Shown one piece after another: positions 1 through 64,000 of a stretch of 64,000 nucleotides of DNA. Made by a program: the position numbers and the translations under genes. The stretch is from Cochlodiniinecator piscidefendens. Its GTDB lineage: Bacteria > Pseudomonadota > Alphaproteobacteria > Rhodobacterales > Rhodobacteraceae. Position 1 is the stretch's first letter. Each line of letters starts with the position of its first letter. The stretch spans positions 1 through 64,000 of the forward strand of contig NZ_JAAOIE010000005.1 in the NCBI RefSeq assembly GCF_011326755.1, read 5' to 3'. The notes beneath the pieces were generated by a model, which made no database searches, was not told where the DNA came from, and saw only the letters and a program-made list of their open reading frames with translations.

Positions 1-131
1 TCTGTGATTGCGGTGGAAGACTGCTGCCTTCCGATACAATCCATCTGGGAACACTCATCCTCAACTACAATGCACACATCCGTGACAAGACCGTAACATT
101 CAGTAAAGGACACAACATACTCGTTGTATAG
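1..131. other. Unresolved window edge
   Basis: One plus frame (from base 3 to a stop at 129-131) and one minus frame (131 to 1) are open across this stretch, so it cannot be decided which strand carries a gene cut by the window edge. A minus-strand ATG at 58-56, preceded by a weak purine-rich stretch, could start the next gene of the operon downstream of the ferredoxin, for which a ferredoxin reductase would be the natural expectation. The visible 19 codons are not recognisable. Confidence 0.2.
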
Positions 132-446
132 TTATGCGCTGACTTGAACGTAAACTTTTCCGCCTTCAACCTTTGTGGGGTAGGTTTTGAGGTCAATACA
201 CACAGGAGCGGACAAAGCTTTACCTGTGACGATGTTAAATCGGCCCTGATGCAGCGGGCATTCTATTACGTCACCGGTTACCAATCCATCCTCAAGGTGT
301 TGCTCTTCGTGTGTGCACATACCATCCGTCGTGAAAAAGCCGTTTTCCGTGTTGTAGATCGCATATGTTTTTTCCTCATGATCCCACCGGGTGAGATCTT
401 CTTCGTCGATATCGTTAGTCGCGCAAGCTTCTATCCAATTACTCAT
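132..446 (-). CDS. Rieske-type [2Fe-2S] ferredoxin
   Basis: A 104-residue single-domain Rieske ferredoxin that should bind a [2Fe-2S] cluster through Cys44-x-His46 and Cys63-x2-His66, both clearly visible. The size and motif spacing match small ferredoxin subunits of ring-hydroxylating dioxygenase systems, which carry electrons from a reductase to the terminal oxygenase in the cytoplasm. It is the last gene seen in the minus-strand operon that holds a Rieske oxygenase at 3457-4569, so that enzyme is its likely partner (inference). It starts 9 bases after the PanB-like gene ends. A reductase is not seen in the window. Confidence 0.85.
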   Translation of the reverse strand: MSNWIEACATNDIDEEDLTRWDHEEKTYAIYNTENGFFTTDGMCTHEEQHLEDGLVTGDVIECPLHQGRFNIVTGKALSAPVCIDLKTYPTKVEGGKVYVQVSA

Positions 447-455
447 TTTTCTGTC

Positions 456-1295
456 CTACTGATGGAAGGGGTGGCGTTTATCTAGCGCCTCAAGGAGCTT
501 TTCATGTTCGCTTTGCGGCATGGAGACGGTGTGTGCTTTATCAGGAAACTGCCCGGATTTTACGTCGGATTGGAATCCAGACAGGGCCTTGAGGCGTTCA
601 TCAGCTAGGGCTTGTCGGATGCTTAACATATCACCCCAAGCTTTGGCGTGACGCGGTGGGTTTTCAACATCGCCGCAGATATCTTCCATGAAAGAAAAGA
701 TGATGTCGCCTCCGGACCCTGCACCTATGGAGTGTGTGATTAGGGAGGTCAGGGGGTTGATAGCCTCGAGGGCTTCGACGGCGACGCATTCGATTTCGAC
801 GGCTTTGGCACCGGCGTCTTCGTAACGACGACAGTGGTCTAAAATTGCGAGTGCTTCGTCAGCTGTTTTGCCAATGGTGCGCAATCCGCCTAGCTGTGTT
901 GACTTACGAGGGACAAGCCCAACGTGCCCTTGAACGCAGATCCCTTCGTTCGCAAGCAACTCAACAATCCCCATTCCGCGCGGGGTGAAGATGGCATCTG
1001 CCCCTTTTTCAGCGCACTTGATGGCAGCTGTTAGGCAAGCTTGTGGTTCATAGTATTGTCCCATGCTTTGTGACCCGGTGACAAATGTATGGGGTGCGCC
1101 TGTGCGAACGGCTTCAATATCCAAATCTGATATTGTGATCATATCGATGCCTAACGCTTCGCAGGCGGCGGCTTCTTCTTGAGATGTAGCCGAAACTTGG
1201 GTCATTTTTTGACCAGCAGCTTTGTTCGCTTGGAGGCATGCAAAGGTTAGATTGCGTTTAGCGGGATGCCCGCCATATGTGTAAATGTGTTTCAT
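456..1295 (-). CDS. PanB-like (ketopantoate hydroxymethyltransferase family) protein
   Basis: A 279-residue protein resembling PanB, the TIM-barrel enzyme that adds a hydroxymethyl group from methylene-tetrahydrofolate to 2-oxoisovalerate. Retained marks are GHVGLVPRK at 123-131, the ECV segment with the probable catalytic Glu169, and SIGAGSGGD at 189-197. By hand comparison with E. coli PanB, the GDSLG metal site, the LADLPF aspartate and the KIEGG segment are replaced, and about 20 residues before RTGAP are absent. It is therefore probably a paralogue with a different substrate rather than the pantothenate enzyme. It shares one base with the desaturase stop (TAATG), indicating translational coupling. 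Function is not assigned. Confidence 0.7.
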   Translation of the reverse strand: MKHIYTYGGHPAKRNLTFACLQANKAAGQKMTQVSATSQEEAAACEALGIDMITISDLDIEAVRTGAPHTFVTGSQSMGQYYEPQACLTAAIKCAEKGADAIFTPRGMGIVELLANEGICVQGHVGLVPRKSTQLGGLRTIGKTADEALAILDHCRRYEDAGAKAVEIECVAVEALEAINPLTSLITHSIGAGSGGDIIFSFMEDICGDVENPPRHAKAWGDMLSIRQALADERLKALSGFQSDVKSGQFPDKAHTVSMPQSEHEKLLEALDKRHPFHQ

Positions 1296-2320
1296 TACAT
1301 GGTGGCCTTTGCGATTGGGGTATATGTTCCATCAGTGACATGATGAGGTGCTTGGCGAATGGTCTTTGCCTTCGTGTTTTTGCCAAGGCTGCGACGGGTG
1401 ACAACGCTAAGAACTTCTAGATTGGTTTTCCAAAATCCCGGATCGGGTTCGGGGACTTGGTCTTCCACAGCGCTTTTCAGTCCGCGCAACGCATAGAATG
1501 GAATCTGAGGGTAGAGGTGGTGCTCAACATGGTTGTTCATATCCATGTAAAGGAAACGCCCGAGCCAGTTGGTGCGAAAACTGCGCGTGCTTTCCACAAT
1601 AGAAGGAGAGTTTTCCTGTAACTCCACGTGTTGGATTAGGGTGAACAATAACATTACAGGGGCGCCTAAAAGGCGGGGCAATACAAAAAACCAAATGGGC
1701 CAATAAATGCCAAAGGCAGCAAGCACAGGAATGGTTGCATAAATTGCAATGAAGATACGTGCATTGCGGGTTAATATTGGGAATTCAGATTGCGGAATAA
1801 CTGTGCGCATCATGTCTGAGTAGCGCTTAAACGCCAGTTCAAACATAACGGTGAGATTAAACCGCGCCAATGAAAGACCTGTGATTTCAAAGAGCCAGCC
1901 ACGTAGCGTCATAGGGGTGTCGAATGGCATTTGGCTGTCGATACCTACATGCCATGTATAGGTGTGGTGGTTGGTATGGGTATACCGGCGATGCAACGGT
2001 TCTTCGCCATAAAGCAATGATGTTACCCACAGCACAGTTTCGTTTAACCATCGGGTTTTGAAGGCTGTACCGTGGGCTGTTTCGTGACTTAGTGAGTAGG
2101 CGGGTACCGTTAGGAAAATGCCATACAAAAACATCGCAGGCCACATCCAGATCGACCCAAGTGAAAGCGAAATCAGCGTTCCGGTGCCAATTAAAAATCC
2201 AACCCATTGCAAAAGGTAGATTAAGCCATGGCGGTCTGAACGCCGCGCTAGGGATTTCATCAACTTTTTGTCGATTTTAATCCCGCTTGAGGCGGCATTT
2301 GTGGCTTTGAATGTGGTCAT
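1295..2320 (-). CDS. Membrane fatty acid desaturase family protein
   Basis: A 341-residue membrane di-iron desaturase/hydroxylase. The three histidine boxes of the family are visible: HETAHG at 79-84, HTNHH at 115-119 and HVEHH at 264-268. Hydrophobic segments near 35-75 and 190-230 would place the active site at the cytoplasmic face. Such enzymes insert double bonds or hydroxyls into acyl chains or related hydrophobic substrates, using electrons from a ferredoxin or cytochrome. The actual substrate is unknown. It lies 11 bases downstream of a second di-iron membrane enzyme, so the two probably act on the same hydrophobic compound (inference). Confidence 0.88.
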   Translation of the reverse strand: MTTFKATNAASSGIKIDKKLMKSLARRSDRHGLIYLLQWVGFLIGTGTLISLSLGSIWMWPAMFLYGIFLTVPAYSLSHETAHGTAFKTRWLNETVLWVTSLLYGEEPLHRRYTHTNHHTYTWHVGIDSQMPFDTPMTLRGWLFEITGLSLARFNLTVMFELAFKRYSDMMRTVIPQSEFPILTRNARIFIAIYATIPVLAAFGIYWPIWFFVLPRLLGAPVMLLFTLIQHVELQENSPSIVESTRSFRTNWLGRFLYMDMNNHVEHHLYPQIPFYALRGLKSAVEDQVPEPDPGFWKTNLEVLSVVTRRSLGKNTKAKTIRQAPHHVTDGTYTPIAKATM

Positions 2321-2331
2321 ATGTGGTGATC

Positions 2332-3363
2332 CTAAAGTTTCGCGTGCATTTTGCGTTTGCGGTCACGGGTGGTTTTTGTCGCCTCCTCAGAACCGTCGTG
2401 AAAACTGCCGAACCACTTGTCCCACGGCATTTCTGAGTTGCCGTAATTACATTCGTAGTAGCGGTGATGCAGTTGGTGAAAAAAGGCGCCAATCAACAGG
2501 CGTGACTTATCTTTGACCCAGATTGCTTCGTATCCGGAATGGGAGGAAGCCGCCCCAAGCATGAGCCAATACGTGAGAAACAACATATGAACAGGGTGAC
2601 TGGGTAGGATGAGTAAAATCAGCAGTGCGCTGATATATAGCATGTGTTCAACCGGATGCATCGACATCCCGGACCACGGCCCCGTGTTGACGTTGCGATG
2701 ATGGACCGAATGCACATGCCGATAAATAGGTGGCCAGTGCACCAAACGGTGAATGACGTAAAAATGCAGGCTTTGCCATAACGCGAGCAATGGGAAGAGC
2801 AAGATAAACCACAGCCAACCTTGCGAGAAGGAAAAAGTTGCGAGCGTATCGTTTGCATACAACCAACGAAATCCGACTTCATAGGCTGTTACAATCGGCA
2901 CGCCAGAGACCAGCGAATAGAACATGTTGTCCCATGTTTGATACCCAAATTTATAGAGAGCGTTCTTACGTGCGGACATAGGCCGTGGATCGAATTTTAG
3001 GCGCTTGCCTTGACCGTCGATGCCATAGAACCAAAAATGCAGACCGCCAGCGACAGTACTGAGCAACACTAAGTTGCGTAGCAATACCATCCCCATCCAA
3101 TCGAGGGAAAACACGACTTGGGCGTTGGTGACAGGTTGCAGCCAAAAGGCAACGAAAAAGGCGAGAGCCAGAAACATGGAGCGGTCGGAAACCTGAAGGT
3201 AATTGGTCCAAACCCATTTCATAAACACCACAGGCTGTGGCGGCCAAATGGCGAATGGAGCGTATTTTATCGGCAGTTCCGGGTGCCAATGCCACTCACG
3301 GCTCATGGCTGCGGGCTCGTCTTTCGTATCCACTGGTGGAGGAGATGTATCAGCAATTGTCAT
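2332..3363 (-). CDS. Sterol desaturase / fatty acid hydroxylase superfamily protein
   Basis: A 343-residue integral membrane protein of the sterol desaturase superfamily. The histidine clusters HFYVIHRLVH, HSVHHRN and HQLHHRYYE, which would bind the di-iron centre, are present together with several hydrophobic segments. Family members hydroxylate or desaturate sterols, fatty acids, carotenoids and alkylglycerol ethers. It sits between the Rieske oxygenase (93 bases upstream) and the desaturase (11 bases downstream) on the same strand. The substrate cannot be told from sequence. Confidence 0.87.
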   Translation of the reverse strand: MTIADTSPPPVDTKDEPAAMSREWHWHPELPIKYAPFAIWPPQPVVFMKWVWTNYLQVSDRSMFLALAFFVAFWLQPVTNAQVVFSLDWMGMVLLRNLVLLSTVAGGLHFWFYGIDGQGKRLKFDPRPMSARKNALYKFGYQTWDNMFYSLVSGVPIVTAYEVGFRWLYANDTLATFSFSQGWLWFILLFPLLALWQSLHFYVIHRLVHWPPIYRHVHSVHHRNVNTGPWSGMSMHPVEHMLYISALLILLILPSHPVHMLFLTYWLMLGAASSHSGYEAIWVKDKSRLLIGAFFHQLHHRYYECNYGNSEMPWDKWFGSFHDGSEEATKTTRDRKRKMHAKL

Positions 3364-3456
3364 TTTATGTCCGATCTAGAGTTTCAATTAAGAGTGAAAC
3401 TCACGCGGGCGGCGGCTCATATGGGTATTTTCGGCTGGGCTTGCGATACATCATCC

Positions 3457-4569
3457 TTACCCTTCTAAGGCTTCGAGGTAGATGTCATGAAAGTGACGCA
3501 TTGCGTGTTCCGAAATGTCGTGGGCGTCCGGGTCTGTGATGTACCAGCCTTGAATATACCCGCGTTGATGCAAACCTTTTTGAACATTTTCGCAGAGCGC
3601 GCGATCTTCTTGGGATACGATGTTACTTGACCAATCGGACCTCAGTTGGGCGCGCTTGCTCATTTCAGGGTCAGTTGGGGTGGCAGTTGTCATGGATAAG
3701 CTGCGGCGTTGGGTTAGGTCCGGTGTGACCGGGTCAAAGCGTGATGCATAAAACCCTTGTGTGCCGGGAAACTGACCAAAAACCGTGTTTGGAAACAAAA
3801 ACCAAAAATGACCAGTGGTGACATCGTGTTCCAAATCTAAGGGAAAGGCTTTATTTTCAGCCTTCATTGCAGTGGGCGCAACTTGGAAGGTGTAGTTTTC
3901 AAACAATGAAAACTTAGAGCTGGCGATGTCCATCATATCGTCAAACGAATGGTGCGCTGGACCGCAGTGGTGGCATTCTAGGTAGTTATCGAGCAGAACT
4001 TTCCAGTTTGCTTCGCAATCATATGTATGCCCGTATGCGACGTCACCTTCTACAATGAGCTCGGATAGGTTTGGGCAGTGCTCCAAAATCTGCGCTTCCA
4101 AGCCAGGAGCAAACTCTGCCAACGGTTTTGCATCTGGGTCGAGATTTACAAAAAGAAAATCGACGATCTGATCGACCCGCACCTCTGATAAGCAAATTTC
4201 AGACCGCTCGGGCGCGATTGTCGCATCGCGCTTTTGCATTCCGCGTAGATTACCCTCTAGCCCAAATGTCCATGCATGGTAGGGGCAGGTTACCACGCGT
4301 TTATTGCCCGAACCTTCGACCAATTGGTGTCCGCGGTGAGGGCACACATTATAAAACCCACGAATGATGTTGTCTTGCCCACGGACCAGAAAAATATTCT
4401 GATCAAAAATTGATGCGGTGACGAAGTCACCCGCATTCGCCAATTGTTGAGTGTGCCCGACGAACTGCCATGTGTTAAAGAACAGTTCTTTTTCTTTTTT
4501 CAATACATCTGGATCGGTATAGTATTTCGCAGCCAGTGTTCGGTCACGTACAGGGTTTGGGGTCAACAT
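3457..4569 (-). CDS. Rieske non-heme iron oxygenase, alpha subunit
   Basis: A 370-residue oxygenase alpha subunit. The N-terminal Rieske domain binds [2Fe-2S] through Cys76-x-His78 and Cys95-x2-His98. The C-terminal catalytic domain carries the iron site motif NYLECHHCGPAH, which resembles the choline monooxygenase and glycine-betaine monooxygenase (GbcA) group more than classical dioxygenases. That group often acts on methylated amines or small polar substrates. No beta subunit is present, consistent with that group. The operon ferredoxin at 132-446 is the probable electron donor. The gene begins 11 bases after the class II aldolase gene ends. Confidence 0.88.
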   Translation of the reverse strand: MLTPNPVRDRTLAAKYYTDPDVLKKEKELFFNTWQFVGHTQQLANAGDFVTASIFDQNIFLVRGQDNIIRGFYNVCPHRGHQLVEGSGNKRVVTCPYHAWTFGLEGNLRGMQKRDATIAPERSEICLSEVRVDQIVDFLFVNLDPDAKPLAEFAPGLEAQILEHCPNLSELIVEGDVAYGHTYDCEANWKVLLDNYLECHHCGPAHHSFDDMMDIASSKFSLFENYTFQVAPTAMKAENKAFPLDLEHDVTTGHFWFLFPNTVFGQFPGTQGFYASRFDPVTPDLTQRRSLSMTTATPTDPEMSKRAQLRSDWSSNIVSQEDRALCENVQKGLHQRGYIQGWYITDPDAHDISEHAMRHFHDIYLEALEG

Positions 4570-4580
4570 CGCTTGCTTCC

Positions 4581-5342
4581 TTAGCTGGCGTAGGAGGAGC
4601 CTTCTTCGTCGAGTACGGCTTTGATTTCGGAAAAATGTGCTTCGGCTTGACCGGGGTATGTTTCGATTTCATAAGCGGTCTTTTCGGCCAACTCGTCAGA
4701 CATGATGCGCAGCTCTTGTCCCGTTTGAAGGGCGCGAATGTAGGTTTCAGCAGCGCGCTCAAAGTAGTAGAGGCGGTTAAATGTATCAGCAACATCGTTG
4801 CCGGTGATCAAAATGCCATGATGCCCCATAATCAGTGTTTTGATTTTCGGATCTGCAAGCAATTCCGAACACCGCATGCCTTCGCTTTCGAACGCCAATC
4901 CGCCAAATTCGTCATCAATCGCGTACCGATTGAAAAACGTTGCGGTGTTTTGATCTATCGGTGGCAAACGGCTGTCTTTGAGGCAGGCCAAAACGGTTGC
5001 ATGGATTGAATGCACATGCATAACGCAACGCACATGGGGGCAAAGTCGATGAACCGATCCGTGCAAACCCCAAGCTGTCGGATCAGGTGCGCCGGGTTTT
5101 GAAAGTGTGTCCTTGTCTTTGGCGTCCAAATGCAGAAGATTGGACGCTTTGACCCTGCTGAAGTGAATCTGATTAGGGTTCATCAGAAACTCAGTGCCGT
5201 CTTCACTTACCGCGAGGCTAAAGTGATTGGCCACAGCCTCATGCATCCCAAGGCGTTCAGTCCAGCGAAAGGCAGCCGCCATATCGACGCGTTCTTGCCA
5301 GTGATCCATATTCGGGCGGTGGAGCGGGGTTGGTTCTGCCAT
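4581..5342 (-). CDS. Class II aldolase/adducin family protein
   Basis: A 253-residue member of the class II aldolase/adducin family, whose zinc-dependent enzymes cleave or form carbon-carbon bonds (fuculose- or ribulose-phosphate type) or decarboxylate. Zinc-binding histidines are visible in MHVHSIHATV and MGHHGIL. It is the first gene of the minus-strand operon, directly opposite the LysR gene at 5456, with 113 bases between. An aldolase leading an operon of three oxygenases suggests a catabolic route in which oxidation is followed by C-C cleavage (inference). The substrate is unknown. Confidence 0.88.
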   Translation of the reverse strand: MAEPTPLHRPNMDHWQERVDMAAAFRWTERLGMHEAVANHFSLAVSEDGTEFLMNPNQIHFSRVKASNLLHLDAKDKDTLSKPGAPDPTAWGLHGSVHRLCPHVRCVMHVHSIHATVLACLKDSRLPPIDQNTATFFNRYAIDDEFGGLAFESEGMRCSELLADPKIKTLIMGHHGILITGNDVADTFNRLYYFERAAETYIRALQTGQELRIMSDELAEKTAYEIETYPGQAEAHFSEIKAVLDEEGSSYAS

Positions 5343-5421
5343 GGGTATGTCCTTTGACGATGCTTTTCATACCGTGGCGATATGCGGCAGTCTTTACCAA
5401 CGAAAAAAATTAGGCCATGGT

Positions 5422-5436
5422 ATTAGTAATTCTAAT
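5422..5436. promoter_or_regulatory. Candidate LysR operator
   Basis: A 15-bp dyad, ATTAG-TAATT-CTAAT, lies in the divergent gap between the aldolase operon and the LysR gene and contains the T-N11-A spacing typical of LysR boxes (T5423, A5435). It is 20 bases from the LysR start and 80 from the operon start, as expected for an autoregulatory site. Confidence 0.5.
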
Positions 5437-5455
5437 GCATAACTTATGAGACAAA

Positions 5456-6349
5456 ATGCCTGATGCATCTCTTCCCCCGTTAAACTGGTTGCGCGCGTTT
5501 GAGGCGTCGGCGCGCCATTTATCGTTTACCAACGCGGCGCATGAACTCAACATGACGCAATCAGCGGTGAGTCAGCAAATTAAGTCGTTAGAGGGATATC
5601 TCGGGAAAACGCTATTTTACAGGCTAACCAGACGGTTAGAGCTGACAGATTCGGGGAAGCAGTACCTACCATGGGTGCAAGAGAGCTTTGAAGTTTTAAC
5701 ACGTGGTACGCGCCAGGTCGTTGGCGCCGATCGTAAACAAACGTTGCAGGTCGTTTCCAATCTTGCATTTACCGTGCATTTTATCGCGCCACGACTGCCC
5801 GTATTCGCGCAGCGGCATCCTGAAATTCGGCTCAATTTCACCACTCCGATTTGGCACATGGATCATTCGTCTCAATCGGCGGATTTAGAGATTCGTTATG
5901 GGCGAGAACCTGCGGCTGGGATTAAATGGGAGCTACTCACCAACGCGACGTATTTCCCGGTCTGTGGGCCGAATGATGATGTCACGCTTGAGACTTTGCC
6001 TGACCGGCTATTGTTTGATTGTGCTGCGTTGACATGCAATTGGGAAAGCTGGCTGCAGCATATCGGCCACCCATTAGATCAGAGTACGAATATCACTTAT
6101 GCCAGCACTTACGCTGTTTCGTTTTCCGCAGCGATTGCTGGGAGCGGGCTGGCCATTGGCCACGATATATTGGTGTCAGACATGTTAAAAGATGGCCGCC
6201 TAAAAGAGCCATTTTCACAACGCGTTCTGATGGAGGAAGCGTATTATCTTATCCATCCGGCGGGGCATGTTGCATCGCCTGCGTCGCAAGTTTTTTCAGA
6301 CTGGATCAGGGAAGAATTGGATATGCTGAAAGCGGAGTGGGCAGAATAA
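5456..6349 (+). CDS. LysR family transcriptional regulator
   Basis: A 297-residue LysR regulator with an N-terminal winged helix-turn-helix (FTNAAHELNMTQSAVSQQIK, about residues 22-41) and a C-terminal periplasmic-binding-like effector domain. The N-terminal PPLNWLRAFEASARHLSF pattern is that of the GcvA/AmpR-like subgroup. It is transcribed away from the oxygenase/aldolase operon at 132-5342 and most likely controls it in response to a pathway substrate (inference from arrangement). The ATG at 5456 follows a purine-rich stretch. Confidence 0.92.
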   Translation: MPDASLPPLNWLRAFEASARHLSFTNAAHELNMTQSAVSQQIKSLEGYLGKTLFYRLTRRLELTDSGKQYLPWVQESFEVLTRGTRQVVGADRKQTLQVVSNLAFTVHFIAPRLPVFAQRHPEIRLNFTTPIWHMDHSSQSADLEIRYGREPAAGIKWELLTNATYFPVCGPNDDVTLETLPDRLLFDCAALTCNWESWLQHIGHPLDQSTNITYASTYAVSFSAAIAGSGLAIGHDILVSDMLKDGRLKEPFSQRVLMEEAYYLIHPAGHVASPASQVFSDWIREELDMLKAEWAE

Positions 6350-6409
6350 AGTTTCGTTAGGTCAATATAAACGAAGCGGAATTTCTGCGCTTGAACATCG
6401 TAAAAACCC

Positions 6410-8245
6410 ATGGCACCTTTGGCCATGACGCAGAATGATATTAAGACTTGGGCAGAATGTGCCCCCCGCCTTGTTGCTGTCGCCGCTGGACGCGACGCTG
6501 CTGACCTCGTAATTCGCAATGGTAAATGGGTGAATGTTCACACCCGTGAAGTGCTTGAAGGTCATGATCTTGCCATTGCAGATGGGCGTTTTGCCTATTG
6601 CGGGCCAGATGCAAGCCACTGCATTGGCGACAAAACCGAAATCATTGATGCTGATGGCCAGTATATGATTCCGGGTCTTTGCGATGCGCATATGCATATT
6701 GAATCAGGGATGTTGACGCCCGCTGAATTTGCGCGTGCTGTTGCGCCGCATGGCACAACGTCGATGTTTACCGATCCGCATGAAATTGCCAATGTTTTGG
6801 GGCTTGAGGGTGTGCGTCTGATGCATGACGAGGCCATGCTACAGCCTGTTAATATCTTTACCCAAATGCCGTCCTGTGCGCCGTCAGCGCCGGGTTTGGA
6901 AACCACTGGATTTGAAATCACACCCGAAGACGTTGCCGAGGCAATGACTTGGCCGGGTATCATCGGCCTAGGGGAAATGATGAATTTCCCCGGCGTGGTG
7001 AATGGTGATCCGAAAATGCTGGCGGAAATTGCAGCAACCCAACGAGCAGGTAAAACTGTGGGCGGACATTACGCATCACCCGATCTTGGACCTGCGTTTC
7101 ATGCCTATGCCGCAGGTGGTCCCGCAGATGATCACGAAGGCACCTGCGAAGCGGACGCGATTGCACGTACGCGCCAGGGCATGCGCCATATGATGCGGTT
7201 GGGGTCGGCGTGGTATGATGTCGAAAGCCAAATCACGGCGGTCACGGAAAAGGGGTTGGATCCTCGTAATTTTATTTTGTGCACCGATGATTGTCATTCT
7301 GGAACCCTGGTGAATGATGGTCATATGAATCGCGTGGTACGACATGCAATTGAATGCGGGTGTGATCCGTTAATTGCGCTTCAGATGGCGACGATCAATA
7401 CCGCTACACACTTCGGGTTGGAGCGCGAACTTGGCTCCATCGCTCCGGGGCGTCGTGCTGATGTTATTCTGACGTCTGATTTGAAAACGCTACCGATTCA
7501 TCGTGTCATAGCGCGCGGCCATACTGTTGCGTTTGATGGTGTAATGTTGGCGACCTGCCCGCATCTGGAATGGCCCGATCACGCCCGCGATACCGTACAT
7601 ATGGGACGCGCGTTGGAAGACATAGATTTTCGGATCAAGGCACCGGAAGGGGCCAACAGCGTGACAGCGAATGTCATTGGAATGGTTGAAAATCAGGCTC
7701 CGACACGGGCTTTAGAAGCAAAGTTGGCGGTCAAAGATGGAATTGTTCCGGTGGACCCCGAAAATGACATCTGCCAAATCGCGCTTGTTGAGCGACACCA
7801 AGGCACGGGCGGGGTGGTCAACGCCTTTGTTTCAGGATTTGGTTACACCGGAAAAATGGCAATGGCGTCCACCGTTGCACATGACAGTCACCATATGATC
7901 GTTGTTGGAACATCCCACGCCGATATGGCGTTAGCGGCGAACCGTTTGCAAGAAGTGGGGGGCGGCGTCACCGTTTGGAAAGATGGGGAAGAACAGGCAT
8001 TGGTCGAGCTTCCCATTGCCGGATTGATGTCAGATTCTCCTGCTACCGAAGTTGCGGCCAAAGCCGAAGCGATGGGCAAAGCAATGGAGGCCTGCGGCTG
8101 CACGCTTAATAACGCGTATATGCAGCATTCCTTGCTCGCGCTTGTTGTCATACCTGAGTTACGCATTTCTGATTTGGGTTTGGTTGACGTGCGCACATTT
8201 GAACTGACACCGCTGTTTAAAAAGGAAAATAACAATGACAGCTGA
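6410..8245 (+). CDS. ade: Adenine deaminase
   Basis: A 611-residue amidohydrolase-fold adenine deaminase, converting adenine to hypoxanthine and ammonia for purine salvage. Visible family marks are the metal-binding DAHMHIESGML, the TDPHEIANVLG segment, LGEMMNFPGV, and CTDDCHSGTL, with the C-terminal domain ending in LALVVIPELRISDLGL. The ATG at 6410 is kept, but the ATG at 6425 is an equally possible start because neither has a strong ribosome site. The gene overlaps the AMP nucleosidase start by 11 bases, so the two are translationally coupled. Confidence 0.93.
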   Translation: MAPLAMTQNDIKTWAECAPRLVAVAAGRDAADLVIRNGKWVNVHTREVLEGHDLAIADGRFAYCGPDASHCIGDKTEIIDADGQYMIPGLCDAHMHIESGMLTPAEFARAVAPHGTTSMFTDPHEIANVLGLEGVRLMHDEAMLQPVNIFTQMPSCAPSAPGLETTGFEITPEDVAEAMTWPGIIGLGEMMNFPGVVNGDPKMLAEIAATQRAGKTVGGHYASPDLGPAFHAYAAGGPADDHEGTCEADAIARTRQGMRHMMRLGSAWYDVESQITAVTEKGLDPRNFILCTDDCHSGTLVNDGHMNRVVRHAIECGCDPLIALQMATINTATHFGLERELGSIAPGRRADVILTSDLKTLPIHRVIARGHTVAFDGVMLATCPHLEWPDHARDTVHMGRALEDIDFRIKAPEGANSVTANVIGMVENQAPTRALEAKLAVKDGIVPVDPENDICQIALVERHQGTGGVVNAFVSGFGYTGKMAMASTVAHDSHHMIVVGTSHADMALAANRLQEVGGGVTVWKDGEEQALVELPIAGLMSDSPATEVAAKAEAMGKAMEACGCTLNNAYMQHSLLALVVIPELRISDLGLVDVRTFELTPLFKKENNNDS

Positions 8246-9716
8246 TTTTACACTATCGGTGGAAACACCACCAATTTCTGAGCACATAGAGTTTACTGAC
8301 AGCAAAGCGGCTGTTGCGCATTTATGTGCGCTTTATGAAGAAGCAACAAAGTTCCTATGCGAAAAATTTTCGAGCAAAGTAACTGGGCCACGCCCCTCAG
8401 AACGTTTTCGGGCCTTTTATCCAGAGATACGGCTACACACGACAAGTTATGCAACGGCTGACAGTCGCCTTGCCTTCGGTCACGTCGCGAGCCCCGGTCA
8501 ATACGCAACAACAGTGACTCGGCCGGATTTGTTCAAAAGCTACCTCGAACAGCAAATTGATCTGTTGGTTTGTAACCACGGCGTTTCTGTTCGTGTTGGC
8601 CCATCAACCACGCCAATCCCAGTGCATTTTGCCGTGGCCAATGATGCAGGTGTTACGGTGCCTCAGGATGGCTGTATGCAGTACCCGTTGCGCGATATCT
8701 TCGATGTACCGGACCTCGCTACAACGAACGATGACATCGTTAACGGCATGGAGATGACTTACCCTGACGGGGCGCTTCCTTTGGCGCCATTTACGGCACA
8801 GCGTGTCGACTATTCCTTAGCACGGCTGTCACATTACACCGCAACGGCACCTGAGCATTTCCAAAACCACGTGCTGTTTACGAATTACCAGTTTTACGTC
8901 GAGGAGTTCGAAGCGTTTGCACGGGCGTCACTTGCTGATCCGGATAGCGGATATAGCAGCTTTGTTTCGACCGGAAATGTTGAAATCACAAAGCCAGACG
9001 AAGCATGTCCTCAGCCCGCTAAGTTGCCGCAAATGCCAACCTATCATCTTAAGCGACCAGATGGATCTGGGATCACTTTGGTGAACATTGGGGTTGGCCC
9101 GTCAAATGCGAAAACGGCAACTGATCATATTGCGGTTCTTCGTCCGCATGCATGGTTGATGGTTGGGCATTGCGCTGGTCTTCGAAATTCCCAAAGCTTG
9201 GGAGATTTCGTGTTGGCGCACTCTTATCTACGCGAAGACCACGTGTTGGATGATGATCTGCCTGTTTGGGTTCCGATCCCGCCATTGGCTGAAATTCAAA
9301 TCGCGCTCGAACAGGCCGTTGCGGATGTCACTGAACTTGAGGGATATGAGCTAAAGCGGATTATGCGAACTGGTACAGTAGCTACCATTGACAACCGCAA
9401 CTGGGAGTTGCGCGATCAATCTGGCCCTGTTCAAAGGCTCAGCCAATCACGCGCGGTTGCCTTAGACATGGAAAGTGCAACAATTGCCGCGAACGGTTTC
9501 CGGTTTCGTGTGCCATATGGAACGCTTCTTTGTGTATCAGATAAGCCGCTGCATGGAGAGCTTAAGCTGCCGGGTATGGCATCAGAGTTTTACAAAACAC
9601 AGGTCTCGCGCCATCTAGAAATTGGAATCCGGGCAATGGAAACGCTTCGGGAAATGCCGCTTGAGCGTATCCATTCCCGTAAATTGCGTAGCTTTGAAGA
9701 GACAGCTTTCCTTTAA
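8235..9716 (+). CDS. amn: AMP nucleosidase
   Basis: A 493-residue AMP nucleosidase that hydrolyses AMP to adenine and ribose 5-phosphate in the cytoplasm. Its length fits the long bacterial Amn enzymes, with an N-terminal Amn-specific domain and a C-terminal nucleoside-phosphorylase-like domain (IGVGPSNAKTATDHIAVLRP, later ALDMESATIAANGFRFRVPYG, where the Glu of the ESAT segment contacts ribose in the family). Coupling to adenine deaminase gives a two-step route from AMP to hypoxanthine. Confidence 0.93.
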   Translation: MTADFTLSVETPPISEHIEFTDSKAAVAHLCALYEEATKFLCEKFSSKVTGPRPSERFRAFYPEIRLHTTSYATADSRLAFGHVASPGQYATTVTRPDLFKSYLEQQIDLLVCNHGVSVRVGPSTTPIPVHFAVANDAGVTVPQDGCMQYPLRDIFDVPDLATTNDDIVNGMEMTYPDGALPLAPFTAQRVDYSLARLSHYTATAPEHFQNHVLFTNYQFYVEEFEAFARASLADPDSGYSSFVSTGNVEITKPDEACPQPAKLPQMPTYHLKRPDGSGITLVNIGVGPSNAKTATDHIAVLRPHAWLMVGHCAGLRNSQSLGDFVLAHSYLREDHVLDDDLPVWVPIPPLAEIQIALEQAVADVTELEGYELKRIMRTGTVATIDNRNWELRDQSGPVQRLSQSRAVALDMESATIAANGFRFRVPYGTLLCVSDKPLHGELKLPGMASEFYKTQVSRHLEIGIRAMETLREMPLERIHSRKLRSFEETAFL

Positions 9717-9848
9717 CGTAAGGGAAAACTGACCATTTGGCTTAAAAAATAGCGGAAATATTGAGACTAGACGTTGTGTCATACGGTCTTATCCCTTTAA
9801 ATGCCGCCAATAATGCCCCCGTACTGGGCAGAACGAGGAGAATAATAA

Positions 9849-10136
9849 ATGGCAAAACCGATGACCAAAACACAGCTCGTGTCCGCACTGGCTGAAGAAA
9901 TGGGTGCAGATAAGAAAACTGCTGGAAGCGCACTTGACGCTGTGATCGCTGTAATCACTAGCGAAGTATCCGGCGGCGGTGCAGTAACACTGCCAGGTGT
10001 TGGCAAAATCTATTGCCGCGAACGCCCAGAGCGTATGGTCCGCAACCCGGCCACCGGTGAGCAAATCAAAAAAGAAGCAGACAAGGTTGTAAAAATGACC
10101 ATTGCTAAAGCGCTAAAAGACAGCGTGAACGGCTAA
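9849..10136 (+). CDS. hup: HU-family histone-like DNA-binding protein
   Basis: A 95-residue HU/IHF-fold protein that bends and compacts DNA as a dimer. The start is MAKPMTKTQLVSALAEEMG, and the beta-arm region reads LPGVGKIYCRERPERMVRNP before the C-terminal helix. A strong AGGAG ribosome site lies just upstream. The arm lacks the exact GFGTF of E. coli HU, having LPGVGKI, which is common in alphaproteobacterial HU. It is a single gene closed by the terminator at 10183-10210. Confidence 0.92.
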   Translation: MAKPMTKTQLVSALAEEMGADKKTAGSALDAVIAVITSEVSGGGAVTLPGVGKIYCRERPERMVRNPATGEQIKKEADKVVKMTIAKALKDSVNG

Positions 10137-10182
10137 TTGTAAGCTTACAATTCCGGGGCTTGTGCCTCGTTTGGAATTCCTA

Positions 10183-10210
10183 AAAGGTCGCCCCTGAGGC
10201 GATCTTTTTT
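10183..10210 (+). terminator. Rho-independent terminator after hup
   Basis: A 10-bp stem (AAAGGTCGCC with GGCGATCTTT, one G-T pair) with a CCTGA loop is followed by a run of T. It lies 47 bases after the hup stop and just before the EamA gene. Confidence 0.85.
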
Positions 10211-10225
10211 GTTTTGGAGCGTGGG

Positions 10226-11095
10226 ATGGATTTTCGAGCATTGTTCATGGGGTTAAGCTTCGCGCTTATTTGGTCGTCGGCCTTTTCGTCCGCACGGATC
10301 ATTGTTGCCTATGCTCCGCCGCTTGGATCTCTTTCTTTACGATTTTTTGTATCTGGTCTTATCGGCGTTGCTTTGGCCCGTATGCTGGGGCAAAGCTGGC
10401 ATCTCACACGCAATCAATGGATTTCAGTTGTTGTGTTTGGTGTGTGCCAAAATGCACTTTACCTAGGGTTAAATTTTGTTGCGATGCAATCCATTGAGGC
10501 GTCGCTTGCTTCGATCATAGCTTCAACAATGCCATTGATTGTGGCTCTGCTTGGATGGTTGGTGTTTCGAGAAAAACTAACGCCTATGGCGACGATAGGA
10601 TTGTTGGTTGGTGTATTAGGCGCTTCGCTCATTATGGGATCCCGGCTCAGTGGGGGCGTCGATGTCTATGGGGTTATTTTGTGTGTTATCGCAGCGTTTG
10701 CATTAGCGGTGGCAACGTTGGCTGTCCGCACCGCATCTGGGGGTGGTAATCTGTTGATGATCGTTGGATTGCAGATGTTTGTAGGAGCGGGGGTACTGGG
10801 AGTGTTTTCTGCCATATTGGAGGATCACACTGTCATTTTAAACTGGCAGCTGACCGCCGCCTTTATCTACACAACCCTCGCGCCGGGATTGCTTGCAACT
10901 TGGATATGGTTTGCGCTTGTTGCGCGTATTGGCGCCGTGCGCGCAGCGACCTTCCATTTCTTAAATCCATTCTTTGGCGTTGCTGTTGCTGCAGTGTTGT
11001 TGGGCGAAAAACTGGGGCCGGTAGATATCTTCGGCGTGGTTATCATCACTGTTGGAATTTTATTGGTCCAGCTTTCCAAGCAACGGCCCAGCTAA
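10226..11095 (+). CDS. EamA (DMT superfamily) transporter
   Basis: A 289-residue inner membrane protein with ten predicted hydrophobic segments formed by two repeated EamA domains of about 140 residues each. Family members export amino acids or other small metabolites, and the substrate is not predictable here. The ATG at 10226 (MDFRALFMG) is preferred to the upstream TTG at 10214 because GGAG lies a few bases before it. It has its own transcript start region after the hup terminator. Confidence 0.88.
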   Translation: MDFRALFMGLSFALIWSSAFSSARIIVAYAPPLGSLSLRFFVSGLIGVALARMLGQSWHLTRNQWISVVVFGVCQNALYLGLNFVAMQSIEASLASIIASTMPLIVALLGWLVFREKLTPMATIGLLVGVLGASLIMGSRLSGGVDVYGVILCVIAAFALAVATLAVRTASGGGNLLMIVGLQMFVGAGVLGVFSAILEDHTVILNWQLTAAFIYTTLAPGLLATWIWFALVARIGAVRAATFHFLNPFFGVAVAAVLLGEKLGPVDIFGVVIITVGILLVQLSKQRPS

Positions 11096-11161
11096 CGCAG
11101 ATGTGAATGTGGAACGGCTATATTACCGTGACAGGCATACAGCGATAGGCGATCAAAGGGC

Positions 11162-11875
11162 ATGGAACTTGTTTTTGGATACCTTGCGGGGTTGTTGACC
11201 CTCATTAACCCTTGTGTGTTACCGGTGTTACCGATCGTGCTTGCATCTGCATTGCAGGCAGACCGAAGAGGCCCCATCGCGCTGGCCGCTGGAATGAGCA
11301 TTGCATTTGTGACGCTCGGTGTCGTCATTGCTGGATTTGGTTATGCTCTGGGAATTAGCGAAAGCTCTGTTGCGCGTGCTGGTGCTGTGCTGATGATTGG
11401 ATTTGGGACCGTGTTACTGGTGCCCCAATTCAGCGCAAAATTTGCGACCGCAACGGCAGGATTTTCTGCACGGGCTGACGGGCAGATGAATGGGCTTGAT
11501 GGATCGAGTTTAAGAGGCCAGTTCTTTGGCGGTGTCCTATTGGGGGCTGTTTGGTCGCCGTGTGTTGGACCGACCTTAGGGGGCGCCATCGCCTTGGCGT
11601 CGCAAGGTCAGAGTTTTCTTTGGGCGACACTGATTATGATAAGCTTTGCGCTTGGGGTATCAACGATCATCCTTTCGTTAGGGTATGGTGCGCGCAAAGT
11701 CATAATGGAACGTCAAGCGATGATGCGGATCATCGCGACGAAGGCGCGTCCATTTTTAGGTTTAGTCTTTGTATTGGTAGGATTCGCTATTTTATTTCGC
11801 GTTCACCATATGATCGAAGCCTGGGCCGTCGAAAATTTGCCTGTGTGGCTCGTTGATTTTTCAGTTTCAATATAG
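11162..11875 (+). CDS. ccdA: CcdA-type thiol-disulfide electron transporter
   Basis: A 237-residue membrane protein of the CcdA/DsbD-gamma family with about six membrane segments. The two conserved cysteines are visible in LINPCVLPVLP (near residue 19) and VWSPCVGPTLGG (near residue 134). It carries reducing equivalents from cytoplasmic thioredoxin across the inner membrane, mainly for cytochrome c maturation. Nine bases after its stop begins a small secreted thioredoxin-fold protein, which probably accepts the electrons (inference). Confidence 0.9.
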   Translation: MELVFGYLAGLLTLINPCVLPVLPIVLASALQADRRGPIALAAGMSIAFVTLGVVIAGFGYALGISESSVARAGAVLMIGFGTVLLVPQFSAKFATATAGFSARADGQMNGLDGSSLRGQFFGGVLLGAVWSPCVGPTLGGAIALASQGQSFLWATLIMISFALGVSTIILSLGYGARKVIMERQAMMRIIATKARPFLGLVFVLVGFAILFRVHHMIEAWAVENLPVWLVDFSVSI

Positions 11876-11884
11876 GAGGCATGT

Positions 11885-12304
11885 ATGAAACGTCGTGCAT
11901 TTATCGCTTTGGCTGCTGTTGCTGTGATGGCCCCACTTACAACGCAAGCTGGACAGCACAATTACCGACCCGGATTGGTAGATGAGCTTTTGGCCGATGG
12001 GCAAACCGTTTTTGTCGAATTCAAAACCAATTGGTGTCCGACGTGCGCCGCGCAACAGCGTGTAATCGGTGGTGTTACAAGCGAAGACAGTGCGTATTTG
12101 GAAAATGTAGAGTTCGTTACTGTTGATTGGGATATTTATAGTAGCGAAGATTTAGCGCGTCGATTGAACATTCCACGCCGTTCAACATTGGTGGTGTTAC
12201 AAGGTGATCAGGAGCTCGGCCGTATCGTGGCTGGAACCTCGCGGTCCGCGATCAAAGGCTTGATGGACACCGCCCTAACCGCAGCACAATCTAACGGTTC
12301 ATAA
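11885..12304 (+). CDS. Exported thioredoxin-fold protein
   Basis: A 139-residue protein with an N-terminal signal (KRRAFIALAAVAVMAPLTTQA, ending near residue 22) and a thioredoxin fold with active site Trp50-Cys51-Pro-Thr-Cys54. It resembles the C-terminal domain of DsbD. Together with CcdA it would make a split DsbD: CcdA moves electrons through the membrane and this protein passes them to periplasmic targets. It is coupled closely to ccdA (9-base gap). Confidence 0.85.
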   Translation: MKRRAFIALAAVAVMAPLTTQAGQHNYRPGLVDELLADGQTVFVEFKTNWCPTCAAQQRVIGGVTSEDSAYLENVEFVTVDWDIYSSEDLARRLNIPRRSTLVVLQGDQELGRIVAGTSRSAIKGLMDTALTAAQSNGS

Positions 12305-12307
12305 ATT

Positions 12308-12331
12308 GTGCGCCTTGCAGCGCGCTTTTTT
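12308..12331 (+). terminator. Rho-independent terminator after the thioredoxin gene
   Basis: A short stem (GTGCGC with GCGCGC, loop CTTGCA) is followed by six T bases, starting 4 bases after the stop codon. A second, longer hairpin without T run follows at 12334-12370. Confidence 0.65.
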
Positions 12332-12333
12332 CG

Positions 12334-12370
12334 CATCAGGCAGGTGTGGCGGTGCCACACGCGCCTGATG
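12334..12370. repeat. Long interrupted inverted repeat
   Basis: CATCAGGC (12334-12341) pairs with GCCTGATG (12363-12370), and inside it GTGTGGC (12344-12350) pairs with GCCACAC (12354-12360), with a 3-base loop. It lies between the convergent thioredoxin and aroC genes. It lacks a T run on either side and may be a transcript-end stabiliser. Confidence 0.7.
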
Positions 12371-12381
12371 ACTGTGGACGT

Positions 12382-13482
12382 TTAACCAATCTGTCCTTGG
12401 TTTTCGCCGACCTGACCGCGGTGGAGCAGCAGGTGATCCAGTAGAACGCAGGCCATCATGGCCTCACCTACAGGAACAGCGCGGATTCCAACGCAAGGGT
12501 CATGACGGCCTTTTGTGACCACTTCAATAGCAGTTCCGTCTTTGCGAATGGATTGACGAGGGGTTAGGATTGACGACGTGGGTTTAACAGCGAAACGCAC
12601 GACAATGTCCTGACCGGTTGAAATGCCACCCAATATTCCGCCTGCATGGTTTGAGCTATATTCAGGGCCATTTTCGCCCATGAAAATTTCGTCGGCGTTT
12701 TGTGTGCCGGTGAGCATCGCCGACGACATACCTTCGCCGATTTCAACGCCTTTGACGGCGTTTATTGACATCATGGCAGCAGCCAAATCGGTATCAAGTT
12801 TGCCATAGATTGGGGCGCCAATGCCGGCAGGGGCACCTTTGGCAACAACTTCGATAATTGCACCGACGGAGTTGTGATCTTTGCGTAAGCGCTGAAGATA
12901 AGCTTCCCATTCAGGGGCTGCCGAAGAATCGGGAAGCCAGAAATCGTTGGTTTCTATTGCATCCCAATCAAAGTGATCGCGGTTGAGTTCCATCGCACCC
13001 ATTTGGGTCATGTAGCCTTTAATTTCCAACCCCGGAACTAGTGCTTTGATCGCTTCGCGTGCGATACCACCTGCGGCGACACGTGCGGCTGTTTCGCGGG
13101 CAGAGCTGCGCCCCCCGCCGCGATAATCGCGATTGCCGTATTTTTGGTGATATGTGATGTCAGCGTGGCCGGGGCGGAAGGTATTGGCGATATCGCCGTA
13201 ATCTTTGCTGCGTTGATCTGTGTTTTCGATCATCAACTGAATTGGGGTGCCGGTGGTTTTGCCGTCAAACACACCAGATAAAATTCTAACAGCATCCGGT
13301 TCGTTGCGTTGGGTCATGTTTTTATTCTGACCGGGGCGGCGTTTATCGAGCCACACTTGCAGCATCTCTTCGCTGACTTCGACATTGGGTGGACACCCGT
13401 CAACGGTCGCGCCCAAAGCGGGCCCGTGGCTTTCGCCCCAAGTGGTCACACGGAAAAGATGGCCAAAGCTGTTGATCGACAT
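12382..13482 (-). CDS. aroC: Chorismate synthase
   Basis: A 366-residue chorismate synthase, the FMN-dependent last step of the shikimate pathway, converting EPSP to chorismate. Diagnostic segments are [18 protein letters not shown] at the N-terminus, [23 protein letters not shown] in the middle, and the [12 protein letters not shown] and [17 protein letters not shown] segments. The ATG at 13482 is chosen because family proteins start only a few residues before the G-x-LFRVTT motif. The longer frame from 13506 would add eight residues of no family likeness. It is divergent from the thiamine operon. Confidence 0.96.
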
Positions 13483-13577
13483 ATGCGGGCTCCTTTGCAT
13501 CTTCATCTAGCGCCCAAAGACCAATGTCTCAAGGGGATTTGGCTTGCAAATTGGGTTAACACCTCCTAATGACGAAA

Positions 13578-13662
13578 ATACCTCGGGGGGCCAAGTATGG
13601 CTGAGATGCGAAAGCGGACCCGTAGAACCTGAACCGGTTAAGACCGGCGGAGGGAAGGCTGA
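13578..13662 (+). promoter_or_regulatory. TPP (Thi-box) riboswitch
   Basis: The conserved thiamine pyrophosphate aptamer elements occur in order: CTCGGGG, GGCTGAGA (13599-13606), ACCC (13618-13621), GAACCTGA (13625-13632), the CCGG/CCGG stem (13634-13637 with 13644-13647) and GCGGAGGGAA. It lies about 45 bases before the thiB start with no terminator between, so control of translation initiation is more likely than attenuation. Binding of TPP would repress thiBPQ. Confidence 0.95.
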
Positions 13663-13708
13663 GATGTACTCATCCCGATATCCGCCCGTCGCATTGAAGG
13701 ATGAAGAG

Positions 13709-14692
13709 ATGAAATATCTGACAATCGCTGCGGGACTCGTCATGGCAACAACAGCCCATGCCGATACCCCTGTTTTGAATGTTTACACCTATGACAGCTT
13801 TACCTCTGAATGGGGCCCAGGCCCAGCAGTTGAAGCTGCATTTGAAGAAGTGTGTGGCTGTGATCTACAGTTTACTGCAGCAGGTGATGGCGCGGCATTG
13901 CTCGCCCGGCTTCAGTTAGAGGGTGCACATACAGACGCGGACATTGTTCTAGGATTGGACAACAACCTTGTGGCAGCGGCAACGGAAACAGGATTGTTTG
14001 CGGAGCATGCCCCCTTGAACGCTGAGTATGCTTTGCCGATTGAATGGGATGATAGCGTTTTTGTTCCATTTGACTGGGGATACTTTGCTTTTGTCCATGG
14101 TGAAGCGTTGGAAGATGTTCCAGCTAACTTTGAAGAACTTGCTGCGTCTGACCTGAAGATCGTTATTCAGGACCCTCGTTCCTCAACACCGGGTCTGGGT
14201 TTGTTGATGTGGGTAAAGGCAGCCTACGGTGATCGCGCGCCTGAAATTTGGGCTGGTCTATCAGACAATATCGTAACTGTGACACCCGGTTGGTGGGAAG
14301 CATACAGCATGTTCCTCGAAGGTGAGGCTGACATGGCGTTGTCCTATACAACCTCGCCAGCGTATCACTTGATTGCCGAAGAAGATGGAACTAAGGCCAG
14401 CGCTCCGTTTGATGAAGGTCATTATATGCAGATTGAAGTTGCAGCCAAATTGGCAAGCAGCGACCAGTCCGATTTGGCCGACCAGTTTTTAGAGTTCATG
14501 ACGGGCGAAGAATTTCAAACCATCATCCCGACAACAAACTGGATGTATCCTGCCGTGACACCTGCCGAGGGTTTGCCTGCTGGATTTGAAACATTGAACA
14601 CGCCAAGCATTTCACTGCTTACTCCAGCGGCTGAAGCTGGAACAGTACGTGATGCAGCGTTGGAAGAATGGCTCAGCGCGCTTTCTCAATAA
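13709..14692 (+). CDS. thiB: Thiamine ABC transporter, periplasmic binding protein
   Basis: A 327-residue solute-binding protein for thiamine or its phosphates, with a signal peptide (MKYLTIAAGLVMATTAHA) cleaved before ADTPVL. It begins the mature part with VLNVYTYDSFTSEWGPGP, typical of ThiB. The frame is open further upstream through the riboswitch, but the ATG at 13709 has a ribosome site (GAAGGATGAAGAG) and starts a clean signal peptide. It is the first gene of a TPP-controlled operon and overlaps thiP by 25 bases. Confidence 0.95.
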   Translation: MKYLTIAAGLVMATTAHADTPVLNVYTYDSFTSEWGPGPAVEAAFEEVCGCDLQFTAAGDGAALLARLQLEGAHTDADIVLGLDNNLVAAATETGLFAEHAPLNAEYALPIEWDDSVFVPFDWGYFAFVHGEALEDVPANFEELAASDLKIVIQDPRSSTPGLGLLMWVKAAYGDRAPEIWAGLSDNIVTVTPGWWEAYSMFLEGEADMALSYTTSPAYHLIAEEDGTKASAPFDEGHYMQIEVAAKLASSDQSDLADQFLEFMTGEEFQTIIPTTNWMYPAVTPAEGLPAGFETLNTPSISLLTPAAEAGTVRDAALEEWLSALSQ

Positions 14693-16242
14693 AACCTTCC
14701 GGGGTTATGGGGGCCGCTGCGGTGGCCCTCTTATTGTTCCTGACATTTGGGACATTGATTGCTGTTGCGTTGCAGTCAGAGGGCGTCGCACGGTTGTCGG
14801 CGGCTGATTGGGCCGCTGTTCGCTTCACGTTATTGCAGGCATTCCTCTCCGCTGTGGTCTCTGTTGCCTTGGCAATTCCTGTTGCTCGGGGGTTGGCGCG
14901 CCGACAGTTTTGGGGGCGAAGTTTACTTATTACGTTGTTAGGTGCGCCTTTTATCTTACCGGTTGTGGTTGCCATCATTGGTTTAATTGCGGTGTTCGGG
15001 CGTACTGGTGTCTTGAGCGACGCCTTGGCGATCTTTGGATTGCCCCCGGTGCAAATCTACGGTTTGCACGGTGTTGTTCTTGCACATGTTTTTTTCAATC
15101 TTCCCCTTGCGACACGATTGTTTTTGCAGGGGTGGTTATCCATCCCAGCTGAGCGGTTTCGGCTTGCGGCATCGTTGAATTTTGGCCCCGCAGACATGCG
15201 GCGCGTGCTAGAGTATCCGATGCTGCGCAAAGTAGGGCCTGGGGCCTTTATGCTGATATTTTTGCTCTGCATGACCAGTTTTGCTGTGGCGTTGACGTTG
15301 GGGGGCGGGCCCAAGGCGACGACGGTTGAATTAGCGATCTATCAGGCGTTTCGTTTTGACTTTGATTTATCCAAGGCTGCATTATTAGCAATGGTGCAGT
15401 TTGGTTTGTGTGCTGCGATCGCCATTGCTGCATTTTGGGTGACATTGCCGGCCTCAATGGGAGTTGGGCTGGACCGTGTAACCCAGCGGTGGGATGCAAT
15501 GCGGACTGTTTCAAAAATCTCGGATGGAGCCTTTTTGTCAACAGCGGCTGTTTTCTTGCTTTTGCCATTAATGATGGTCGTGGTTCGAGGGGCTCCAACC
15601 GTTTTGACGCTGCCGGGTCCGGTTTGGGCGTCTGTCGGACGGTCGCTGATAGTTGCTTTCGCGTCGACAGTTTTCTTAGTTGTTTTGGCGTTGCCAATCG
15701 CTATTTGGTCCACCACTCTCAAGCGCCGCAGCGTTGGTGCAATGGTCGAAGGAATGGGATATCTGACCATCGCGGCGTCGCCGTTGGTCATTGGAACGGG
15801 CTTGTTCATCATCAGTTTCCGCTATGTGAACCCCGCATCGCTTGCATTGCCGGTGACGATACTTGTGAACGCTGCAATGAGCCTACCATTTGCGCTTCGA
15901 TCATTGGTCCCGTCTTTGTTGGATATTGAACAGAACTATGGCCGTCTGTCGAGCAGTCTAGGGATGAGCGTCTGGAGCAAAATGCGGCTGGTCGTGTTGC
16001 CAAGATTGAAGCGACCACTCGGATTTTCGTGCGGTTTGTCCGCTGCGTTGTCGATGGGTGATCTTGGCGTTATCGCGCTGTTTTCAGATCCGTCCCAAGG
16101 AACGCTGCCATTGATGATTTTTCGTTTGATGGGGGCCTATCGCATGGATGACGCAGCAGGGGCAGCATTGCTGCTATTATTGCTTAGCTTATCATTATTT
16201 TGGCTTTTTGATCGTGGGGGGCGGACGAATGCTGCAGGTTAA
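14668..16242 (+). CDS. thiP: Thiamine ABC transporter permease
   Basis: A 524-residue inner-membrane permease made of two fused six-segment halves, each with the binding-protein-dependent permease loop (LAASLNFGPADMRRVLEYP and LSSSLGMSVWSKMRLVVLP). That double layout is typical of ThiP and of Fe3+-type permeases. It forms the channel through which ThiB-delivered thiamine enters. The start lies inside thiB and the end inside thiQ, so the three genes are coupled. Confidence 0.94.
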   Translation: MAQRAFSIKPSGVMGAAAVALLLFLTFGTLIAVALQSEGVARLSAADWAAVRFTLLQAFLSAVVSVALAIPVARGLARRQFWGRSLLITLLGAPFILPVVVAIIGLIAVFGRTGVLSDALAIFGLPPVQIYGLHGVVLAHVFFNLPLATRLFLQGWLSIPAERFRLAASLNFGPADMRRVLEYPMLRKVGPGAFMLIFLLCMTSFAVALTLGGGPKATTVELAIYQAFRFDFDLSKAALLAMVQFGLCAAIAIAAFWVTLPASMGVGLDRVTQRWDAMRTVSKISDGAFLSTAAVFLLLPLMMVVVRGAPTVLTLPGPVWASVGRSLIVAFASTVFLVVLALPIAIWSTTLKRRSVGAMVEGMGYLTIAASPLVIGTGLFIISFRYVNPASLALPVTILVNAAMSLPFALRSLVPSLLDIEQNYGRLSSSLGMSVWSKMRLVVLPRLKRPLGFSCGLSAALSMGDLGVIALFSDPSQGTLPLMIFRLMGAYRMDDAAGAALLLLLLSLSLFWLFDRGGRTNAAG

Positions 16243-16921
16243 AGGTTTGAAGATCCAACAAGGTGATTTTGCTCTGGGTGCGTCCTTTGATGTTCCTCTA
16301 GGGGCTCATGTTGCGGTCATTGGGCCGTCAGGGGGAGGGAAGTCGACCTTGCTCGCTGCGCTGGCCGGATTCTTGCCCTTGAAGGAAGGGAAACTGTCGT
16401 TTCAATCACAAAGCCTCGTCGAAAAAACACCGGGAGAGCGTCCGATTTCTATGGTGTTTCAAGACAACAATCTGTTTCCACATTTGACGGTCGGTCAAAA
16501 CGTGGGGCTAGGATTGCGGCCAGATTTGAAGTTGACCGAGGCCCAGAAGACGGACGTAGAAGGCGCGCTCAAGCGGGTAGGGCTTTCGGGGTATTCTGCG
16601 CGTAAACCGTCGGCATTGTCTGGCGGGCAAATAGCACGTGTCGCGCTTGCGCGTGTATTGTTACAGAATAAACCTTTGTTGCTACTGGATGAACCGTTTG
16701 CGGCGCTCGGTCCAGCGTTGAAGGTGGAAATGTTGGAGCTGCTAAAAGAACTGATCGTGGACAGCGACATAACGCTTTTGATGGTGAGTCACGATCCTGA
16801 CGATGCCAAACGCATTGCGTCCCATGTTATTTTAGTTGCGGAGGGTACTGCCCATCCTTTGGCGGAGGTTGGCAAAATCTTTTCCAATCCACCGGAAGCG
16901 TTGAAAACCTACCTAGGTTGA
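16229..16921 (+). CDS. thiQ: Thiamine ABC transporter ATP-binding protein
   Basis: A 230-residue ABC ATPase that powers thiamine uptake through ThiP. It has Walker A (IGPSGGGKSTLLAAL), the signature LSGGQIARVALAR, Walker B (PLLLLDEPFAALG) and the switch histidine in MVSHDPDD. The ATG at 16229 is chosen because it gives the normal ABC N-terminus (MLQVKGLKIQQGDF) and overlaps thiP by 14 bases. The longer frame from 16148 lies wholly in thiP coding sequence. Confidence 0.95.
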   Translation: MLQVKGLKIQQGDFALGASFDVPLGAHVAVIGPSGGGKSTLLAALAGFLPLKEGKLSFQSQSLVEKTPGERPISMVFQDNNLFPHLTVGQNVGLGLRPDLKLTEAQKTDVEGALKRVGLSGYSARKPSALSGGQIARVALARVLLQNKPLLLLDEPFAALGPALKVEMLELLKELIVDSDITLLMVSHDPDDAKRIASHVILVAEGTAHPLAEVGKIFSNPPEALKTYLG

Positions 16922-16940
16922 TCCGTTAAGCTTAGAACAT

Positions 16941-16972
16941 AAAAAGCCCCGCTGGTTTCAGCGGGGCTTTTT
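16941..16972. terminator. Bidirectional terminator between thiQ and petC
   Basis: A near-perfect 14-bp stem (AAAAAGCCCCGCTG with CAGCGGGGCTTTTT, loop GTTT) has a T tract on both strands and lies between convergent thiQ and petC. Confidence 0.93.
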
Positions 16973-16992
16973 ACATCTAGAAAAGCAGATGC

Positions 16993-17802
16993 TTATTTTT
17001 CAGCGGCTTTTTTCGCGCGGTCTTTAACCGGTTTCCAAAGCGATTTGTTTGTCAGGTACAGCAGTACAGACAGAACACTTAGGAAAATAACACCGAGGAA
17101 ACCTGCAGATTGGCGCGCCATCATGTGCGGCTCAGCGGTCCACATCAAGAATGCAGCAACATCTTCTGCTTCGTGGTGAAGTGAGTTTGAATGGCCGTCG
17201 GCATATTCAATATCATCTCCAAAAAGTGGCGGCGCCATAGAAATCCACCCACCTGGGAAGGCAGTGTTTTCATATAGTGTTGTACCCGCTTGGGTTTTGG
17301 TTTCGCCAGTGTATCCAGTCAGAAGTGACGCGATGTATTCTGGTCCGCCCATACCGTAAACGATTTGGTTGATACCAAGACCTGCAGGACCGTGGAAGCC
17401 AGCGCGTGCTTTGGCCATTAAGGTCAAATCAGGTGCGCCAACACCATCGTTTACTGGGAAGTTATCAGCCGGGGTTGCCGGGCGAAAATCATCAATTGCA
17501 TCGTCATACACTTCGAACTGCTCAGCATACGCACGCGCCTGTTCTTCTGTGTAATCTGGGCCACCTTCATCCGCGAGGTTGCGGAAATAAAGATACTGCA
17601 GCCCGTGACAAGAAGAGCAAACCTCAGTGTAGACTTGCAGACCACGTTGCAACTGATGCTGATCAAACGTACCGAAAGGACCTTCAAAAGAGAAATCGAA
17701 GTCTTCGATATGCTGTTCGCTGTCACCAGCTGCCATTGCGCCACCGGCCATAAGGCCGAGAGCAGCAACTGCGGAGATTGTGAGTTTTTTGATCATTGTC
17801 AT
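16993..17802 (-). CDS. petC: Cytochrome c1 of the bc1 complex
   Basis: A 269-residue cytochrome c1 with signal peptide (ending GGAMA, residue 24), covalent haem site Cys62-Ser-Ser-Cys65-His66, probable axial methionine in WISMAPPLF, and a C-terminal membrane anchor ([20 protein letters not shown]). It passes electrons from the Rieske centre to soluble or membrane cytochrome c. An alternative start two codons in (MIKKL) is possible. It is the last gene of petABC, starting 6 bases after petB ends. Confidence 0.97.
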
Positions 17803-17808
17803 TGTCTC

Positions 17809-19131
17809 TTACTCCGCTGACGTTTCGGACTTGCCGTAGTGGGCATTAAAGTCGTCTTCGATTGTGTCAGGCGTCGCGTCTGGTTTTTCGATCACACCCA
17901 AGAGTGGCAAGATCACCAAGAAATACGCAAACCAGTAGGCTGAAGCGATCAAGGAAATCCAGTCGTACGGGAATTCAGCAGGACGTGCGCCGACCCACAT
18001 CAATACGAAGAAATCGATGACCAATAGCGCGAAGTACCATTTGAACATCGGGCGGTAACGGCCTGAACGTACAGATGATGTATCGAGCCAAGGTGCCAAT
18101 GCCATCACAGCAATCGCGCCAAACATGGCAAGAACGCCGAAGAACTTCGCATCCACAATGCCGCCAGTGATGGCCGAAACCAATTGCACAGCCCAAACAT
18201 CGGCAGTGAACGCACGCAGGATCGCGTAGAACGGCAAGAAGTACCATTCAGGAACGATGTGTGCAGGCGTAACCAGAGCATTCGCAGGGATGTAGTTATC
18301 TGGGTGGCCAAGGTAGTTTGGCATAAAGCCGACAACCGCCATGAACACAGTCAGAATTACAGCCAGCGCGAACAGATCTTTGATCACAAAGTAAGGCCAG
18401 AACGGAAGCGTGTCTTTTTCTGCTTCTGCTTTGCTGGATTTACGTGGGTCAACACCGGTTGGGTTGTTGTTGCCGGTGGTGTGGAATGCCCAGATGTGGA
18501 CAATCACGAGGCCTGCAATCACGAATGGTAGCAAATAGTGAAGAGAGAAGAAGCGGTTCAAAGCAGGTTGCCCAACAGCGCCAGCGCCCAAGAGCCAAGC
18601 CTGAAGTGCTTCGCCAATCCCAGGAATCGCACCGAACAGACCTGTAATAACCGCGGTACCATGGAAGGACATTTGGCCCCAAGGTAGAACATAACCCATA
18701 AAGGCTGTGCCCATCATCATCAGATAGATCAACATGCCGATGATCCATGTGATTTCACGCGGTGCTTTGTATGAACCGTAGTAAAGACCACGGAAGATGT
18801 GCGCATACACAGCAACAAAGAACAAAGATGCGCCGTTCATATGGAAATAACGGATCATGTGTCCGCCATTCACATCGCGCATGATGTGTTCAACTGACGC
18901 AAACGCCAGATCAACGTGTGGTGTGTAGTGCATCACCAAAACAATGCCTGTTACGATTTGCATCGCGAGGCAGAAGGTGAGAACGATTCCCCAAATCCAC
19001 ATCCAATTCAAATTTTTGGGCGTTGGGATCATCAATGTGTCATAGAGGAGACCCACGATAGGAAGGCGTGAGTCGATCCATTTTTCGATGCCTGTTTTAG
19101 GCTCGTAGTGATCGTGCGGAATACCGGACAT
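17809..19131 (-). CDS. petB: Cytochrome b of the bc1 complex
   Basis: A 440-residue cytochrome b with eight hydrophobic segments. Haem-ligand helices B and D carry the usual histidine pairs ([20 protein letters not shown] and [20 protein letters not shown]), and the [13 protein letters not shown] segment marks the quinol oxidation site. It forms the quinol-oxidising and quinone-reducing sites in the inner membrane. It lies between petA and petC in the same operon. Confidence 0.98.
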
Positions 19132-19142
19132 ATCTTACTCCC

Positions 19143-19703
19143 TTATCCCAGCTGGATCGTTGTATCGTCGACAAAAGAGGCGACAGGAACTTCAAGGTTC
19201 TGTGGCGCAGGACCTTTGCGGATACGACCAGCGGTATCGTAGTGCGACCCGTGGCAAGGGCAGAACCAACCGTGGAAATCGCCTGCGCCATCACCAATTG
19301 GAACACAACCCAGGTGCGTACAAATACCCAGCATGACCAACCATTCACCAGATTCATCTAGCGTACGATTTTCATCAGTAGCTGGGAGACCTGGGTGGTT
19401 TTCATTGCGGTCAACCGGATCGATCAGTTCGCCTAGATCAACTTCGCGCGCCAGTGCGATGTCTTCTTCTGTACGGTGACGGATAAAGACAGGTTTCCCC
19501 TGCCAGTTTACAGTCAACTGTGTACCGGCATCAACGCCTGAAATATCCACTCGGATAGATGCCAATGCGCGTACATCTGCGCTGGCATTCATCTGATTTA
19601 CGAGAGGCCAAACTGCAGCACCGGCGGTAACCGCCCCTGCGCCAGCCGTCGCGTAATATAGGAAATCGCGGCGTGTGCCTTCGTGCTCTTCTGCGTGGGA
19701 CAC
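19143..19703 (-). CDS. petA: Rieske iron-sulfur subunit of the bc1 complex
   Basis: A 186-residue Rieske protein with a Tat-type N-terminal anchor ([17 protein letters not shown]) and the cluster ligands CTHLGC and CPCHGS. The GTG at 19703 is chosen: it gives [16 protein letters not shown], matching known Rhodobacter proteins, and has GGGAG at good spacing. The ATG at 19739 would add 12 unrelated residues. It is the first gene of the operon, exported folded by Tat while anchored in the membrane. Confidence 0.97.
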
Positions 19704-20259
19704 GAGATATTCTCCCTTTACGGCACCAATGGTGCCCATACGACTTTGAGCCGAGCAAAAAGCTCAGCCTTACCGGCGGGTGTTTAGCCGCACCTGCACG
19801 ATCAGTCCAGAAGACAATGGCGCGCAGCGAAAAAATATGCGGTTATGTCGCAACAAACACAACCCAAGCGTTGCGTCCTGCAGAGATCTTGTTCGGTGCG
19901 ACCCCACCAATTGCGCATTATGCAGACCGAATCTTGAGATGCAACGCGGCAAATTTGCCTAATCAGAAGAATCTGATGCAACATTGTGATGCAGTGTGAA
20001 CCCACAGCCCTAAAACGTTCGAAATTGGTAATGAAACCGCAATATATTTGATATGTTGCTGACTGTTTTGACCCAGTTGTTTCGAACGAGAAGACAGTCG
20101 TTGTTTCGTTAAGATTCGTCTGCTATCCAGCGATCAAATCAATGGTCAAGGCAACGTGTAAATTGGTTAGCAAAGCATCAGTTTAGAATGGCGTGCTTAA
20201 TGCGGCACCAACAACAAGACAGCGTAGGTCGCTGTTGATTAGAGCAACAGTAGAAACAA
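19704..20259. other. Intergenic region between petA and tRNA-Arg
   Basis: About 555 bases hold the promoter region of petABC (minus) and of the tRNA (plus). Several short open frames exist on both strands, but none has a ribosome site or recognisable product. A perfect 9-bp inverted repeat, CGTTCGAAA (20016-20024) and TTTCGAACG (20080-20088), is the only clear structure. Confidence 0.5.
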
Positions 20260-20336
20260 GGCCCCGTGGCTCAACTGGATAGAGCAGCCCCCTCCTAAGG
20301 GGCAGGTTATTGGTTCGAATCCAATCGGGGTCACCA
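20260..20336 (+). tRNA. tRNA-Arg (anticodon CCU)
   Basis: A 77-nt tRNA folds fully by hand: acceptor GGCCCCG/CGGGGTC (one G-T pair), D arm GCTC/GAGC, anticodon stem GCCCC/GGGGC with loop CTCCTAA (anticodon CCT, reading AGG), T arm ATTGG-TTCGAAT-CCAAT, and an encoded CCA tail at 20334-20336. Confidence 0.97.
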
Positions 20337-20393
20337 AAACTGCCAATAAATACAGGGTATTGCACCCTATTCGTTTGCCTGCTTTGCAATATC

Positions 20394-20642
20394 ATGCAGG
20401 ATTTTGCGGCTTCTGTACGTGAACATGTAAAGAACACCGGTACAAAACCCGTACAGCCCGACCCAATGTTCGCAGGATCTTTCAGGCACCATGAACGGAA
20501 AAATCCCGGCTCGGCGGCAACCGAAACCGGGATCAATTCAGATACGAAAGCTTCCAGCCTTCTTCCGAACGATAACTTAGAAGTAGCCACTAAGGCAAAC
20601 GACAATCAGTTTTCCGGTCCGATGATGGAGACTGCAGCATGA
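20394..20642 (+). CDS. Small uncharacterised frame beside tRNA-Arg
   Basis: An 82-residue frame that ends in an ATGA overlap with the next frame (20639). It is rich in Ser, Asn and charged residues and has no recognised domain or clear ribosome site. The frame extends upstream into the tRNA, so the start is uncertain. The overlap with a RepC-like remnant suggests it could be a decayed leader portion of the same mobile-element gene set, or simply chance. Confidence 0.25.
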   Translation: MQDFAASVREHVKNTGTKPVQPDPMFAGSFRHHERKNPGSAATETGINSDTKASSLLPNDNLEVATKANDNQFSGPMMETAA

Positions 20643-20956
20643 GCGCGACCACCACTCATCAGGGCCTTCCAGAAGGGATGCAGCCATTCGCACTCTTAGA
20701 GATTATCGAAAGCCTAAAGCCCGAGCTTGGCTTGATCGATTAAGATATCACGTACTTGAGGTGGGTCTTCCGACATTTGAAACGCACAGACTTCATCGCA
20801 GGTCGGATCTGTGCCGTTTGGATGTCTGTTGCGAACCTTGCGCGTGAGCTTGGCGTCAGTCCTCGCAAGATACATCGGATAGAAGAGCGTCTTCAAAGAT
20901 GTGGAATAATTTTGAAGGCTAGGCGAGCTTCGCACTCTCTTAACAAGGCGCCATAA
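20639..20956 (+). pseudogene. RepC-like helix-turn-helix replication-initiator remnant
   Basis: One continuous frame of 105 codons is broken by an in-frame TAA at 20741-20743. Before the stop it reads ALLEIIESLKPELGLID. After it come RICAVWMSVANLARELG and VSPRKIHRIEERLQRCGII, a helix-turn-helix pattern like the N-terminal DNA-binding part of RepC-type plasmid replication initiators. A full RepC is around 400 residues, so the protein is also cut short at the C-terminus. It lies 300 bases after a tRNA, a common integration spot, but no integrase or attachment repeat was found. The family call rests on pattern likeness only. Confidence 0.4.
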
Positions 20957-21070
20957 AGTAAGCATCCTTCTACTCGCGGCTCATGCCTAGCAAGCCGTTC
21001 TCTGGAGGTTTTGATACACTTATTCGTAGAAACTCGCGGGATTTTTAGTTTTCTGGCTTAGGTCCGTATC

Positions 21071-21496
21071 TCAAAACTCGCGATAAAGGGCGAGGTGAGT
21101 TTGGGTTTTACGTACTGCATCCAATGAATAAATTGCTTCAAGGTGGTGCTTGAGGTCTTCGTTTTCCATTTTTGCGAAAATCAAGGTGAAGTCAAAATCC
21201 CCAGCAATACCGTAACAGCCGATCACCTGTGGCATGGCACGCAGTTGCGCCATAAGTTCGTTGCTTCTGTTACGCACTTTTAACTGGATCATCACAACGG
21301 CGCCCACGTCGCTGTCGCGGGTATGGCCGGGTTCGTCAATTGTATAGCGCTGAATGCGACCGCTGCTTTCTAATCGATCCACGCGCGCCTGAACGGCTGT
21401 GCGCGACCGTCCGACACGCTGAGCAAGTGATGTGACTGGAATACGGGCATCTTGCCGTAACTCGGCTAAAATCAACTTGTCGATATCATCGGGCAT
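21071..21496 (-). CDS. Lrp/AsnC family transcriptional regulator
   Basis: A 141-residue Lrp-type regulator with an N-terminal winged helix (LILAELRQDARIPVTSLAQR and VGRSRTAVQARVDRLE) and a C-terminal ligand-binding RAM domain (VVMIQLKVRNRSNELMAQLR onwards). The ATG at 21496 (MPDDIDKLIL) is chosen as the usual Lrp start. It is divergent from the aminotransferase operon at 21605-24388 and probably senses an amino acid to control it (inference). Confidence 0.92.
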   Translation of the reverse strand: MPDDIDKLILAELRQDARIPVTSLAQRVGRSRTAVQARVDRLESSGRIQRYTIDEPGHTRDSDVGAVVMIQLKVRNRSNELMAQLRAMPQVIGCYGIAGDFDFTLIFAKMENEDLKHHLEAIYSLDAVRKTQTHLALYREF

Positions 21497-21512
21497 CTTT
21501 TGTCCTGAGTGT

Positions 21513-21549
21513 ATAGGCAATTTACCTATGCAATAGGCATTTTCCCTAA
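21513..21549. promoter_or_regulatory. Two tandem candidate Lrp operators
   Basis: The divergent gap holds two copies of a dyad of the form ATAGGCAWTTTMCCTA, at 21513-21528 and 21533-21548, exactly 20 bases (two helical turns) apart. The first dyad has perfect ATAGG/CCTAT arms; the second has ATAGG/CCCTA. Confidence 0.6.
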
Positions 21550-21604
21550 GACTTCAAGCATATTGCAAAGTGACCCATGGGGCTACACTCGGCATAGTGT
21601 GGAG

Positions 21605-22774
21605 ATGACACAGTTTTCAAACATCCCGCTTGCCGCGCGTGTACAAGATTTACAGGCCTCTAAAATTCGTACCATTGCAGAGTTGGGCATGGGCGAAAAA
21701 GACGTGTTACCTCTTTGGTTTGGGGAAGGTGCATGGCCCACGTCTCCCTTCATTGTTGAGGCTGCAGTTGCTGCCTTGCAAGGTGGGAACCACATGTATC
21801 AGCCTAACAACGGAGCTATGGCGCTACGTGAAGAGATCGCACGCTACAGCAATAATCTGTTTGGCTCTGATCTGGATGTGCGGCGGATTACGGTGACGCC
21901 ATCGGGAATGCAGGGGCTGATGTTAACGGCGGGTTTGCTGACTTCGCCCGGGGATCGCGTTGTCGCAATCAGCCCAGGGTGGCCGAATATCAACGGAGCA
22001 TTTGCGGCGCAGGGCGCACAAATCGACACCGTGCCCTTGTTGGTGAAAAATGGCCGCTGGCATCTAGATCTGGACCAATTGCTCGGGGCGTTGACGCCCG
22101 GCACTAAGGCCGTAGTGATTAACTCGCCAAACAATCCAACGGGATGGATAATGCCCGCCGAGGATCAGCGCGCTGTGTTGGCACATTGTCGTCACCACGG
22201 CATATGGATCGTGGCCGACGATGTTTATTCGCGCCTGTCGCGCCACGAAAATGTGGCCCCCTCGTTTTTGTCGATTGCATTACCGGGTGATTTGCTGATT
22301 TCAGTGAATTCCTTTTCCAAGTGCTGGTCCATGACAGGATGGCGGCTTGGGTGGATTGTCGCCCCCGCATCGTTAGAAGAAAAACTCGGCCAATTGACGG
22401 AATTTAATACTTCTTGCACAGCGGGGTTTGTACAGGAGGCCGGGCGGATCGCCTTGCGGGATGGTGAGGCCGAAGTGGCCGATCTACGTGAACGTATTCG
22501 GATCGGCTATGAAATCACCTCTCAAAGTTTGGCCCAGTTTGAACAGGTTGAATTCATCAAACCTGATGGTGCTTTTTATTGCTTTTTCCGGGTGCGTGGC
22601 CTGACTGATAGTTTTGAGGCCGCAAAAAAGATCTTATCTGAAACCAAGGTTGGTCTTGCACCCGGGGTTGCATTTGGCCCCGAAGGCGAAGGGAGTTTAC
22701 GTTTATGCTACGCGCAGCCCGAAGATCGCCTGACCGAAGCTTTTGCGCGTCTTGCCCCTTTTTTGAATAGCTAA
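21605..22774 (+). CDS. Pyridoxal-phosphate aminotransferase, class I/II
   Basis: A 389-residue fold-type I aminotransferase with the cofactor lysine in SVNSFSKCWSMTGWRLGW, the NSPNNPTGW segment, and a C-terminal arginine region (GSLRLCYAQPEDRLTEAF). It would swap an amino group between an amino acid and a 2-oxo acid. The ATG at 21605 is preferred to the longer frame from 21509, which runs through the operator region; a GTG at 21599 is also possible. It heads an operon with an SDR and an FAH-family hydrolase, suggesting its 2-oxo product is oxidised and then cleaved (inference). Confidence 0.9.
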   Translation: MTQFSNIPLAARVQDLQASKIRTIAELGMGEKDVLPLWFGEGAWPTSPFIVEAAVAALQGGNHMYQPNNGAMALREEIARYSNNLFGSDLDVRRITVTPSGMQGLMLTAGLLTSPGDRVVAISPGWPNINGAFAAQGAQIDTVPLLVKNGRWHLDLDQLLGALTPGTKAVVINSPNNPTGWIMPAEDQRAVLAHCRHHGIWIVADDVYSRLSRHENVAPSFLSIALPGDLLISVNSFSKCWSMTGWRLGWIVAPASLEEKLGQLTEFNTSCTAGFVQEAGRIALRDGEAEVADLRERIRIGYEITSQSLAQFEQVEFIKPDGAFYCFFRVRGLTDSFEAAKKILSETKVGLAPGVAFGPEGEGSLRLCYAQPEDRLTEAFARLAPFLNS

Positions 22775-22787
22775 GAACGGAAACGAA

Positions 22788-23534
22788 ATGCCCCAAATCC
22801 TGAACCTAGAAGGGAAAACCGCCCTGATTACGGCTGCGGGCCAAGGAATTGGTCGCGCCAGTGCAGAGCTTTTCGCCGAAGCCGGCGCCAAAGTCTTTGC
22901 GACAGATATCAATGAGGCGGCGTTGGAACAGCTTGAGATGATCGCTGGTGTTACGGCGCTGCATCTGGACGTCACGGAAGCCTCGGCAATTGAACGAACC
23001 CTGTCGCGGATAGGGGCGTTGGATGTCTTGTTCAATTGTGCGGGGTTTGTTCATGCGGGATCTATTTTGGATTGCCCAGAAGAGGATTGGGATTTTGCTT
23101 TTGAACTCAACGCTAAGGCCATGTACCGCCTGACCAAAGCAGTGCTGCCGGGCATGTTGGAAAAGGGCAAAGGTTCGATCATCAATATGTCGTCCGTAGC
23201 GTCTTCGATTAAAGGAGTGCCAAATCGCTTTGCTTATTGTGCGTCAAAGGCGGCGGTTGTGGGGCTGACCAAATCTGTTGCTGCTGATTTCGTAACACAG
23301 GGCATTCGGTGCAACGCCATATGCCCCGGCACGGTCGATAGCCCTTCTCTACATGATCGTTTGCGGGCAACTGGCAATTATGACCAAGCGATGTCCGAAT
23401 TCATTGCGCGCCAGCCGATGGGGCGGGTAGGAGATGCGGATGAAATTGCCAATCTTGCGCTCTACCTTGCCTCTGACGCGAGCGGATTCACAACGGGACA
23501 AACCCATGTCATCGACGGTGGCTGGTCCATCTAA
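22788..23534 (+). CDS. SDR oxidoreductase, 2-keto-3-deoxy-L-fuconate dehydrogenase-like
   Basis: A 248-residue classical short-chain dehydrogenase with the nucleotide-binding TAAGQGIG, the catalytic serine in INMSSVASS, YCASK, and a C-terminal THVIDGGWSI. The whole-length pattern, including the ICPGTVDSPSLHDRL segment, resembles the DHRS6/2-keto-3-deoxy-L-fuconate dehydrogenase group, which oxidises the 4-hydroxyl of a 2-keto-3-deoxy acid using NAD+. It starts 13 bases after the aminotransferase and is followed 11 bases later by an FAH hydrolase, the same two-enzyme order as in the non-phosphorylated fucose route. Confidence 0.85.
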   Translation: MPQILNLEGKTALITAAGQGIGRASAELFAEAGAKVFATDINEAALEQLEMIAGVTALHLDVTEASAIERTLSRIGALDVLFNCAGFVHAGSILDCPEEDWDFAFELNAKAMYRLTKAVLPGMLEKGKGSIINMSSVASSIKGVPNRFAYCASKAAVVGLTKSVAADFVTQGIRCNAICPGTVDSPSLHDRLRATGNYDQAMSEFIARQPMGRVGDADEIANLALYLASDASGFTTGQTHVIDGGWSI

Positions 23535-23545
23535 GGGAGAACACT

Positions 23546-24388
23546 ATGAAACTTTTACGCTTTGGCCCTAGGGGGCAGGAAAAACCTGGTATTCTCGATG
23601 AGGATGGTCAGGTCCGAGATCTGTCCAGCGTTGTCAGTGATATTTCGGGCTCAGCTCTGTCCGATGAGGGCTTGGAGAAAATCCGCTCGACGGATTTGTC
23701 AACTCTGCCCGTGGTTCAGGTCGATCGTTATGGTCCATGTGTGGGGCAAGTTGGTAAGTTCATTTGCATTGGTTTGAACTATTCCGATCATGCCGCCGAA
23801 AGTGGCATGGAGGTTCCCCCAGAGCCGGTCATTTTTGCCAAAGCAACCAGCGCAATATGCGGCCCTAATGATAATATCGAAATCCCGCGCGGATCATCCG
23901 CAACAGATTGGGAGGTTGAGCTGGGCGTGATTATTGGCAAAGAAACCAAATATGTGGACGAGGCAAATGCGTTGGACCACGTGGCGGGCTATTGTGTGAT
24001 CAACGATATCTCAGAACGCGACTTTCAAATCAAACGATCTGGACAGTGGGTGAAAGGTAAATCCGCAGACACCTTTGGCCCCATTGGGCCCTGGTTGGTT
24101 ACGCGCGACGAAGTGATCGATCCGCAAGCTATGTCAATGTATCTTGAGGTCAACGGTAAGCGCGTCCAAGACGGGAGTACTGCCACAATGGTGTACGGCG
24201 TTGCTCATGTGGTGAGCTATCTGTCGCAATTTATGAGTCTTCAGCCGGGCGATGTGATTTCAACGGGCACACCCCCAGGCGTTGGCATGGGGCAAAAGCC
24301 GGAGCCCGTTTACTTGAAACCAGGTGATAAAATGGAGCTGGGCATCGAAGGGCTTGGTGTGCAGCGCCAAGGGGTCGTACAAGGTTGA
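23546..24388 (+). CDS. Fumarylacetoacetate hydrolase family, 2,4-diketo acid hydrolase-like
   Basis: A 280-residue FAH-family enzyme with an N-terminal cap (MKLLRFGPRGQEKPGIL) and the catalytic domain from FICIGLNYSDHAAE on. Metal-binding acidic residues are visible in DWEVELGVIIG, and STGTPPGVGMG is the usual loop. It resembles 2,4-diketo-3-deoxy-L-fuconate hydrolase, which cleaves a 2,4-diketo acid to pyruvate and a short acid such as lactate. Its pairing with the SDR supports that reaction type, but no fucose-specific upstream enzyme is in the window. Confidence 0.85.
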   Translation: MKLLRFGPRGQEKPGILDEDGQVRDLSSVVSDISGSALSDEGLEKIRSTDLSTLPVVQVDRYGPCVGQVGKFICIGLNYSDHAAESGMEVPPEPVIFAKATSAICGPNDNIEIPRGSSATDWEVELGVIIGKETKYVDEANALDHVAGYCVINDISERDFQIKRSGQWVKGKSADTFGPIGPWLVTRDEVIDPQAMSMYLEVNGKRVQDGSTATMVYGVAHVVSYLSQFMSLQPGDVISTGTPPGVGMGQKPEPVYLKPGDKMELGIEGLGVQRQGVVQG

Positions 24389-24404
24389 TCCATGTGCTTT
24401 GGTC

Positions 24405-24431
24405 TGCGTATTGGATACCACCCAATACGCA
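24405..24431 (+). repeat. Hairpin after the FAH-hydrolase gene
   Basis: A perfect 10-bp inverted repeat (TGCGTATTGG with CCAATACGCA, 7-base loop) begins 17 bases after the operon stop. It has no T run, so it may end or protect the transcript rather than act as a simple terminator. Confidence 0.6.
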
Positions 24432-24579
24432 GGCAGCCTGTTAATTCGCATCAGGTATTAATTTATATTTTAAATCTCTCCGCCTAAGATTGACGCTTCT
24501 GTCTATTGCACGTGCATTCTCGTTTTTTGGCAAAGAGTTAGATGTTTACCCATTCCTTAGATGTAATGGGATGGTTCAT

Positions 24580-25266
24580 TTACACCATACGAATGACGTC
24601 TTTATCAATCGAGAGCATATACCCACGCCGGGCGATGTTTTTGACCAGCAATTCGCTGACCATTTGATTTCCAAGCGAGTCGCGCAATCGTTTGATCCGG
24701 GTGGCACCGGCGGCTTCTTCGCAATCTGATGAGGGGCGACCAGAAATCATCCCTTCGATTTCCGCGCCAGAAAGAACATCTTCGTCCATGCGGGCTTCGG
24801 CTAAGACAGATATTGTTTCGATCGCAGCTGGGGTCAGTTTGAATTCCATATTGTTTAGATAAACAGTATTTTCTTCGCGGCTGATCATGAGTGAAGACAC
24901 CTGAATACCAGCGCGCTCAACCTCAGAAATACGGCGGTTTAGCACGATAATTGTGACCAAAAACACCAAGGCCGTGACCATTAGTGCGGTTGCAAAAACC
25001 AACAGGACAAAAATCACGATGCGATAAGACGTCAGAGTTTCGGAAAATGCAGTACCTGACTGCGCTAAGATTTCGAGCAGCTTGATATCTGCAAAGGCCG
25101 TGAGATCAGCGTTTTCAACGAACAATCGTTCGACGCGATTGTTAAATGCGTTGGCGTCCGGAAGATTGAGGAACAGAAAAACCGCAGTCAAAAACAAGAT
25201 CGCAACAATCGCGATTATGCCTAATACGACGGTGCGGTTTCCGTGCAGCTTTGCTGTGTTTATCAT
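24580..25266 (-). CDS. Two-transmembrane protein with C-terminal OmpR-type winged helix
   Basis: A 228-residue protein with membrane segments near 13-35 and 82-109, a short external loop between (36-81), and a cytoplasmic C-terminal domain (125-221). That domain ends in RIKRLRDSLGNQMVSELLVK and NIARRGYMLSI, the pattern of the OmpR/PhoB winged helix (RLRKKLG...VRGxGYxL), and its start NNMEFKLTPAAIETISVLAE also fits. The domain order is the reverse of ToxR/CadC regulators, where the winged helix is N-terminal. It is probably a membrane-tethered DNA-binding protein. Target and signal are unknown; the gene lies next to a small secreted protein on the same strand. Confidence 0.65.
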   Translation of the reverse strand: MINTAKLHGNRTVVLGIIAIVAILFLTAVFLFLNLPDANAFNNRVERLFVENADLTAFADIKLLEILAQSGTAFSETLTSYRIVIFVLLVFATALMVTALVFLVTIIVLNRRISEVERAGIQVSSLMISREENTVYLNNMEFKLTPAAIETISVLAEARMDEDVLSGAEIEGMISGRPSSDCEEAAGATRIKRLRDSLGNQMVSELLVKNIARRGYMLSIDKDVIRMV

Positions 25267-25331
25267 GTCGTTCTGTCCTTCGCCGACTGATATGTCATTT
25301 CGGGCTTTGTGCGATCTTAGCGCGATATAAC

Positions 25332-25613
25332 TTAATAGCGAAGGTAGTAATCCCCGGCCTCTCCGCTACGTGAAGCGAGCCCGGAAGAATCAAAAACAGA
25401 TACGACATCCAGCAATTGCCAACCGCCTGCATTGATGCGCCCGGCGATCACGGATGCAGCTGCCGAAGTTGAGCATGCGCTATCGGGTATTTGGATAACG
25501 CCATAATGCAGCCGAAGCGGGCTTTCCTGCTTGGCTTTGTAGTCCGCGTAGCATTCAGCAGACGCGGGAGCGGCGGCCAAAAGTGCGAAGGCAAGGATCA
25601 GATATTTTTTCAT
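25332..25613 (-). CDS. Small secreted protein of unknown function
   Basis: A 93-residue protein with a clear signal peptide (MKKYLILAFALLAAAPASA) and a short mature part with two cysteines, near the mature N-terminus (ECYADY) and in DSACSTS, that could form a disulfide. The tail INAGGWQLLDVV...YYLRY faintly recalls small DUF4177-like proteins. An alternative start lies two codons upstream at 25619. It precedes the membrane winged-helix gene by 65 bases on the same strand, so the two may be co-transcribed (inference). Confidence 0.6.
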   Translation of the reverse strand: MKKYLILAFALLAAAPASAECYADYKAKQESPLRLHYGVIQIPDSACSTSAAASVIAGRINAGGWQLLDVVSVFDSSGLASRSGEAGDYYLRY

Positions 25614-25776
25614 ATCCAAAACATGAGGAAATCGGGAACGATATTCAATAACAATCCAGTTTTTATGCGCTGTTATCTCATAACTTTCGGTCGATATTGT
25701 TTAGCCGAAACAGGTTGGCGCAATCTTGGTTCATCGCAAAGAAACATCAATGCACCTGACCCAGGAGGACATCCAA

Positions 25777-26208
25777 ATGACCAAGAGTTTTATTTCAGTC
25801 GTACTCGCCGCAGCCTTAACAATAACAGGTTTTTCCGCAGTGCCGGCCCGCGCTGATGCTGAGGATATTGCAAAAATTCTACTGGGCCTTGGGCTTATCG
25901 CGGGGATCGCAGCGGCAGTTGATAATGACAATGATCACGTTACAACGCCGCGTCCTACACGCCCCCGGACAGGGCACCCGCGTCCTCGTCACAACAATCG
26001 CGTGACACTACCAGAACGCTGCTTGCGTACCTACTACACGGACCGAGGTCAACGCCAAGGTTTTGCCAATCGGTGTCTGCGCCGCCACGCGCCACGTGTG
26101 AACTTGCCAGCGCGTTGTGAACGTGAATGGCACACCGATCGCGGCTGGCGCACGGCCTACGGCCTACGCTGCATGCGCAACCAAGGTTTCCGTGTTTCAC
26201 GTCGCTAA
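25777..26208 (+). CDS. Secreted basic protein with a duplicated cysteine motif
   Basis: A 143-residue protein with a signal peptide (to about residue 27), a Gly/Ala-rich hydrophobic stretch, a Pro/Thr/Arg-rich linker (57-72) and two copies of a 25-residue unit at 78-102 and 110-134. The unit is LPxRCxR...TDRGxR...RCxR. Cysteines at 82/100 and 114/132 have the same 18-residue spacing and could form one disulfide per unit. The ATG at 25777 is chosen over the longer frame because a strong AGGAGG lies upstream. Function is not recognised. Confidence 0.7.
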   Translation: MTKSFISVVLAAALTITGFSAVPARADAEDIAKILLGLGLIAGIAAAVDNDNDHVTTPRPTRPRTGHPRPRHNNRVTLPERCLRTYYTDRGQRQGFANRCLRRHAPRVNLPARCEREWHTDRGWRTAYGLRCMRNQGFRVSRR

Positions 26209-26257
26209 CTGATTTCTCATAGACGCGTTTCCGGTCCCTTCCTTACGCGTCCAAACT

Positions 26258-26287
26258 GGCGGGTTGCTTCGGCACCCGCCCTTTTTT
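26258..26287 (+). terminator. Rho-independent terminator
   Basis: A stem of GGCGGGT with ACCCGCC is capped by a C(TTCG)G tetraloop and followed by six T bases. It closes the secreted-repeat-protein transcript. Confidence 0.92.
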
Positions 26288-26356
26288 ATGCTTTGTTGCT
26301 AAGGAATTTAACTATACAGATTTTAAGAAAATATGAGTGTGTAAGGGTGACGTTGA

Positions 26357-26923
26357 TTGACTGGAGACGATGAAAAAACAATTCGCCGTATACTGAAAGT
26401 AAATCATGCAGGTGAGCATGGGGCGATCAGAATTTATAAGGCCCAGCTGTGGGTCGCACGCCGTCTCTATCCTGATATCGTTGGTTTTCTCGACGAAACG
26501 CTTCATCATGAAATAGAGCATTGCGCATTGTTTTATGCGAAAATGCCGACGCGGCAGACGCGTCCATGTCGTGTTATGTCTTTGTGGGCATACGGTGGAT
26601 ATTTACTTGGTTTTGCAACGTCGCTCTTTGGGCGGCAGGGTATTTGGGTTTGTACGGCGGCTGTCGAGGAAACAGTTCATCGGCATTTGTTGGAGCAATT
26701 GGATTTTTTGAAAGACAAAGACCCAGACTTAGCCGCACTTATCAATTCGATTAAAGATGAAGAGCTTCATCACCTTCACCATGCCGAAGCAAATATCATA
26801 GCCAAAACGCCGTTCACACGAGGGGCCATTCGGCTAATTTCTAACGTCACCGAAATTTTGATTTGGCTGTCAACTTGGGGTGACTCAACTCGGATGAAAG
26901 CAGAGCTCGCTCATCGTGGTTAA
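26357..26923 (+). CDS. coq7: Demethoxyubiquinone hydroxylase Coq7
   Basis: A 188-residue di-iron monooxygenase catalysing the last ring hydroxylation in ubiquinone synthesis. Iron ligands typical of Coq7 are visible: the Glu of NHAGEHGAIRIY, HHEIEH, the EETVHRH pair and DEELHHLHH. The first possible start is a TTG at 26357, directly after an in-frame stop at 26354, with AAGGGTGA upstream; no ATG is available before the conserved NHAGE. It runs into rnhB without overlap. A separate flavin hydroxylase of the same pathway is at 56761. Confidence 0.88.
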   Translation: MTGDDEKTIRRILKVNHAGEHGAIRIYKAQLWVARRLYPDIVGFLDETLHHEIEHCALFYAKMPTRQTRPCRVMSLWAYGGYLLGFATSLFGRQGIWVCTAAVEETVHRHLLEQLDFLKDKDPDLAALINSIKDEELHHLHHAEANIIAKTPFTRGAIRLISNVTEILIWLSTWGDSTRMKAELAHRG

Positions 26924-26980
26924 ATGTTTGAATGCGGGTTTCCAATTGCACGCAGTAAAAATATCCGCTTTCAACGAGGT

Positions 26981-27604
26981 ATGACAAAAACACATCCTGA
27001 TTACAGTTTTGAGCTGGCCGCACAGGCCAATGGTGCCGCGTGTATTGCGGGGGTCGATGAGGTTGGGCGGGGGCCTTTGGCCGGGCCTGTGACAGCAGCA
27101 GCTGTTATTCTGGATCCTGCGCGTATCCCTGAGGGCCTGAACGATTCAAAGAAACTGACCGCAAAGCGGCGTGAAGCAATTTATGCCGAGTTATTAGAGG
27201 TCGCAGAGGTTTCAGTTGCGCACGCGTCGGTCGAAGAGATTGATGAACACAACATTTTGCGAGCGTCCCATATTGCTATGGTTCGGGCGATAGCCGGACT
27301 TTCGACATCTCCTGACCATGTTTTGATCGACGGCAATATGATTCCGCGCGGGCTTGAACTCTCGTCTGAGGCGATTGTCAAAGGTGATGGGCGGTCGGTT
27401 TCGATTGCAGCGGCCTCAATTGCGGCGAAAGTGTGTCGAGATTATGTCATGTTGTCTTTGGCGCAACAGTACCCAGGTTATGGTTGGGAGACCAACGCCG
27501 GATATGGGTCGAAAAAGCACATGGAAGCGTTGCAAAATCTTGGCGTGACCCCACATCATAGGCGTTCGTTTAAGCCGGTACACAATATGTTGTATCAAGG
27601 TTAA
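26981..27604 (+). CDS. rnhB: Ribonuclease HII
   Basis: A 207-residue RNase HII, which removes ribonucleotides and RNA primers from DNA hybrids. The catalytic DE pair is in AGVDEVGRGPLAGPV, followed by LNDSKKL and LIDGN. The ATG at 26981 is chosen with GAGG before it, since residues before it in the longer frame have no family likeness. It lies 105 bases upstream of ccrM, a pairing common in alphaproteobacteria. Confidence 0.95.
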   Translation: MTKTHPDYSFELAAQANGAACIAGVDEVGRGPLAGPVTAAAVILDPARIPEGLNDSKKLTAKRREAIYAELLEVAEVSVAHASVEEIDEHNILRASHIAMVRAIAGLSTSPDHVLIDGNMIPRGLELSSEAIVKGDGRSVSIAAASIAAKVCRDYVMLSLAQQYPGYGWETNAGYGSKKHMEALQNLGVTPHHRRSFKPVHNMLYQG

Positions 27605-27640
27605 TTCGTAGTTCATTGATTTAATAAACAAATTGACGCG

Positions 27641-27656
27641 GAATCCGGAATGACTC
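27641..27656. promoter_or_regulatory. Paired GANTC methylation sites upstream of ccrM
   Basis: GAATC at 27641-27645 and GACTC at 27652-27656 lie about 55-70 bases before the ccrM start. In Caulobacter, two GANTC sites in the ccrM leader tie its transcription to the methylation state after replication. Confidence 0.7.
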
Positions 27657-27673
27657 ATCCTTAGCCTTAATAA

Positions 27674-28825
<1,152 letters not shown>

Positions 28826-28837
28826 TAGAAATAAACC

Positions 28838-28860
28838 CTTGGGGGTAAAACGCCCCCAAG
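28838..28860 (+). terminator. Hairpin after ccrM
   Basis: CTTGGGGG (28838-28845) pairs with CCCCCAAG (28853-28860). Only a weak T tract follows, so it may work together with the stronger hairpin at 28909. Confidence 0.6.
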
Positions 28861-28908
28861 TAAAAGTTTACCGCCGGTGCCTGTAGCCTGACTATACGCA
28901 CTTAACTT

Positions 28909-28937
28909 CCCCGCCGTGCTTATCGGCGGGGCTTTTT
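28909..28937. terminator. Terminator between ccrM and alkB
   Basis: CCCCGCCG pairs with CGGCGGGG over a 7-base loop and is followed by CTTTTT. It lies between convergent ccrM and alkB. Confidence 0.85.
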
Positions 28938-28941
28938 GGTG

Positions 28942-30075
28942 TTAACGGGGCGGTGGGTTCGTGCCGGTTTTGTAGGCTGACCAATCTTTGATGTGTGGAT
29001 AGCGGTCTGCACGCCACTTACGCACACGTGGATTCATCTGCCTGCGCCACAACGGTGGGATCATCGCGGCGGCAGTCATGACAGGATACCCGTATGGCAA
29101 CTGGGGCGCTTCGTCTGCGGTATAGTTTTGCAAGAGAGGAAAGCGCCGGTCAGGTTTATAATGATGATCTGAGTGACGCTGTAAGTTAATCAGCAGCCAG
29201 TTTGATGCTTTATGTGCAGCATTCCAACTGTGGTGCGGTTTAACATGTTCGTATTTACCGTCGCCTAAATGCTCCCGCGTCAGCCCATAGTGTTCAACAT
29301 AGTTGGTGAGTTCGAGCTGCCAAATCGCGACGAGGGCTTGCCATGCAAACAGGGTGATGCCGACCCAGCCACCGATCAGGTAGGCCAATAAGAGAGCAGA
29401 AATTTGCAGTACCCCGTAGCGCCAGAAGGGGTTGGATGAATGAAATGGGCCAACCTTTTTCCGAGCCAGCATGGCTTTCTCAGCGGCCCAAGCTGACCCA
29501 AGGCTTTCGCGTAGAACACGGACGAAAAAGCGGTGAAAACCCTCATTGTAGCGGGCGGTTACCGCATCGCGTGGGGTGGCGACATACCGATGATGCACGA
29601 GCAAATGTTCTGTTCGAAAATGGCTGTATAGAACGGTGGCCAACAATAGGTCCCCCAGCCAACGCTCTACTTTGTTCTTTTGGTGCATTAATTCGTGGCT
29701 GTAGACGATGCCGACTGTGCCGGAGCTAACGCCCACTCCAAAAAACAAAACGACCTTTTCCCAAGTGTCGAGGTGGGTTGTATGTGTTGTCCACCAGAGC
29801 ATTCCGTAAATGATGCAGAATTGTAGTGGAAACCATAGCAGCGTAATCAACCGGTACCAAAATAAGTCTTCGTCTTTGGTTTCGGGATCAGCATTTTCAA
29901 GATTCAGGCCAGTCAAAAAATCCAATGCGGTGAATAATCCCCACGTACTGAGCGGGAGTAAAAAGACCGTCCATCCGCCGTAAATCGCGCCAAGTAGGGT
30001 GACGGGAACAACGGCTAAAGACAACCAAAACGGCAGTGCACTTACGAGTCGTTTGGTCCTATCCGCAGGGATCAT
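28942..30075 (-). CDS. alkB: AlkB-type alkane 1-monooxygenase
   Basis: A 377-residue membrane di-iron hydroxylase that oxidises terminal methyl groups of medium-chain alkanes or related chains. The family histidine motifs are visible: HELMHQ, HLLVHHRYVATPRD, LQRHSDHHYKP, and NYVEHYGLTRE, the AlkB signature. About six hydrophobic segments are present. No rubredoxin or rubredoxin reductase is adjacent, so electron carriers must come from elsewhere. It overlaps mutY by 4 bases, an unusual partner. Confidence 0.9.
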   Translation of the reverse strand: MIPADRTKRLVSALPFWLSLAVVPVTLLGAIYGGWTVFLLPLSTWGLFTALDFLTGLNLENADPETKDEDLFWYRLITLLWFPLQFCIIYGMLWWTTHTTHLDTWEKVVLFFGVGVSSGTVGIVYSHELMHQKNKVERWLGDLLLATVLYSHFRTEHLLVHHRYVATPRDAVTARYNEGFHRFFVRVLRESLGSAWAAEKAMLARKKVGPFHSSNPFWRYGVLQISALLLAYLIGGWVGITLFAWQALVAIWQLELTNYVEHYGLTREHLGDGKYEHVKPHHSWNAAHKASNWLLINLQRHSDHHYKPDRRFPLLQNYTADEAPQLPYGYPVMTAAAMIPPLWRRQMNPRVRKWRADRYPHIKDWSAYKTGTNPPPR

Positions 30076-31133
30076 TGCGATTTCTCGGTTTTTAGGGCAG
30101 CAAGTTGCTGATTTTGGGCCAATTCATAGGCCTTGCGCATCACCGTAGGCAGTGCTTTTGCGCTAAAGTCTGCAAGTGGAACAAAATCACCCTGCAACGA
30201 GGCTGCGTTTTTTGAAACATTGGCGCTCAGAACCGTTAGGATCAAGTGAAAATGAGTGAACGTATGTCGCACTTGTTGGTTTGAGGTACGCCAATCTGCG
30301 TCAATCGGTGGATTTGGAATTGGATCTTCCTCCCACACGCTTCCGGGCCAGCCGAGTGTACCGCCAAGAAGCCCTTTGTCGGGGCGACGCTCAAGTAACC
30401 ACGCGCCGTCCTCGCGTTGAACAAGGTAGATGTACCCGTGTCGTGTCGGTTTCGGTGCTTTGGGTGTTTTCTTTGGTAACTCTGCCTGAATTCCTGTTTT
30501 ACGGGCTTCGCATGGGTTGAGTAGTGGGCAGATAACACAGCTAGGAGATTTGGGTGTGCAAATGGTTGCACCTAAATCCATTACAGCTTGTGCGTGATCA
30601 CCTGAACGCGCTTGAGGCGTTAGCTTTGCAGCCAATTCGGTTAATTCTGGCTTGGCCGCCGGAAGGGGAGTCTGAACGGCGTAAAGCCGAGACATGACGC
30701 GTTCAACATTTCCATCTACGACGGTTGCAGCATTATCGAAGGCAATTGAAGAAATGGCGGCCGCAGTATACGGGCCTATACCGGGCAATTTAAGAAGCTC
30801 AATGGTGTTGTCGGGAAATTGCCCGTCAAAATCCGAGGCAACCATGCGTGCGCATTTTAGTAAATTGCGGGCGCGGGCGTAATATCCTAGTCCTGCCCAT
30901 TCGGCCATGACATCACCATCATCAGCGTTTGCTAAGTCCGTAACAGTTGGCCAACGTGTGGTGAAGCGATTGAAATACTCTTTTACGGCCGCCACTGTGG
31001 TCTGTTGTAGCATGACCTCGGACAACCACACGCGATAGGGGTCTGGGCGCTGGCCCTTTTTTCGCTCAGTGGGGCCGATACGCCAAGGCATGCTGCGCGC
31101 ATTGGCATCATACCAGTCCAGAAGGGCATTCAT
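30072..31133 (-). CDS. mutY: A/G-specific adenine glycosylase
   Basis: A 353-residue MutY that removes adenine mispaired with 8-oxoguanine. Visible parts are WLSEVMLQQTTVAAV, the helix-hairpin-helix LKLPGIGPYTAAAI with the catalytic Asp in VVDGNVERV, the [4Fe-4S] loop CTPKSPSCVICPLLNPC, and a C-terminal NUDIX-like domain. The ATG at 31133 (MNALLDWYDA) matches family N-termini; a TTG at 31151 or GTG at 31193 would lengthen it by 6 or 20 residues. It overlaps alkB by 4 bases. Confidence 0.94.
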   Translation of the reverse strand: MNALLDWYDANARSMPWRIGPTERKKGQRPDPYRVWLSEVMLQQTTVAAVKEYFNRFTTRWPTVTDLANADDGDVMAEWAGLGYYARARNLLKCARMVASDFDGQFPDNTIELLKLPGIGPYTAAAISSIAFDNAATVVDGNVERVMSRLYAVQTPLPAAKPELTELAAKLTPQARSGDHAQAVMDLGATICTPKSPSCVICPLLNPCEARKTGIQAELPKKTPKAPKPTRHGYIYLVQREDGAWLLERRPDKGLLGGTLGWPGSVWEEDPIPNPPIDADWRTSNQQVRHTFTHFHLILTVLSANVSKNAASLQGDFVPLADFSAKALPTVMRKAYELAQNQQLAALKTEKSQ

Positions 31134-31231
31134 TACATATTGTTCACGCAAATTCGCGCCTTTCTGTTCTCTTCTGACTGGCGCATGTGCCACCCTCTGG
31201 TAGAATAGGACGTGAAAGGTCGAATGAACAG

Positions 31232-31759
31232 ATGGCGAGTCAAACCAAATCCTTCCCCTATAAGCGAAAGCGCAGCCGCGGTTTTACACAGACCTCTTCG
31301 CTGCTGCAAACGCGGATTCGCAAGGCCAGCGAAAGCCGAGGGTTTGGCGAATCGCGTGTGTTAACGCATTGGGTCGAAATCGTTGGTGATGATATCGCTA
31401 AGATGGCTCGCCCGGTTAAAGTGGGTTACGGACGGGGCGGATTGGGCGCAACCCTGACGTTGCTTACGACGGGCGCATTTGCGCCTATGCTGGAAATGCA
31501 AAAGGAACGCATTCGAGAGAAAGTGAATGCCTGCTACGGATATGCAGCGATTTCCAAAGTGCGCATTACCCAAACGGCCCCTACTGGATTTTCCGAAGGG
31601 CGCGTGTCTTTTGATCACGCCCCAAAAGCAGAATTAAATACACCTGCGCCTGAAGTTTTACGGGCAGCAAGTGACGCGGCAAGTGATGTCCAAGACAACA
31701 GCTTGCGCCTGGCACTCGAAAGCTTGGGCGCAAAAATACTTACAAAGAACAAACCTTAG
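31232..31759 (+). CDS. DUF721 (DciA-like) protein
   Basis: A 175-residue protein with the DUF721 domain: the HWVEIVGDDIAKMARPVKV segment, then GATLTLLTTGAFAPMLEMQK and NACYGYAAISKVRITQT. DUF721 includes DciA, the replicative helicase loader in bacteria without DnaC/DnaI, so a replication role is possible (family knowledge, not shown here). The basic N-terminal tail (PYKRKRSRG) suits DNA binding. The ATG at 31232 is preferred to the longer frame from 31187. Confidence 0.82.
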   Translation: MASQTKSFPYKRKRSRGFTQTSSLLQTRIRKASESRGFGESRVLTHWVEIVGDDIAKMARPVKVGYGRGGLGATLTLLTTGAFAPMLEMQKERIREKVNACYGYAAISKVRITQTAPTGFSEGRVSFDHAPKAELNTPAPEVLRAASDAASDVQDNSLRLALESLGAKILTKNKP

Positions 31760-31766
31760 GAAAGAG

Positions 31767-32435
31767 ATGACCATGGATCGCAGATTTATTCTTACGGCAG
31801 GTGTTGCCGCTGTTGCTGCCGGTGGTGCTTACTTGACAACCCGTCCGTCGCAATCAACTGGACCGGGGCTTGGCGCTGTGAATGCACAGGAGGCCGCAGA
31901 TATCGATACCTCCGCTATTGTGGACATGACTGTTGGATCGCCTGATGCGCCAGTCACAATGATTGAATATGCATCTTTGACATGCCCGCATTGTGCAAAT
32001 TTCCATGAAAATGTATATCCGAGCCTCAAGCGCGATTACATTGATACCGGCAAAGTGCAGTTTATATTCCGGGAAGTGTACTTCGATCGTTTCGGCCTTT
32101 GGGGCGCTATGATTGCCCGTTGCGGCGGAGAGTTGCGTTATTTTGGGTTGATCGATGTGATGTTCCAAGAGCAGCGCGATTGGCTGGCTGGTGGTGACCC
32201 CACTGGCGTTGTTCAAAACCTTCGTGCTATTGGCCGTCGTGCAGGTATCACTGATGACGAATTGACGGCATGTCTTGAGGATACGGATACGGCGCAAGCA
32301 ATGATTGCGCGTTATCAGGAAACTGCGACAGCTGACGATATCAACTCCACTCCATCCTTTGTTATCAATGGAACCAAATATGGCAACATGAGCTATGGGG
32401 ATCTAAAAGGTGTGCTGGACGGAGAACTCGGCTAA
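31767..32435 (+). CDS. DsbA family thioredoxin-fold protein
   Basis: A 222-residue exported protein with a Tat-like signal (DRRFILTAGVAAVAAGGAY) and a DsbA-type thioredoxin domain with active site CPHC in YASLTCPHCANFHENVYP and the cis-proline in NSTPSFVINGT. It belongs to the DsbA/DSBA-like 'thioredoxin_4' group, likely acting on periplasmic disulfides. The ATG at 31767 has AGGAAAG upstream, 7 bases after the DUF721 stop, so the two genes are probably one transcript. Confidence 0.88.
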   Translation: MTMDRRFILTAGVAAVAAGGAYLTTRPSQSTGPGLGAVNAQEAADIDTSAIVDMTVGSPDAPVTMIEYASLTCPHCANFHENVYPSLKRDYIDTGKVQFIFREVYFDRFGLWGAMIARCGGELRYFGLIDVMFQEQRDWLAGGDPTGVVQNLRAIGRRAGITDDELTACLEDTDTAQAMIARYQETATADDINSTPSFVINGTKYGNMSYGDLKGVLDGELG

Positions 32436-32454
32436 AAAATTGTTGTCTTGACCA

Positions 32455-32485
32455 AAGCCCTTCTGAATTTCAGAAGGGCTTTTTA
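32455..32485. terminator. Bidirectional terminator between dsbA-like gene and lpxK
   Basis: A perfect 13-bp stem (AAAGCCCTTCTGA with TCAGAAGGGCTTT) with a 3-base loop is followed by T bases. It touches the lpxK stop codon on the other strand. Confidence 0.9.
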
Positions 32486-33487
32486 CATGTGCTTTTGGTT
32501 TAGAATGTGTCCCAAGGAAGCGTTAAAAGCTGCCCAATCTTCTAACTCTAGCCGAACAGGGACGGTCAGCACTTTTTGACGGAATGCATCCGGTAGGCGT
32601 ACTGCGTCCTTTTCCGTGGTTACCAATTGCGCACCCAATAAGTTGGCTTCAGTTTCGAGCCGCTTGATCAGCGTTTCTGTCAATGGTTGATGATCGCTAA
32701 GCCCTTCTGCGCGTTGGATGTCGGCCCGCATTGCACGTAAAGTCGAGAAGAACTTTTCAGGATGGCCTATACCCGCAAAGGCAAGCACACGTAGGCCTTC
32801 AAAATTCATGCCAGTTTGAAGAGGGCGTAGCGACCCTTTCAGATGCGGGGTGGTGATATGGTCTGACCAAACCTCGACAAAGTTCTTTTGGGCGCTGTTT
32901 GATCCGATTGACAGCAATAGATCAGCACGCTGCATTCCTGTTTTTACAGGTTCCCGTAGCGGTCCGGCAGGGATAACGCGACCATTCCCAAACCCCTTCG
33001 CTGCGTCAACGACAACGATGGACAGATCTTTGTGCAAGCTGGGGTTTTGGAACCCATCATCAAGGATGATGATGTCGGCCCCGGCTGCTTGCGCGGACTT
33101 TCCCCCATCAGCACGGGATTTTGACACCCAAGTCGGGGCAAACGCCGAAAGCAGTAGGGGTTCATCGCCTACGTCCCGCGCAGTGTGTTGGCCTTCGACG
33201 ACTTTCACGGGGCCGGACAATGTACCACCATATCCGCGGGACACGATATGTGGGGACATGCCTTGCGCTTGGAGGTGTTGAATAACTGCGATTGCCGTCG
33301 GAGTTTTCCCGGTACCTCCTGCGTTGATGTTGCCGACGCAAATAACCGGGATGTTTAACTGGAGCCCAGTTTGTCGAACGCGTCGCGCCGTCGCACGTGC
33401 GTAAAGAGCGCCGAGAGGGCTTAGTAAACGTGCCTTTAGTCCTGGTTTGTTTCTATCGTTGAACCAAAAATGGGGGGCCTGCATCAT
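32483..33487 (-). CDS. lpxK: Tetraacyldisaccharide 4'-kinase
   Basis: A 334-residue LpxK that phosphorylates the lipid A precursor at the 4' position at the inner membrane. It has a P-loop (GNINAGGTGKTPTAI), an N-terminal membrane-associated segment (PHFWFNDRNKPGLKARLLSP) and the ILDDGFQN segment typical of LpxK. It overlaps the waaA stop by 4 bases. An ATG one codon in (33484) is equally possible. Confidence 0.94.
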   Translation of the reverse strand: MMQAPHFWFNDRNKPGLKARLLSPLGALYARATARRVRQTGLQLNIPVICVGNINAGGTGKTPTAIAVIQHLQAQGMSPHIVSRGYGGTLSGPVKVVEGQHTARDVGDEPLLLSAFAPTWVSKSRADGGKSAQAAGADIIILDDGFQNPSLHKDLSIVVVDAAKGFGNGRVIPAGPLREPVKTGMQRADLLLSIGSNSAQKNFVEVWSDHITTPHLKGSLRPLQTGMNFEGLRVLAFAGIGHPEKFFSTLRAMRADIQRAEGLSDHQPLTETLIKRLETEANLLGAQLVTTEKDAVRLPDAFRQKVLTVPVRLELEDWAAFNASLGHILNQKHM

Positions 33488-34731
33488 TCTGTTCCACTTT
33501 GATCAAGGGCATCCATCATAGTATCCAACAAAGCGTCTGATAATTCAGCACCTTCCGTAGCGATCATCCAAGCGGCCTGTGCCATCTCTGCGACGACATC
33601 CGGTGCCATGAGTTGGCCAACCATCTTGGCGAGTCCTTCTTGGTGATGCACAACACGTGCAGCGTCTGCCTTATCTAACTTGTCGTATATGAGTCGATGG
33701 TCCCCGATCCATGGGCCGTGCAAGATAGCGGAACCCAATGCGGCAGCTTCGCAAGGATCGACCCCGCGCAAGCCGCGTTTAACGCTTTGTCCAAGAAAGG
33801 ATATAGGTGAAAGGCGATACCACAGACCAAGTCCTTCGTCGGTATCTGCGATGAAAATTTGACATTCATCACCAGGGGTTTTTTCGACTGAGCGCTGGGC
33901 TGTTAGAAAACCAAGGGCCTCCGCCTCTTTACGGAGCGCGTTGCCAGCTTCTGGATTCGGAGCGGCGATTATGAGCAGTAATCTATGAGCTGTTCGAAGG
34001 GCCATGCGATGCGCAGCAAGAACGGTGTGAACCTCGTCTTCAGCACAATGCACAGCGAGCCATATCTGTCTTGAAAGTGTTGCTTCGGATAGCGCTTCGC
34101 GGTCGGCTTCGTTGCAGGATTGAGGAATGATTCCAGGTTGCAATCGACCCATAAACTCGGATTTCAATTCGACATTTTGGGTATTCGCATAATACTGGAT
34201 TGCGCGTTCCGACATTGGAAAAACTGTAAATCCTTTTTCCGGCAAGGTCGGTTTTGGGGCGAAGGTCCTGTTCAAGAAACCCTTTGGTATAGGCGGTGGG
34301 ACACCATCCAACACGATTTGCGGAATATTACGATCATTTAACCATCGTGAACCTGATGGCGAACGTATAAATCCTGCCCAGATTGCAATGGTAGGCGCAC
34401 ATTCAGTTAAAAACTCGGATGAAATTTTATTATCAAGTAAAAGAGCTGTCGGTGCCTTTAGAAGAAAAGCATCGCGTGTATCTGGGGTCCAGTGAACGCA
34501 GCCTTCTGCGCATGTGAACCTGAGCTGTATAGGTCCCCATTCGTCAAGAATACGGTGACATACACTTGTGATGGCCCGAGCTTGGGTCGGGGTTTCAACG
34601 TGACACCAAACTGTCGGAGTTTCAGGATGTGTTAACGGTGTTGAGGGTGACGCGGTCGTTTGATCAGGCGGTTTGCCTAACAGCTTTCGATATTTGGCAA
34701 ACTGCCCTGAAATTGCTTGTCTTAACACCAT
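33484..34731 (-). CDS. waaA: 3-deoxy-D-manno-octulosonic acid transferase (Kdo transferase) family
   Basis: A 415-residue protein related to WaaA/KdtA, which attaches Kdo sugars to lipid IVA. Its C-terminal half (WLAVHCAEDEVHTVLAAHRM, LLLIIAAPNPEAG and a glycosyltransferase tail with VDPCEAAALGSAIL) fits the family. The N-terminal half is divergent: the usual HAVSVGE catalytic segment is replaced by something like WCHVETPTQARAI. This divergence is a known trait of some alphaproteobacterial forms but the activity is less certain than the family. It lies upstream of lpxK in the lipid A operon. Confidence 0.8.
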   Translation of the reverse strand: MVLRQAISGQFAKYRKLLGKPPDQTTASPSTPLTHPETPTVWCHVETPTQARAITSVCHRILDEWGPIQLRFTCAEGCVHWTPDTRDAFLLKAPTALLLDNKISSEFLTECAPTIAIWAGFIRSPSGSRWLNDRNIPQIVLDGVPPPIPKGFLNRTFAPKPTLPEKGFTVFPMSERAIQYYANTQNVELKSEFMGRLQPGIIPQSCNEADREALSEATLSRQIWLAVHCAEDEVHTVLAAHRMALRTAHRLLLIIAAPNPEAGNALRKEAEALGFLTAQRSVEKTPGDECQIFIADTDEGLGLWYRLSPISFLGQSVKRGLRGVDPCEAAALGSAILHGPWIGDHRLIYDKLDKADAARVVHHQEGLAKMVGQLMAPDVVAEMAQAAWMIATEGAELSDALLDTMMDALDQSGTE

Positions 34732-34742
34732 ATTGACGGAGC

Positions 34743-34985
34743 TTAACCGAGTTCTTCGGTCGCGGATGCTGCTAAGTTTTCGTCACGAAGACGGTGTATA
34801 TGAGCGATAAAATATCTCATATGTGCATTGTCAACAGTGCGCTGCGCTTCGGCTTTCCAAGCATTGTAAGCGGTGTCATAGTCGGGAAACATGCCAACGA
34901 CATGAATGTCGGCAACGTCTTTAAATACGTTCTTTGTCGGGTCAATCAATTCGCCGCCAAAAACAAGGTGAAGTCTTTGTGTCAT
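34743..34985 (-). CDS. DUF4170 protein
   Basis: An 80-residue cytoplasmic protein of the DUF4170 family, recognisable from MTQRLHLVFGGELIDP and DNAHMRYFIAHIHRLRDE. The function is unknown, but it is consistently found before waaA and lpxK in Rhodobacteraceae (family context). It starts the minus-strand group 12 bases before waaA. Confidence 0.9.
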   Translation of the reverse strand: MTQRLHLVFGGELIDPTKNVFKDVADIHVVGMFPDYDTAYNAWKAEAQRTVDNAHMRYFIAHIHRLRDENLAASATEELG

Positions 34986-35158
34986 GAGAGGTACTTTCCG
35001 GATTTTCTGGCAAGGTACTGGATATTCTCAACCGGGAAAAGGCCTGCTTCAAGTTTGAGTGTTACAAAGATTTCTTGATCAATTGATCGCTTGCGCGCAC
35101 CATTGGAAATGGGGATTCCCCGAAAATTTATTAAAAACAACTGACTGGAGGAAAATAC

Positions 35159-35233
35159 ATGACAGAGAAAGATAAAAAAGACGCCGATCCGTCACAATTT
35201 GACAAAGGCGCTCCGCCTTCTAAAGGCAAATAA
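35159..35233 (+). CDS. 24-residue small protein
   Basis: ATG at 35159 opens a frame of 24 codons ending at TAA 35231-35233. GGAGGA lies 6 bases before the start, an ideal ribosome site. The peptide (MTEKDKKDADPSQFDKGAPP then SKGK) is very hydrophilic and resembles a disordered tail. It lies on the plus strand between two minus-strand genes, too short for usual gene calling. No function is recognised. Confidence 0.5.
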   Translation: MTEKDKKDADPSQFDKGAPPSKGK

Positions 35234-35236
35234 CCG

Positions 35237-36016
35237 CTAATCGGATTGCAGGCGTTCGGCAATATCTTCGTGAAGGGTTGTCCCGCCTGCGATCATACCT
35301 TTGAGCTTGGGCCGCGGATTGTTAAATTTGGGTATTCCCCGGACGCGATCTGTTACAGTTGCCCCGGCTTGTTGTGCAATTAAACAGCCTGCTGCTACAT
35401 CCCATTCCCATGTATCACGTAACGTGAGCATCGCGTCAAAGCGGCCTTCTGCCACCAGACATAACCGATAGGCGAGCGATGATCGAAAATGCCGCTGGTA
35501 AGGCGGCAGACCATCGGACCAATTTTTAACATCAAAGTTAGGCTTGGCTGCTAATACTGATGCGCCTTCGACTGTATTTTGGGTTGCAGATATCGGGGCA
35601 CCGTTTAGCGTTGAGACTTGATCAGAAGTTGCCAAATACATCAGATCCAGAACCGGTAGGTAAACGGCTGCTGCAATCACATTACCGTTTTCAGCGATGG
35701 CCAGAGAATGCGAAAAGGTTTTTTCACCTGCGATGAACGCGCGTGTTCCGTCAATAGGATCAACAATAAAGACACGCTCATGATTTAGCCGGTCTGAGTT
35801 ATCGTCGGTTTCTTCGGACAACCAACCATAATCAGGACGGGCACTTCCCAATTCAGACGCTAACATACGATCAATTGCGATGTCCGCTTCGGTTACGGGG
35901 CCGGCACCGGCATCCTTATCCCATGTTTCAGGGTTTTGCTGCCAATGCTTGAGCGCAATTTCCCCGGATGCTTTAGCCGCATCAGTTAATAGAGTGAGGT
36001 CGTTATTCACCGGCAA
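35237..36016 (-). CDS. Inositol monophosphatase family (CysQ-like) phosphatase
   Basis: A 259-residue metal-dependent phosphatase of the inositol monophosphatase/CysQ family. Metal ligands are visible in LSEETDD, the family signature VDPIDGTRAFI and WEWDVAAGCLI. CysQ removes 3'-phosphate from PAP in sulfate assimilation; IMPase members act on inositol phosphate, and sequence alone does not settle which. It overlaps pmbA by 14 bases. Confidence 0.88.
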   Translation of the reverse strand: MPVNNDLTLLTDAAKASGEIALKHWQQNPETWDKDAGAGPVTEADIAIDRMLASELGSARPDYGWLSEETDDNSDRLNHERVFIVDPIDGTRAFIAGEKTFSHSLAIAENGNVIAAAVYLPVLDLMYLATSDQVSTLNGAPISATQNTVEGASVLAAKPNFDVKNWSDGLPPYQRHFRSSLAYRLCLVAEGRFDAMLTLRDTWEWDVAAGCLIAQQAGATVTDRVRGIPKFNNPRPKLKGMIAGGTTLHEDIAERLQSD

Positions 36017-37349
36017 GTGTCAATCCTTCGACCAATATTGAAGGCACAACGCGGCTGAGATGTAGGCGCGCATCGTTTGCAGGGGAAATGGTTCGCAGCA
36101 TGTCCCGTAGATTTCCCGCAATTGTGCATTCATTCACGGGGTATTGAACTTCGCCGTTTTCAATCCAAAACCCTGTTGCTCCGCGGGAATAGTCGCCAGT
36201 CGTCGGGTTAATGGATGTGCCAATCATGGAAGTCACAAGCAATCCGGTCCCCATATCCTTGATCAAATCGCGTTGGCTTTGGGTGCCTTGCGTTAGCGCG
36301 ACATTGGTTGCGCTGGGACTTGGCGCACTGGAGGTTCCGCGCGCGGCGTTTGCTGTACTGGTAAGGTTCAATTTACGTGCACTCGCAAGATCGAGTATCC
36401 AAGTCTGAAGAATGCCATCTTCGATGATTGTGCGCGATTGCGTCGGTAGACCTTCACCATCAAAGGGACGTGACCCACCAATACGCGGACGGTGGGGATT
36501 TTCGATCAAGGAAAGATGGCTAGGAAGAATTTGTTCGCCCATAGCATCGCGTAACCATGATCCGCCGCGGGCGATGGCCGCGCCGTTAATCGCGCCTAAT
36601 ATATGCCCAACGAGTGACGATGAAACGCGTTCGTCGAATAAAACAGGGTAGCTGCCGGTTTTTGGTTTACGCGCATTGCGGCGCTCGACTGCGCGTGTTG
36701 CGGCAATCTGGCCGATTTCTTCGGCGCTTATGAGGTCCGATTGAAAAACACGGCCGTCGCCATAATAGTCGCGCTCCATCTCGGAGCCCGTGCCACTAAT
36801 TGCAACGCAAGACACAGACCGAGAACTGCGTTGATATCCGCCCGAGAAACCATTTGTCGCGGCGAGATGAATGCCATGGGTGCCGTAGTTCGCACCAGCA
36901 GATTGCACCTGAGAAACTTCGCTATTTTCCATGGCAGCGGCTTCGGCGCGCAGAGCGTCCTGTTGGAGCATCTCGGGTGTTGGCGCATCGCTTGGATCGA
37001 AAAGCTCAAGCGCATCTATATCCCAGGATGCAGCAATTTCGTTGGCATCCGCTAGACCTACATATGGATCTTCTGGCGCTTCTTTCGCCATTGCCACTGC
37101 ACGTTCCGCCATAATGGCGATGGTCTCAGGGCGGGTGTCTGATGCTGATACAATGGCTTGGCGTGTTCCGACCATAACCCGTAAGCCAATATCGGTACCT
37201 TCGGAACGTTCCGCATGTTCCAAAGCGCCATTGAGAACTTCGATCGAGGTGGATTGACCTTCGACGGCCAATGCGTCGGCGGCATCAGCGCCAGCGCGTT
37301 TTGCGGCCTCAAGGAGTTGTGAGGTCAAACTGTCCAAGGAATTTGTCAT
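36003..37349 (-). CDS. pmbA: TldD/PmbA family metalloprotease
   Basis: A 448-residue PmbA-type protein. PmbA and TldD together form a protease that processes modified peptides and clears degraded toxins. Family segments include VEGQSTSIEVLNGALEHAER near the N-terminus, the GTHGIHLAATNGFSGGY region and the NPTTGDYSRGATGFWIENGE end. TldD is not in the window. Confidence 0.92.
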   Translation of the reverse strand: MTNSLDSLTSQLLEAAKRAGADAADALAVEGQSTSIEVLNGALEHAERSEGTDIGLRVMVGTRQAIVSASDTRPETIAIMAERAVAMAKEAPEDPYVGLADANEIAASWDIDALELFDPSDAPTPEMLQQDALRAEAAAMENSEVSQVQSAGANYGTHGIHLAATNGFSGGYQRSSRSVSCVAISGTGSEMERDYYGDGRVFQSDLISAEEIGQIAATRAVERRNARKPKTGSYPVLFDERVSSSLVGHILGAINGAAIARGGSWLRDAMGEQILPSHLSLIENPHRPRIGGSRPFDGEGLPTQSRTIIEDGILQTWILDLASARKLNLTSTANAARGTSSAPSPSATNVALTQGTQSQRDLIKDMGTGLLVTSMIGTSINPTTGDYSRGATGFWIENGEVQYPVNECTIAGNLRDMLRTISPANDARLHLSRVVPSILVEGLTLAGE

Positions 37350-37423
37350 GAGGCACCTGCTATTCTTTGCCTAAGACCTATGGCCTGCGGGTTAAACACG
37401 CAAGAGCGCAGCGACGAAAAGAA

Positions 37424-37451
37424 AAAGGCCGCCCAAAAAAGGACGGCCTTT
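37424..37451 (-). terminator. Terminator after the DUF2125 gene
   Basis: On the minus strand AAAGGCCGTCC pairs with GGGCGGCCTTT over a poly-T loop and is followed by T bases, 19 bases after the DUF2125 stop. Confidence 0.8.
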
Positions 37452-37469
37452 CATCAGTGAATTGTAGGG

Positions 37470-38984
37470 TTAACGAAGACGCTGACCATTTGCGGAAACG
37501 TGGCCTTGTTCGTTTACCTCAATTCTGGAATTCAGATTGTCTTCGCCTTCGCCGGGCACTGTGAACATTCCCATCATCATGCGGAAACCCATTGCCTCTT
37601 CAACAGGAAGCAAACCCATCTGGCCAAGACGATCAAGCAATCCATTTGCACCGCTTAGGCTTAAATCAACGGCACCTGTCGGACGTGGGATACCGTCAAA
37701 TGTGGTGGTGTCTGCATTGTCAAACGTGAACGACCCTGATCCGTTAAGTTCAGCACCAACAGCGGACACCAGAAGTTCATTGATCGTCAATTCATGAAGC
37801 TCTGCAGGCTGGTCGCCAGACATTTGAGATTTCATTGCTTCTTCTTGATCAAAGATGTCAAACAGCCAGTTCGCCTGACCTGTGAGGTCTAGTACGATGG
37901 AGGCAGGGTCGCGCGGCAGGGTGGCTGATGGGTCAAACATACCCCAGATCGCATCGGTAACGGTTAGGCCGACAATACGTGTACCAAAAGCAACATCGCT
38001 TGGTTCGGTTCCTTTGCTGACAGGCATTCCGAGATTAAAACCAAGCTCGTCTGCTTGCACTTGAATTTGTGGAAATGGGATTTGTGCACCGGACACAACA
38101 AAGTTCACGCTGTTCAGCAATTCGGAAAAGGACATTGTGTCTTTGTTTAGGGTGATGTCGTAAGAGCCAGACGCAATATCAGCGTTTAGCGAAAATGCTT
38201 CATCCATTCCTGCGGCGTCGATGCTTAAATCCATCGCACCGAATGTCACATCTGACTGCATAGCAAAGCCGTCGCGCAGGGCTGCTTGGAATTCATCTGC
38301 GTAGTTCACCATCGGTGGCGATGCCATCGCAAGTGTTCCCGTGAACCCAGCTGCGTTAAAGTTGACGGCAATCGTTCCCGGGCCATCTGGTTCTTCGATA
38401 TTTGCCAGAGCCGTCATAGCCCCCATATTCGCGGTACCAGAAAAGTCTGTGACATCACCAGATTTCACGAGGTAGTTCCCGGCATAATCAGTGAGAGTCA
38501 CGTTCAGGCCGATTGTCATTTTGTCACCGTCAGCTGTCAGTTCATCAGCCGTGACGACAATACTTGGGAGGTTGAATGCATAATTGGTTTCGTCGGCTGA
38601 GCCTGACGCAATAATTTCTGCATTTTCCTGCGAGACATTTAAAGACATAGCGAAATCATCAGAGCCAGCACTTTGGATATCATAAGTGTATTGGGGCTCC
38701 ATCACGATTGAAACTGTGCCGTCGCCTTGCTCAACAAAGTTAAGCTCACCCAGGTTCATGGCCATCGATACGTTGTCTTGGGTCTGGGTGGCTGAAACGC
38801 CGCTGATCCGCAGTGTGCTGCCAGATTGGGCCTCAGAATCAACGTTTACCGTATAACCTGACGTTTCCAGATATGCGCGCCAGTCTGACCAAACCTCAGC
38901 AGAGGTCACATCAGCGAGTGCAGTGGTTGTCATCAAAATAGTGCTTGTCGCGGCGAGGCCGCTAAATGTTTTCCAGTGGGTCAT
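37470..38984 (-). CDS. DUF2125 exported protein
   Basis: A 504-residue protein with a signal peptide (ending TTTALA) and a long mature part of beta-rich repeats with many Asp and Gly, typical of DUF2125 (related to AsmA-like or LptC-like envelope proteins, not shown). The ATG at 38984 (MTHWKTFSGLAATS) is preferred to the one at 38996. It is monocistronic, and no function is assigned. Confidence 0.85.
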   Translation of the reverse strand: MTHWKTFSGLAATSTILMTTTALADVTSAEVWSDWRAYLETSGYTVNVDSEAQSGSTLRISGVSATQTQDNVSMAMNLGELNFVEQGDGTVSIVMEPQYTYDIQSAGSDDFAMSLNVSQENAEIIASGSADETNYAFNLPSIVVTADELTADGDKMTIGLNVTLTDYAGNYLVKSGDVTDFSGTANMGAMTALANIEEPDGPGTIAVNFNAAGFTGTLAMASPPMVNYADEFQAALRDGFAMQSDVTFGAMDLSIDAAGMDEAFSLNADIASGSYDITLNKDTMSFSELLNSVNFVVSGAQIPFPQIQVQADELGFNLGMPVSKGTEPSDVAFGTRIVGLTVTDAIWGMFDPSATLPRDPASIVLDLTGQANWLFDIFDQEEAMKSQMSGDQPAELHELTINELLVSAVGAELNGSGSFTFDNADTTTFDGIPRPTGAVDLSLSGANGLLDRLGQMGLLPVEEAMGFRMMMGMFTVPGEGEDNLNSRIEVNEQGHVSANGQRLR

Positions 38985-39107
38985 GATGATCCTCAAAATT
39001 TGGTGTCTGGTCTAATGTTGTGTGTCATAGGCCTGCGGTCAAGGGGCGCAGAGGCTAGCGCAATCGAAAAAGGCGCGCTATCAATAGGTATTGGATCGGA
39101 GTTAACT

Positions 39108-39860
39108 ATGCAAGATTTCACAGGAAAAACCGTATTGATCACTGGCGCAAGCCGCGGAATTGGAGAGGCTGCTGCGCGGGCTTTCGCCAATGCCGGTGCG
39201 AATGTCGTATTGATGGCGCGCAGCCAAGAGGCGATTGCGAATCTGGCGCTTGAGATTGGGGATCACGTATTGGCCGTGCCCGGTGATGTGAGCCGTCACA
39301 ACGATGTGGTCAATGCCGTGAACGCCGCAGTGTCCAAATTTGGTGGTTTGGATATTCTCATAAACAACGCTGGTGTGATTGACCCGATTGAAATGATGCG
39401 CAGTTCCGACCCCGAAGAATGGGGGCGCGTGATGGATATTAATATCAAAGGTGTTTATTACGGAATGCGTGCAGCTTTGCCTGTTATGGAGGCGGCAGGT
39501 GCAGGGACCATTATCACCATTAGTTCCGGTGCGGCGCACAACGCATTAGAAGGCTGGAGCGCATATTGCACCTCAAAGGCAGGGGCTGCGATGTTGACCA
39601 AATGTGGACACAAAGAATCGGGTAGCCGGGGGGTACGGATCATGGGGCTGTCTCCGGGAACGGTTGCCACGCAAATGCAGTTAGATATCAAAGCGTCAGG
39701 CATAAATCCTGTAAGCCAACTCGATTGGGATGTGCATGTCCCGGCAGATTGGCCTGCGCGTGCGTTGCTGTGGATGTGCGGTGCTGATGCGGATGGATAT
39801 CTGGGCGAAGAAGTTTCTCTAAGAGATGAGGAAATTCGCGAGAAGGTCGGCCTGATCTGA
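39108..39860 (+). CDS. SDR oxidoreductase
   Basis: A 250-residue short-chain dehydrogenase with TGASRGIGEAAA, NNAGVIDP, catalytic TISSGAAH and YCTSKAGA. The pattern with the SDR-then-enoyl-CoA-hydratase order suggests a fatty or aromatic acid step, but the substrate is unknown. The ATG at 39108 is chosen over the frame from 38976, which runs through the promoter region. It shares one base with the next gene (TGATG). Confidence 0.88.
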   Translation: MQDFTGKTVLITGASRGIGEAAARAFANAGANVVLMARSQEAIANLALEIGDHVLAVPGDVSRHNDVVNAVNAAVSKFGGLDILINNAGVIDPIEMMRSSDPEEWGRVMDINIKGVYYGMRAALPVMEAAGAGTIITISSGAAHNALEGWSAYCTSKAGAAMLTKCGHKESGSRGVRIMGLSPGTVATQMQLDIKASGINPVSQLDWDVHVPADWPARALLWMCGADADGYLGEEVSLRDEEIREKVGLI

Positions 39861-40471
39861 TGATAGAGCTATCAAAATCTGAGGGGCTTTGGGTTGTAAC
39901 GATAAATAGACCAGATAAGGCTAATTCCCTCACGCTCGATATGCTCGAACAGTTGGTGCAAATTGCGTTAGATGCAAAAGATCAAGCCAACGGTTTCGTT
40001 TTAACGGGCTCTGGAAAAGTTTTTAGCGCTGGGGCGGATTTAGACGCGGCCAAAGCGGGGTTAGCGACATCGGATGTTTGGGAGCGCTTGTCAGGGGCGA
40101 TTGCCGAATTGCCTTGTCTCACGATTGCCGCGCTCAACGGTACATTGGCTGGTGGCGCGTTCGGTATGGCGCTTGCTTGTGATCTGCGTATTGCAGTGCC
40201 TCATGCAAAATTTTTCTATCCGGTGATGAAGCTTGGGTTTCTACCACAACCCTCTGATCCGGTGCGCCTCCGATCTCTGATAGGACCGTCGAAAACAAAA
40301 CTCATATTGATGGCCAGTCAGAAGATAGATGCAGCACAAGCCTATCAGTTTGGGCTTGTCGATATGATTGTCGAAATCGAAGAACTCATCCCCACCGTGC
40401 GCAGTTTGGCAGAACCGTCTTTGGCAGCGCGGCCAGAAATTCGCGCCGGTATCAAAGCCCTTTGCACCTAA
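39860..40471 (+). CDS. Enoyl-CoA hydratase/isomerase family protein
   Basis: A 203-residue crotonase-fold protein. The oxyanion-hole segments are visible (GSGKVFSAGADLDA and ALNGTLAGGAFGMALACDLRI). At 203 residues it is shorter than the usual 260 of the family and lacks much of the C-terminal trimerisation region, so its activity may differ. It is translationally coupled to the SDR. Confidence 0.85.
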   Translation: MIELSKSEGLWVVTINRPDKANSLTLDMLEQLVQIALDAKDQANGFVLTGSGKVFSAGADLDAAKAGLATSDVWERLSGAIAELPCLTIAALNGTLAGGAFGMALACDLRIAVPHAKFFYPVMKLGFLPQPSDPVRLRSLIGPSKTKLILMASQKIDAAQAYQFGLVDMIVEIEELIPTVRSLAEPSLAARPEIRAGIKALCT

Positions 40472-40483
40472 ACCCGCTCTTTC

Positions 40484-40512
40484 AAAGCTCCAGTTAAGGC
40501 TGGGGCTTTTGA
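40484..40512 (+). terminator. Rho-independent terminator
   Basis: AAAGCTCCAG pairs with CTGGGGCTTT (one T-G pair) over a 6-base loop and is followed by T bases, shortly after the enoyl-CoA hydratase stop. Confidence 0.8.
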
Positions 40513-40568
40513 TTTTGGGCGAACCTTTGTAAAAGGCCTGAGGTATTAGGTGTGGGGCAGGGTGTGCT

Positions 40569-41885
40569 ATGGAAAATCAACCAGAATTTGTGACCAATAT
40601 GTTGGGCTATTTTTGGAGCGCTTGGGACGTGGCGCAAGGGTGGTTGCTTAGCCCGGCGGCGTGGTCGCAGTTTGCATTGCTGTTAATTGCCTTCGGTTCT
40701 GCGTGGTATATCAACCGCAAGTTTTCCCCAGTCATTCAACGTCTCATTACCCCACCCGAAGAGCAAACGCATATCATTGCGCGCCTACGCCGGTACGCAT
40801 TGGTGTTTTTGCCGTTGTTACTGCCACTGCTGGCGTATGCGTTCACCGGAATCGGCGAAAGCGTAACGCGGTCCGTTTTTGGTTCGGGTGCGGTTATTGC
40901 GTTTGGTAAACGCCTATTTTTATTCCTCGCGGCGCGGGCATTCGCTCATGAAATTGTCAAAGATCCGTTTCTAAAGCTATTGGCAAAATTTGTTCTGGTG
41001 CCTGCGCTGGCATTGAACGTTTTTGGGTTGCTTGAACTCGCGACTGATTATCTGACCAACACAGTGATTGGGCTGGGGAATATTTCGTTTTCGGTGATGT
41101 CGCTGGTGCGTGGTGTTATTGCGGGCGCGCTTTTGTTTTGGCTGGGGCGTTGGTCAAACGAACACAGTGTTACCTACATTGAACGCCAAGAAGAAATGCG
41201 CCCTGCGACCCGGCAATTGGCGGTTAAGGCTGCTGAGATTACGATTTTTGGCGTCGCATTTTTGTTGCTACTTAACATCATGGGGATCAACCTTTCGACA
41301 CTCGCGGTGTTAGGTGGTGCGATTGGTGTGGGTTTGGGATTTGGTTTGCAAAAAATTGCATCGAATTTCATATCCGGTGTCATCTTGCTGTTAGAAGGTC
41401 AGGCCACCGTTGGCGATTTTGTTGCGCTTGATGGGGGCGAAGAAGGCAAAATCGTTAAAATGACCGCGCGGGCTGCGATTTTGGAAACCTTTGATGGGCG
41501 CTGGATCATGGTGCCAAACGAGGACTTCATCACCACGCGCGTTGTGAATTATTCAGATAGCGGATCGGCTAACAGGTATGAGGCACCTTTTAGCGTTTCC
41601 TATGACACCGATATCAATCTGGTTCCCGCAATTGTTGAAGCAGCGGTGGCCAAACATCCAGATGTGTTAGATTTGCCTTATCCGCCAGATTGTGAACTGC
41701 GTGGGTTTGGTGATAGCGGCATCGACTTTGCGGTTGAGTTTTGGGTGAACGGTTTGGATGACGGGCCAAATAAATATTCGTCTGACGTGTTATTTATCGT
41801 GTGGAACGCATTGAAAGAGAACAATATCGAAATCCCATACCCACACCGCGTTGTTGAGATAAAAGGACAGATACCAGAGACATGA
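40569..41885 (+). CDS. MscS family mechanosensitive channel
   Basis: A 438-residue MscS-type channel with several N-terminal membrane segments, the pore-lining TM3 (VLGGAIGVGLGFGLQKIASN) and the beta/C-terminal domain (GDFVALDGGEEGKIVKMTAR on). It protects cells from osmotic down-shock. It overlaps the flavoprotein by 4 bases (ATGA), an unusual pairing that may mean only shared transcription. Confidence 0.92.
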   Translation: MENQPEFVTNMLGYFWSAWDVAQGWLLSPAAWSQFALLLIAFGSAWYINRKFSPVIQRLITPPEEQTHIIARLRRYALVFLPLLLPLLAYAFTGIGESVTRSVFGSGAVIAFGKRLFLFLAARAFAHEIVKDPFLKLLAKFVLVPALALNVFGLLELATDYLTNTVIGLGNISFSVMSLVRGVIAGALLFWLGRWSNEHSVTYIERQEEMRPATRQLAVKAAEITIFGVAFLLLLNIMGINLSTLAVLGGAIGVGLGFGLQKIASNFISGVILLLEGQATVGDFVALDGGEEGKIVKMTARAAILETFDGRWIMVPNEDFITTRVVNYSDSGSANRYEAPFSVSYDTDINLVPAIVEAAVAKHPDVLDLPYPPDCELRGFGDSGIDFAVEFWVNGLDDGPNKYSSDVLFIVWNALKENNIEIPYPHRVVEIKGQIPET

Positions 41886-43078
41886 GTAAAACCGCACTTG
41901 TCATAGGCTCGGGGCCAGCTGGTTTAATGGCCGCTGAGGAATTGGCGCGTGCAGGGTTGGCTGTAACCATAGCAGAGGCTAAGCCCTCTGTTGGGCGTAA
42001 ACTGTTGATGGCGGGAAAATCGGGTCTCAACATAACCAAAGATGAACCGCTGGATGCGTTTTTGGATCACTATCAAGACGCGCCTGAGATTCTGAGGAAT
42101 ATCGTGTCCGAATTTGGCCCTGCTAAAGTTCAGGAGTGGGCCGAAGGTTTAGGTCAGCACGTCTTTACTGGATCGTCTGGGCGTGTGTTTCCAACGGTTA
42201 TGAAATCCTCGCCATTGTTACGGAATTGGTTGGCGCGTTTGGCTGGTGCCAAAGTGGTTGTCAAAACCCGTTGGAGTTGGACTGACTATAGCGATGGATT
42301 TGAATTTGAAACACCTGAGGGCGCAACGAAAATAAAACCAGATGTTGCTGTTCTCGCGTTAGGTGGCGGCAGTTGGGCGCGGTTGGGGTCGACCGGTGGC
42401 TGGATGCCCGTGTTGAAAAAGCTTGGCATTCAGACGGCCCCGTTTCAGCCATCCAACATGGGGTTTGTCGCGGATTGGTCGCCGCACATGGAACGTCATT
42501 TTGGTGCCCCGCTAAAAGGTGTGACGCTTATAGCAGGATCGGTTCAATCGCGCGGGGAATGTGTTATTTCTCGTACCGGGTTAGAAGGCGGTGGAATTTA
42601 CGCGGTTTCGCGCGCGTTACGGCTCGGGGCTGCTTTGCGCATTGATTTACTGCCTGATGTCAGTTTGCAAGACGTTGAGGTGCGACTTGCAAAGCCGCGG
42701 GGTAAGAACAGTCTAACAAATCATCTGCGTAAAACATTAAAACTAGACCCGGCAAAAATCGCGTTGCTGCGAGAATGTGCCAATCCGTTACCCGAAGGGG
42801 CGGCGTTGGCTGGCGTTATTAAATCGCTCCCAGTGGCGTTGGTTGGGCCACGCCCCATCGACGAAGCAATATCAACAGCCGGTGGTATTCACTTTGACGC
42901 ACTGACAGATGATTTGATGCTGAAAAAGCTGCCGGGCATTTTTTGCGCTGGCGAAATGCTGAATTGGGATGCGCCCACGGGTGGCTATTTGGTTACCGGG
43001 TGTTTGGCCACGGGACGTTGCGCAGGACAGGCGGCAGCGCGTTATGCATCTGATGAAAGCGTCCCGAGCATTTTTTGA
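41882..43078 (+). CDS. TIGR03862 family FAD-dependent oxidoreductase
   Basis: A 398-residue flavoprotein related to the HI0933/BaiN group, with an N-terminal FAD motif (VIGSGPAGLMAAEELARAGL), the GRKLLMAGKSGLNITKDE segment and the C-terminal GIFCAGEMLNWDAPTGGYLV. Substrate unknown. Its 3' end overlaps the convergent GST gene by 37 bases. Confidence 0.9.
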   Translation: MSKTALVIGSGPAGLMAAEELARAGLAVTIAEAKPSVGRKLLMAGKSGLNITKDEPLDAFLDHYQDAPEILRNIVSEFGPAKVQEWAEGLGQHVFTGSSGRVFPTVMKSSPLLRNWLARLAGAKVVVKTRWSWTDYSDGFEFETPEGATKIKPDVAVLALGGGSWARLGSTGGWMPVLKKLGIQTAPFQPSNMGFVADWSPHMERHFGAPLKGVTLIAGSVQSRGECVISRTGLEGGGIYAVSRALRLGAALRIDLLPDVSLQDVEVRLAKPRGKNSLTNHLRKTLKLDPAKIALLRECANPLPEGAALAGVIKSLPVALVGPRPIDEAISTAGGIHFDALTDDLMLKKLPGIFCAGEMLNWDAPTGGYLVTGCLATGRCAGQAAARYASDESVPSIF

Positions 43079-43644
43079 TACGCAGGTCGATTGCGCATCC
43101 TACGAAAATAGTTGCGTAGGACAGTATGTCGAAAAGGCATTTTCTGGGTCATTGGCCACCCTCCGCAATGCGTGAGGAGAATATCAGGGATTGTAATTTG
43201 TTCGCCCATCAAAAATGGATGGTCGCCAAGTTGATGAATGAGGCGCTGTTCAGCACGATCAAGATCCCATTTCACGGTCTCGCGCATGTCGGCGTAATGC
43301 AGGGAAGACGGTAAATAATTTGAATGCCGCGATGCGCTCCACAATGCTGCATCAACTTCATCTAAGATGAGGTGTGTAATACTGTCTTGATGTGCACGCT
43401 CAATCGTTCCAGCCGGATAAGTCAGCGCGCCGTGCCTATCAGCAAGATAGGTAACTATTGCGACGGAATCGGTGATTGTGTGATTGCCGTCTATCAGGAT
43501 TGGGACTTTGCCTGATGGATTGGCCTTTTGTGCGACGTCAGACTGGGGGGCAGCAGGTGTATGCGTGTAGGGCAGGTTAAGCTCTTCGAGCATCCATATG
43601 ACTCGGAGGGTGCGACTGCGGGTTGTTCCGATCACCTGATACAT
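43042..43644 (-). CDS. Glutathione S-transferase family protein
   Basis: A 200-residue GST with an N-terminal thioredoxin-like domain (SRTLRVIWMLEELNLPY, NPSGKVPILIDG, ITDSVAIVTYLAD) and a C-terminal helical domain. The serine near the N-terminus in TTRSRTLR could be the catalytic residue, as in theta/beta-like bacterial forms. The ATG at 43644 follows AGAGGG; the longer frame from 43677 would overlap holA. Confidence 0.88.
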   Translation of the reverse strand: MYQVIGTTRSRTLRVIWMLEELNLPYTHTPAAPQSDVAQKANPSGKVPILIDGNHTITDSVAIVTYLADRHGALTYPAGTIERAHQDSITHLILDEVDAALWSASRHSNYLPSSLHYADMRETVKWDLDRAEQRLIHQLGDHPFLMGEQITIPDILLTHCGGWPMTQKMPFRHTVLRNYFRRMRNRPAYQKMLGTLSSDA

Positions 43645-43654
43645 CGAACGCCCT

Positions 43655-44677
43655 CTATCGTCGTGCAAGCATGGCAAGGCGAACCAACGTGCGTTCCATC
43701 ACGGCCATAGCAGGGGCTCTGCTTGTTGACCTCAGGGTAAGGTCGGTGTCGGTTAGCATAGTTAGCGCGATTTCGACTTTGCGCATTCCCCATCCTTGGG
43801 CTTGGCGCAGCATCTTATCACGTCGTGGCCCAAACACGGGCGGGCGTAGTTTTCCGATACCATCATTGGGGCCACCTGGGGCAGATGAAACCGCATGCAG
43901 TTGGCGGAAATGACGAGTCGCCCCAATGCATAAGCGCACGGGTTGCACCCCTTGGCTGGTCAGTTTGGCGATAATTGGCCCAACTTCAGAGGCCCGCCCT
44001 TCGGCAACAATATTTAGAACATCATCAAGCGCGGCTTCTGTCGAGGTCGGGGCGATTGCTTCGATATCTTCTACTTGTACAGGAGAGTCGTCCCCGCGTT
44101 TATAAAGCGCAAGCTTTTCCATGGTCTGACGGAAATCGCCGGGATCAATGGTGCGCGATAGGGCCTCAAGCGCGCCCATTGCATCACGGCCAACGTCACG
44201 GACGCCTGCTTTGTTCAGGTCGTTTTGAATGTCTTCGCGCGACGGCGGGTCGTCGTATAATCCGACGGCATAGGCGTTTTTGTGGCCCTCAACGAACTTG
44301 CGTAGCGAAGATCGTGTGGTCAGCTGTTTTGCTGTAATGACGACCTGCGCATCGCCGTCCTGCCAATCTGACAGAGCCTCTTTGATGATCGCCGTATGCG
44401 CGTCTGCGGCGTCTTCGACAAAAGCAACACGTGGTCCGGGGAAAAAGCCTTGTGCTTTGATCGCGTCCCCTAAAAGGGCAGGATCTTTGCGCAGTTCAGC
44501 GGCAGGAATACGTGTGAGCCGCATTTCATCATCGCCACTAGGGCCGATCAGGGCGGCGATTAACTCTTGTCGTTTGATTGCTACGCGCATTGCGTCAACG
44601 CCATAAATCAGAACAGAGGTGCGGTCGGGTTCCGGGCGTGTGAAATACCGATTGGCATCGCGCGCCGTTAGTTTCAT
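43655..44677 (-). CDS. holA: DNA polymerase III delta subunit
   Basis: A 340-residue clamp-loader delta subunit with the RFVEGHKNAYAVGLYDDPPS, HolA-type AAA+ region and LRLCIGATRHFRQLHAV C-terminal collar. It opens the sliding clamp for loading. It overlaps lptE by 4 bases in the conserved leuS-lptE-holA order. Confidence 0.92.
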   Translation of the reverse strand: MKLTARDANRYFTRPEPDRTSVLIYGVDAMRVAIKRQELIAALIGPSGDDEMRLTRIPAAELRKDPALLGDAIKAQGFFPGPRVAFVEDAADAHTAIIKEALSDWQDGDAQVVITAKQLTTRSSLRKFVEGHKNAYAVGLYDDPPSREDIQNDLNKAGVRDVGRDAMGALEALSRTIDPGDFRQTMEKLALYKRGDDSPVQVEDIEAIAPTSTEAALDDVLNIVAEGRASEVGPIIAKLTSQGVQPVRLCIGATRHFRQLHAVSSAPGGPNDGIGKLRPPVFGPRRDKMLRQAQGWGMRKVEIALTMLTDTDLTLRSTSRAPAMAVMERTLVRLAMLARR

Positions 44678-45171
44678 TGGGATAACTCCCCAGCGCTTGC
44701 TAATATCTGCGTGACGACTTGATCCGCGAGAATGATCATTAGGCGCGCATAAGCATCACGTTCAGCAGTTAACGTGCTGACCGTTGTACCTGTTGCCGAA
44801 TAGCTGGTGAAATTTGAAACGGTGCCAGTTTTGACCACAGCATCTGTCGCGATTTCACGAAGGGTGAATGTGACTGTCCCCAACACATTGTAGCGCGTGA
44901 TTTCTTGGGCGGCATTAATGCCGAGTTCATCTTCGTCGAGTTCAATTGCGTAGCTAAGCGCGTAGAGCGGCGCTTGGGGTTGTCCCAAACGCTGCTCTAG
45001 CTGTCGTACTAGGTTAAAACTGTTTCTATCGCTCGGGTCTGCAACTGCAATTATGTGGGGTAAACCTTGCGCACCGCCATTGGGGCCATAAACGGGCTGA
45101 AATCCACAGCCCGTTGTTAATGCGACGCCAGTTAGGCCCAACAGAAATGTTCTGCGATTAGATAACGACAT
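44674..45171 (-). CDS. lptE: LPS assembly lipoprotein LptE
   Basis: A 165-residue outer-membrane lipoprotein, partner of LptD in LPS export. The signal has an RR pair ([18 protein letters not shown]), Cys22 being the lipidation site, followed by [10 protein letters not shown], the usual LptE start. It overlaps leuS by 14 bases. Confidence 0.92.
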
Positions 45172-47716
45172 TCACAATCCGCCCTGGCACCACGATCAGC
45201 TTTTTCGGCGCATTACCATCTAGCGCCTTTTGTACAGCTTCGTTTGCAAGGGCTACTTTTTCAACCTCTTCCTTCGACATATCGGCAGGGACGGCGATTT
45301 CTGACCGACGTTTGCCGTTGATTTGAATCGGCATGGTGATGGTGTCTTCGACCAGCATACTTTCGTCAGCAACAGGCCACGGCGCGTTAATGACCAAACC
45401 TTCGCCGCCTTGATGCGCCCAGATATCCTCAGCCAAGTGTGGGGTCATTGGTGACATCAACTGGGCAAGCGTCATGATCGCCTGCTTTTGTGCGGCTGCA
45501 CCTGCTTTGGATTTGTTGATGATGTTGGTGAAGCCGTAAAGCTTGGCAATGGCCGCATTAAAGCCAAAAGATTCGATCCCAACGGTTACATCATGAATCG
45601 CCTTATGCGTTTCGCGCATCAATTCATCGTCGCCTTGCCCTGTTGCATTCGGGTCCATTGCGGCAATCTTATCGCAGAGGTTCCAGACGCGGTTCAGGTG
45701 CTTGCTTGAGGCTTCAGCACCCGCTGCGGTCCATTCTACATCGCGTTCAGGGGGGGAATCTGACAAAACAAACCAACGCGCGGTGTCCGCACCAAAGGCT
45801 TGAATGATTGAAACCGGATCAACCACATTGTTTTTCGATTTTGACATCTTGGCGGATGGGGTGACTTTGACCAACTCGCCCGTTTTTTTAACAACGACCT
45901 TACCGTCGCGTGTTTCTACCTCTGCGGGGTAGTGGTAGATTGGGCGGTCGTGTTCGGTGCGCCGTTCTGCATTTTCGTAGATTTCATGCGTGACCATGCC
46001 TTGGGTGAACAAGGCGTTGAACGGTTCCACGGCTTTTTGAGGAAGATGACCGGCAATGTGCATAGCACGGGCAAAGAAGCGTGAGTAAAGCAGGTGTAGA
46101 ATCGCGTGTTCAATACCACCGATATACTGGTCGACGTTCATCCAATAGTCAGCGTCAGCCATATTTGTCGGTGTGTCCGCACGTGGCGCGGTGAAGCGCG
46201 CAAAATACCAAGACGAATCGACAAATGTATCCATCGTGTCCGTTTCGCGTTTTGCTGGTTTGCCACAGGACGGACATGCACAATCGCGCCACGTCGGGTG
46301 GCGATCTAGCGGATTGCCGGGTTTGTCAAAACTGACATCGTCTGGCAAACGAACAGGCAGGTTTTCTTTTTTCTCAGGGACGACACCGCAATCATCGCAA
46401 TGTACGATAGGGATCGGGCAACCCCAGTAACGTTGGCGGGACAGGCCCCAATCGCGCAAACGGTATTTCGTAACGCCTGTGCCCCAACCCGCGCTCTCTG
46501 CAAAATCAATGGTTGCATCGATTGCATCTTGGCCAGTGGCCACATCCAGCCCGGCAAAATGGTCGACCCATTTCACCTTTTCAGATTTGGCAGGCACGAA
46601 GGCTTCGTTCGCTACAGGTGTTTCGTTATCAAGCGCAAAGAAGGTGTCGATTACTGGCAGGTCATATTTGCGGCAGAAATCTAGGTCGCGCTGATCGTGG
46701 GCTGGGCAGGCAAAGATCGCGCCAGTGCCGTAATCCATCAGAATGAAATTCGCGATCCAGACAGGTAGTTCGGCACCAGTTAGCGGATGCTTGGCTTTGA
46801 TACCTGTGTCAAAACCAAGTTTCGGCGCGGTTTCGATGGCTTCTTCAGTCGTGCCACCTTTGCGGGCCTCGATGTTAAAGGCGGCAAGTTCTGGATTGTC
46901 AGCTTCGAGTTTCTTTGAAATCGGGTGGTCCGGTGAAATCCCAACAAACGACGCGCCGTTCAACGTGTCAGGACGTGTTGTGTAGACCTCAATAGGGTCC
47001 CCGCCATCGGTACGTTCAAAGCTAAACTGAAGACCGCGAGATTTACCAATCCAGTTTTCCTGCATCAGGCGGACCTTGGCGGGCCAGTTTTCCAACCCGT
47101 CCAAAGCGGATAGCAATTCGTCAGAAAATTCAGAAATCTTAAAGAACCATTGCGTTAATTCGCGGCGTTCCACCAACGCACCCGAACGCCAGCCGCGGCC
47201 GCCTTCGACCTGCTCATTGGCGAGAACGGTCATATCAACAGGGTCCCAGTTGACGATCGCATTTTTACGATACACGAGATCTTTGGCCATGAAGTCGATG
47301 AACATGGCCTGTTGTTGACCGTAGTATTCTGGATCGCAGGTCGCAAATTCGCGGGACCAGTCAATTGACAGGCCGAGCGGTTTCATCTGTGCGCGCATGT
47401 CAGCGATATTGTTGTAGGTCCAATCCTTGGGGTGCCCACCAACGGCCATTGCTGCGTTTTCCGCAGGCATACCAAATGCATCCCAACCCATTGGGTGTAA
47501 CACTGAGAATCCACAAGACATCTTATACCGCGCGATAACATCGCCCATCGTATAGTTGCGCACGTGTCCCATATGGATTCGGCCAGATGGATAAGGGAAC
47601 ATTTCTAGGACGTAGTATTTTTCTTTGTTTTCGTCCCGCTCGGCGGTGAAAACATTGGCCTTGTCCCAGGCCTCTTGCCACTTTGGTTCGATATCAGATG
47701 CAGTGTAGCGGGACAT
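45158..47716 (-). CDS. leuS: Leucyl-tRNA synthetase
   Basis: An 852-residue class I synthetase charging tRNA-Leu. It has the HIGH-type [12 protein letters not shown], the editing domain with zinc-like cysteines ([18 protein letters not shown]), and the KMSKS loop [10 protein letters not shown]. The ATG at 47716 ([14 protein letters not shown]) is chosen with AAGGA upstream; the frame from 47827 reads through a terminator hairpin. It leads holA-lptE in the opposite reading order. Confidence 0.97.
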
Positions 47717-47735
47717 GGTTGTCGGTCCTTCATAT

Positions 47736-47763
47736 AAAAACGCCGGGCAGAGGGCCCGGCGTT
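47736..47763 (-). terminator. Terminator-like hairpin between the DUF3576 gene and leuS
   Basis: On the minus strand AACGCCGGGC pairs with GCCCGGCGTT (10 bp, 5-base loop) and is followed by TTTTT. It ends about 20 bases before the leuS start, so it may end the DUF3576 message or act in the leuS leader. Confidence 0.85.
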
Positions 47764-47789
47764 GTCTTAATAACTCTGGCGCTCTTGGT

Positions 47790-48323
47790 CTAGAGCTGAC
47801 TGTCTTGAATGCGCAACTGACGCGCACGCGTTAGAATCGCGTCTTCAACGGCGCGCACTGTTTCTGGGCTAACCGATCCGCCACCGCGACGTTCAATTGA
47901 AACGTTCAACGCGCGGGCATCAAGCGCAGGATCCTGAATAAGAATCGTTGCGCGATAAGCGCGGCCACCACCAGGAGGGGTACCATATCCTGTCGAAATA
48001 ACCCCTGTAAATGGATCAACCGTTTGAACAGGAAGGAAATTCAGAACATCAAGTGACGCATTCCATAGGTATTTGTTTACTTCAACAGTGACGTTTGGAT
48101 CACGTTGGCCACTGAATAAATCCCATATGGTTTCGCGCTCAGGGTCCAACTGCCCAGCATCAATAAGGGATTGGCGGGCTTCTTCTGGTGTTCTTTCACG
48201 TAAGCCAGAACCGGCAGAGCCGTCTCCTGAGCTTAGGGATCCACTGCCAATGTTTCCGCAGCCAGAAATAAACGCAATCGCGCAAATAGCAGAGATTCGA
48301 ACAAACATGCTGGAAAGTGTCAT
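47790..48323 (-). CDS. DUF3576 lipoprotein
   Basis: A 177-residue lipoprotein: hydrophobic signal then ISGCGN with the lipidation Cys22, and a mature domain of DUF3576 ([30 protein letters not shown]). Function is unknown. A start five codons in (MFVRIS, 48308) is possible. It lies upstream of leuS in many alphaproteobacteria. Confidence 0.88.
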
Positions 48324-48600
48324 AGTACGGCCCTGATCTTTAGATTAACCTCTACTACCCAACCGATCCATGGCGGGCAAGGAATTTCGGGGTATATACT
48401 TCTTATATAGGGGGATATTCGCGATCCGGGCAGAATGCCGCCAACGAAACTGTGGCAAAGCTGCACCATTCCTTGGGCCAATGACGCAAACTGGTTCAGT
48501 ACGCTTGATCAAACACCCCGAAAAGGGCGAGAGAAGCTCATACCCAGTTCGGATCAACCGATTTGGGATGCACCTTAAATTCTTTTTCGAGGGAAAACTC

Positions 48601-49533
48601 ATGAAAAAAGTTCTCTTTGCTACTACAGCTCTCGTAGCGACTGCTGGTATCGCAGCTGCTGACGTAACTCTTTCTGGTTCTGCAGAAATGGGCGTTGTCG
48701 GCGGTGACGGCGAAACACAATTCCACCATGACATGGACGTTCGTTTCACTCTTTCCGGTGAAACAGACAATGGTCTAACATTCGGTGCGACCATCGACCT
48801 AGACGAAGTCGTGCAAACAACTGGTGGCGCGCTCAATGCTGACGCAGATATCCCAGCGAACCGCGGCCCACACGCTGTATTCATCTCTGGTAACTTCGGT
48901 ACTGTTACTTTGGGTGATACTGACGGTGCGTTTGATTGGGCAATGCAAGAAGTTGGTGTGACCTCTTCTATCAACGACGCTCACACAACACACGCTGGTT
49001 TCAACTTCAACTCAGGTCTTGACGGCGACAACGACGGTCAAGTTCTTCGTTATGACCACACATTTGGTGATATCTCATTCGCATTGTCCGCAGAGCTTGA
49101 CGATTCTGTAGGTGGTAGCGACAACATCTATGGTGTTGGTGTTAAATACAACGCAGCTCTTGGTTCAGTTGATCTTGGTCTCGGCCTTGCAATGCAGCAG
49201 AACGACGCTCGTAACATCTTCGGTGTATCTGTAGACGCTAACTTTGCTGGTGGTTTCCGCGCAATCTTGAACTACTCTGATCTTGATGGCGACGGCGGCA
49301 ACGACAACCACACTGGTCTTGGTCTTGCTTACTCAATGGACGCTTTGACAATCGCGGCTAACTACGGTGTATATGACCGTACAGTTGGTGCCGATCGTGA
49401 CGCATGGGGTCTTGGTGTAACTTATGACCTCGGTGGCGGTGCTCAAGCACAGTTCGGTTACGGTTCCGACACTGACGGCGCAACTGCTGGCAGCCAAGAA
49501 CTTTGGTCACTAGGCCTAGCATTCAGCTTCTAA
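48601..49533 (+). CDS. Gram-negative porin
   Basis: A 310-residue beta-barrel outer-membrane porin with signal peptide (MKKVLFATTALVATAGIAAA) and the starting strand DVTLSGSAEMGVVGGDG; it ends in LGLAFSF with the terminal Phe needed for outer-membrane insertion. Many Asp/Gly-rich loops, such as LDGDGGNDNHTGLG, suggest cation-binding or salt-adapted loops. Codon use is strongly biased, as in highly expressed genes. The ATG at 48601 is chosen over the frame from 48370. Confidence 0.93.
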   Translation: MKKVLFATTALVATAGIAAADVTLSGSAEMGVVGGDGETQFHHDMDVRFTLSGETDNGLTFGATIDLDEVVQTTGGALNADADIPANRGPHAVFISGNFGTVTLGDTDGAFDWAMQEVGVTSSINDAHTTHAGFNFNSGLDGDNDGQVLRYDHTFGDISFALSAELDDSVGGSDNIYGVGVKYNAALGSVDLGLGLAMQQNDARNIFGVSVDANFAGGFRAILNYSDLDGDGGNDNHTGLGLAYSMDALTIAANYGVYDRTVGADRDAWGLGVTYDLGGGAQAQFGYGSDTDGATAGSQELWSLGLAFSF

Positions 49534-49556
49534 TTTAGAAGACGAATGATTTAAGG

Positions 49557-49588
49557 AAGGGCAGGCATTGCGCCTGCCCTTTTCTTTT
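49557..49588 (+). terminator. Rho-independent terminator after the porin gene
   Basis: AAGGGCAGGC pairs with GCCTGCCCTT, followed by a T-rich tract, 24 bases after the stop. Confidence 0.9.
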
Positions 49589-49636
49589 GTGCGGAATTCG
49601 TGTTTGTCTGCGTCAAACCAGATTTAAGGGCCGCAC

Positions 49637-50290
49637 ATGTCACTTTCAGAAATTACCGCTCATATCCGCAAAGAAGAAAACCGCGTTGGACGCCCGTCTG
49701 GTGACGTACAGTTAATCGCTGTTTCCAAAGTGCAGCCAAATGAACGTGTTGAGGCCGTGCTATCTGAGGGCCATCGCGTCTTTGGTGAAAACAAAGTGCA
49801 AGAGGCTGCCGGAAAATGGCCTGCCTTTCGTGAGCAGTTTGAAGGTGTCAAAGTTCATTTGCTTGGCCCTTTACAAACAAACAAAGCCCGCCAAGCAATG
49901 GAACTGTTCGATGCGATCCATTCACTAGATCGCCCTAAGCTCGCAAACGCCTTGGCGCGTTTACGCGATGAAATGGGGTATTGCCCTGATTTGTTTATTC
50001 AGGTGAACACGGGCGAGGAACCGCAGAAAGCAGGTGTATTGCCCGCCGATGCAGATGCATTTATCGCGGATTGTCGTTCTTTGAATCTGCCCATTGTTGG
50101 GCTGATGTGCATTCCCCCCGCGGATGAAGAGCCAAGCCTACATTTTGCGCTGCTGCGTAAGATCGCACAGCGAAATGGCATTGAGGGTTTGTCTATGGGG
50201 ATGAGCGGCGATTACGAGCGTGCGGTTGCCATGGGGGCTACTCATGTTCGCGTTGGGTCAGCAATTTTCGGTGAGCGTGATTATAGTTAG
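49637..50290 (+). CDS. YggS-type pyridoxal phosphate homeostasis protein
   Basis: A 217-residue PLP-binding protein that buffers pyridoxal phosphate. The cofactor lysine is in LIAVSKVQP, followed by FGENKVQEA, and the end GLSMGMSGDYERAVAMGATH is the family signature. It overlaps the YkuD gene by 4 bases tail to tail. Confidence 0.94.
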   Translation: MSLSEITAHIRKEENRVGRPSGDVQLIAVSKVQPNERVEAVLSEGHRVFGENKVQEAAGKWPAFREQFEGVKVHLLGPLQTNKARQAMELFDAIHSLDRPKLANALARLRDEMGYCPDLFIQVNTGEEPQKAGVLPADADAFIADCRSLNLPIVGLMCIPPADEEPSLHFALLRKIAQRNGIEGLSMGMSGDYERAVAMGATHVRVGSAIFGERDYS

Positions 50291-50784
50291 TCGCGTACAA
50301 TCACCTTGGTACCAGGTAAAACGCGGGCAGCTATCCACAGCAAATCTTCGCGGCTAAAGGCAATACATCCTTCGGTGGGGTAGTGGGGGCGACGCCATTG
50401 ATGTAGGAATATGGCGCTTCCCTTACCTGGAATTGCAGCGGGCCAATTCCAATCGGTGATGAACACAATATCATAAAGAGGATCAGCGCGGCGCATGACT
50501 TCGTGGCTCGCGTCATAAGGGGCGCGTACAAGCTGGTTATAGTCTGGATCGTTTACATCGTCAGACCATAGGTCAAACGGACGAATCGGAATAGCCCAGC
50601 GATTTGGAGGCGACAAACGATCACGTCGATATAGCACTGCCTCGATTTTGTGAACGCCAGTCGGAGTCGCGCCATCCCCTTCAATTTTACTTTGGCTTAA
50701 TCCGCCACGCCCGATGGAGCAAGGAATGAGCCGGCCCATAAAACGTACCCCTCTAGGGGTCAGTACCAGATCAAAAGGTGTCAC
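50287..50784 (-). CDS. L,D-transpeptidase (YkuD domain) protein
   Basis: A 165-residue single YkuD domain. The catalytic region [20 protein letters not shown] contains the histidine and the catalytic cysteine of the TEGC motif (SxGC in other members). Such enzymes crosslink peptidoglycan or attach lipoproteins. No signal peptide is seen, which is notable for a periplasmic enzyme. It overlaps ribA by 4 bases. Confidence 0.88.
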
Positions 50785-51881
50785 AATAGGTGCCCTGATT
50801 TTGCGGCTTTGGTGCCTAGATAGGCAGAGTTGTGAGGGTTTTCCCCGACGCGTAGCTCGACGCGTTCAACGACCTTTACACCGGTTTCTTCCATTCTAGC
50901 GACTTTAGCGGGATTATTGGTGAGTAAGCGCACAGCGTCAAAACCAAGCTTTTTCAAAATCTCAGCGCCAATACGGAAGTCGCGTTCGTCGTCTTCGAAC
51001 CCTAAGCGGTGGTTAGCCTCAACGGTGTCAAAGCCTTGGTCTTGTAGGCTATAGGCGCGCATTTTATTGGCGAGCCCGATGCCGCGACCTTCTTGATTTA
51101 GGTATAATAAAATACCTTCGCCCTCTGACCCCATTTGCTCAAGCGCGCCGCGCAGTTGAGGACCGCAGTCGCATTTGAGTGACCCAATAACGTCGCCTGT
51201 GAAACATGCTGAATGCAATCGGGCAAGCACGGGTTTATCGCGGTCTGGGCGTCCGACTTCCACCGCATAATGTTCCACACTACCGTCATCCGGGCGAAAA
51301 ACATGCAATCGCCCAGCCTCAGAAACGGTCATCGGTAGTCGCGCGTGAACCACTGGTGCCATCTGAAGTGATGCTTCCAAAAGGGGGGCAGTGGCAGCTG
51401 TGTCGATTGTAGTGAGGTCATGGGCCGCTGCGAATTCTTTGGGGTTCTTGAGGGGCACAACCAGAACTGCGGGCAGAACTTGCGCATCTTTGGCCATGCG
51501 AATCCCCGTGCGGTGAAGGTCAGCCTGACCATCCCGCAAGGTCTGGAGGGGGCCTTTCATCGGATGAAGCAAATCATCGGCAGGGTCGGCTAAGGAACGA
51601 ACCCATTTTATGTCGGCATCCTGTGGAACTTTGACGCGCGCAATGTCGGCGTCATAGCACCGCGCTTTTAGCGTTTCAGCACGTCGCGCAGTGATCGTAA
51701 GTGCGATGTCTTTGGATAGAGCGCGTAGATCAGCAAAACGTTCTGCGTTCATTGTTTCTGCAGCAATGATGAGGACAGCCTCAGATTCAGCCGTCAAAAT
51801 GACTGCAACGCCCATTCGTAAATCTGCCCGTGCCCGTGCTAAGCGCTCTGTTAGGGTTGGGATCAAGGCCATTTCGGGCAT
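50781..51881 (-). CDS. ribA: GTP cyclohydrolase II with RibB-like N-terminal domain
   Basis: A 366-residue enzyme of riboflavin synthesis. The C-terminal 200 residues are a complete GTP cyclohydrolase II: zinc cysteines in [18 protein letters not shown], and [20 protein letters not shown]. The N-terminal 165 residues follow the order of DHBP synthase (RibB) but lack its acidic RxxDxExD motif, so this part is probably inactive. An ATG three codons in (51872) is possible. Confidence 0.92.
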
Positions 51882-52044
51882 TTCCTTTGTTACAGTTCAT
51901 AATGGTGAGATAGTGCGCTTTCACCAAAAATGAAACAATAACTGTTATTGAAACACGAGCGCGTGAAAAAAACGACGCGCCCCTTGTTGAAGTTGTGAAA
52001 AAGCACATCTTTAACCCAACAGAAAATTGATGGGAGCCGGACAG

Positions 52045-52731
52045 ATGGGAACGCTTAAAAAGATATTGCTGGTTGATGATGACGAAGATTTGCGCGAAGC
52101 GCTATCTGAGCAATTGATCATGACCGAAGACTTCGACGTCTTTGAGGCGAACGATGGTGTGAGCGCCATGACGAAGGCAAAAGAGGCGCTATATGATCTT
52201 GTTATTCTCGATGTTGGGTTACCTGATACCGATGGTCGCGAATTGTGCCGTCTCATGCGCAAACAAGGCGTTAAATGTCCGATTCTAATGCTCACGGGGC
52301 ACGATACGGATGCAGACACTATTCTAGGTTTGGACGCTGGCGCAAATGATTATGTGAGCAAACCGTTTAAGTTTCCGGTTCTTTTGGCGCGCATTCGAGC
52401 GCAGCTTCGTCAGCATGAGCAATCTGAGGATGCGGTGTTCCAACTTGGGCCATATACATTCAAACCGGCGGTGAAAATGTTGGTCACGGAAGACGACAAA
52501 AAAATTCGTCTGACGGAAAAAGAGACCAATATTTTGAAGTTTTTGTACCGAGCAACGGATGGTGTTGTTGCGCGTGATGTGCTGTTGCATGAGGTCTGGG
52601 GATACAACGCAGGTGTCACAACACATACTTTAGAGACACATATTTACCGCTTACGCCAAAAAATTGAACCAGATCCGTCAAATGCGCGCCTTCTTGTGAC
52701 CGAATCTGGTGGTTATCGTCTATCATCATAA
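52045..52731 (+). CDS. OmpR-family response regulator
   Basis: A 228-residue response regulator: receiver domain with phospho-acceptor Asp in LVILDVGLPDTDG and Lys in YVSKPFKFPV, then an OmpR winged helix ending in LVTESGGYRLSS. No histidine kinase is near, so it is an orphan gene; it resembles the essential CenR-like group (inference). The ATG at 52045 is chosen over the frame from 52027. Confidence 0.92.
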   Translation: MGTLKKILLVDDDEDLREALSEQLIMTEDFDVFEANDGVSAMTKAKEALYDLVILDVGLPDTDGRELCRLMRKQGVKCPILMLTGHDTDADTILGLDAGANDYVSKPFKFPVLLARIRAQLRQHEQSEDAVFQLGPYTFKPAVKMLVTEDDKKIRLTEKETNILKFLYRATDGVVARDVLLHEVWGYNAGVTTHTLETHIYRLRQKIEPDPSNARLLVTESGGYRLSS

Positions 52732-52780
52732 CCAGAGTTCCCCGCGCTTGGGTTAAGGCGCACTCCTCCCTGTTGGACTG

Positions 52781-52808
52781 ACCCGGCAAATCCGCCGGGT
52801 CTTTTTTT
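52781..52808 (+). terminator. Terminator after the response regulator
   Basis: ACCCGGC pairs with GCCGGGT over a 6-base loop and is followed by seven T bases; the run touches the stop of the convergent MFS gene. Confidence 0.9.
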
Positions 52809-54045
52809 ATGTGCGGCGCAGATAGATCGCTCCATAGGCAAACATGACTATGCCCCCGATGCCAGCAATGAAAAACGGAAGGCGCAAAGCGGCTTCACGA
52901 CCCCATGAAGGTTCGGCGATGCTAACGACTGCACCGCCAATCAATGCGCCAATTGGCAACATGCCCCAACCGAAAAAGCGGTAAATACTGTTTACACGCC
53001 CCAAAATGTTGCTGGGAATGACACGTTGCCGCAACGACACCGTCACCACATTCCAAAGAAGTGCGGCGATCATCCCGAAGAAAAGTGCGATAGCTACGGA
53101 ATATACATCGTCAGAAAAGGCGATGATCAAATATTGAACGGGAAACATAGCAAGAGACAGGATGAGGCTCCGATGTGTTCCAATTTTCGCAGCGACCCAG
53201 GGGCTAATGATCCCACCAGCCACTCCACCAGCTGCGCCAGCCGTCAATAAGACACCATACCAAAAGGCATCCAGCATCAGAATATCCTGAGCGAACAGCA
53301 CCAGAATCGTCGCCGTCATCATATGCAGCATATTTATGGCGCCTAACATAAGCCCGAGCTGCAAAATTTGTTTATGACCGTACATCCATACCGCGCCTTC
53401 GCGAAACTCTACCCAAAAACTGCGTTTGATGGGCTTGTCTGATGTTTTACTTAGGCTGATGCACCACACTAACCACGCAGCTAGCCCAAAGGTCAGCGCG
53501 TCAAACGCGAACGGAATTGGTACCGCTGTTGCAATTAATATACCTGCAAGTGGTGGGCCGATGAAGGACCCCATGATTTGTTCAGCGCTCCAGATTTGGC
53601 CATTGGCGGTTTCTAAATCCTTGGCTTCCACCACAGAGGGCAGCATGGTTTGGGCTGCATTGTCGCGGAACACTTCGGCCACCCCCAATAGAAAGGCTGC
53701 GCCTGCTAGCCCCCAAATCATTGCACCGTTTGACTCATGTGCCGGCAGGGGCCCTGCACTAAAGATCAATGCAATTACGCCCAGCGTTAAGCCAAAACGA
53801 AACAGATCTGCCTGCACCATAAGGCGCTGGCGATCCATGCGATCCACCCATACGCCGGCAGGTAAGGAAAAGAGCAACCAAGGCAAGCGGGTTGCCATGG
53901 CAACAAGTGCAATCGCAAATGGGTCACGGGTGAGTAATGTTGCAAGCCAAGGAAACGCGAGCGCAGAAACGCCATCCCCTAGGTTGCTGATTGATGACGC
54001 GGAAAAGAGAAGCCGATAATTTCGGTTTGTTTGTAATAAAATCAT
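52807..54045 (-). CDS. MFS exporter, EntS-like
   Basis: A 412-residue twelve-segment MFS transporter of the MFS_3/EntS-like group, with the motif A-type loop VWVDRMDRQRLM between TM2 and TM3. Relatives export siderophores or drugs; the substrate is unknown. The ATG at 54045 (MILLQTNRNYRLLFSASS) is the usual start; the longer frame adds eight residues. Confidence 0.88.
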   Translation of the reverse strand: MILLQTNRNYRLLFSASSISNLGDGVSALAFPWLATLLTRDPFAIALVAMATRLPWLLFSLPAGVWVDRMDRQRLMVQADLFRFGLTLGVIALIFSAGPLPAHESNGAMIWGLAGAAFLLGVAEVFRDNAAQTMLPSVVEAKDLETANGQIWSAEQIMGSFIGPPLAGILIATAVPIPFAFDALTFGLAAWLVWCISLSKTSDKPIKRSFWVEFREGAVWMYGHKQILQLGLMLGAINMLHMMTATILVLFAQDILMLDAFWYGVLLTAGAAGGVAGGIISPWVAAKIGTHRSLILSLAMFPVQYLIIAFSDDVYSVAIALFFGMIAALLWNVVTVSLRQRVIPSNILGRVNSIYRFFGWGMLPIGALIGGAVVSIAEPSWGREAALRLPFFIAGIGGIVMFAYGAIYLRRT

Positions 54046-54143
54046 GGGTTCAGCCTGCACGGTGAACAAAAAGAAAACAAGCGGCTTTTCTTTCGGAGCC
54101 GCCCATGCCTATTCTGCGCTAAATTTGAACAAAGGGATGCATC

Positions 54144-54932
54144 ATGGCCTTTACGCTTTGCACTTGGAATATCAATTCTGTCCGGTTGCGCGAACCAATT
54201 GTGCAGAAACTCTTGGCGGAACAGGCCCCGGATGTTCTTTGCCTGCAGGAATGCAAAAGCCCAGTTGATAAAATCCCAACCGAGGGATTTGCCGCGTTAG
54301 GCTATACGCACATGGTTGCCCGCGGTCAAAAGGGCTATAATGGCGTGGCAATTTTATCCCGCCTTCCGTTAGAGGAAGTCTGCAGTCATGACTTTGCAAA
54401 CCTCGGGCACGCCCGCCATATTGCGGCACGTTTGCCTAATGGAGTTGTTATTCACAATCATTACGTTCCCGCTGGCGGAGATGTTGCTGATCGCGAACAG
54501 AATGAAAAATTTGGTCAAAAGCTCGATTACCTAACAGATATGCGTGATGATTTTCGGGCAAATTCACCTGAACGGTCTATTCTTGTTGGTGACTTAAACA
54601 TCGCGCCGCGTGAAGACGATGTATGGGATCATAAAAAGTTATTGAAGGTCGTCAGCCACACTCCGATTGAAGTTGAACATTTTGAGGAGACCCGCGAAGC
54701 AGGGGATTGGCATGACGTGACACGCGCGGATATTCCAGAAGGAAAGCTTTATAGCTGGTGGTCTTATCGTGCAAAGGATTGGGATGCTGCAGACAAAGGC
54801 CGCAGGCTTGATCATATTTGGGCGACTGGGGATATTAAAAATGCGGCGCATTCTAGCCGTGTTTACCGTGATGCGCGGGGGTGGGAAAAACCCTCAGACC
54901 ACGCACCACTTTTCGCAACGTTTGATTTGTAA
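54144..54932 (+). CDS. xthA: Exodeoxyribonuclease III
   Basis: A 262-residue AP endonuclease/exonuclease of base excision repair. Catalytic motifs visible: LCTWNINSVRLR, LCLQECKSP, VGDLNIAPREDD, and KPSDHAPLFATF at the end. It starts a plus-strand group with the thioredoxin gene 79 bases later. Confidence 0.95.
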   Translation: MAFTLCTWNINSVRLREPIVQKLLAEQAPDVLCLQECKSPVDKIPTEGFAALGYTHMVARGQKGYNGVAILSRLPLEEVCSHDFANLGHARHIAARLPNGVVIHNHYVPAGGDVADREQNEKFGQKLDYLTDMRDDFRANSPERSILVGDLNIAPREDDVWDHKKLLKVVSHTPIEVEHFEETREAGDWHDVTRADIPEGKLYSWWSYRAKDWDAADKGRRLDHIWATGDIKNAAHSSRVYRDARGWEKPSDHAPLFATFDL

Positions 54933-55011
54933 GGAGCGCCTTGGGGCCTTGCGATTTGATGCGCTTTGCCCCATCTAACGCCTAACACGACACACAATCG
55001 GGACACGAATT

Positions 55012-55920
55012 ATGCTAGAACTCGGCCAAGGTGCTGCACCTGCACAAGATTTGATCAAAGACGGTTCAGAAGCGACCTTTATGCAAGATGTGGTCGAGAT
55101 GAGCCAAACCGTACCGGTCATCGTTGATTTTTGGGCCCCTTGGTGCGGCCCATGTAAAACGTTGGGTCCAGCGCTGGAGGCAGCAGTCATCGCCGCAGGT
55201 GGCAAAGTGCGTATGGTCAAATTAGATGTTGATCAAAACCAAGCAATCGCAGGCCAAATGCGCGTGCAGTCGATCCCTACGGTTTATGCGTTTTACCAAG
55301 GTCAGCCAATTGATGGTTTCCAAGGCGCCCAACCCGAGTCTGAGATCAAAGCATTTGTAGAGCGCGTTGTCGCCGCAGGTGGCGGCGAAGATGCTGGACT
55401 GGATGAGGCCGTTGCGGCAGCAGAAGAAATGTTGGCTGAAGGTGCGATTGAAGATGCTGCGCAAACCTTTGCAGCGGTGTTGGAAGAAGAGCCACAAAAC
55501 GCGGGTGCTTATGGCGGGTTGGTACGTTGTCATATTGCAGCAGGCAATTTGGACGAAGCCGAAGCAACGTTGAACGGTGCCCCCGCAGAAATTTCGACCG
55601 CGCCAGAACTTGAGGCCGCACATGCTCAGCTTGAGCTGGCAAAGCAAGCGGCTGATGCTGGTCCTGTTGCTGAATTGCGTTCAGCAGTAGAGGCCGATGC
55701 TGACAATCATCAGGCCCGGTTTGACTATGCGACAGCTCTGCATGCGAATGGCGATACAGAGACCGCGATCGCGGAACTTTTGGAATTGTTCCGTCGGGAT
55801 CGCGAATGGAATGATGGTGCGGCGAAGACCCAGTTATTTACTATTTTCGACGCACTTCCCCCGCAAGATGAACTCGTTTTGAATGGACGTCGGAAGCTTT
55901 CTTCGATGATATTTGCGTAA
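55012..55920 (+). CDS. Thioredoxin-TPR protein, CnoX (YbbN)-like
   Basis: A 302-residue protein with an N-terminal thioredoxin domain (VDFWAPWCGPCKTLGPALEA, an intact CGPC site) and a C-terminal TPR-like helical part (EEMLAEGAIEDAAQTFAAVL and later repeats). It resembles CnoX/YbbN, a chaperone-like holdase linked to GroEL. E. coli YbbN lacks the second cysteine, so this form may be redox active. Confidence 0.9.
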   Translation: MLELGQGAAPAQDLIKDGSEATFMQDVVEMSQTVPVIVDFWAPWCGPCKTLGPALEAAVIAAGGKVRMVKLDVDQNQAIAGQMRVQSIPTVYAFYQGQPIDGFQGAQPESEIKAFVERVVAAGGGEDAGLDEAVAAAEEMLAEGAIEDAAQTFAAVLEEEPQNAGAYGGLVRCHIAAGNLDEAEATLNGAPAEISTAPELEAAHAQLELAKQAADAGPVAELRSAVEADADNHQARFDYATALHANGDTETAIAELLELFRRDREWNDGAAKTQLFTIFDALPPQDELVLNGRRKLSSMIFA

Positions 55921-55946
55921 TTTGAAATCAGGGCTAAACTGTAGCT

Positions 55947-56582
55947 ATGTTTGTTCCTGCTGAACTACCTGAACAAATTCCGTTGTTCCCTTTACCGGGG
56001 GCAATCGTGTTGCCACGTGCACGTCTGCCTTTGCAGATATTTGAACCGCGCTACTTGGCAATGTTGGATGATGTTCTAAAGTCTCCAAAGCGGTTGATCG
56101 GCATGGTGCAGCCTTTGCCAGATCAAAGTGGACGATTGCACGATGTCGGTTGCGTGGGGCGTCTTACGTCTTTTGTCGAGACTGATGACGGGCGGTATAT
56201 GGTTACGCTTACGGGAATTTCGCGGTTTCGTATTTCTGGTGTGATCGAAGGATTCTCGCCTTATCTGAAGGCAAATGCTGATTGGTCTGGTTTTGAACGA
56301 GATTTGGTTCGCGCACCATCGGAAGAAAAATTCGAACGGTCAGATTTTCTGGTGCTATTGAGGCGCTATTTCGAAGCGCAGGAACTAAGCACCGATTGGG
56401 ATAGCCTTAAAGATGCCGAGGATGAACTTCTGGTAAATTCGTTGTCGATGCTGTGCCCGTTTGCGCTTGAGGACAAACAGGCGTTACTTGAGGCTCATAC
56501 GCTGTCTGAGCGACGTCAGACACTTGAAACTTTGATGGATTTTGCGCTGCGCAGTGGCAGTGGTGATGAGGTGATGCAATGA
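55947..56582 (+). CDS. Lon substrate-binding domain protein
   Basis: A 211-residue stand-alone N-terminal LON domain ([20 protein letters not shown] and [13 protein letters not shown]), without ATPase or protease domains. Its role is unknown, possibly substrate recognition. It lies between the thioredoxin-TPR gene (26 bases before) and Trm112 (4-base overlap). Confidence 0.9.
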
Positions 56583-56764
56583 GCTTTGAAGGTGAATTTG
56601 ACCGTAAAATGTTAGAGGCGATGGTGTGCCCCGTCACGCAATCTACGCTGCGCTACGATGCAGAACTTGCTGAACTGGTGTCTGATTCAGCAAAGCTCGC
56701 GTTCCCTATTCGTAATGGTATTCCTGTGATGCTCATTGGCGAAGCTCGCAAAATTGACGCTTAA
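56579..56764 (+). CDS. Trm112 family protein
   Basis: A 61-residue Trm112-like zinc-ribbon-type protein ([19 protein letters not shown] and [13 protein letters not shown]). Only one cysteine remains, so zinc binding is unlikely. Bacterial members may activate methyltransferases or serve in lipid A context. It overlaps the Lon-N gene by 4 bases. Confidence 0.88.
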
Positions 56765-57987
56765 ATTTGACGTCCTTGCAGGAGTTTGGGTAAGTCCCCC
56801 GTTAGACCTGCGGCCTCGCGGATAAAGCTACGGCGTGCGCCGGGGAGTGCATTGACGACACCTAACCCAATATCGCGCACAGCACGCAATAAGCCGTTGT
56901 CGTTGGAAAACAGTTTGTTAAACGTGTCTGTCGCCGCAACCAGCGTTTCGACATCCCAGCGCCGCCATTGTTCGTAGCGTGTTAAAACACCCTCAGCGCC
57001 GATGTCTTCACCTCGCCGTCTCGCTTCGATCAAGACTTCTGCTAAGGCACCTACATCGCGCAATCCGAGGTTCAGCCCTTGCCCCGCAATCGGATGAACG
57101 CCATGGGCAGCATCACCAATAAGTGCAAGACGATTGGCAGTGAAACTTTTCGCGATCGTTAGGTTCAGCGGATACGTGAACCGTTCGCCGGCAAGGGAAA
57201 TGTCGCCTAAAAAATCACCAAATCTTGGGCGCAATACATCCATATATGCGTCGTCAGTCATGGCCTGAATTTTTTCAGCGGTTTTCGTTTCTTCGCTCCA
57301 GACAATAGATACGCGGTTATCAGGAAGCGGAAGAATCGCCAGAGGACCGGGGGGCATGAAAAACTGATGCGCAATTCCGTGGTGGGCTTTTTCGTGTTTA
57401 ATGGCACAAACAAGTGCAGTTTGGCCGTAATCCCATCCGCGACGCCCGATGCCTGCACGTTCTGCTGTTGAACTACGGCGGCCATCTGACCCGACCAATA
57501 GACGTCCGCGTTTTTGTGTGCCACTTGCCAATGTAACGGTTGTGCCCGACGCTGAGACATCCTGCGCAATGACCTTTTCATTGTCGAGATGCGTTATGCG
57601 CGGATGTTCTGTCATTGCCTCCAAAAAAGCAGTGTATAGATAACGATCCTCTAGCATGTAGCCCATTGGTCCTTCTTCGATCTCAGCATGATCAAAGTGC
57701 AGCATCCATGGGCTTGGCGCTTCGCCTGCGCGGCCGTCTGTTATTTTGATTTCCAGTATTGGTTGGGATTTCTGGGCCACATGACCCCAGACACTGATTG
57801 CGCTCAGTAATCTTTGGGATGCCAAAGCAAGCGCGTACCCTCGGCCATCAAACCCGGCAGTCGCGCGGTTTTGTTTCGGTTGGGCGTCTATCACCGTCAC
57901 GGTGAACCCACCATCTGCCAACGCTAAGGCCAGGGCCGGGCCGTTCAGTCCGCCGCCAACGATCAAAATATCTGAGTCATAGGTCAT
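56761..57987 (-). CDS. UbiH/UbiF-type FAD hydroxylase
   Basis: A 408-residue FAD monooxygenase of ubiquinone synthesis (UbiH/UbiF/Coq6 family): [20 protein letters not shown] motif, [15 protein letters not shown], and [20 protein letters not shown]. It hydroxylates a ring position before Coq7 (26357) acts; which position is not decided. It overlaps the Trm112 gene tail to tail by 4 bases. Confidence 0.93.
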
Positions 57988-58068
57988 AGTCCCAATATGC
58001 GCTTCAATGGGGGATTGTCCATGCGCTTTGCTGCCGCTACCGTCGCGTTCAACAAGAGGGAGATCGAG

Positions 58069-59400
58069 ATGTCAGCAGAATGGTTAACAATGAGCATGGC
58101 CGCGCTTGGGCGTGGAATTGCAAAAGGTGAAATTGATCCGGTTGACCTGACGCAGACTTATTTGGACGAAATCGCAGCAAACCCTATTTCCGATCGCATT
58201 TATGCGAGGATCACATCGGAACGTGCCATGGCCGAAGCGCAGGCGGCTTCTGAGCGAGCAAAACAGGGTCAAAGGCTTGGCCCGCTTGATGGCGTTCCTG
58301 TGTCTTGGAAAGATTTATTCGATACAGCAGGCGTTGCAACAGAATCTGGATCTGCATTGCTAAAAGATCGAATACCGACTGAGGATGCAGAGGTGCTAAA
58401 GGCTGCAACTGCGGCTGGTTTGATTTGCCTTGGTAAAACCCACATGTCCGAACTCGCGTTTTCTGGATTGGGCTTTAATCCGATTACGCAGACCCCTCCG
58501 AATGTGAATGATCATGATGCGGTGCCGGGGGGATCATCTTCTGGTGCGGGGGCGTCCGTTGCTTTCAACCTCGCGCCTTGCGGCGTTGGATCTGATACGG
58601 GCGGATCGGTGCGTATTCCCGCAGCGTGGAATGATTTGGTTGGGTTGAAAACCACTGTTGGGCGGGTGAGCACGAAGGGCTGTGTACCACTTTGCGACAA
58701 ATTCGATACGGTTGGACCCCTCTGTCGCACGGTCGAAGATGCAGCGCTTATGCTCGCGGCATTAGAGGGTGGTCAGGCGGCGGATTTGAAGGGCGCAAGC
58801 CTGACTGGGAAACGAGTGCTCGTGCTTAAAACGGTAGCGATGGATGATGTGCGCGACGCCCCAATGGCGGCATTCGAAAGCGCAGTTGGTCGGTTGCAAG
58901 ATGGCGGTGCCACCGTTGATAGGGGGGAAATACCTGAAGTTTCTGACGCAATTAGCTTATCTGGAATCCTCTTTACAACAGAGGCTTATGGCATATGGAA
59001 AGACACCATTGAGGCCAATCCAGATGCGATGTTCCCAGAAATTCTAGAACGGTTCCGAATTGGCGCAGGTTTTTCCGGGGCGGACTATGTCGCGGCTTGG
59101 CAAACGTTAGAGCGTCTACGGTCAGCTTACCTGCGCAAGACTGCCGGTTATGATGCTGTTATCCTACCGACCTCACCGATCCTGCCGCCAAATGTTGCTC
59201 GGCTTCAGTCTGATCATGATTATTACGTAACCGAAAACCTTTTGGCGCTTAGAAACACCCGTATCGGGAATGTTCTGGGGTTGGCGGGGTTGACGCTGCC
59301 AACAGGTATTCCCTCGTGTGGGATTATGTTCCTAACACCCCCAGATACCGAAGAAAATCTGCTGCGCCTCGGCTTTGCCGCCGAAAATGCTCTGGCTTAA
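58069..59400 (+). CDS. Amidase signature enzyme
   Basis: A 443-residue amidase with the Ser-Ser-Lys triad: Lys81 in VSWKDLFDTAG, Ser156 in GGSSSGAG and Ser180 in GSDTGGSVR. It resembles GatA-like hydrolases but no gatB or gatC is near, so it is probably a free amidase (inference). The ATG at 58069 follows GAGGGAGA; the frame from 57997 adds 24 residues. Confidence 0.92.
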   Translation: MSAEWLTMSMAALGRGIAKGEIDPVDLTQTYLDEIAANPISDRIYARITSERAMAEAQAASERAKQGQRLGPLDGVPVSWKDLFDTAGVATESGSALLKDRIPTEDAEVLKAATAAGLICLGKTHMSELAFSGLGFNPITQTPPNVNDHDAVPGGSSSGAGASVAFNLAPCGVGSDTGGSVRIPAAWNDLVGLKTTVGRVSTKGCVPLCDKFDTVGPLCRTVEDAALMLAALEGGQAADLKGASLTGKRVLVLKTVAMDDVRDAPMAAFESAVGRLQDGGATVDRGEIPEVSDAISLSGILFTTEAYGIWKDTIEANPDAMFPEILERFRIGAGFSGADYVAAWQTLERLRSAYLRKTAGYDAVILPTSPILPPNVARLQSDHDYYVTENLLALRNTRIGNVLGLAGLTLPTGIPSCGIMFLTPPDTEENLLRLGFAAENALA

Positions 59401-59514
59401 ATATCACGAGATGCCACAGGTGTAGTTTTTTTCTGCCTTTTTCTGGACATAACCCGTCTGGCTTCTGTATCCTGACCTTAATCGGGGCGACACGACCCCA
59501 AACTTGAGGCAGAT

Positions 59515-60696
59515 ATGGTCATTCCAGAGCGGTTTTCGAACCTGCCAGAATACGCTTTTCCGCGTTTGCGGAGCCTGTTGGACGCGCATGCGCCCGGCGG
59601 CGAAGTCGTGCACATGACGATTGGCGAGCCAAAGCACGCGTTCCCGGCATGGATCACGGATGTTATTGCGGAACACGCACATGAATTTGGCCGTTACCCT
59701 GCCAATGATGGGACGCCAGAATTGCAAGCGGCCATCGCAGGTTGGATCAAACAGCGATACGGCGTTTGTTTGGAACCCGCTTCTCAGGTGATGGCCCTGA
59801 ATGGAACCCGCGAAGGGTTGTACAACGCTGCAATGGCGTTGTGTCCGGAAACGAAAAATGGGGCGACGCCGGTTATCTTGACGCCAAACCCGTTTTATCA
59901 GGTTTATGCCGTCGCGGGTGCGTCCGTCGGTGCAGAGGTGCATTTTGCCCCGGCCAATGCGGACACGAACCATTTACCTGATTTCGCAGCTGTGCCCGAA
60001 GAATTACTCGAGCGTACGACAATTGCCTATGTCTGTAGCCCTGCGAATCCGCAAGGTGCCGTCGCGGACCGCGAATATTGGGTTCGTTTAATTAAGCTAG
60101 CAGAGCGGTATGATTTCCGCATTTTTGCGGATGAATGTTATTCAGAGATTTACCGTGATACACCCCCTGTGGGCGCGCTTGAGGTTGCAAAAGACATTGG
60201 CGCGGACCCAGAACGTATTTTGATTTTTCACTCTCTGTCCAAGCGGTCTAATTTACCTGGCCTGCGATCAGGTTTTGTTGCGGGTGGTGCGCAAAGCATA
60301 AAAGAGATCAAACAGTTGCGCGCTTATTCGGGTGCCCCATTGCCTATGCCGCTGCAGCGTGTTGCCGAAAAGGTTTGGGCGGATGAGGTGCATGTCATCG
60401 AAAACCGCCGTCTCTATGTCGAAAAATACGCCATCGCTGATGAAATATTCGCTGATGTTGCCGGGTATCAAAGCCCCGAGGCTGGCTTTTTCTTGTGGCT
60501 TCCTGTCGAGGATGGCGAGCAGGCCGCGCTGAAGGTATGGCGTGAAACGGGTGTGCGCGTATTACCGGGCGCTTACCTAAGTCGAACAGTCAATAATTAT
60601 AATCCGGGCCAGAGTTACGTTCGCGTGGCTATGGTGGCCCCAAAAGAAGAAATGCAGCGCGGGCTAATGTTGCTTCGTGACTGCCTCTATGAGTGA
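59515..60696 (+). CDS. Class I/II aminotransferase, DapC-like
   Basis: A 393-residue aminotransferase with the cofactor lysine in [18 protein letters not shown] and [12 protein letters not shown]. The pattern resembles N-succinyldiaminopimelate aminotransferase (DapC) of lysine and cell-wall synthesis (moderate confidence). It lies 10 bases before ftsK. Confidence 0.88.
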
Positions 60697-60706
60697 GGAC
60701 AGCAAA

Positions 60707-63664
60707 ATGGCATCCTATCAAATCAGACAGCGTGACCCGCTTTTTGACAGTAAAACCCAAGCCGCGTTAGAGCGCCGCAGCAAGGAATTGCTTGGGATTG
60801 GGCTTGCCTTTGTTGGGCTGCTTATCGTGATGATATTGGGGTCTTATTCGGCTGATGATCCCAGCTGGATGTCTGCAACGCAGGAACCGATTCAAAATTG
60901 GTTGGGTCGCATTGGCGCGACAATAGCATCGCCATTACAGCGTATTCTTGGACTGGGCGCTTGGGCTATTGCGCTGGTTTTTCTTGTGTGGGGTGGGCGT
61001 TTGATCACGCAATCTGGCACGGATCGCGCGGTATGCGTTGTCTTTGCGCCGATCGCTATCTTTTTGGTCTGTCTTTATTCAGCAACTTTGATTGGCCCTC
61101 AGGGCGGAGCGCTGGATCAAGGGCTTGGTGGCTTTGCGGGTGACTTCTTTGCGGCCCTGTTTTTGAATCTGTCTCCTTTTGCCAGCATCGGGTTTTCACT
61201 GAAGCTGTTGTCTGTCGTTAGTGGCATTGCAATGGTTGCGATGCTTGTTTTTGTTCTGGGTTTCACCAAATCTGACATGCGCCGGTTCGGTCGGTTTTTA
61301 CTTGTTGGATTGGTTATGTCCTATGCGCTTATGATGTCTCTTTTGGGGCGTGGCGCATCAGGGGCGGCATCTGCCGCGCGGAATATAAACGATGCCCGTA
61401 CAGCGCGTCGTGCCGAGGTTTCTGCTCAGCAGCCGATGCCAGTACCCCAACGCGAGGCGCGTGTTCAACGCCCAGATGCCGTGATCGAAGACGAAGCGCC
61501 GCTTGCGTGGGATGTGCCTGCAGAAGCATCTTATGTAGAGCCGCAGCCAGAGCCTAAGCCGGGAATTCTAGCTTCGCTGATTAAACGGGCACCGGATCCT
61601 GAGCCTGAGTTGGTTGAATACGATGCGCTAGATTCTGAAGTTGAAATGCCCGAGGAAGATCGGGTTAAGGCGCGTATTTCGGATGCGATTAAAACCCGTA
61701 TGCGCCAGAAATCCGCGCTGCGCGCGCGTCGTCCAGAACCTCAGATTACCCGGCCGCGCGGCCCACAACCGTTGGTTTTGAATATTGAACCGCCTGTTAC
61801 CGCACCTCTGGAGAATGCAGAGCCTGTGCTGAATGACGAAGTGGCGTCGGTCACTGCGACGTTGGCTGAGCCGGTGGTTCACCAGCAAGCACCGATGGAG
61901 ATTGATGCATTCACTTCAGACATCTACGCACATGATGAACCGTTGGCCGAAGATGACGTTATAAACGTATTTGATGATACACGCGCTTATGCGCCTGCTG
62001 ATCCTGCACCTGCGCCAATTGTTGCGCCCGCTATCCCTGCGGCACCTAAGGCGCGGGCTGTTGTCGAAAACAAAGTGCGCAAAGCTGTTCCTCAATCAAC
62101 GCAAGCCAAAGCAGAGGCGCAACCTGCATTGCAATTCGAAGAAAGCCATGCGGATTACGAACGCCCGCCGCTGAACCTGTTGCTAAGTCCGGAAACTGTC
62201 GAACGTCATCACCTTTCGGATGAAGCGCTCGAAGAAAACGCGCGGATGCTTGAAAACGTTCTTGATGATTATGGCGTCAAAGGTGAAATCGTTTCTGTGC
62301 GCCCTGGTCCTGTGGTCACGATGTATGAGCTTGAACCGGCGCCGGGTCTAAAGGCAAGCCGTGTTATTGGATTGGCTGATGACATTGCGCGTTCAATGTC
62401 TGCCCTGTCCGCGCGTGTTTCGACTGTTCCCGGTCGATCCGTTATCGGGATTGAGCTTCCGAATGATAACCGTGAAATGGTCGTTCTGCGTGAAATTCTT
62501 GCAGCCCGCGATTTTGGTGATAGCAACATGCGCCTACCGCTCGCGCTGGGTAAAGATATCGGTGGTGACCCCATCGTCGCCAACCTCGCGAAAATGCCCC
62601 ACCTGTTAATTGCGGGTACAACGGGTTCTGGTAAGTCCGTTGCGATCAACACAATGATTCTCAGCCTGCTTTACAAGCTAACGCCTGAAGAATGCCGTCT
62701 TATCATGATCGACCCCAAAATGCTGGAACTGTCCGTTTATGACGGCATTCCGCATTTGCTGTCGCCTGTTGTGACGGACCCGAAAAAGGCTGTTGTGGCC
62801 TTGAAATGGGTCGTCGGTGAAATGGAAGACCGGTACCGTAAAATGTCCAAGATGGGCGTGCGCAACATCGAGGGTTACAACGGTCGTGTCCAAGACGCGT
62901 TGTCGAAAAATGAGATGTTCAGCCGCACCGTGCAAACGGGATTTGATGACGATACGGGTGAGCCAGTGTTCGAAACAGAAGAATTTGCACCGAAAAAGCT
63001 GCCCTACATAGTCGTGATCGTCGATGAGATGGCTGATTTGATGATGGTGGCTGGCAAAGAGATCGAGGCCTGCATTCAGCGCCTTGCGCAAATGGCGCGG
63101 GCATCTGGTATCCATCTGATCATGGCAACGCAGCGCCCATCTGTTGATGTTATCACCGGCACAATCAAGGCAAACTTCCCCACACGGATATCATTCCAAG
63201 TGACCAGCAAAATCGACAGCCGCACCATTCTAGGTGAGCAGGGTGCCGAACAATTGTTGGGCATGGGTGATATGCTTTATATGGCCGGTGGCGCTAAAAT
63301 TACCCGTGTGCATGGTCCATTTTGCTCTGACGAAGAAGTCGAAGAAATCGTCAATTACCTTAAGCAGTTTGGCCCACCTGAATATATTGGTGGTGTTGTC
63401 GATGGCCCTGATGATGAACAAGCAGGCAGTATTGACGCGGTGCTTGGCTTAGGTGGTAACACGGGTGGCGAAGATGCGCTTTATGATCAAGCGGTTGGAA
63501 TCGTTCTTCAGGATCGTAAAATTTCAACGTCCTACATCCAGCGAAAACTTTCGATCGGCTACAATAAGGCCGCTAAACTGGTCGAGCAAATGGAAGAGCA
63601 GGGGCTCATTTCTGCGGCCAACCATGTTGGCAAACGCGAAATACTGGTTCCCGAGCAGCAATAG
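60707..63664 (+). CDS. ftsK: DNA translocase FtsK
   Basis: A 985-residue FtsK: N-terminal membrane segments (to about residue 210), a Pro/Glu/Ala-rich linker, the RecA-like motor with Walker A ([14 protein letters not shown]) and Walker B ([12 protein letters not shown]), and the C-terminal gamma winged helix ([20 protein letters not shown]). It pumps chromosomal DNA at the division septum. The ATG at 60707 has GAGGACAG upstream; 60689 (ATG) or 60677 (GTG) would add 6 or 10 residues. Confidence 0.95.
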
Positions 63665-63694
63665 GCGTATTCGGGCCTACAATTGAAATATTTG

Positions 63695-63722
63695 AAAGCA
63701 AGGGCTGGTCCCTTGCTTTTGA
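63695..63722 (+). terminator. Terminator after ftsK
   Basis: AAAGCAAGGG pairs with CCCTTGCTTT over a 5-base loop and is followed by T bases, 31 bases after the stop. Confidence 0.85.
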
Positions 63723-63739
63723 GTTCTTAAATTAGGGGT

Positions 63740-64000
63740 ATGACAATGTTTCGCATTCTCTTTGCGCCAGTGATGACACTGGCAATGACAATCCCGGCGG
63801 CGGCTGATGTTATCCCGCTGTCCGAGATTTCGCGCTACTTAAACGATCTACGCACTGCGCGTGGTGAATTTACCCAAATCAACGATGATGGTTCTATTGC
63901 GACGGGGGGGATCTTTATTCATCGTCCAGGGCGTATCCGCTTCGAATATAGCGCTGATGAAACGTTGGTGATTGCTGGCGGCGGGCAGGTGGCAATTTTT
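63740..64000 (+). CDS. lolA: Outer membrane lipoprotein carrier LolA (truncated by window end)
   Basis: The first 87 codons of a LolA-like periplasmic lipoprotein chaperone: signal peptide (ending PAAA), then a mature start with LRTARGEFTQINDDGSIATG and GGIFIHRPGRIRFEYSAD, the LolA pattern. The frame is open to the last base. An ATG two codons in (63746) is possible. It follows ftsK, the common ftsK-lolA order. Confidence 0.9.
   Translation, partial: MTMFRILFAPVMTLAMTIPAAADVIPLSEISRYLNDLRTARGEFTQINDDGSIATGGIFIHRPGRIRFEYSADETLVIAGGGQVAIF

Follow-up and report, generated by a model that had tools for sequence, protein, structure and literature searches.

What does an operon do that brings together three iron oxygenases, a ferredoxin, a class II aldolase-like protein and a homologue of PanB, and do the last two perform the chemistry after which their families are named? 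The question is raised by positions 132 to 5342 of a 64,000-nucleotide stretch of the Cochlodiniinecator piscidefendens genome (the whole stretch analyzed, hereafter the window). The genome comprises 3.7 Mb in 21 contigs, and the relatives matched to it were Rhodobacterales. The best explanation overall, given a probability of about 40%, is a LysR-controlled catabolic operon in which two operon types are joined around a conserved aldolase-like gene and whose oxygenases attack a small polar methylated compound. Gene content, motifs, modularity and lost active sites are the observations behind it.

Six open reading frames, running ald-RO-SDH-FAD-PanBL-ferredoxin, were tightly packed on the minus strand and had intergenic gaps of 11, 93, 11, -1 and 9 bp from ald to the ferredoxin gene. 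On the plus strand, a gene for a GcvA-like regulator of the LysR family (5456-6349; PF00126 and PF03466), presumably the regulator of the operon, faced them across a computed gap of 113 bp (5343-5455), the presumed control region of both. The layout and coordinates given in the earlier note, a compact minus-strand array (gaps from -1 to 93 bp) facing a LysR gene 113 bp away, were thereby confirmed, and no characterized pathway with this gene set was found in the literature searched, in agreement with its statement that no named pathway has it. All family labels of the six genes and of LysR were backed by Pfam matches above the curated cut-offs. LysR proteins of 40-50% identity also face ald in most relatives. 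A promoter scan of the intergenic region 5343-5455 gave no site, and matches in the promoter and terminator scans were no more numerous than in shuffled sequences. The 3' limit of the operon is uncertain because position 1 of the window lies at a contig edge and bases 1-131 are a dispersed repeat, which a search of the genome also placed at the end of a second contig and, in one copy, within another; a further gene may lie beyond the ferredoxin gene, past this edge. No reductase gene was found by profile search among the genes at 132-9716.

The iron-binding motifs of RO, FAD, SDH and the ferredoxin were all intact. RO (3457-4569, minus strand), a carnitine-monooxygenase-like alpha subunit of a Rieske oxygenase, matched the Pfam families Rieske (PF00355, 71 bits) and Ring_hydroxyl_A (PF00848, 81 bits) and displayed the motifs C-x-H...C-x2-H and EC-HC-x3-H. 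Its best solved relative was the carnitine monooxygenase CntA (6y8j, 226 bits, full length). As in the quaternary-amine Rieske oxygenases CntA and GbcA, the Rieske and EC-HC-x3-H motifs were conserved, with Glu in the EC-HC position, but RO fell far below the cut-off of the GbcA equivalog (118.6 vs. 670 bits), and the operon lacked the FMN/2Fe-2S reductase CntB/GbcB. The designation GbcA-like, used earlier for this protein, was thus too loose, CntA being the closest relative. SDH (2332-3363, minus strand), a membrane di-iron hydroxylase of the sterol desaturase/fatty acid hydroxylase family (FA_hydroxylase PF04116, 83 bits; His boxes HSVHH and HQLHH), has three paralogues in the same genome. 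FAD (1295-2320, minus strand) denotes a MocD-like oxygenase of the fatty-acid-desaturase fold (FA_desaturase PF00487, 114 bits; His boxes HETAH, HTNHH and HVEHH). The Rieske 2Fe-2S ferredoxin (132-446, minus strand; Pfam Rieske, 59 bits; motif CTH...CPLH) passed the MocE-family model TIGR02377 (138.5 bits vs. a cut-off of 136.15). A MocF-like reductase was encoded elsewhere in the genome (contig C16, 39% identity).

Comparison with other genomes displayed a modular organization. The exact six-gene set occurred in no other genome searched. Orthologues of RO (56-75% identity) were detected in 4 and those of FAD (55-69% identity) in 8 of the 295 other genomes of the family; of 296 genomes of the family, 188 had an ald orthologue. 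Two four-gene arrangements recurred, each found in three genomes: in type A, LysR faces ald-FAD-PanBL-ferredoxin, and in type B, LysR faces ald-RO-PanBL-SDH. The type A group also included a genome where ald-FAD is cut by a contig end; FAD-PanBL-ferredoxin was found without ald in two genomes and was also present in one genome of another family. Other neighbourhoods consisted of ald-FAD-ferredoxin (one genome) or ald-SDH, and in Ruegeria relatives LysR faced dehydrogenase-PanBL-SDH, with ald next in one case. The gene order of the window corresponds to types A and B joined, and since colinear subsets recur in other genera, this arrangement is not a product of chance. The earlier expectation that the six genes travel together failed for the set as a whole and held for the two four-gene subsets in the neighbourhoods of relatives. 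PanBL of the window was 73-75% identical to type B copies and 39-41% identical to type A copies of the family, despite occupying the type A position. The six-gene operon thus resembles two smaller oxygenase operons of relatives fused into one, an event that would leave this pattern of identity and position. In relatives, the ferredoxin gene sits after FAD or FAD-PanBL; all complete FAD operons in the type A group contained it and none of the three type B (RO) operons did, which makes FAD, not RO, the most likely partner of the ferredoxin.

The window operon and several of the others adjoin ade and amn, and this points to a common site for the exchange of oxygenase modules. A functional link to adenine deaminase or AMP nucleosidase was rejected: ald and ade-amn adjoin in several relatives with or without other oxygenase genes, and are therefore taken to be neighbours by shared position, not by shared pathway.

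PanBL (456-1295, minus strand) shared the fold and Pfam family of PanB (KPHMT). It matched Pantoate_transf (PF02548, 112 bits vs. a cut-off of 28.7), and the top PDB fold match of its AlphaFold model (pLDDT 86.9) was PanB; it failed the panB equivalog (84.8 vs. 207.55 bits). When its active site was aligned with those of E. coli PanB and of the genuine PanB of the same genome, Ser, Phe and Pro were found at the positions of E. coli Asp84, Lys112 and Glu114, respectively, and the loop after Asp45 was deleted, unlike in PanB. Asp45, Asp84 and Glu114 are the magnesium ligands of PanB. Asp84 was replaced in 46 of 47 related sequences, the sole exception being a genuine PanB that had slipped into the set, and the first PanB Asp was kept in 22 of the 47, the window copy included. 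His 136 and Glu 181 (E. coli numbering), kept as in PanB, were invariant across the PanBL subfamily, and a second invariant Glu, two residues before Glu 181, was present in this subfamily only. A role of PanBL in pantothenate synthesis was ruled out by these lost residues together with the separate genuine panB (C12:738633, 347 bits).

Other PanBL genes often lie close to iron oxygenases. When 337 genomes of the class were sampled without bias (window copy and one genuine PanB left out, a tandem pair counted once), an iron oxygenase gene was located within about 4.5 kb at 11 of 19 other PanBL loci (raw count), the types near PanBL loci being FAD, SDH, RO, PhyH, TauD and HD. No oxygenase was detected near the remaining 8 of the 19, and most PanBL loci lie outside sugar contexts, which counts against the best explanation. 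PanBL loci of Bradyrhizobium and Mesorhizobium encoded SDH as the oxygenase along with a Rieske ferredoxin, a reductase and a ribokinase. PanBL was accompanied by an HD-type oxygenase and SDH in Phaeobacter inhibens and on contig C12 of the genome under study. On that contig, the three genes form an HD-SDH-PanBL operon.

The first gene, ald (4581-5342, minus strand), encoded a class II aldolase/adducin-like protein (Aldolase_II PF00596, 130 bits) that passed the NCBIfam model PRK07490 (398 bits vs. a cut-off of 260), a family without assigned function. Compared with FucA, ald kept the three metal-binding His of class II (FucA-type) aldolases, while the equivalent of the catalytic Glu73 was Ala (Ala or Thr in relatives) and the positions of Asn29, Thr43, Gly44, Ser71, Ser72, Tyr113 and Gly132 were also changed. 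The catalytic Glu is likewise missing from NovR, a solved relative of ald, and Glu73 from pyruvic oxime dioxygenase (POD), a class II aldolase-like Fe(II) dioxygenase (PMC5216522). As these Fe(II) enzymes share with ald the Aldolase_II domain, the three metal His and the absence of Glu73, ald may by analogy act not as an aldolase but as an oxygenase or decarboxylase; for POD the likeness is one of domain and residue pattern.

PanBL and ald probably perform chemistry other than that of PanB and of class II aldolases, because residues needed by these enzymes are missing. The splitting of C-C bonds and the hydroxymethyl transfer proposed in the earlier note had been derived from family names, and neither was upheld: ald lacks Glu73 and every other listed active-site residue of FucA except the metal His, and PanBL lacks Asp84, Lys112 and Glu114 of PanB. 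That interpretation was half right: it held for an uncharacterized oxygenase operon and, judged by residues, not for aldolase and hydroxymethyl transfer. Its description as oxygenase-rich and probably catabolic was supported.

Among the closest known parallels for part of the operon was mocDEF, the rhizopine oxygenase complex and a proposed oxygenase converting 3-O-methyl-scyllo-inosamine to scyllo-inosamine (PMC2593844; PMC3538637). Homologues of mocDEF in R. mesoamericanum were induced by root exudate, whose measured component of highest concentration was pinitol, an O-methyl inositol (PMC5789663). Like mocDEF of R. leguminosarum and S. meliloti, the window operon pairs a MocD-like PF00487 oxygenase with intact His boxes and a MocE-family ferredoxin, and as in the clusters of rhizobial plasmids, it includes a PanB-like gene. 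On these plasmids, PanBL directly follows mocDEF (FA desaturase, MocE ferredoxin, reductase, PanBL), and the cluster adjoins a LacI regulator and a xylose-isomerase-like protein. Identities between the window and the rhizobial plasmid cluster were 33% for FAD (with the MocD-position protein of R. leguminosarum), 54% for the ferredoxin and 37% for PanBL. Unlike these clusters, the window operon had no adjacent MocF reductase (with the caveat of the contig edge), LacI regulator or sugar genes; its oxygenase is only 33% identical, it is under LysR control, and it carries additional RO, SDH and aldolase-like genes. That the demethylase role of mocDEF is itself a literature model counts against the best explanation.

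Relatives of the operon genes were found in sugar, inositol or quaternary-amine contexts, with sugar isomerases, kinases and IolC in their neighbourhoods. At another PanBL-MocE locus, an inositol gene that is a true IolC-IolJ (719 bits vs. a cut-off of 600) lay 3 kb away. One ald relative elsewhere adjoined a TauD-family gene closest to the 2-trimethylaminoethylphosphonate (TmpA) and gamma-butyrobetaine dioxygenases, below the cut-offs of both. The match of RO to CntA and this TauD-family neighbour give a weak hint of quaternary amines, and the contexts with mocDEF and inositol genes a weak hint of O-methyl polyols. Of the lipid-like or methylated substrate suggested in the earlier note, the methylated part is plausible, FAD and ferredoxin being MocD/MocE-like and RO closest to CntA, and the lipid-like part found no support, the contexts of relatives being sugar, inositol or quaternary amine. 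Two further points count against the best explanation: a look at the immediate surroundings revealed no inositol, sugar or quaternary-amine transport genes, and hydroxylation or desaturation by SDH and MocD-fold enzymes extends to unmethylated compounds as well.

Under the best explanation, the LysR protein would sense the substrate and switch the operon on. The MocF-like reductase encoded on contig C16 would reduce the MocE-type ferredoxin, which would feed the MocD-like FAD, and RO and SDH would act in parallel or in sequence. These interchangeable iron oxygenases would hydroxylate or oxidatively demethylate an O-methyl polyol or an N-methyl/quaternary amine. PanBL would take up the C1 unit set free by them, or else the hydroxylated intermediate, and ald, as an Fe(II) oxygenase or a lyase, would open or decarboxylate the remainder. 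We infer here the substrate class, the reaction order, the roles of PanBL and ald, the electron path and every chemical step.

The alternative that survives best, although somewhat unlikely, is that the oxygenases are alternative hydroxylases of non-methylated polar substrates and that PanBL and ald are true C-C lyases with altered sites, performing retro-aldol cleavage with no demethylation. It would account for the pairing of PanBL with oxygenases of the PhyH and HD types, neither of which is specifically a demethylase, for the metal triad kept in ald, and for a PanBL that retains a PanB/PEP-mutase-type fold with invariant His 136 and Glu 181 and gains a second invariant Glu. The loss of the PanB metal ligands Asp84 and Glu114, of Lys112 and of the FucA general acid/base Glu73 stands against it, the known lyase mechanisms therefore not carrying over. 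Far less probable is the tailoring of lipids, sterols or sphingoids by two membrane di-iron enzymes: PF04116 and PF00487 owe their names to lipid enzymes, but the nearest PF00487 neighbourhoods were mocDEF-like, sugar isomerases, kinases and IolC appeared in the contexts, the neighbourhoods examined yielded no lipid biosynthesis gene, and a LysR-faced operon with a Rieske ferredoxin would be typical of catabolism. The least probable reading is that the operon serves the catabolism of homarine (N-methylpicolinate), as homABCDER or a variant. In its favour, hom is a published operon of marine bacteria (Ferrer-Gonzalez 2026, as cited in PMC13390433), and a methylated pyridine would be a fitting substrate for a set of several oxygenases under a LysR. 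Against it, the hom operon is widespread in Rhodobacterales and SAR11, whereas RO and FAD were sporadic (4 and 8 of 295 other family genomes, respectively).

The PanBL subfamily is the most interesting part of the operon. It cannot use the catalytic site of PanB, frequently lies beside iron oxygenases and is misannotated as a biosynthetic enzyme; proteins annotated as 3-methyl-2-oxobutanoate hydroxymethyltransferase, which occur in marine bacteria and on hundreds of rhizobial plasmids, are often members of it. A doubtful possibility is that PanBL is an oxygenase-coupled one-carbon enzyme, which would pass the hydroxymethyl or formaldehyde unit released by oxygenases of the MocD, SDH, RO or PhyH type on to folate or some other acceptor. 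If so, oxidative demethylation would be a concerted, non-toxic step, and the operon of the window would represent a variant with two oxygenases. With both oxygenase types beside a single PanB-like gene, the window lends itself naturally to a test. Many annotations would be corrected once the function of PanBL is known, and the fate of the methyl group in mocDEF-like systems could then be explained.

The genome carries a second PanB-like operon on contig C12 (L125, 7008-10508), in which genes for an HD-type (inositol-oxygenase-family) protein, a sterol-desaturase-family membrane hydroxylase (SDH) and a PanB-like protein (PanBL) lie opposite a divergent LysR gene; a Phaeobacter inhibens plasmid displayed the same arrangement. 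At L120 (9808-11502), two tandem PanB-like genes, matching the PanBL of the window at 75% and 59%, were found inside a single operon of aldolase-like (ald), Rieske oxygenase, PanBL and SDH genes.

PanB-like genes also occurred in rhizopine and inositol settings. A rhizobial mocDEF cluster (L126, 4284-7801) was directly followed downstream by a PanB-like gene annotated as pantothenate biosynthesis, a gene of which no mention was found in the portions of the mocDEF literature consulted. At L176 (4158-12114), genes for a ferredoxin of the MocE type and for a PanB-like protein lay within an inositol catabolic neighbourhood encoding an IolC-IolJ fusion and an IolE-like protein, a candidate O-methyl-inositol degradation locus.

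A dispersed repeat of about 120 bp occupied positions 1-131 of the window, immediately past the ferredoxin stop codon, with a further terminal copy on contig C15 (100%) and an internal one on C12 (95%); no transposase ORF was seen near the C12 copy.

At L236, a gene resembling TmpA/gamma-butyrobetaine-dioxygenase (4675-5784) came directly behind an orthologue of ald and a gene for a protein resembling 3-hydroxyisobutyrate dehydrogenase. In the window, the LysR gene was adjoined by genes for adenine deaminase and AMP nucleosidase (6410-9716). Since this pair remained adjacent to ald in several relatives, the site appears to be a stable locus whose oxygenase cargo varies.
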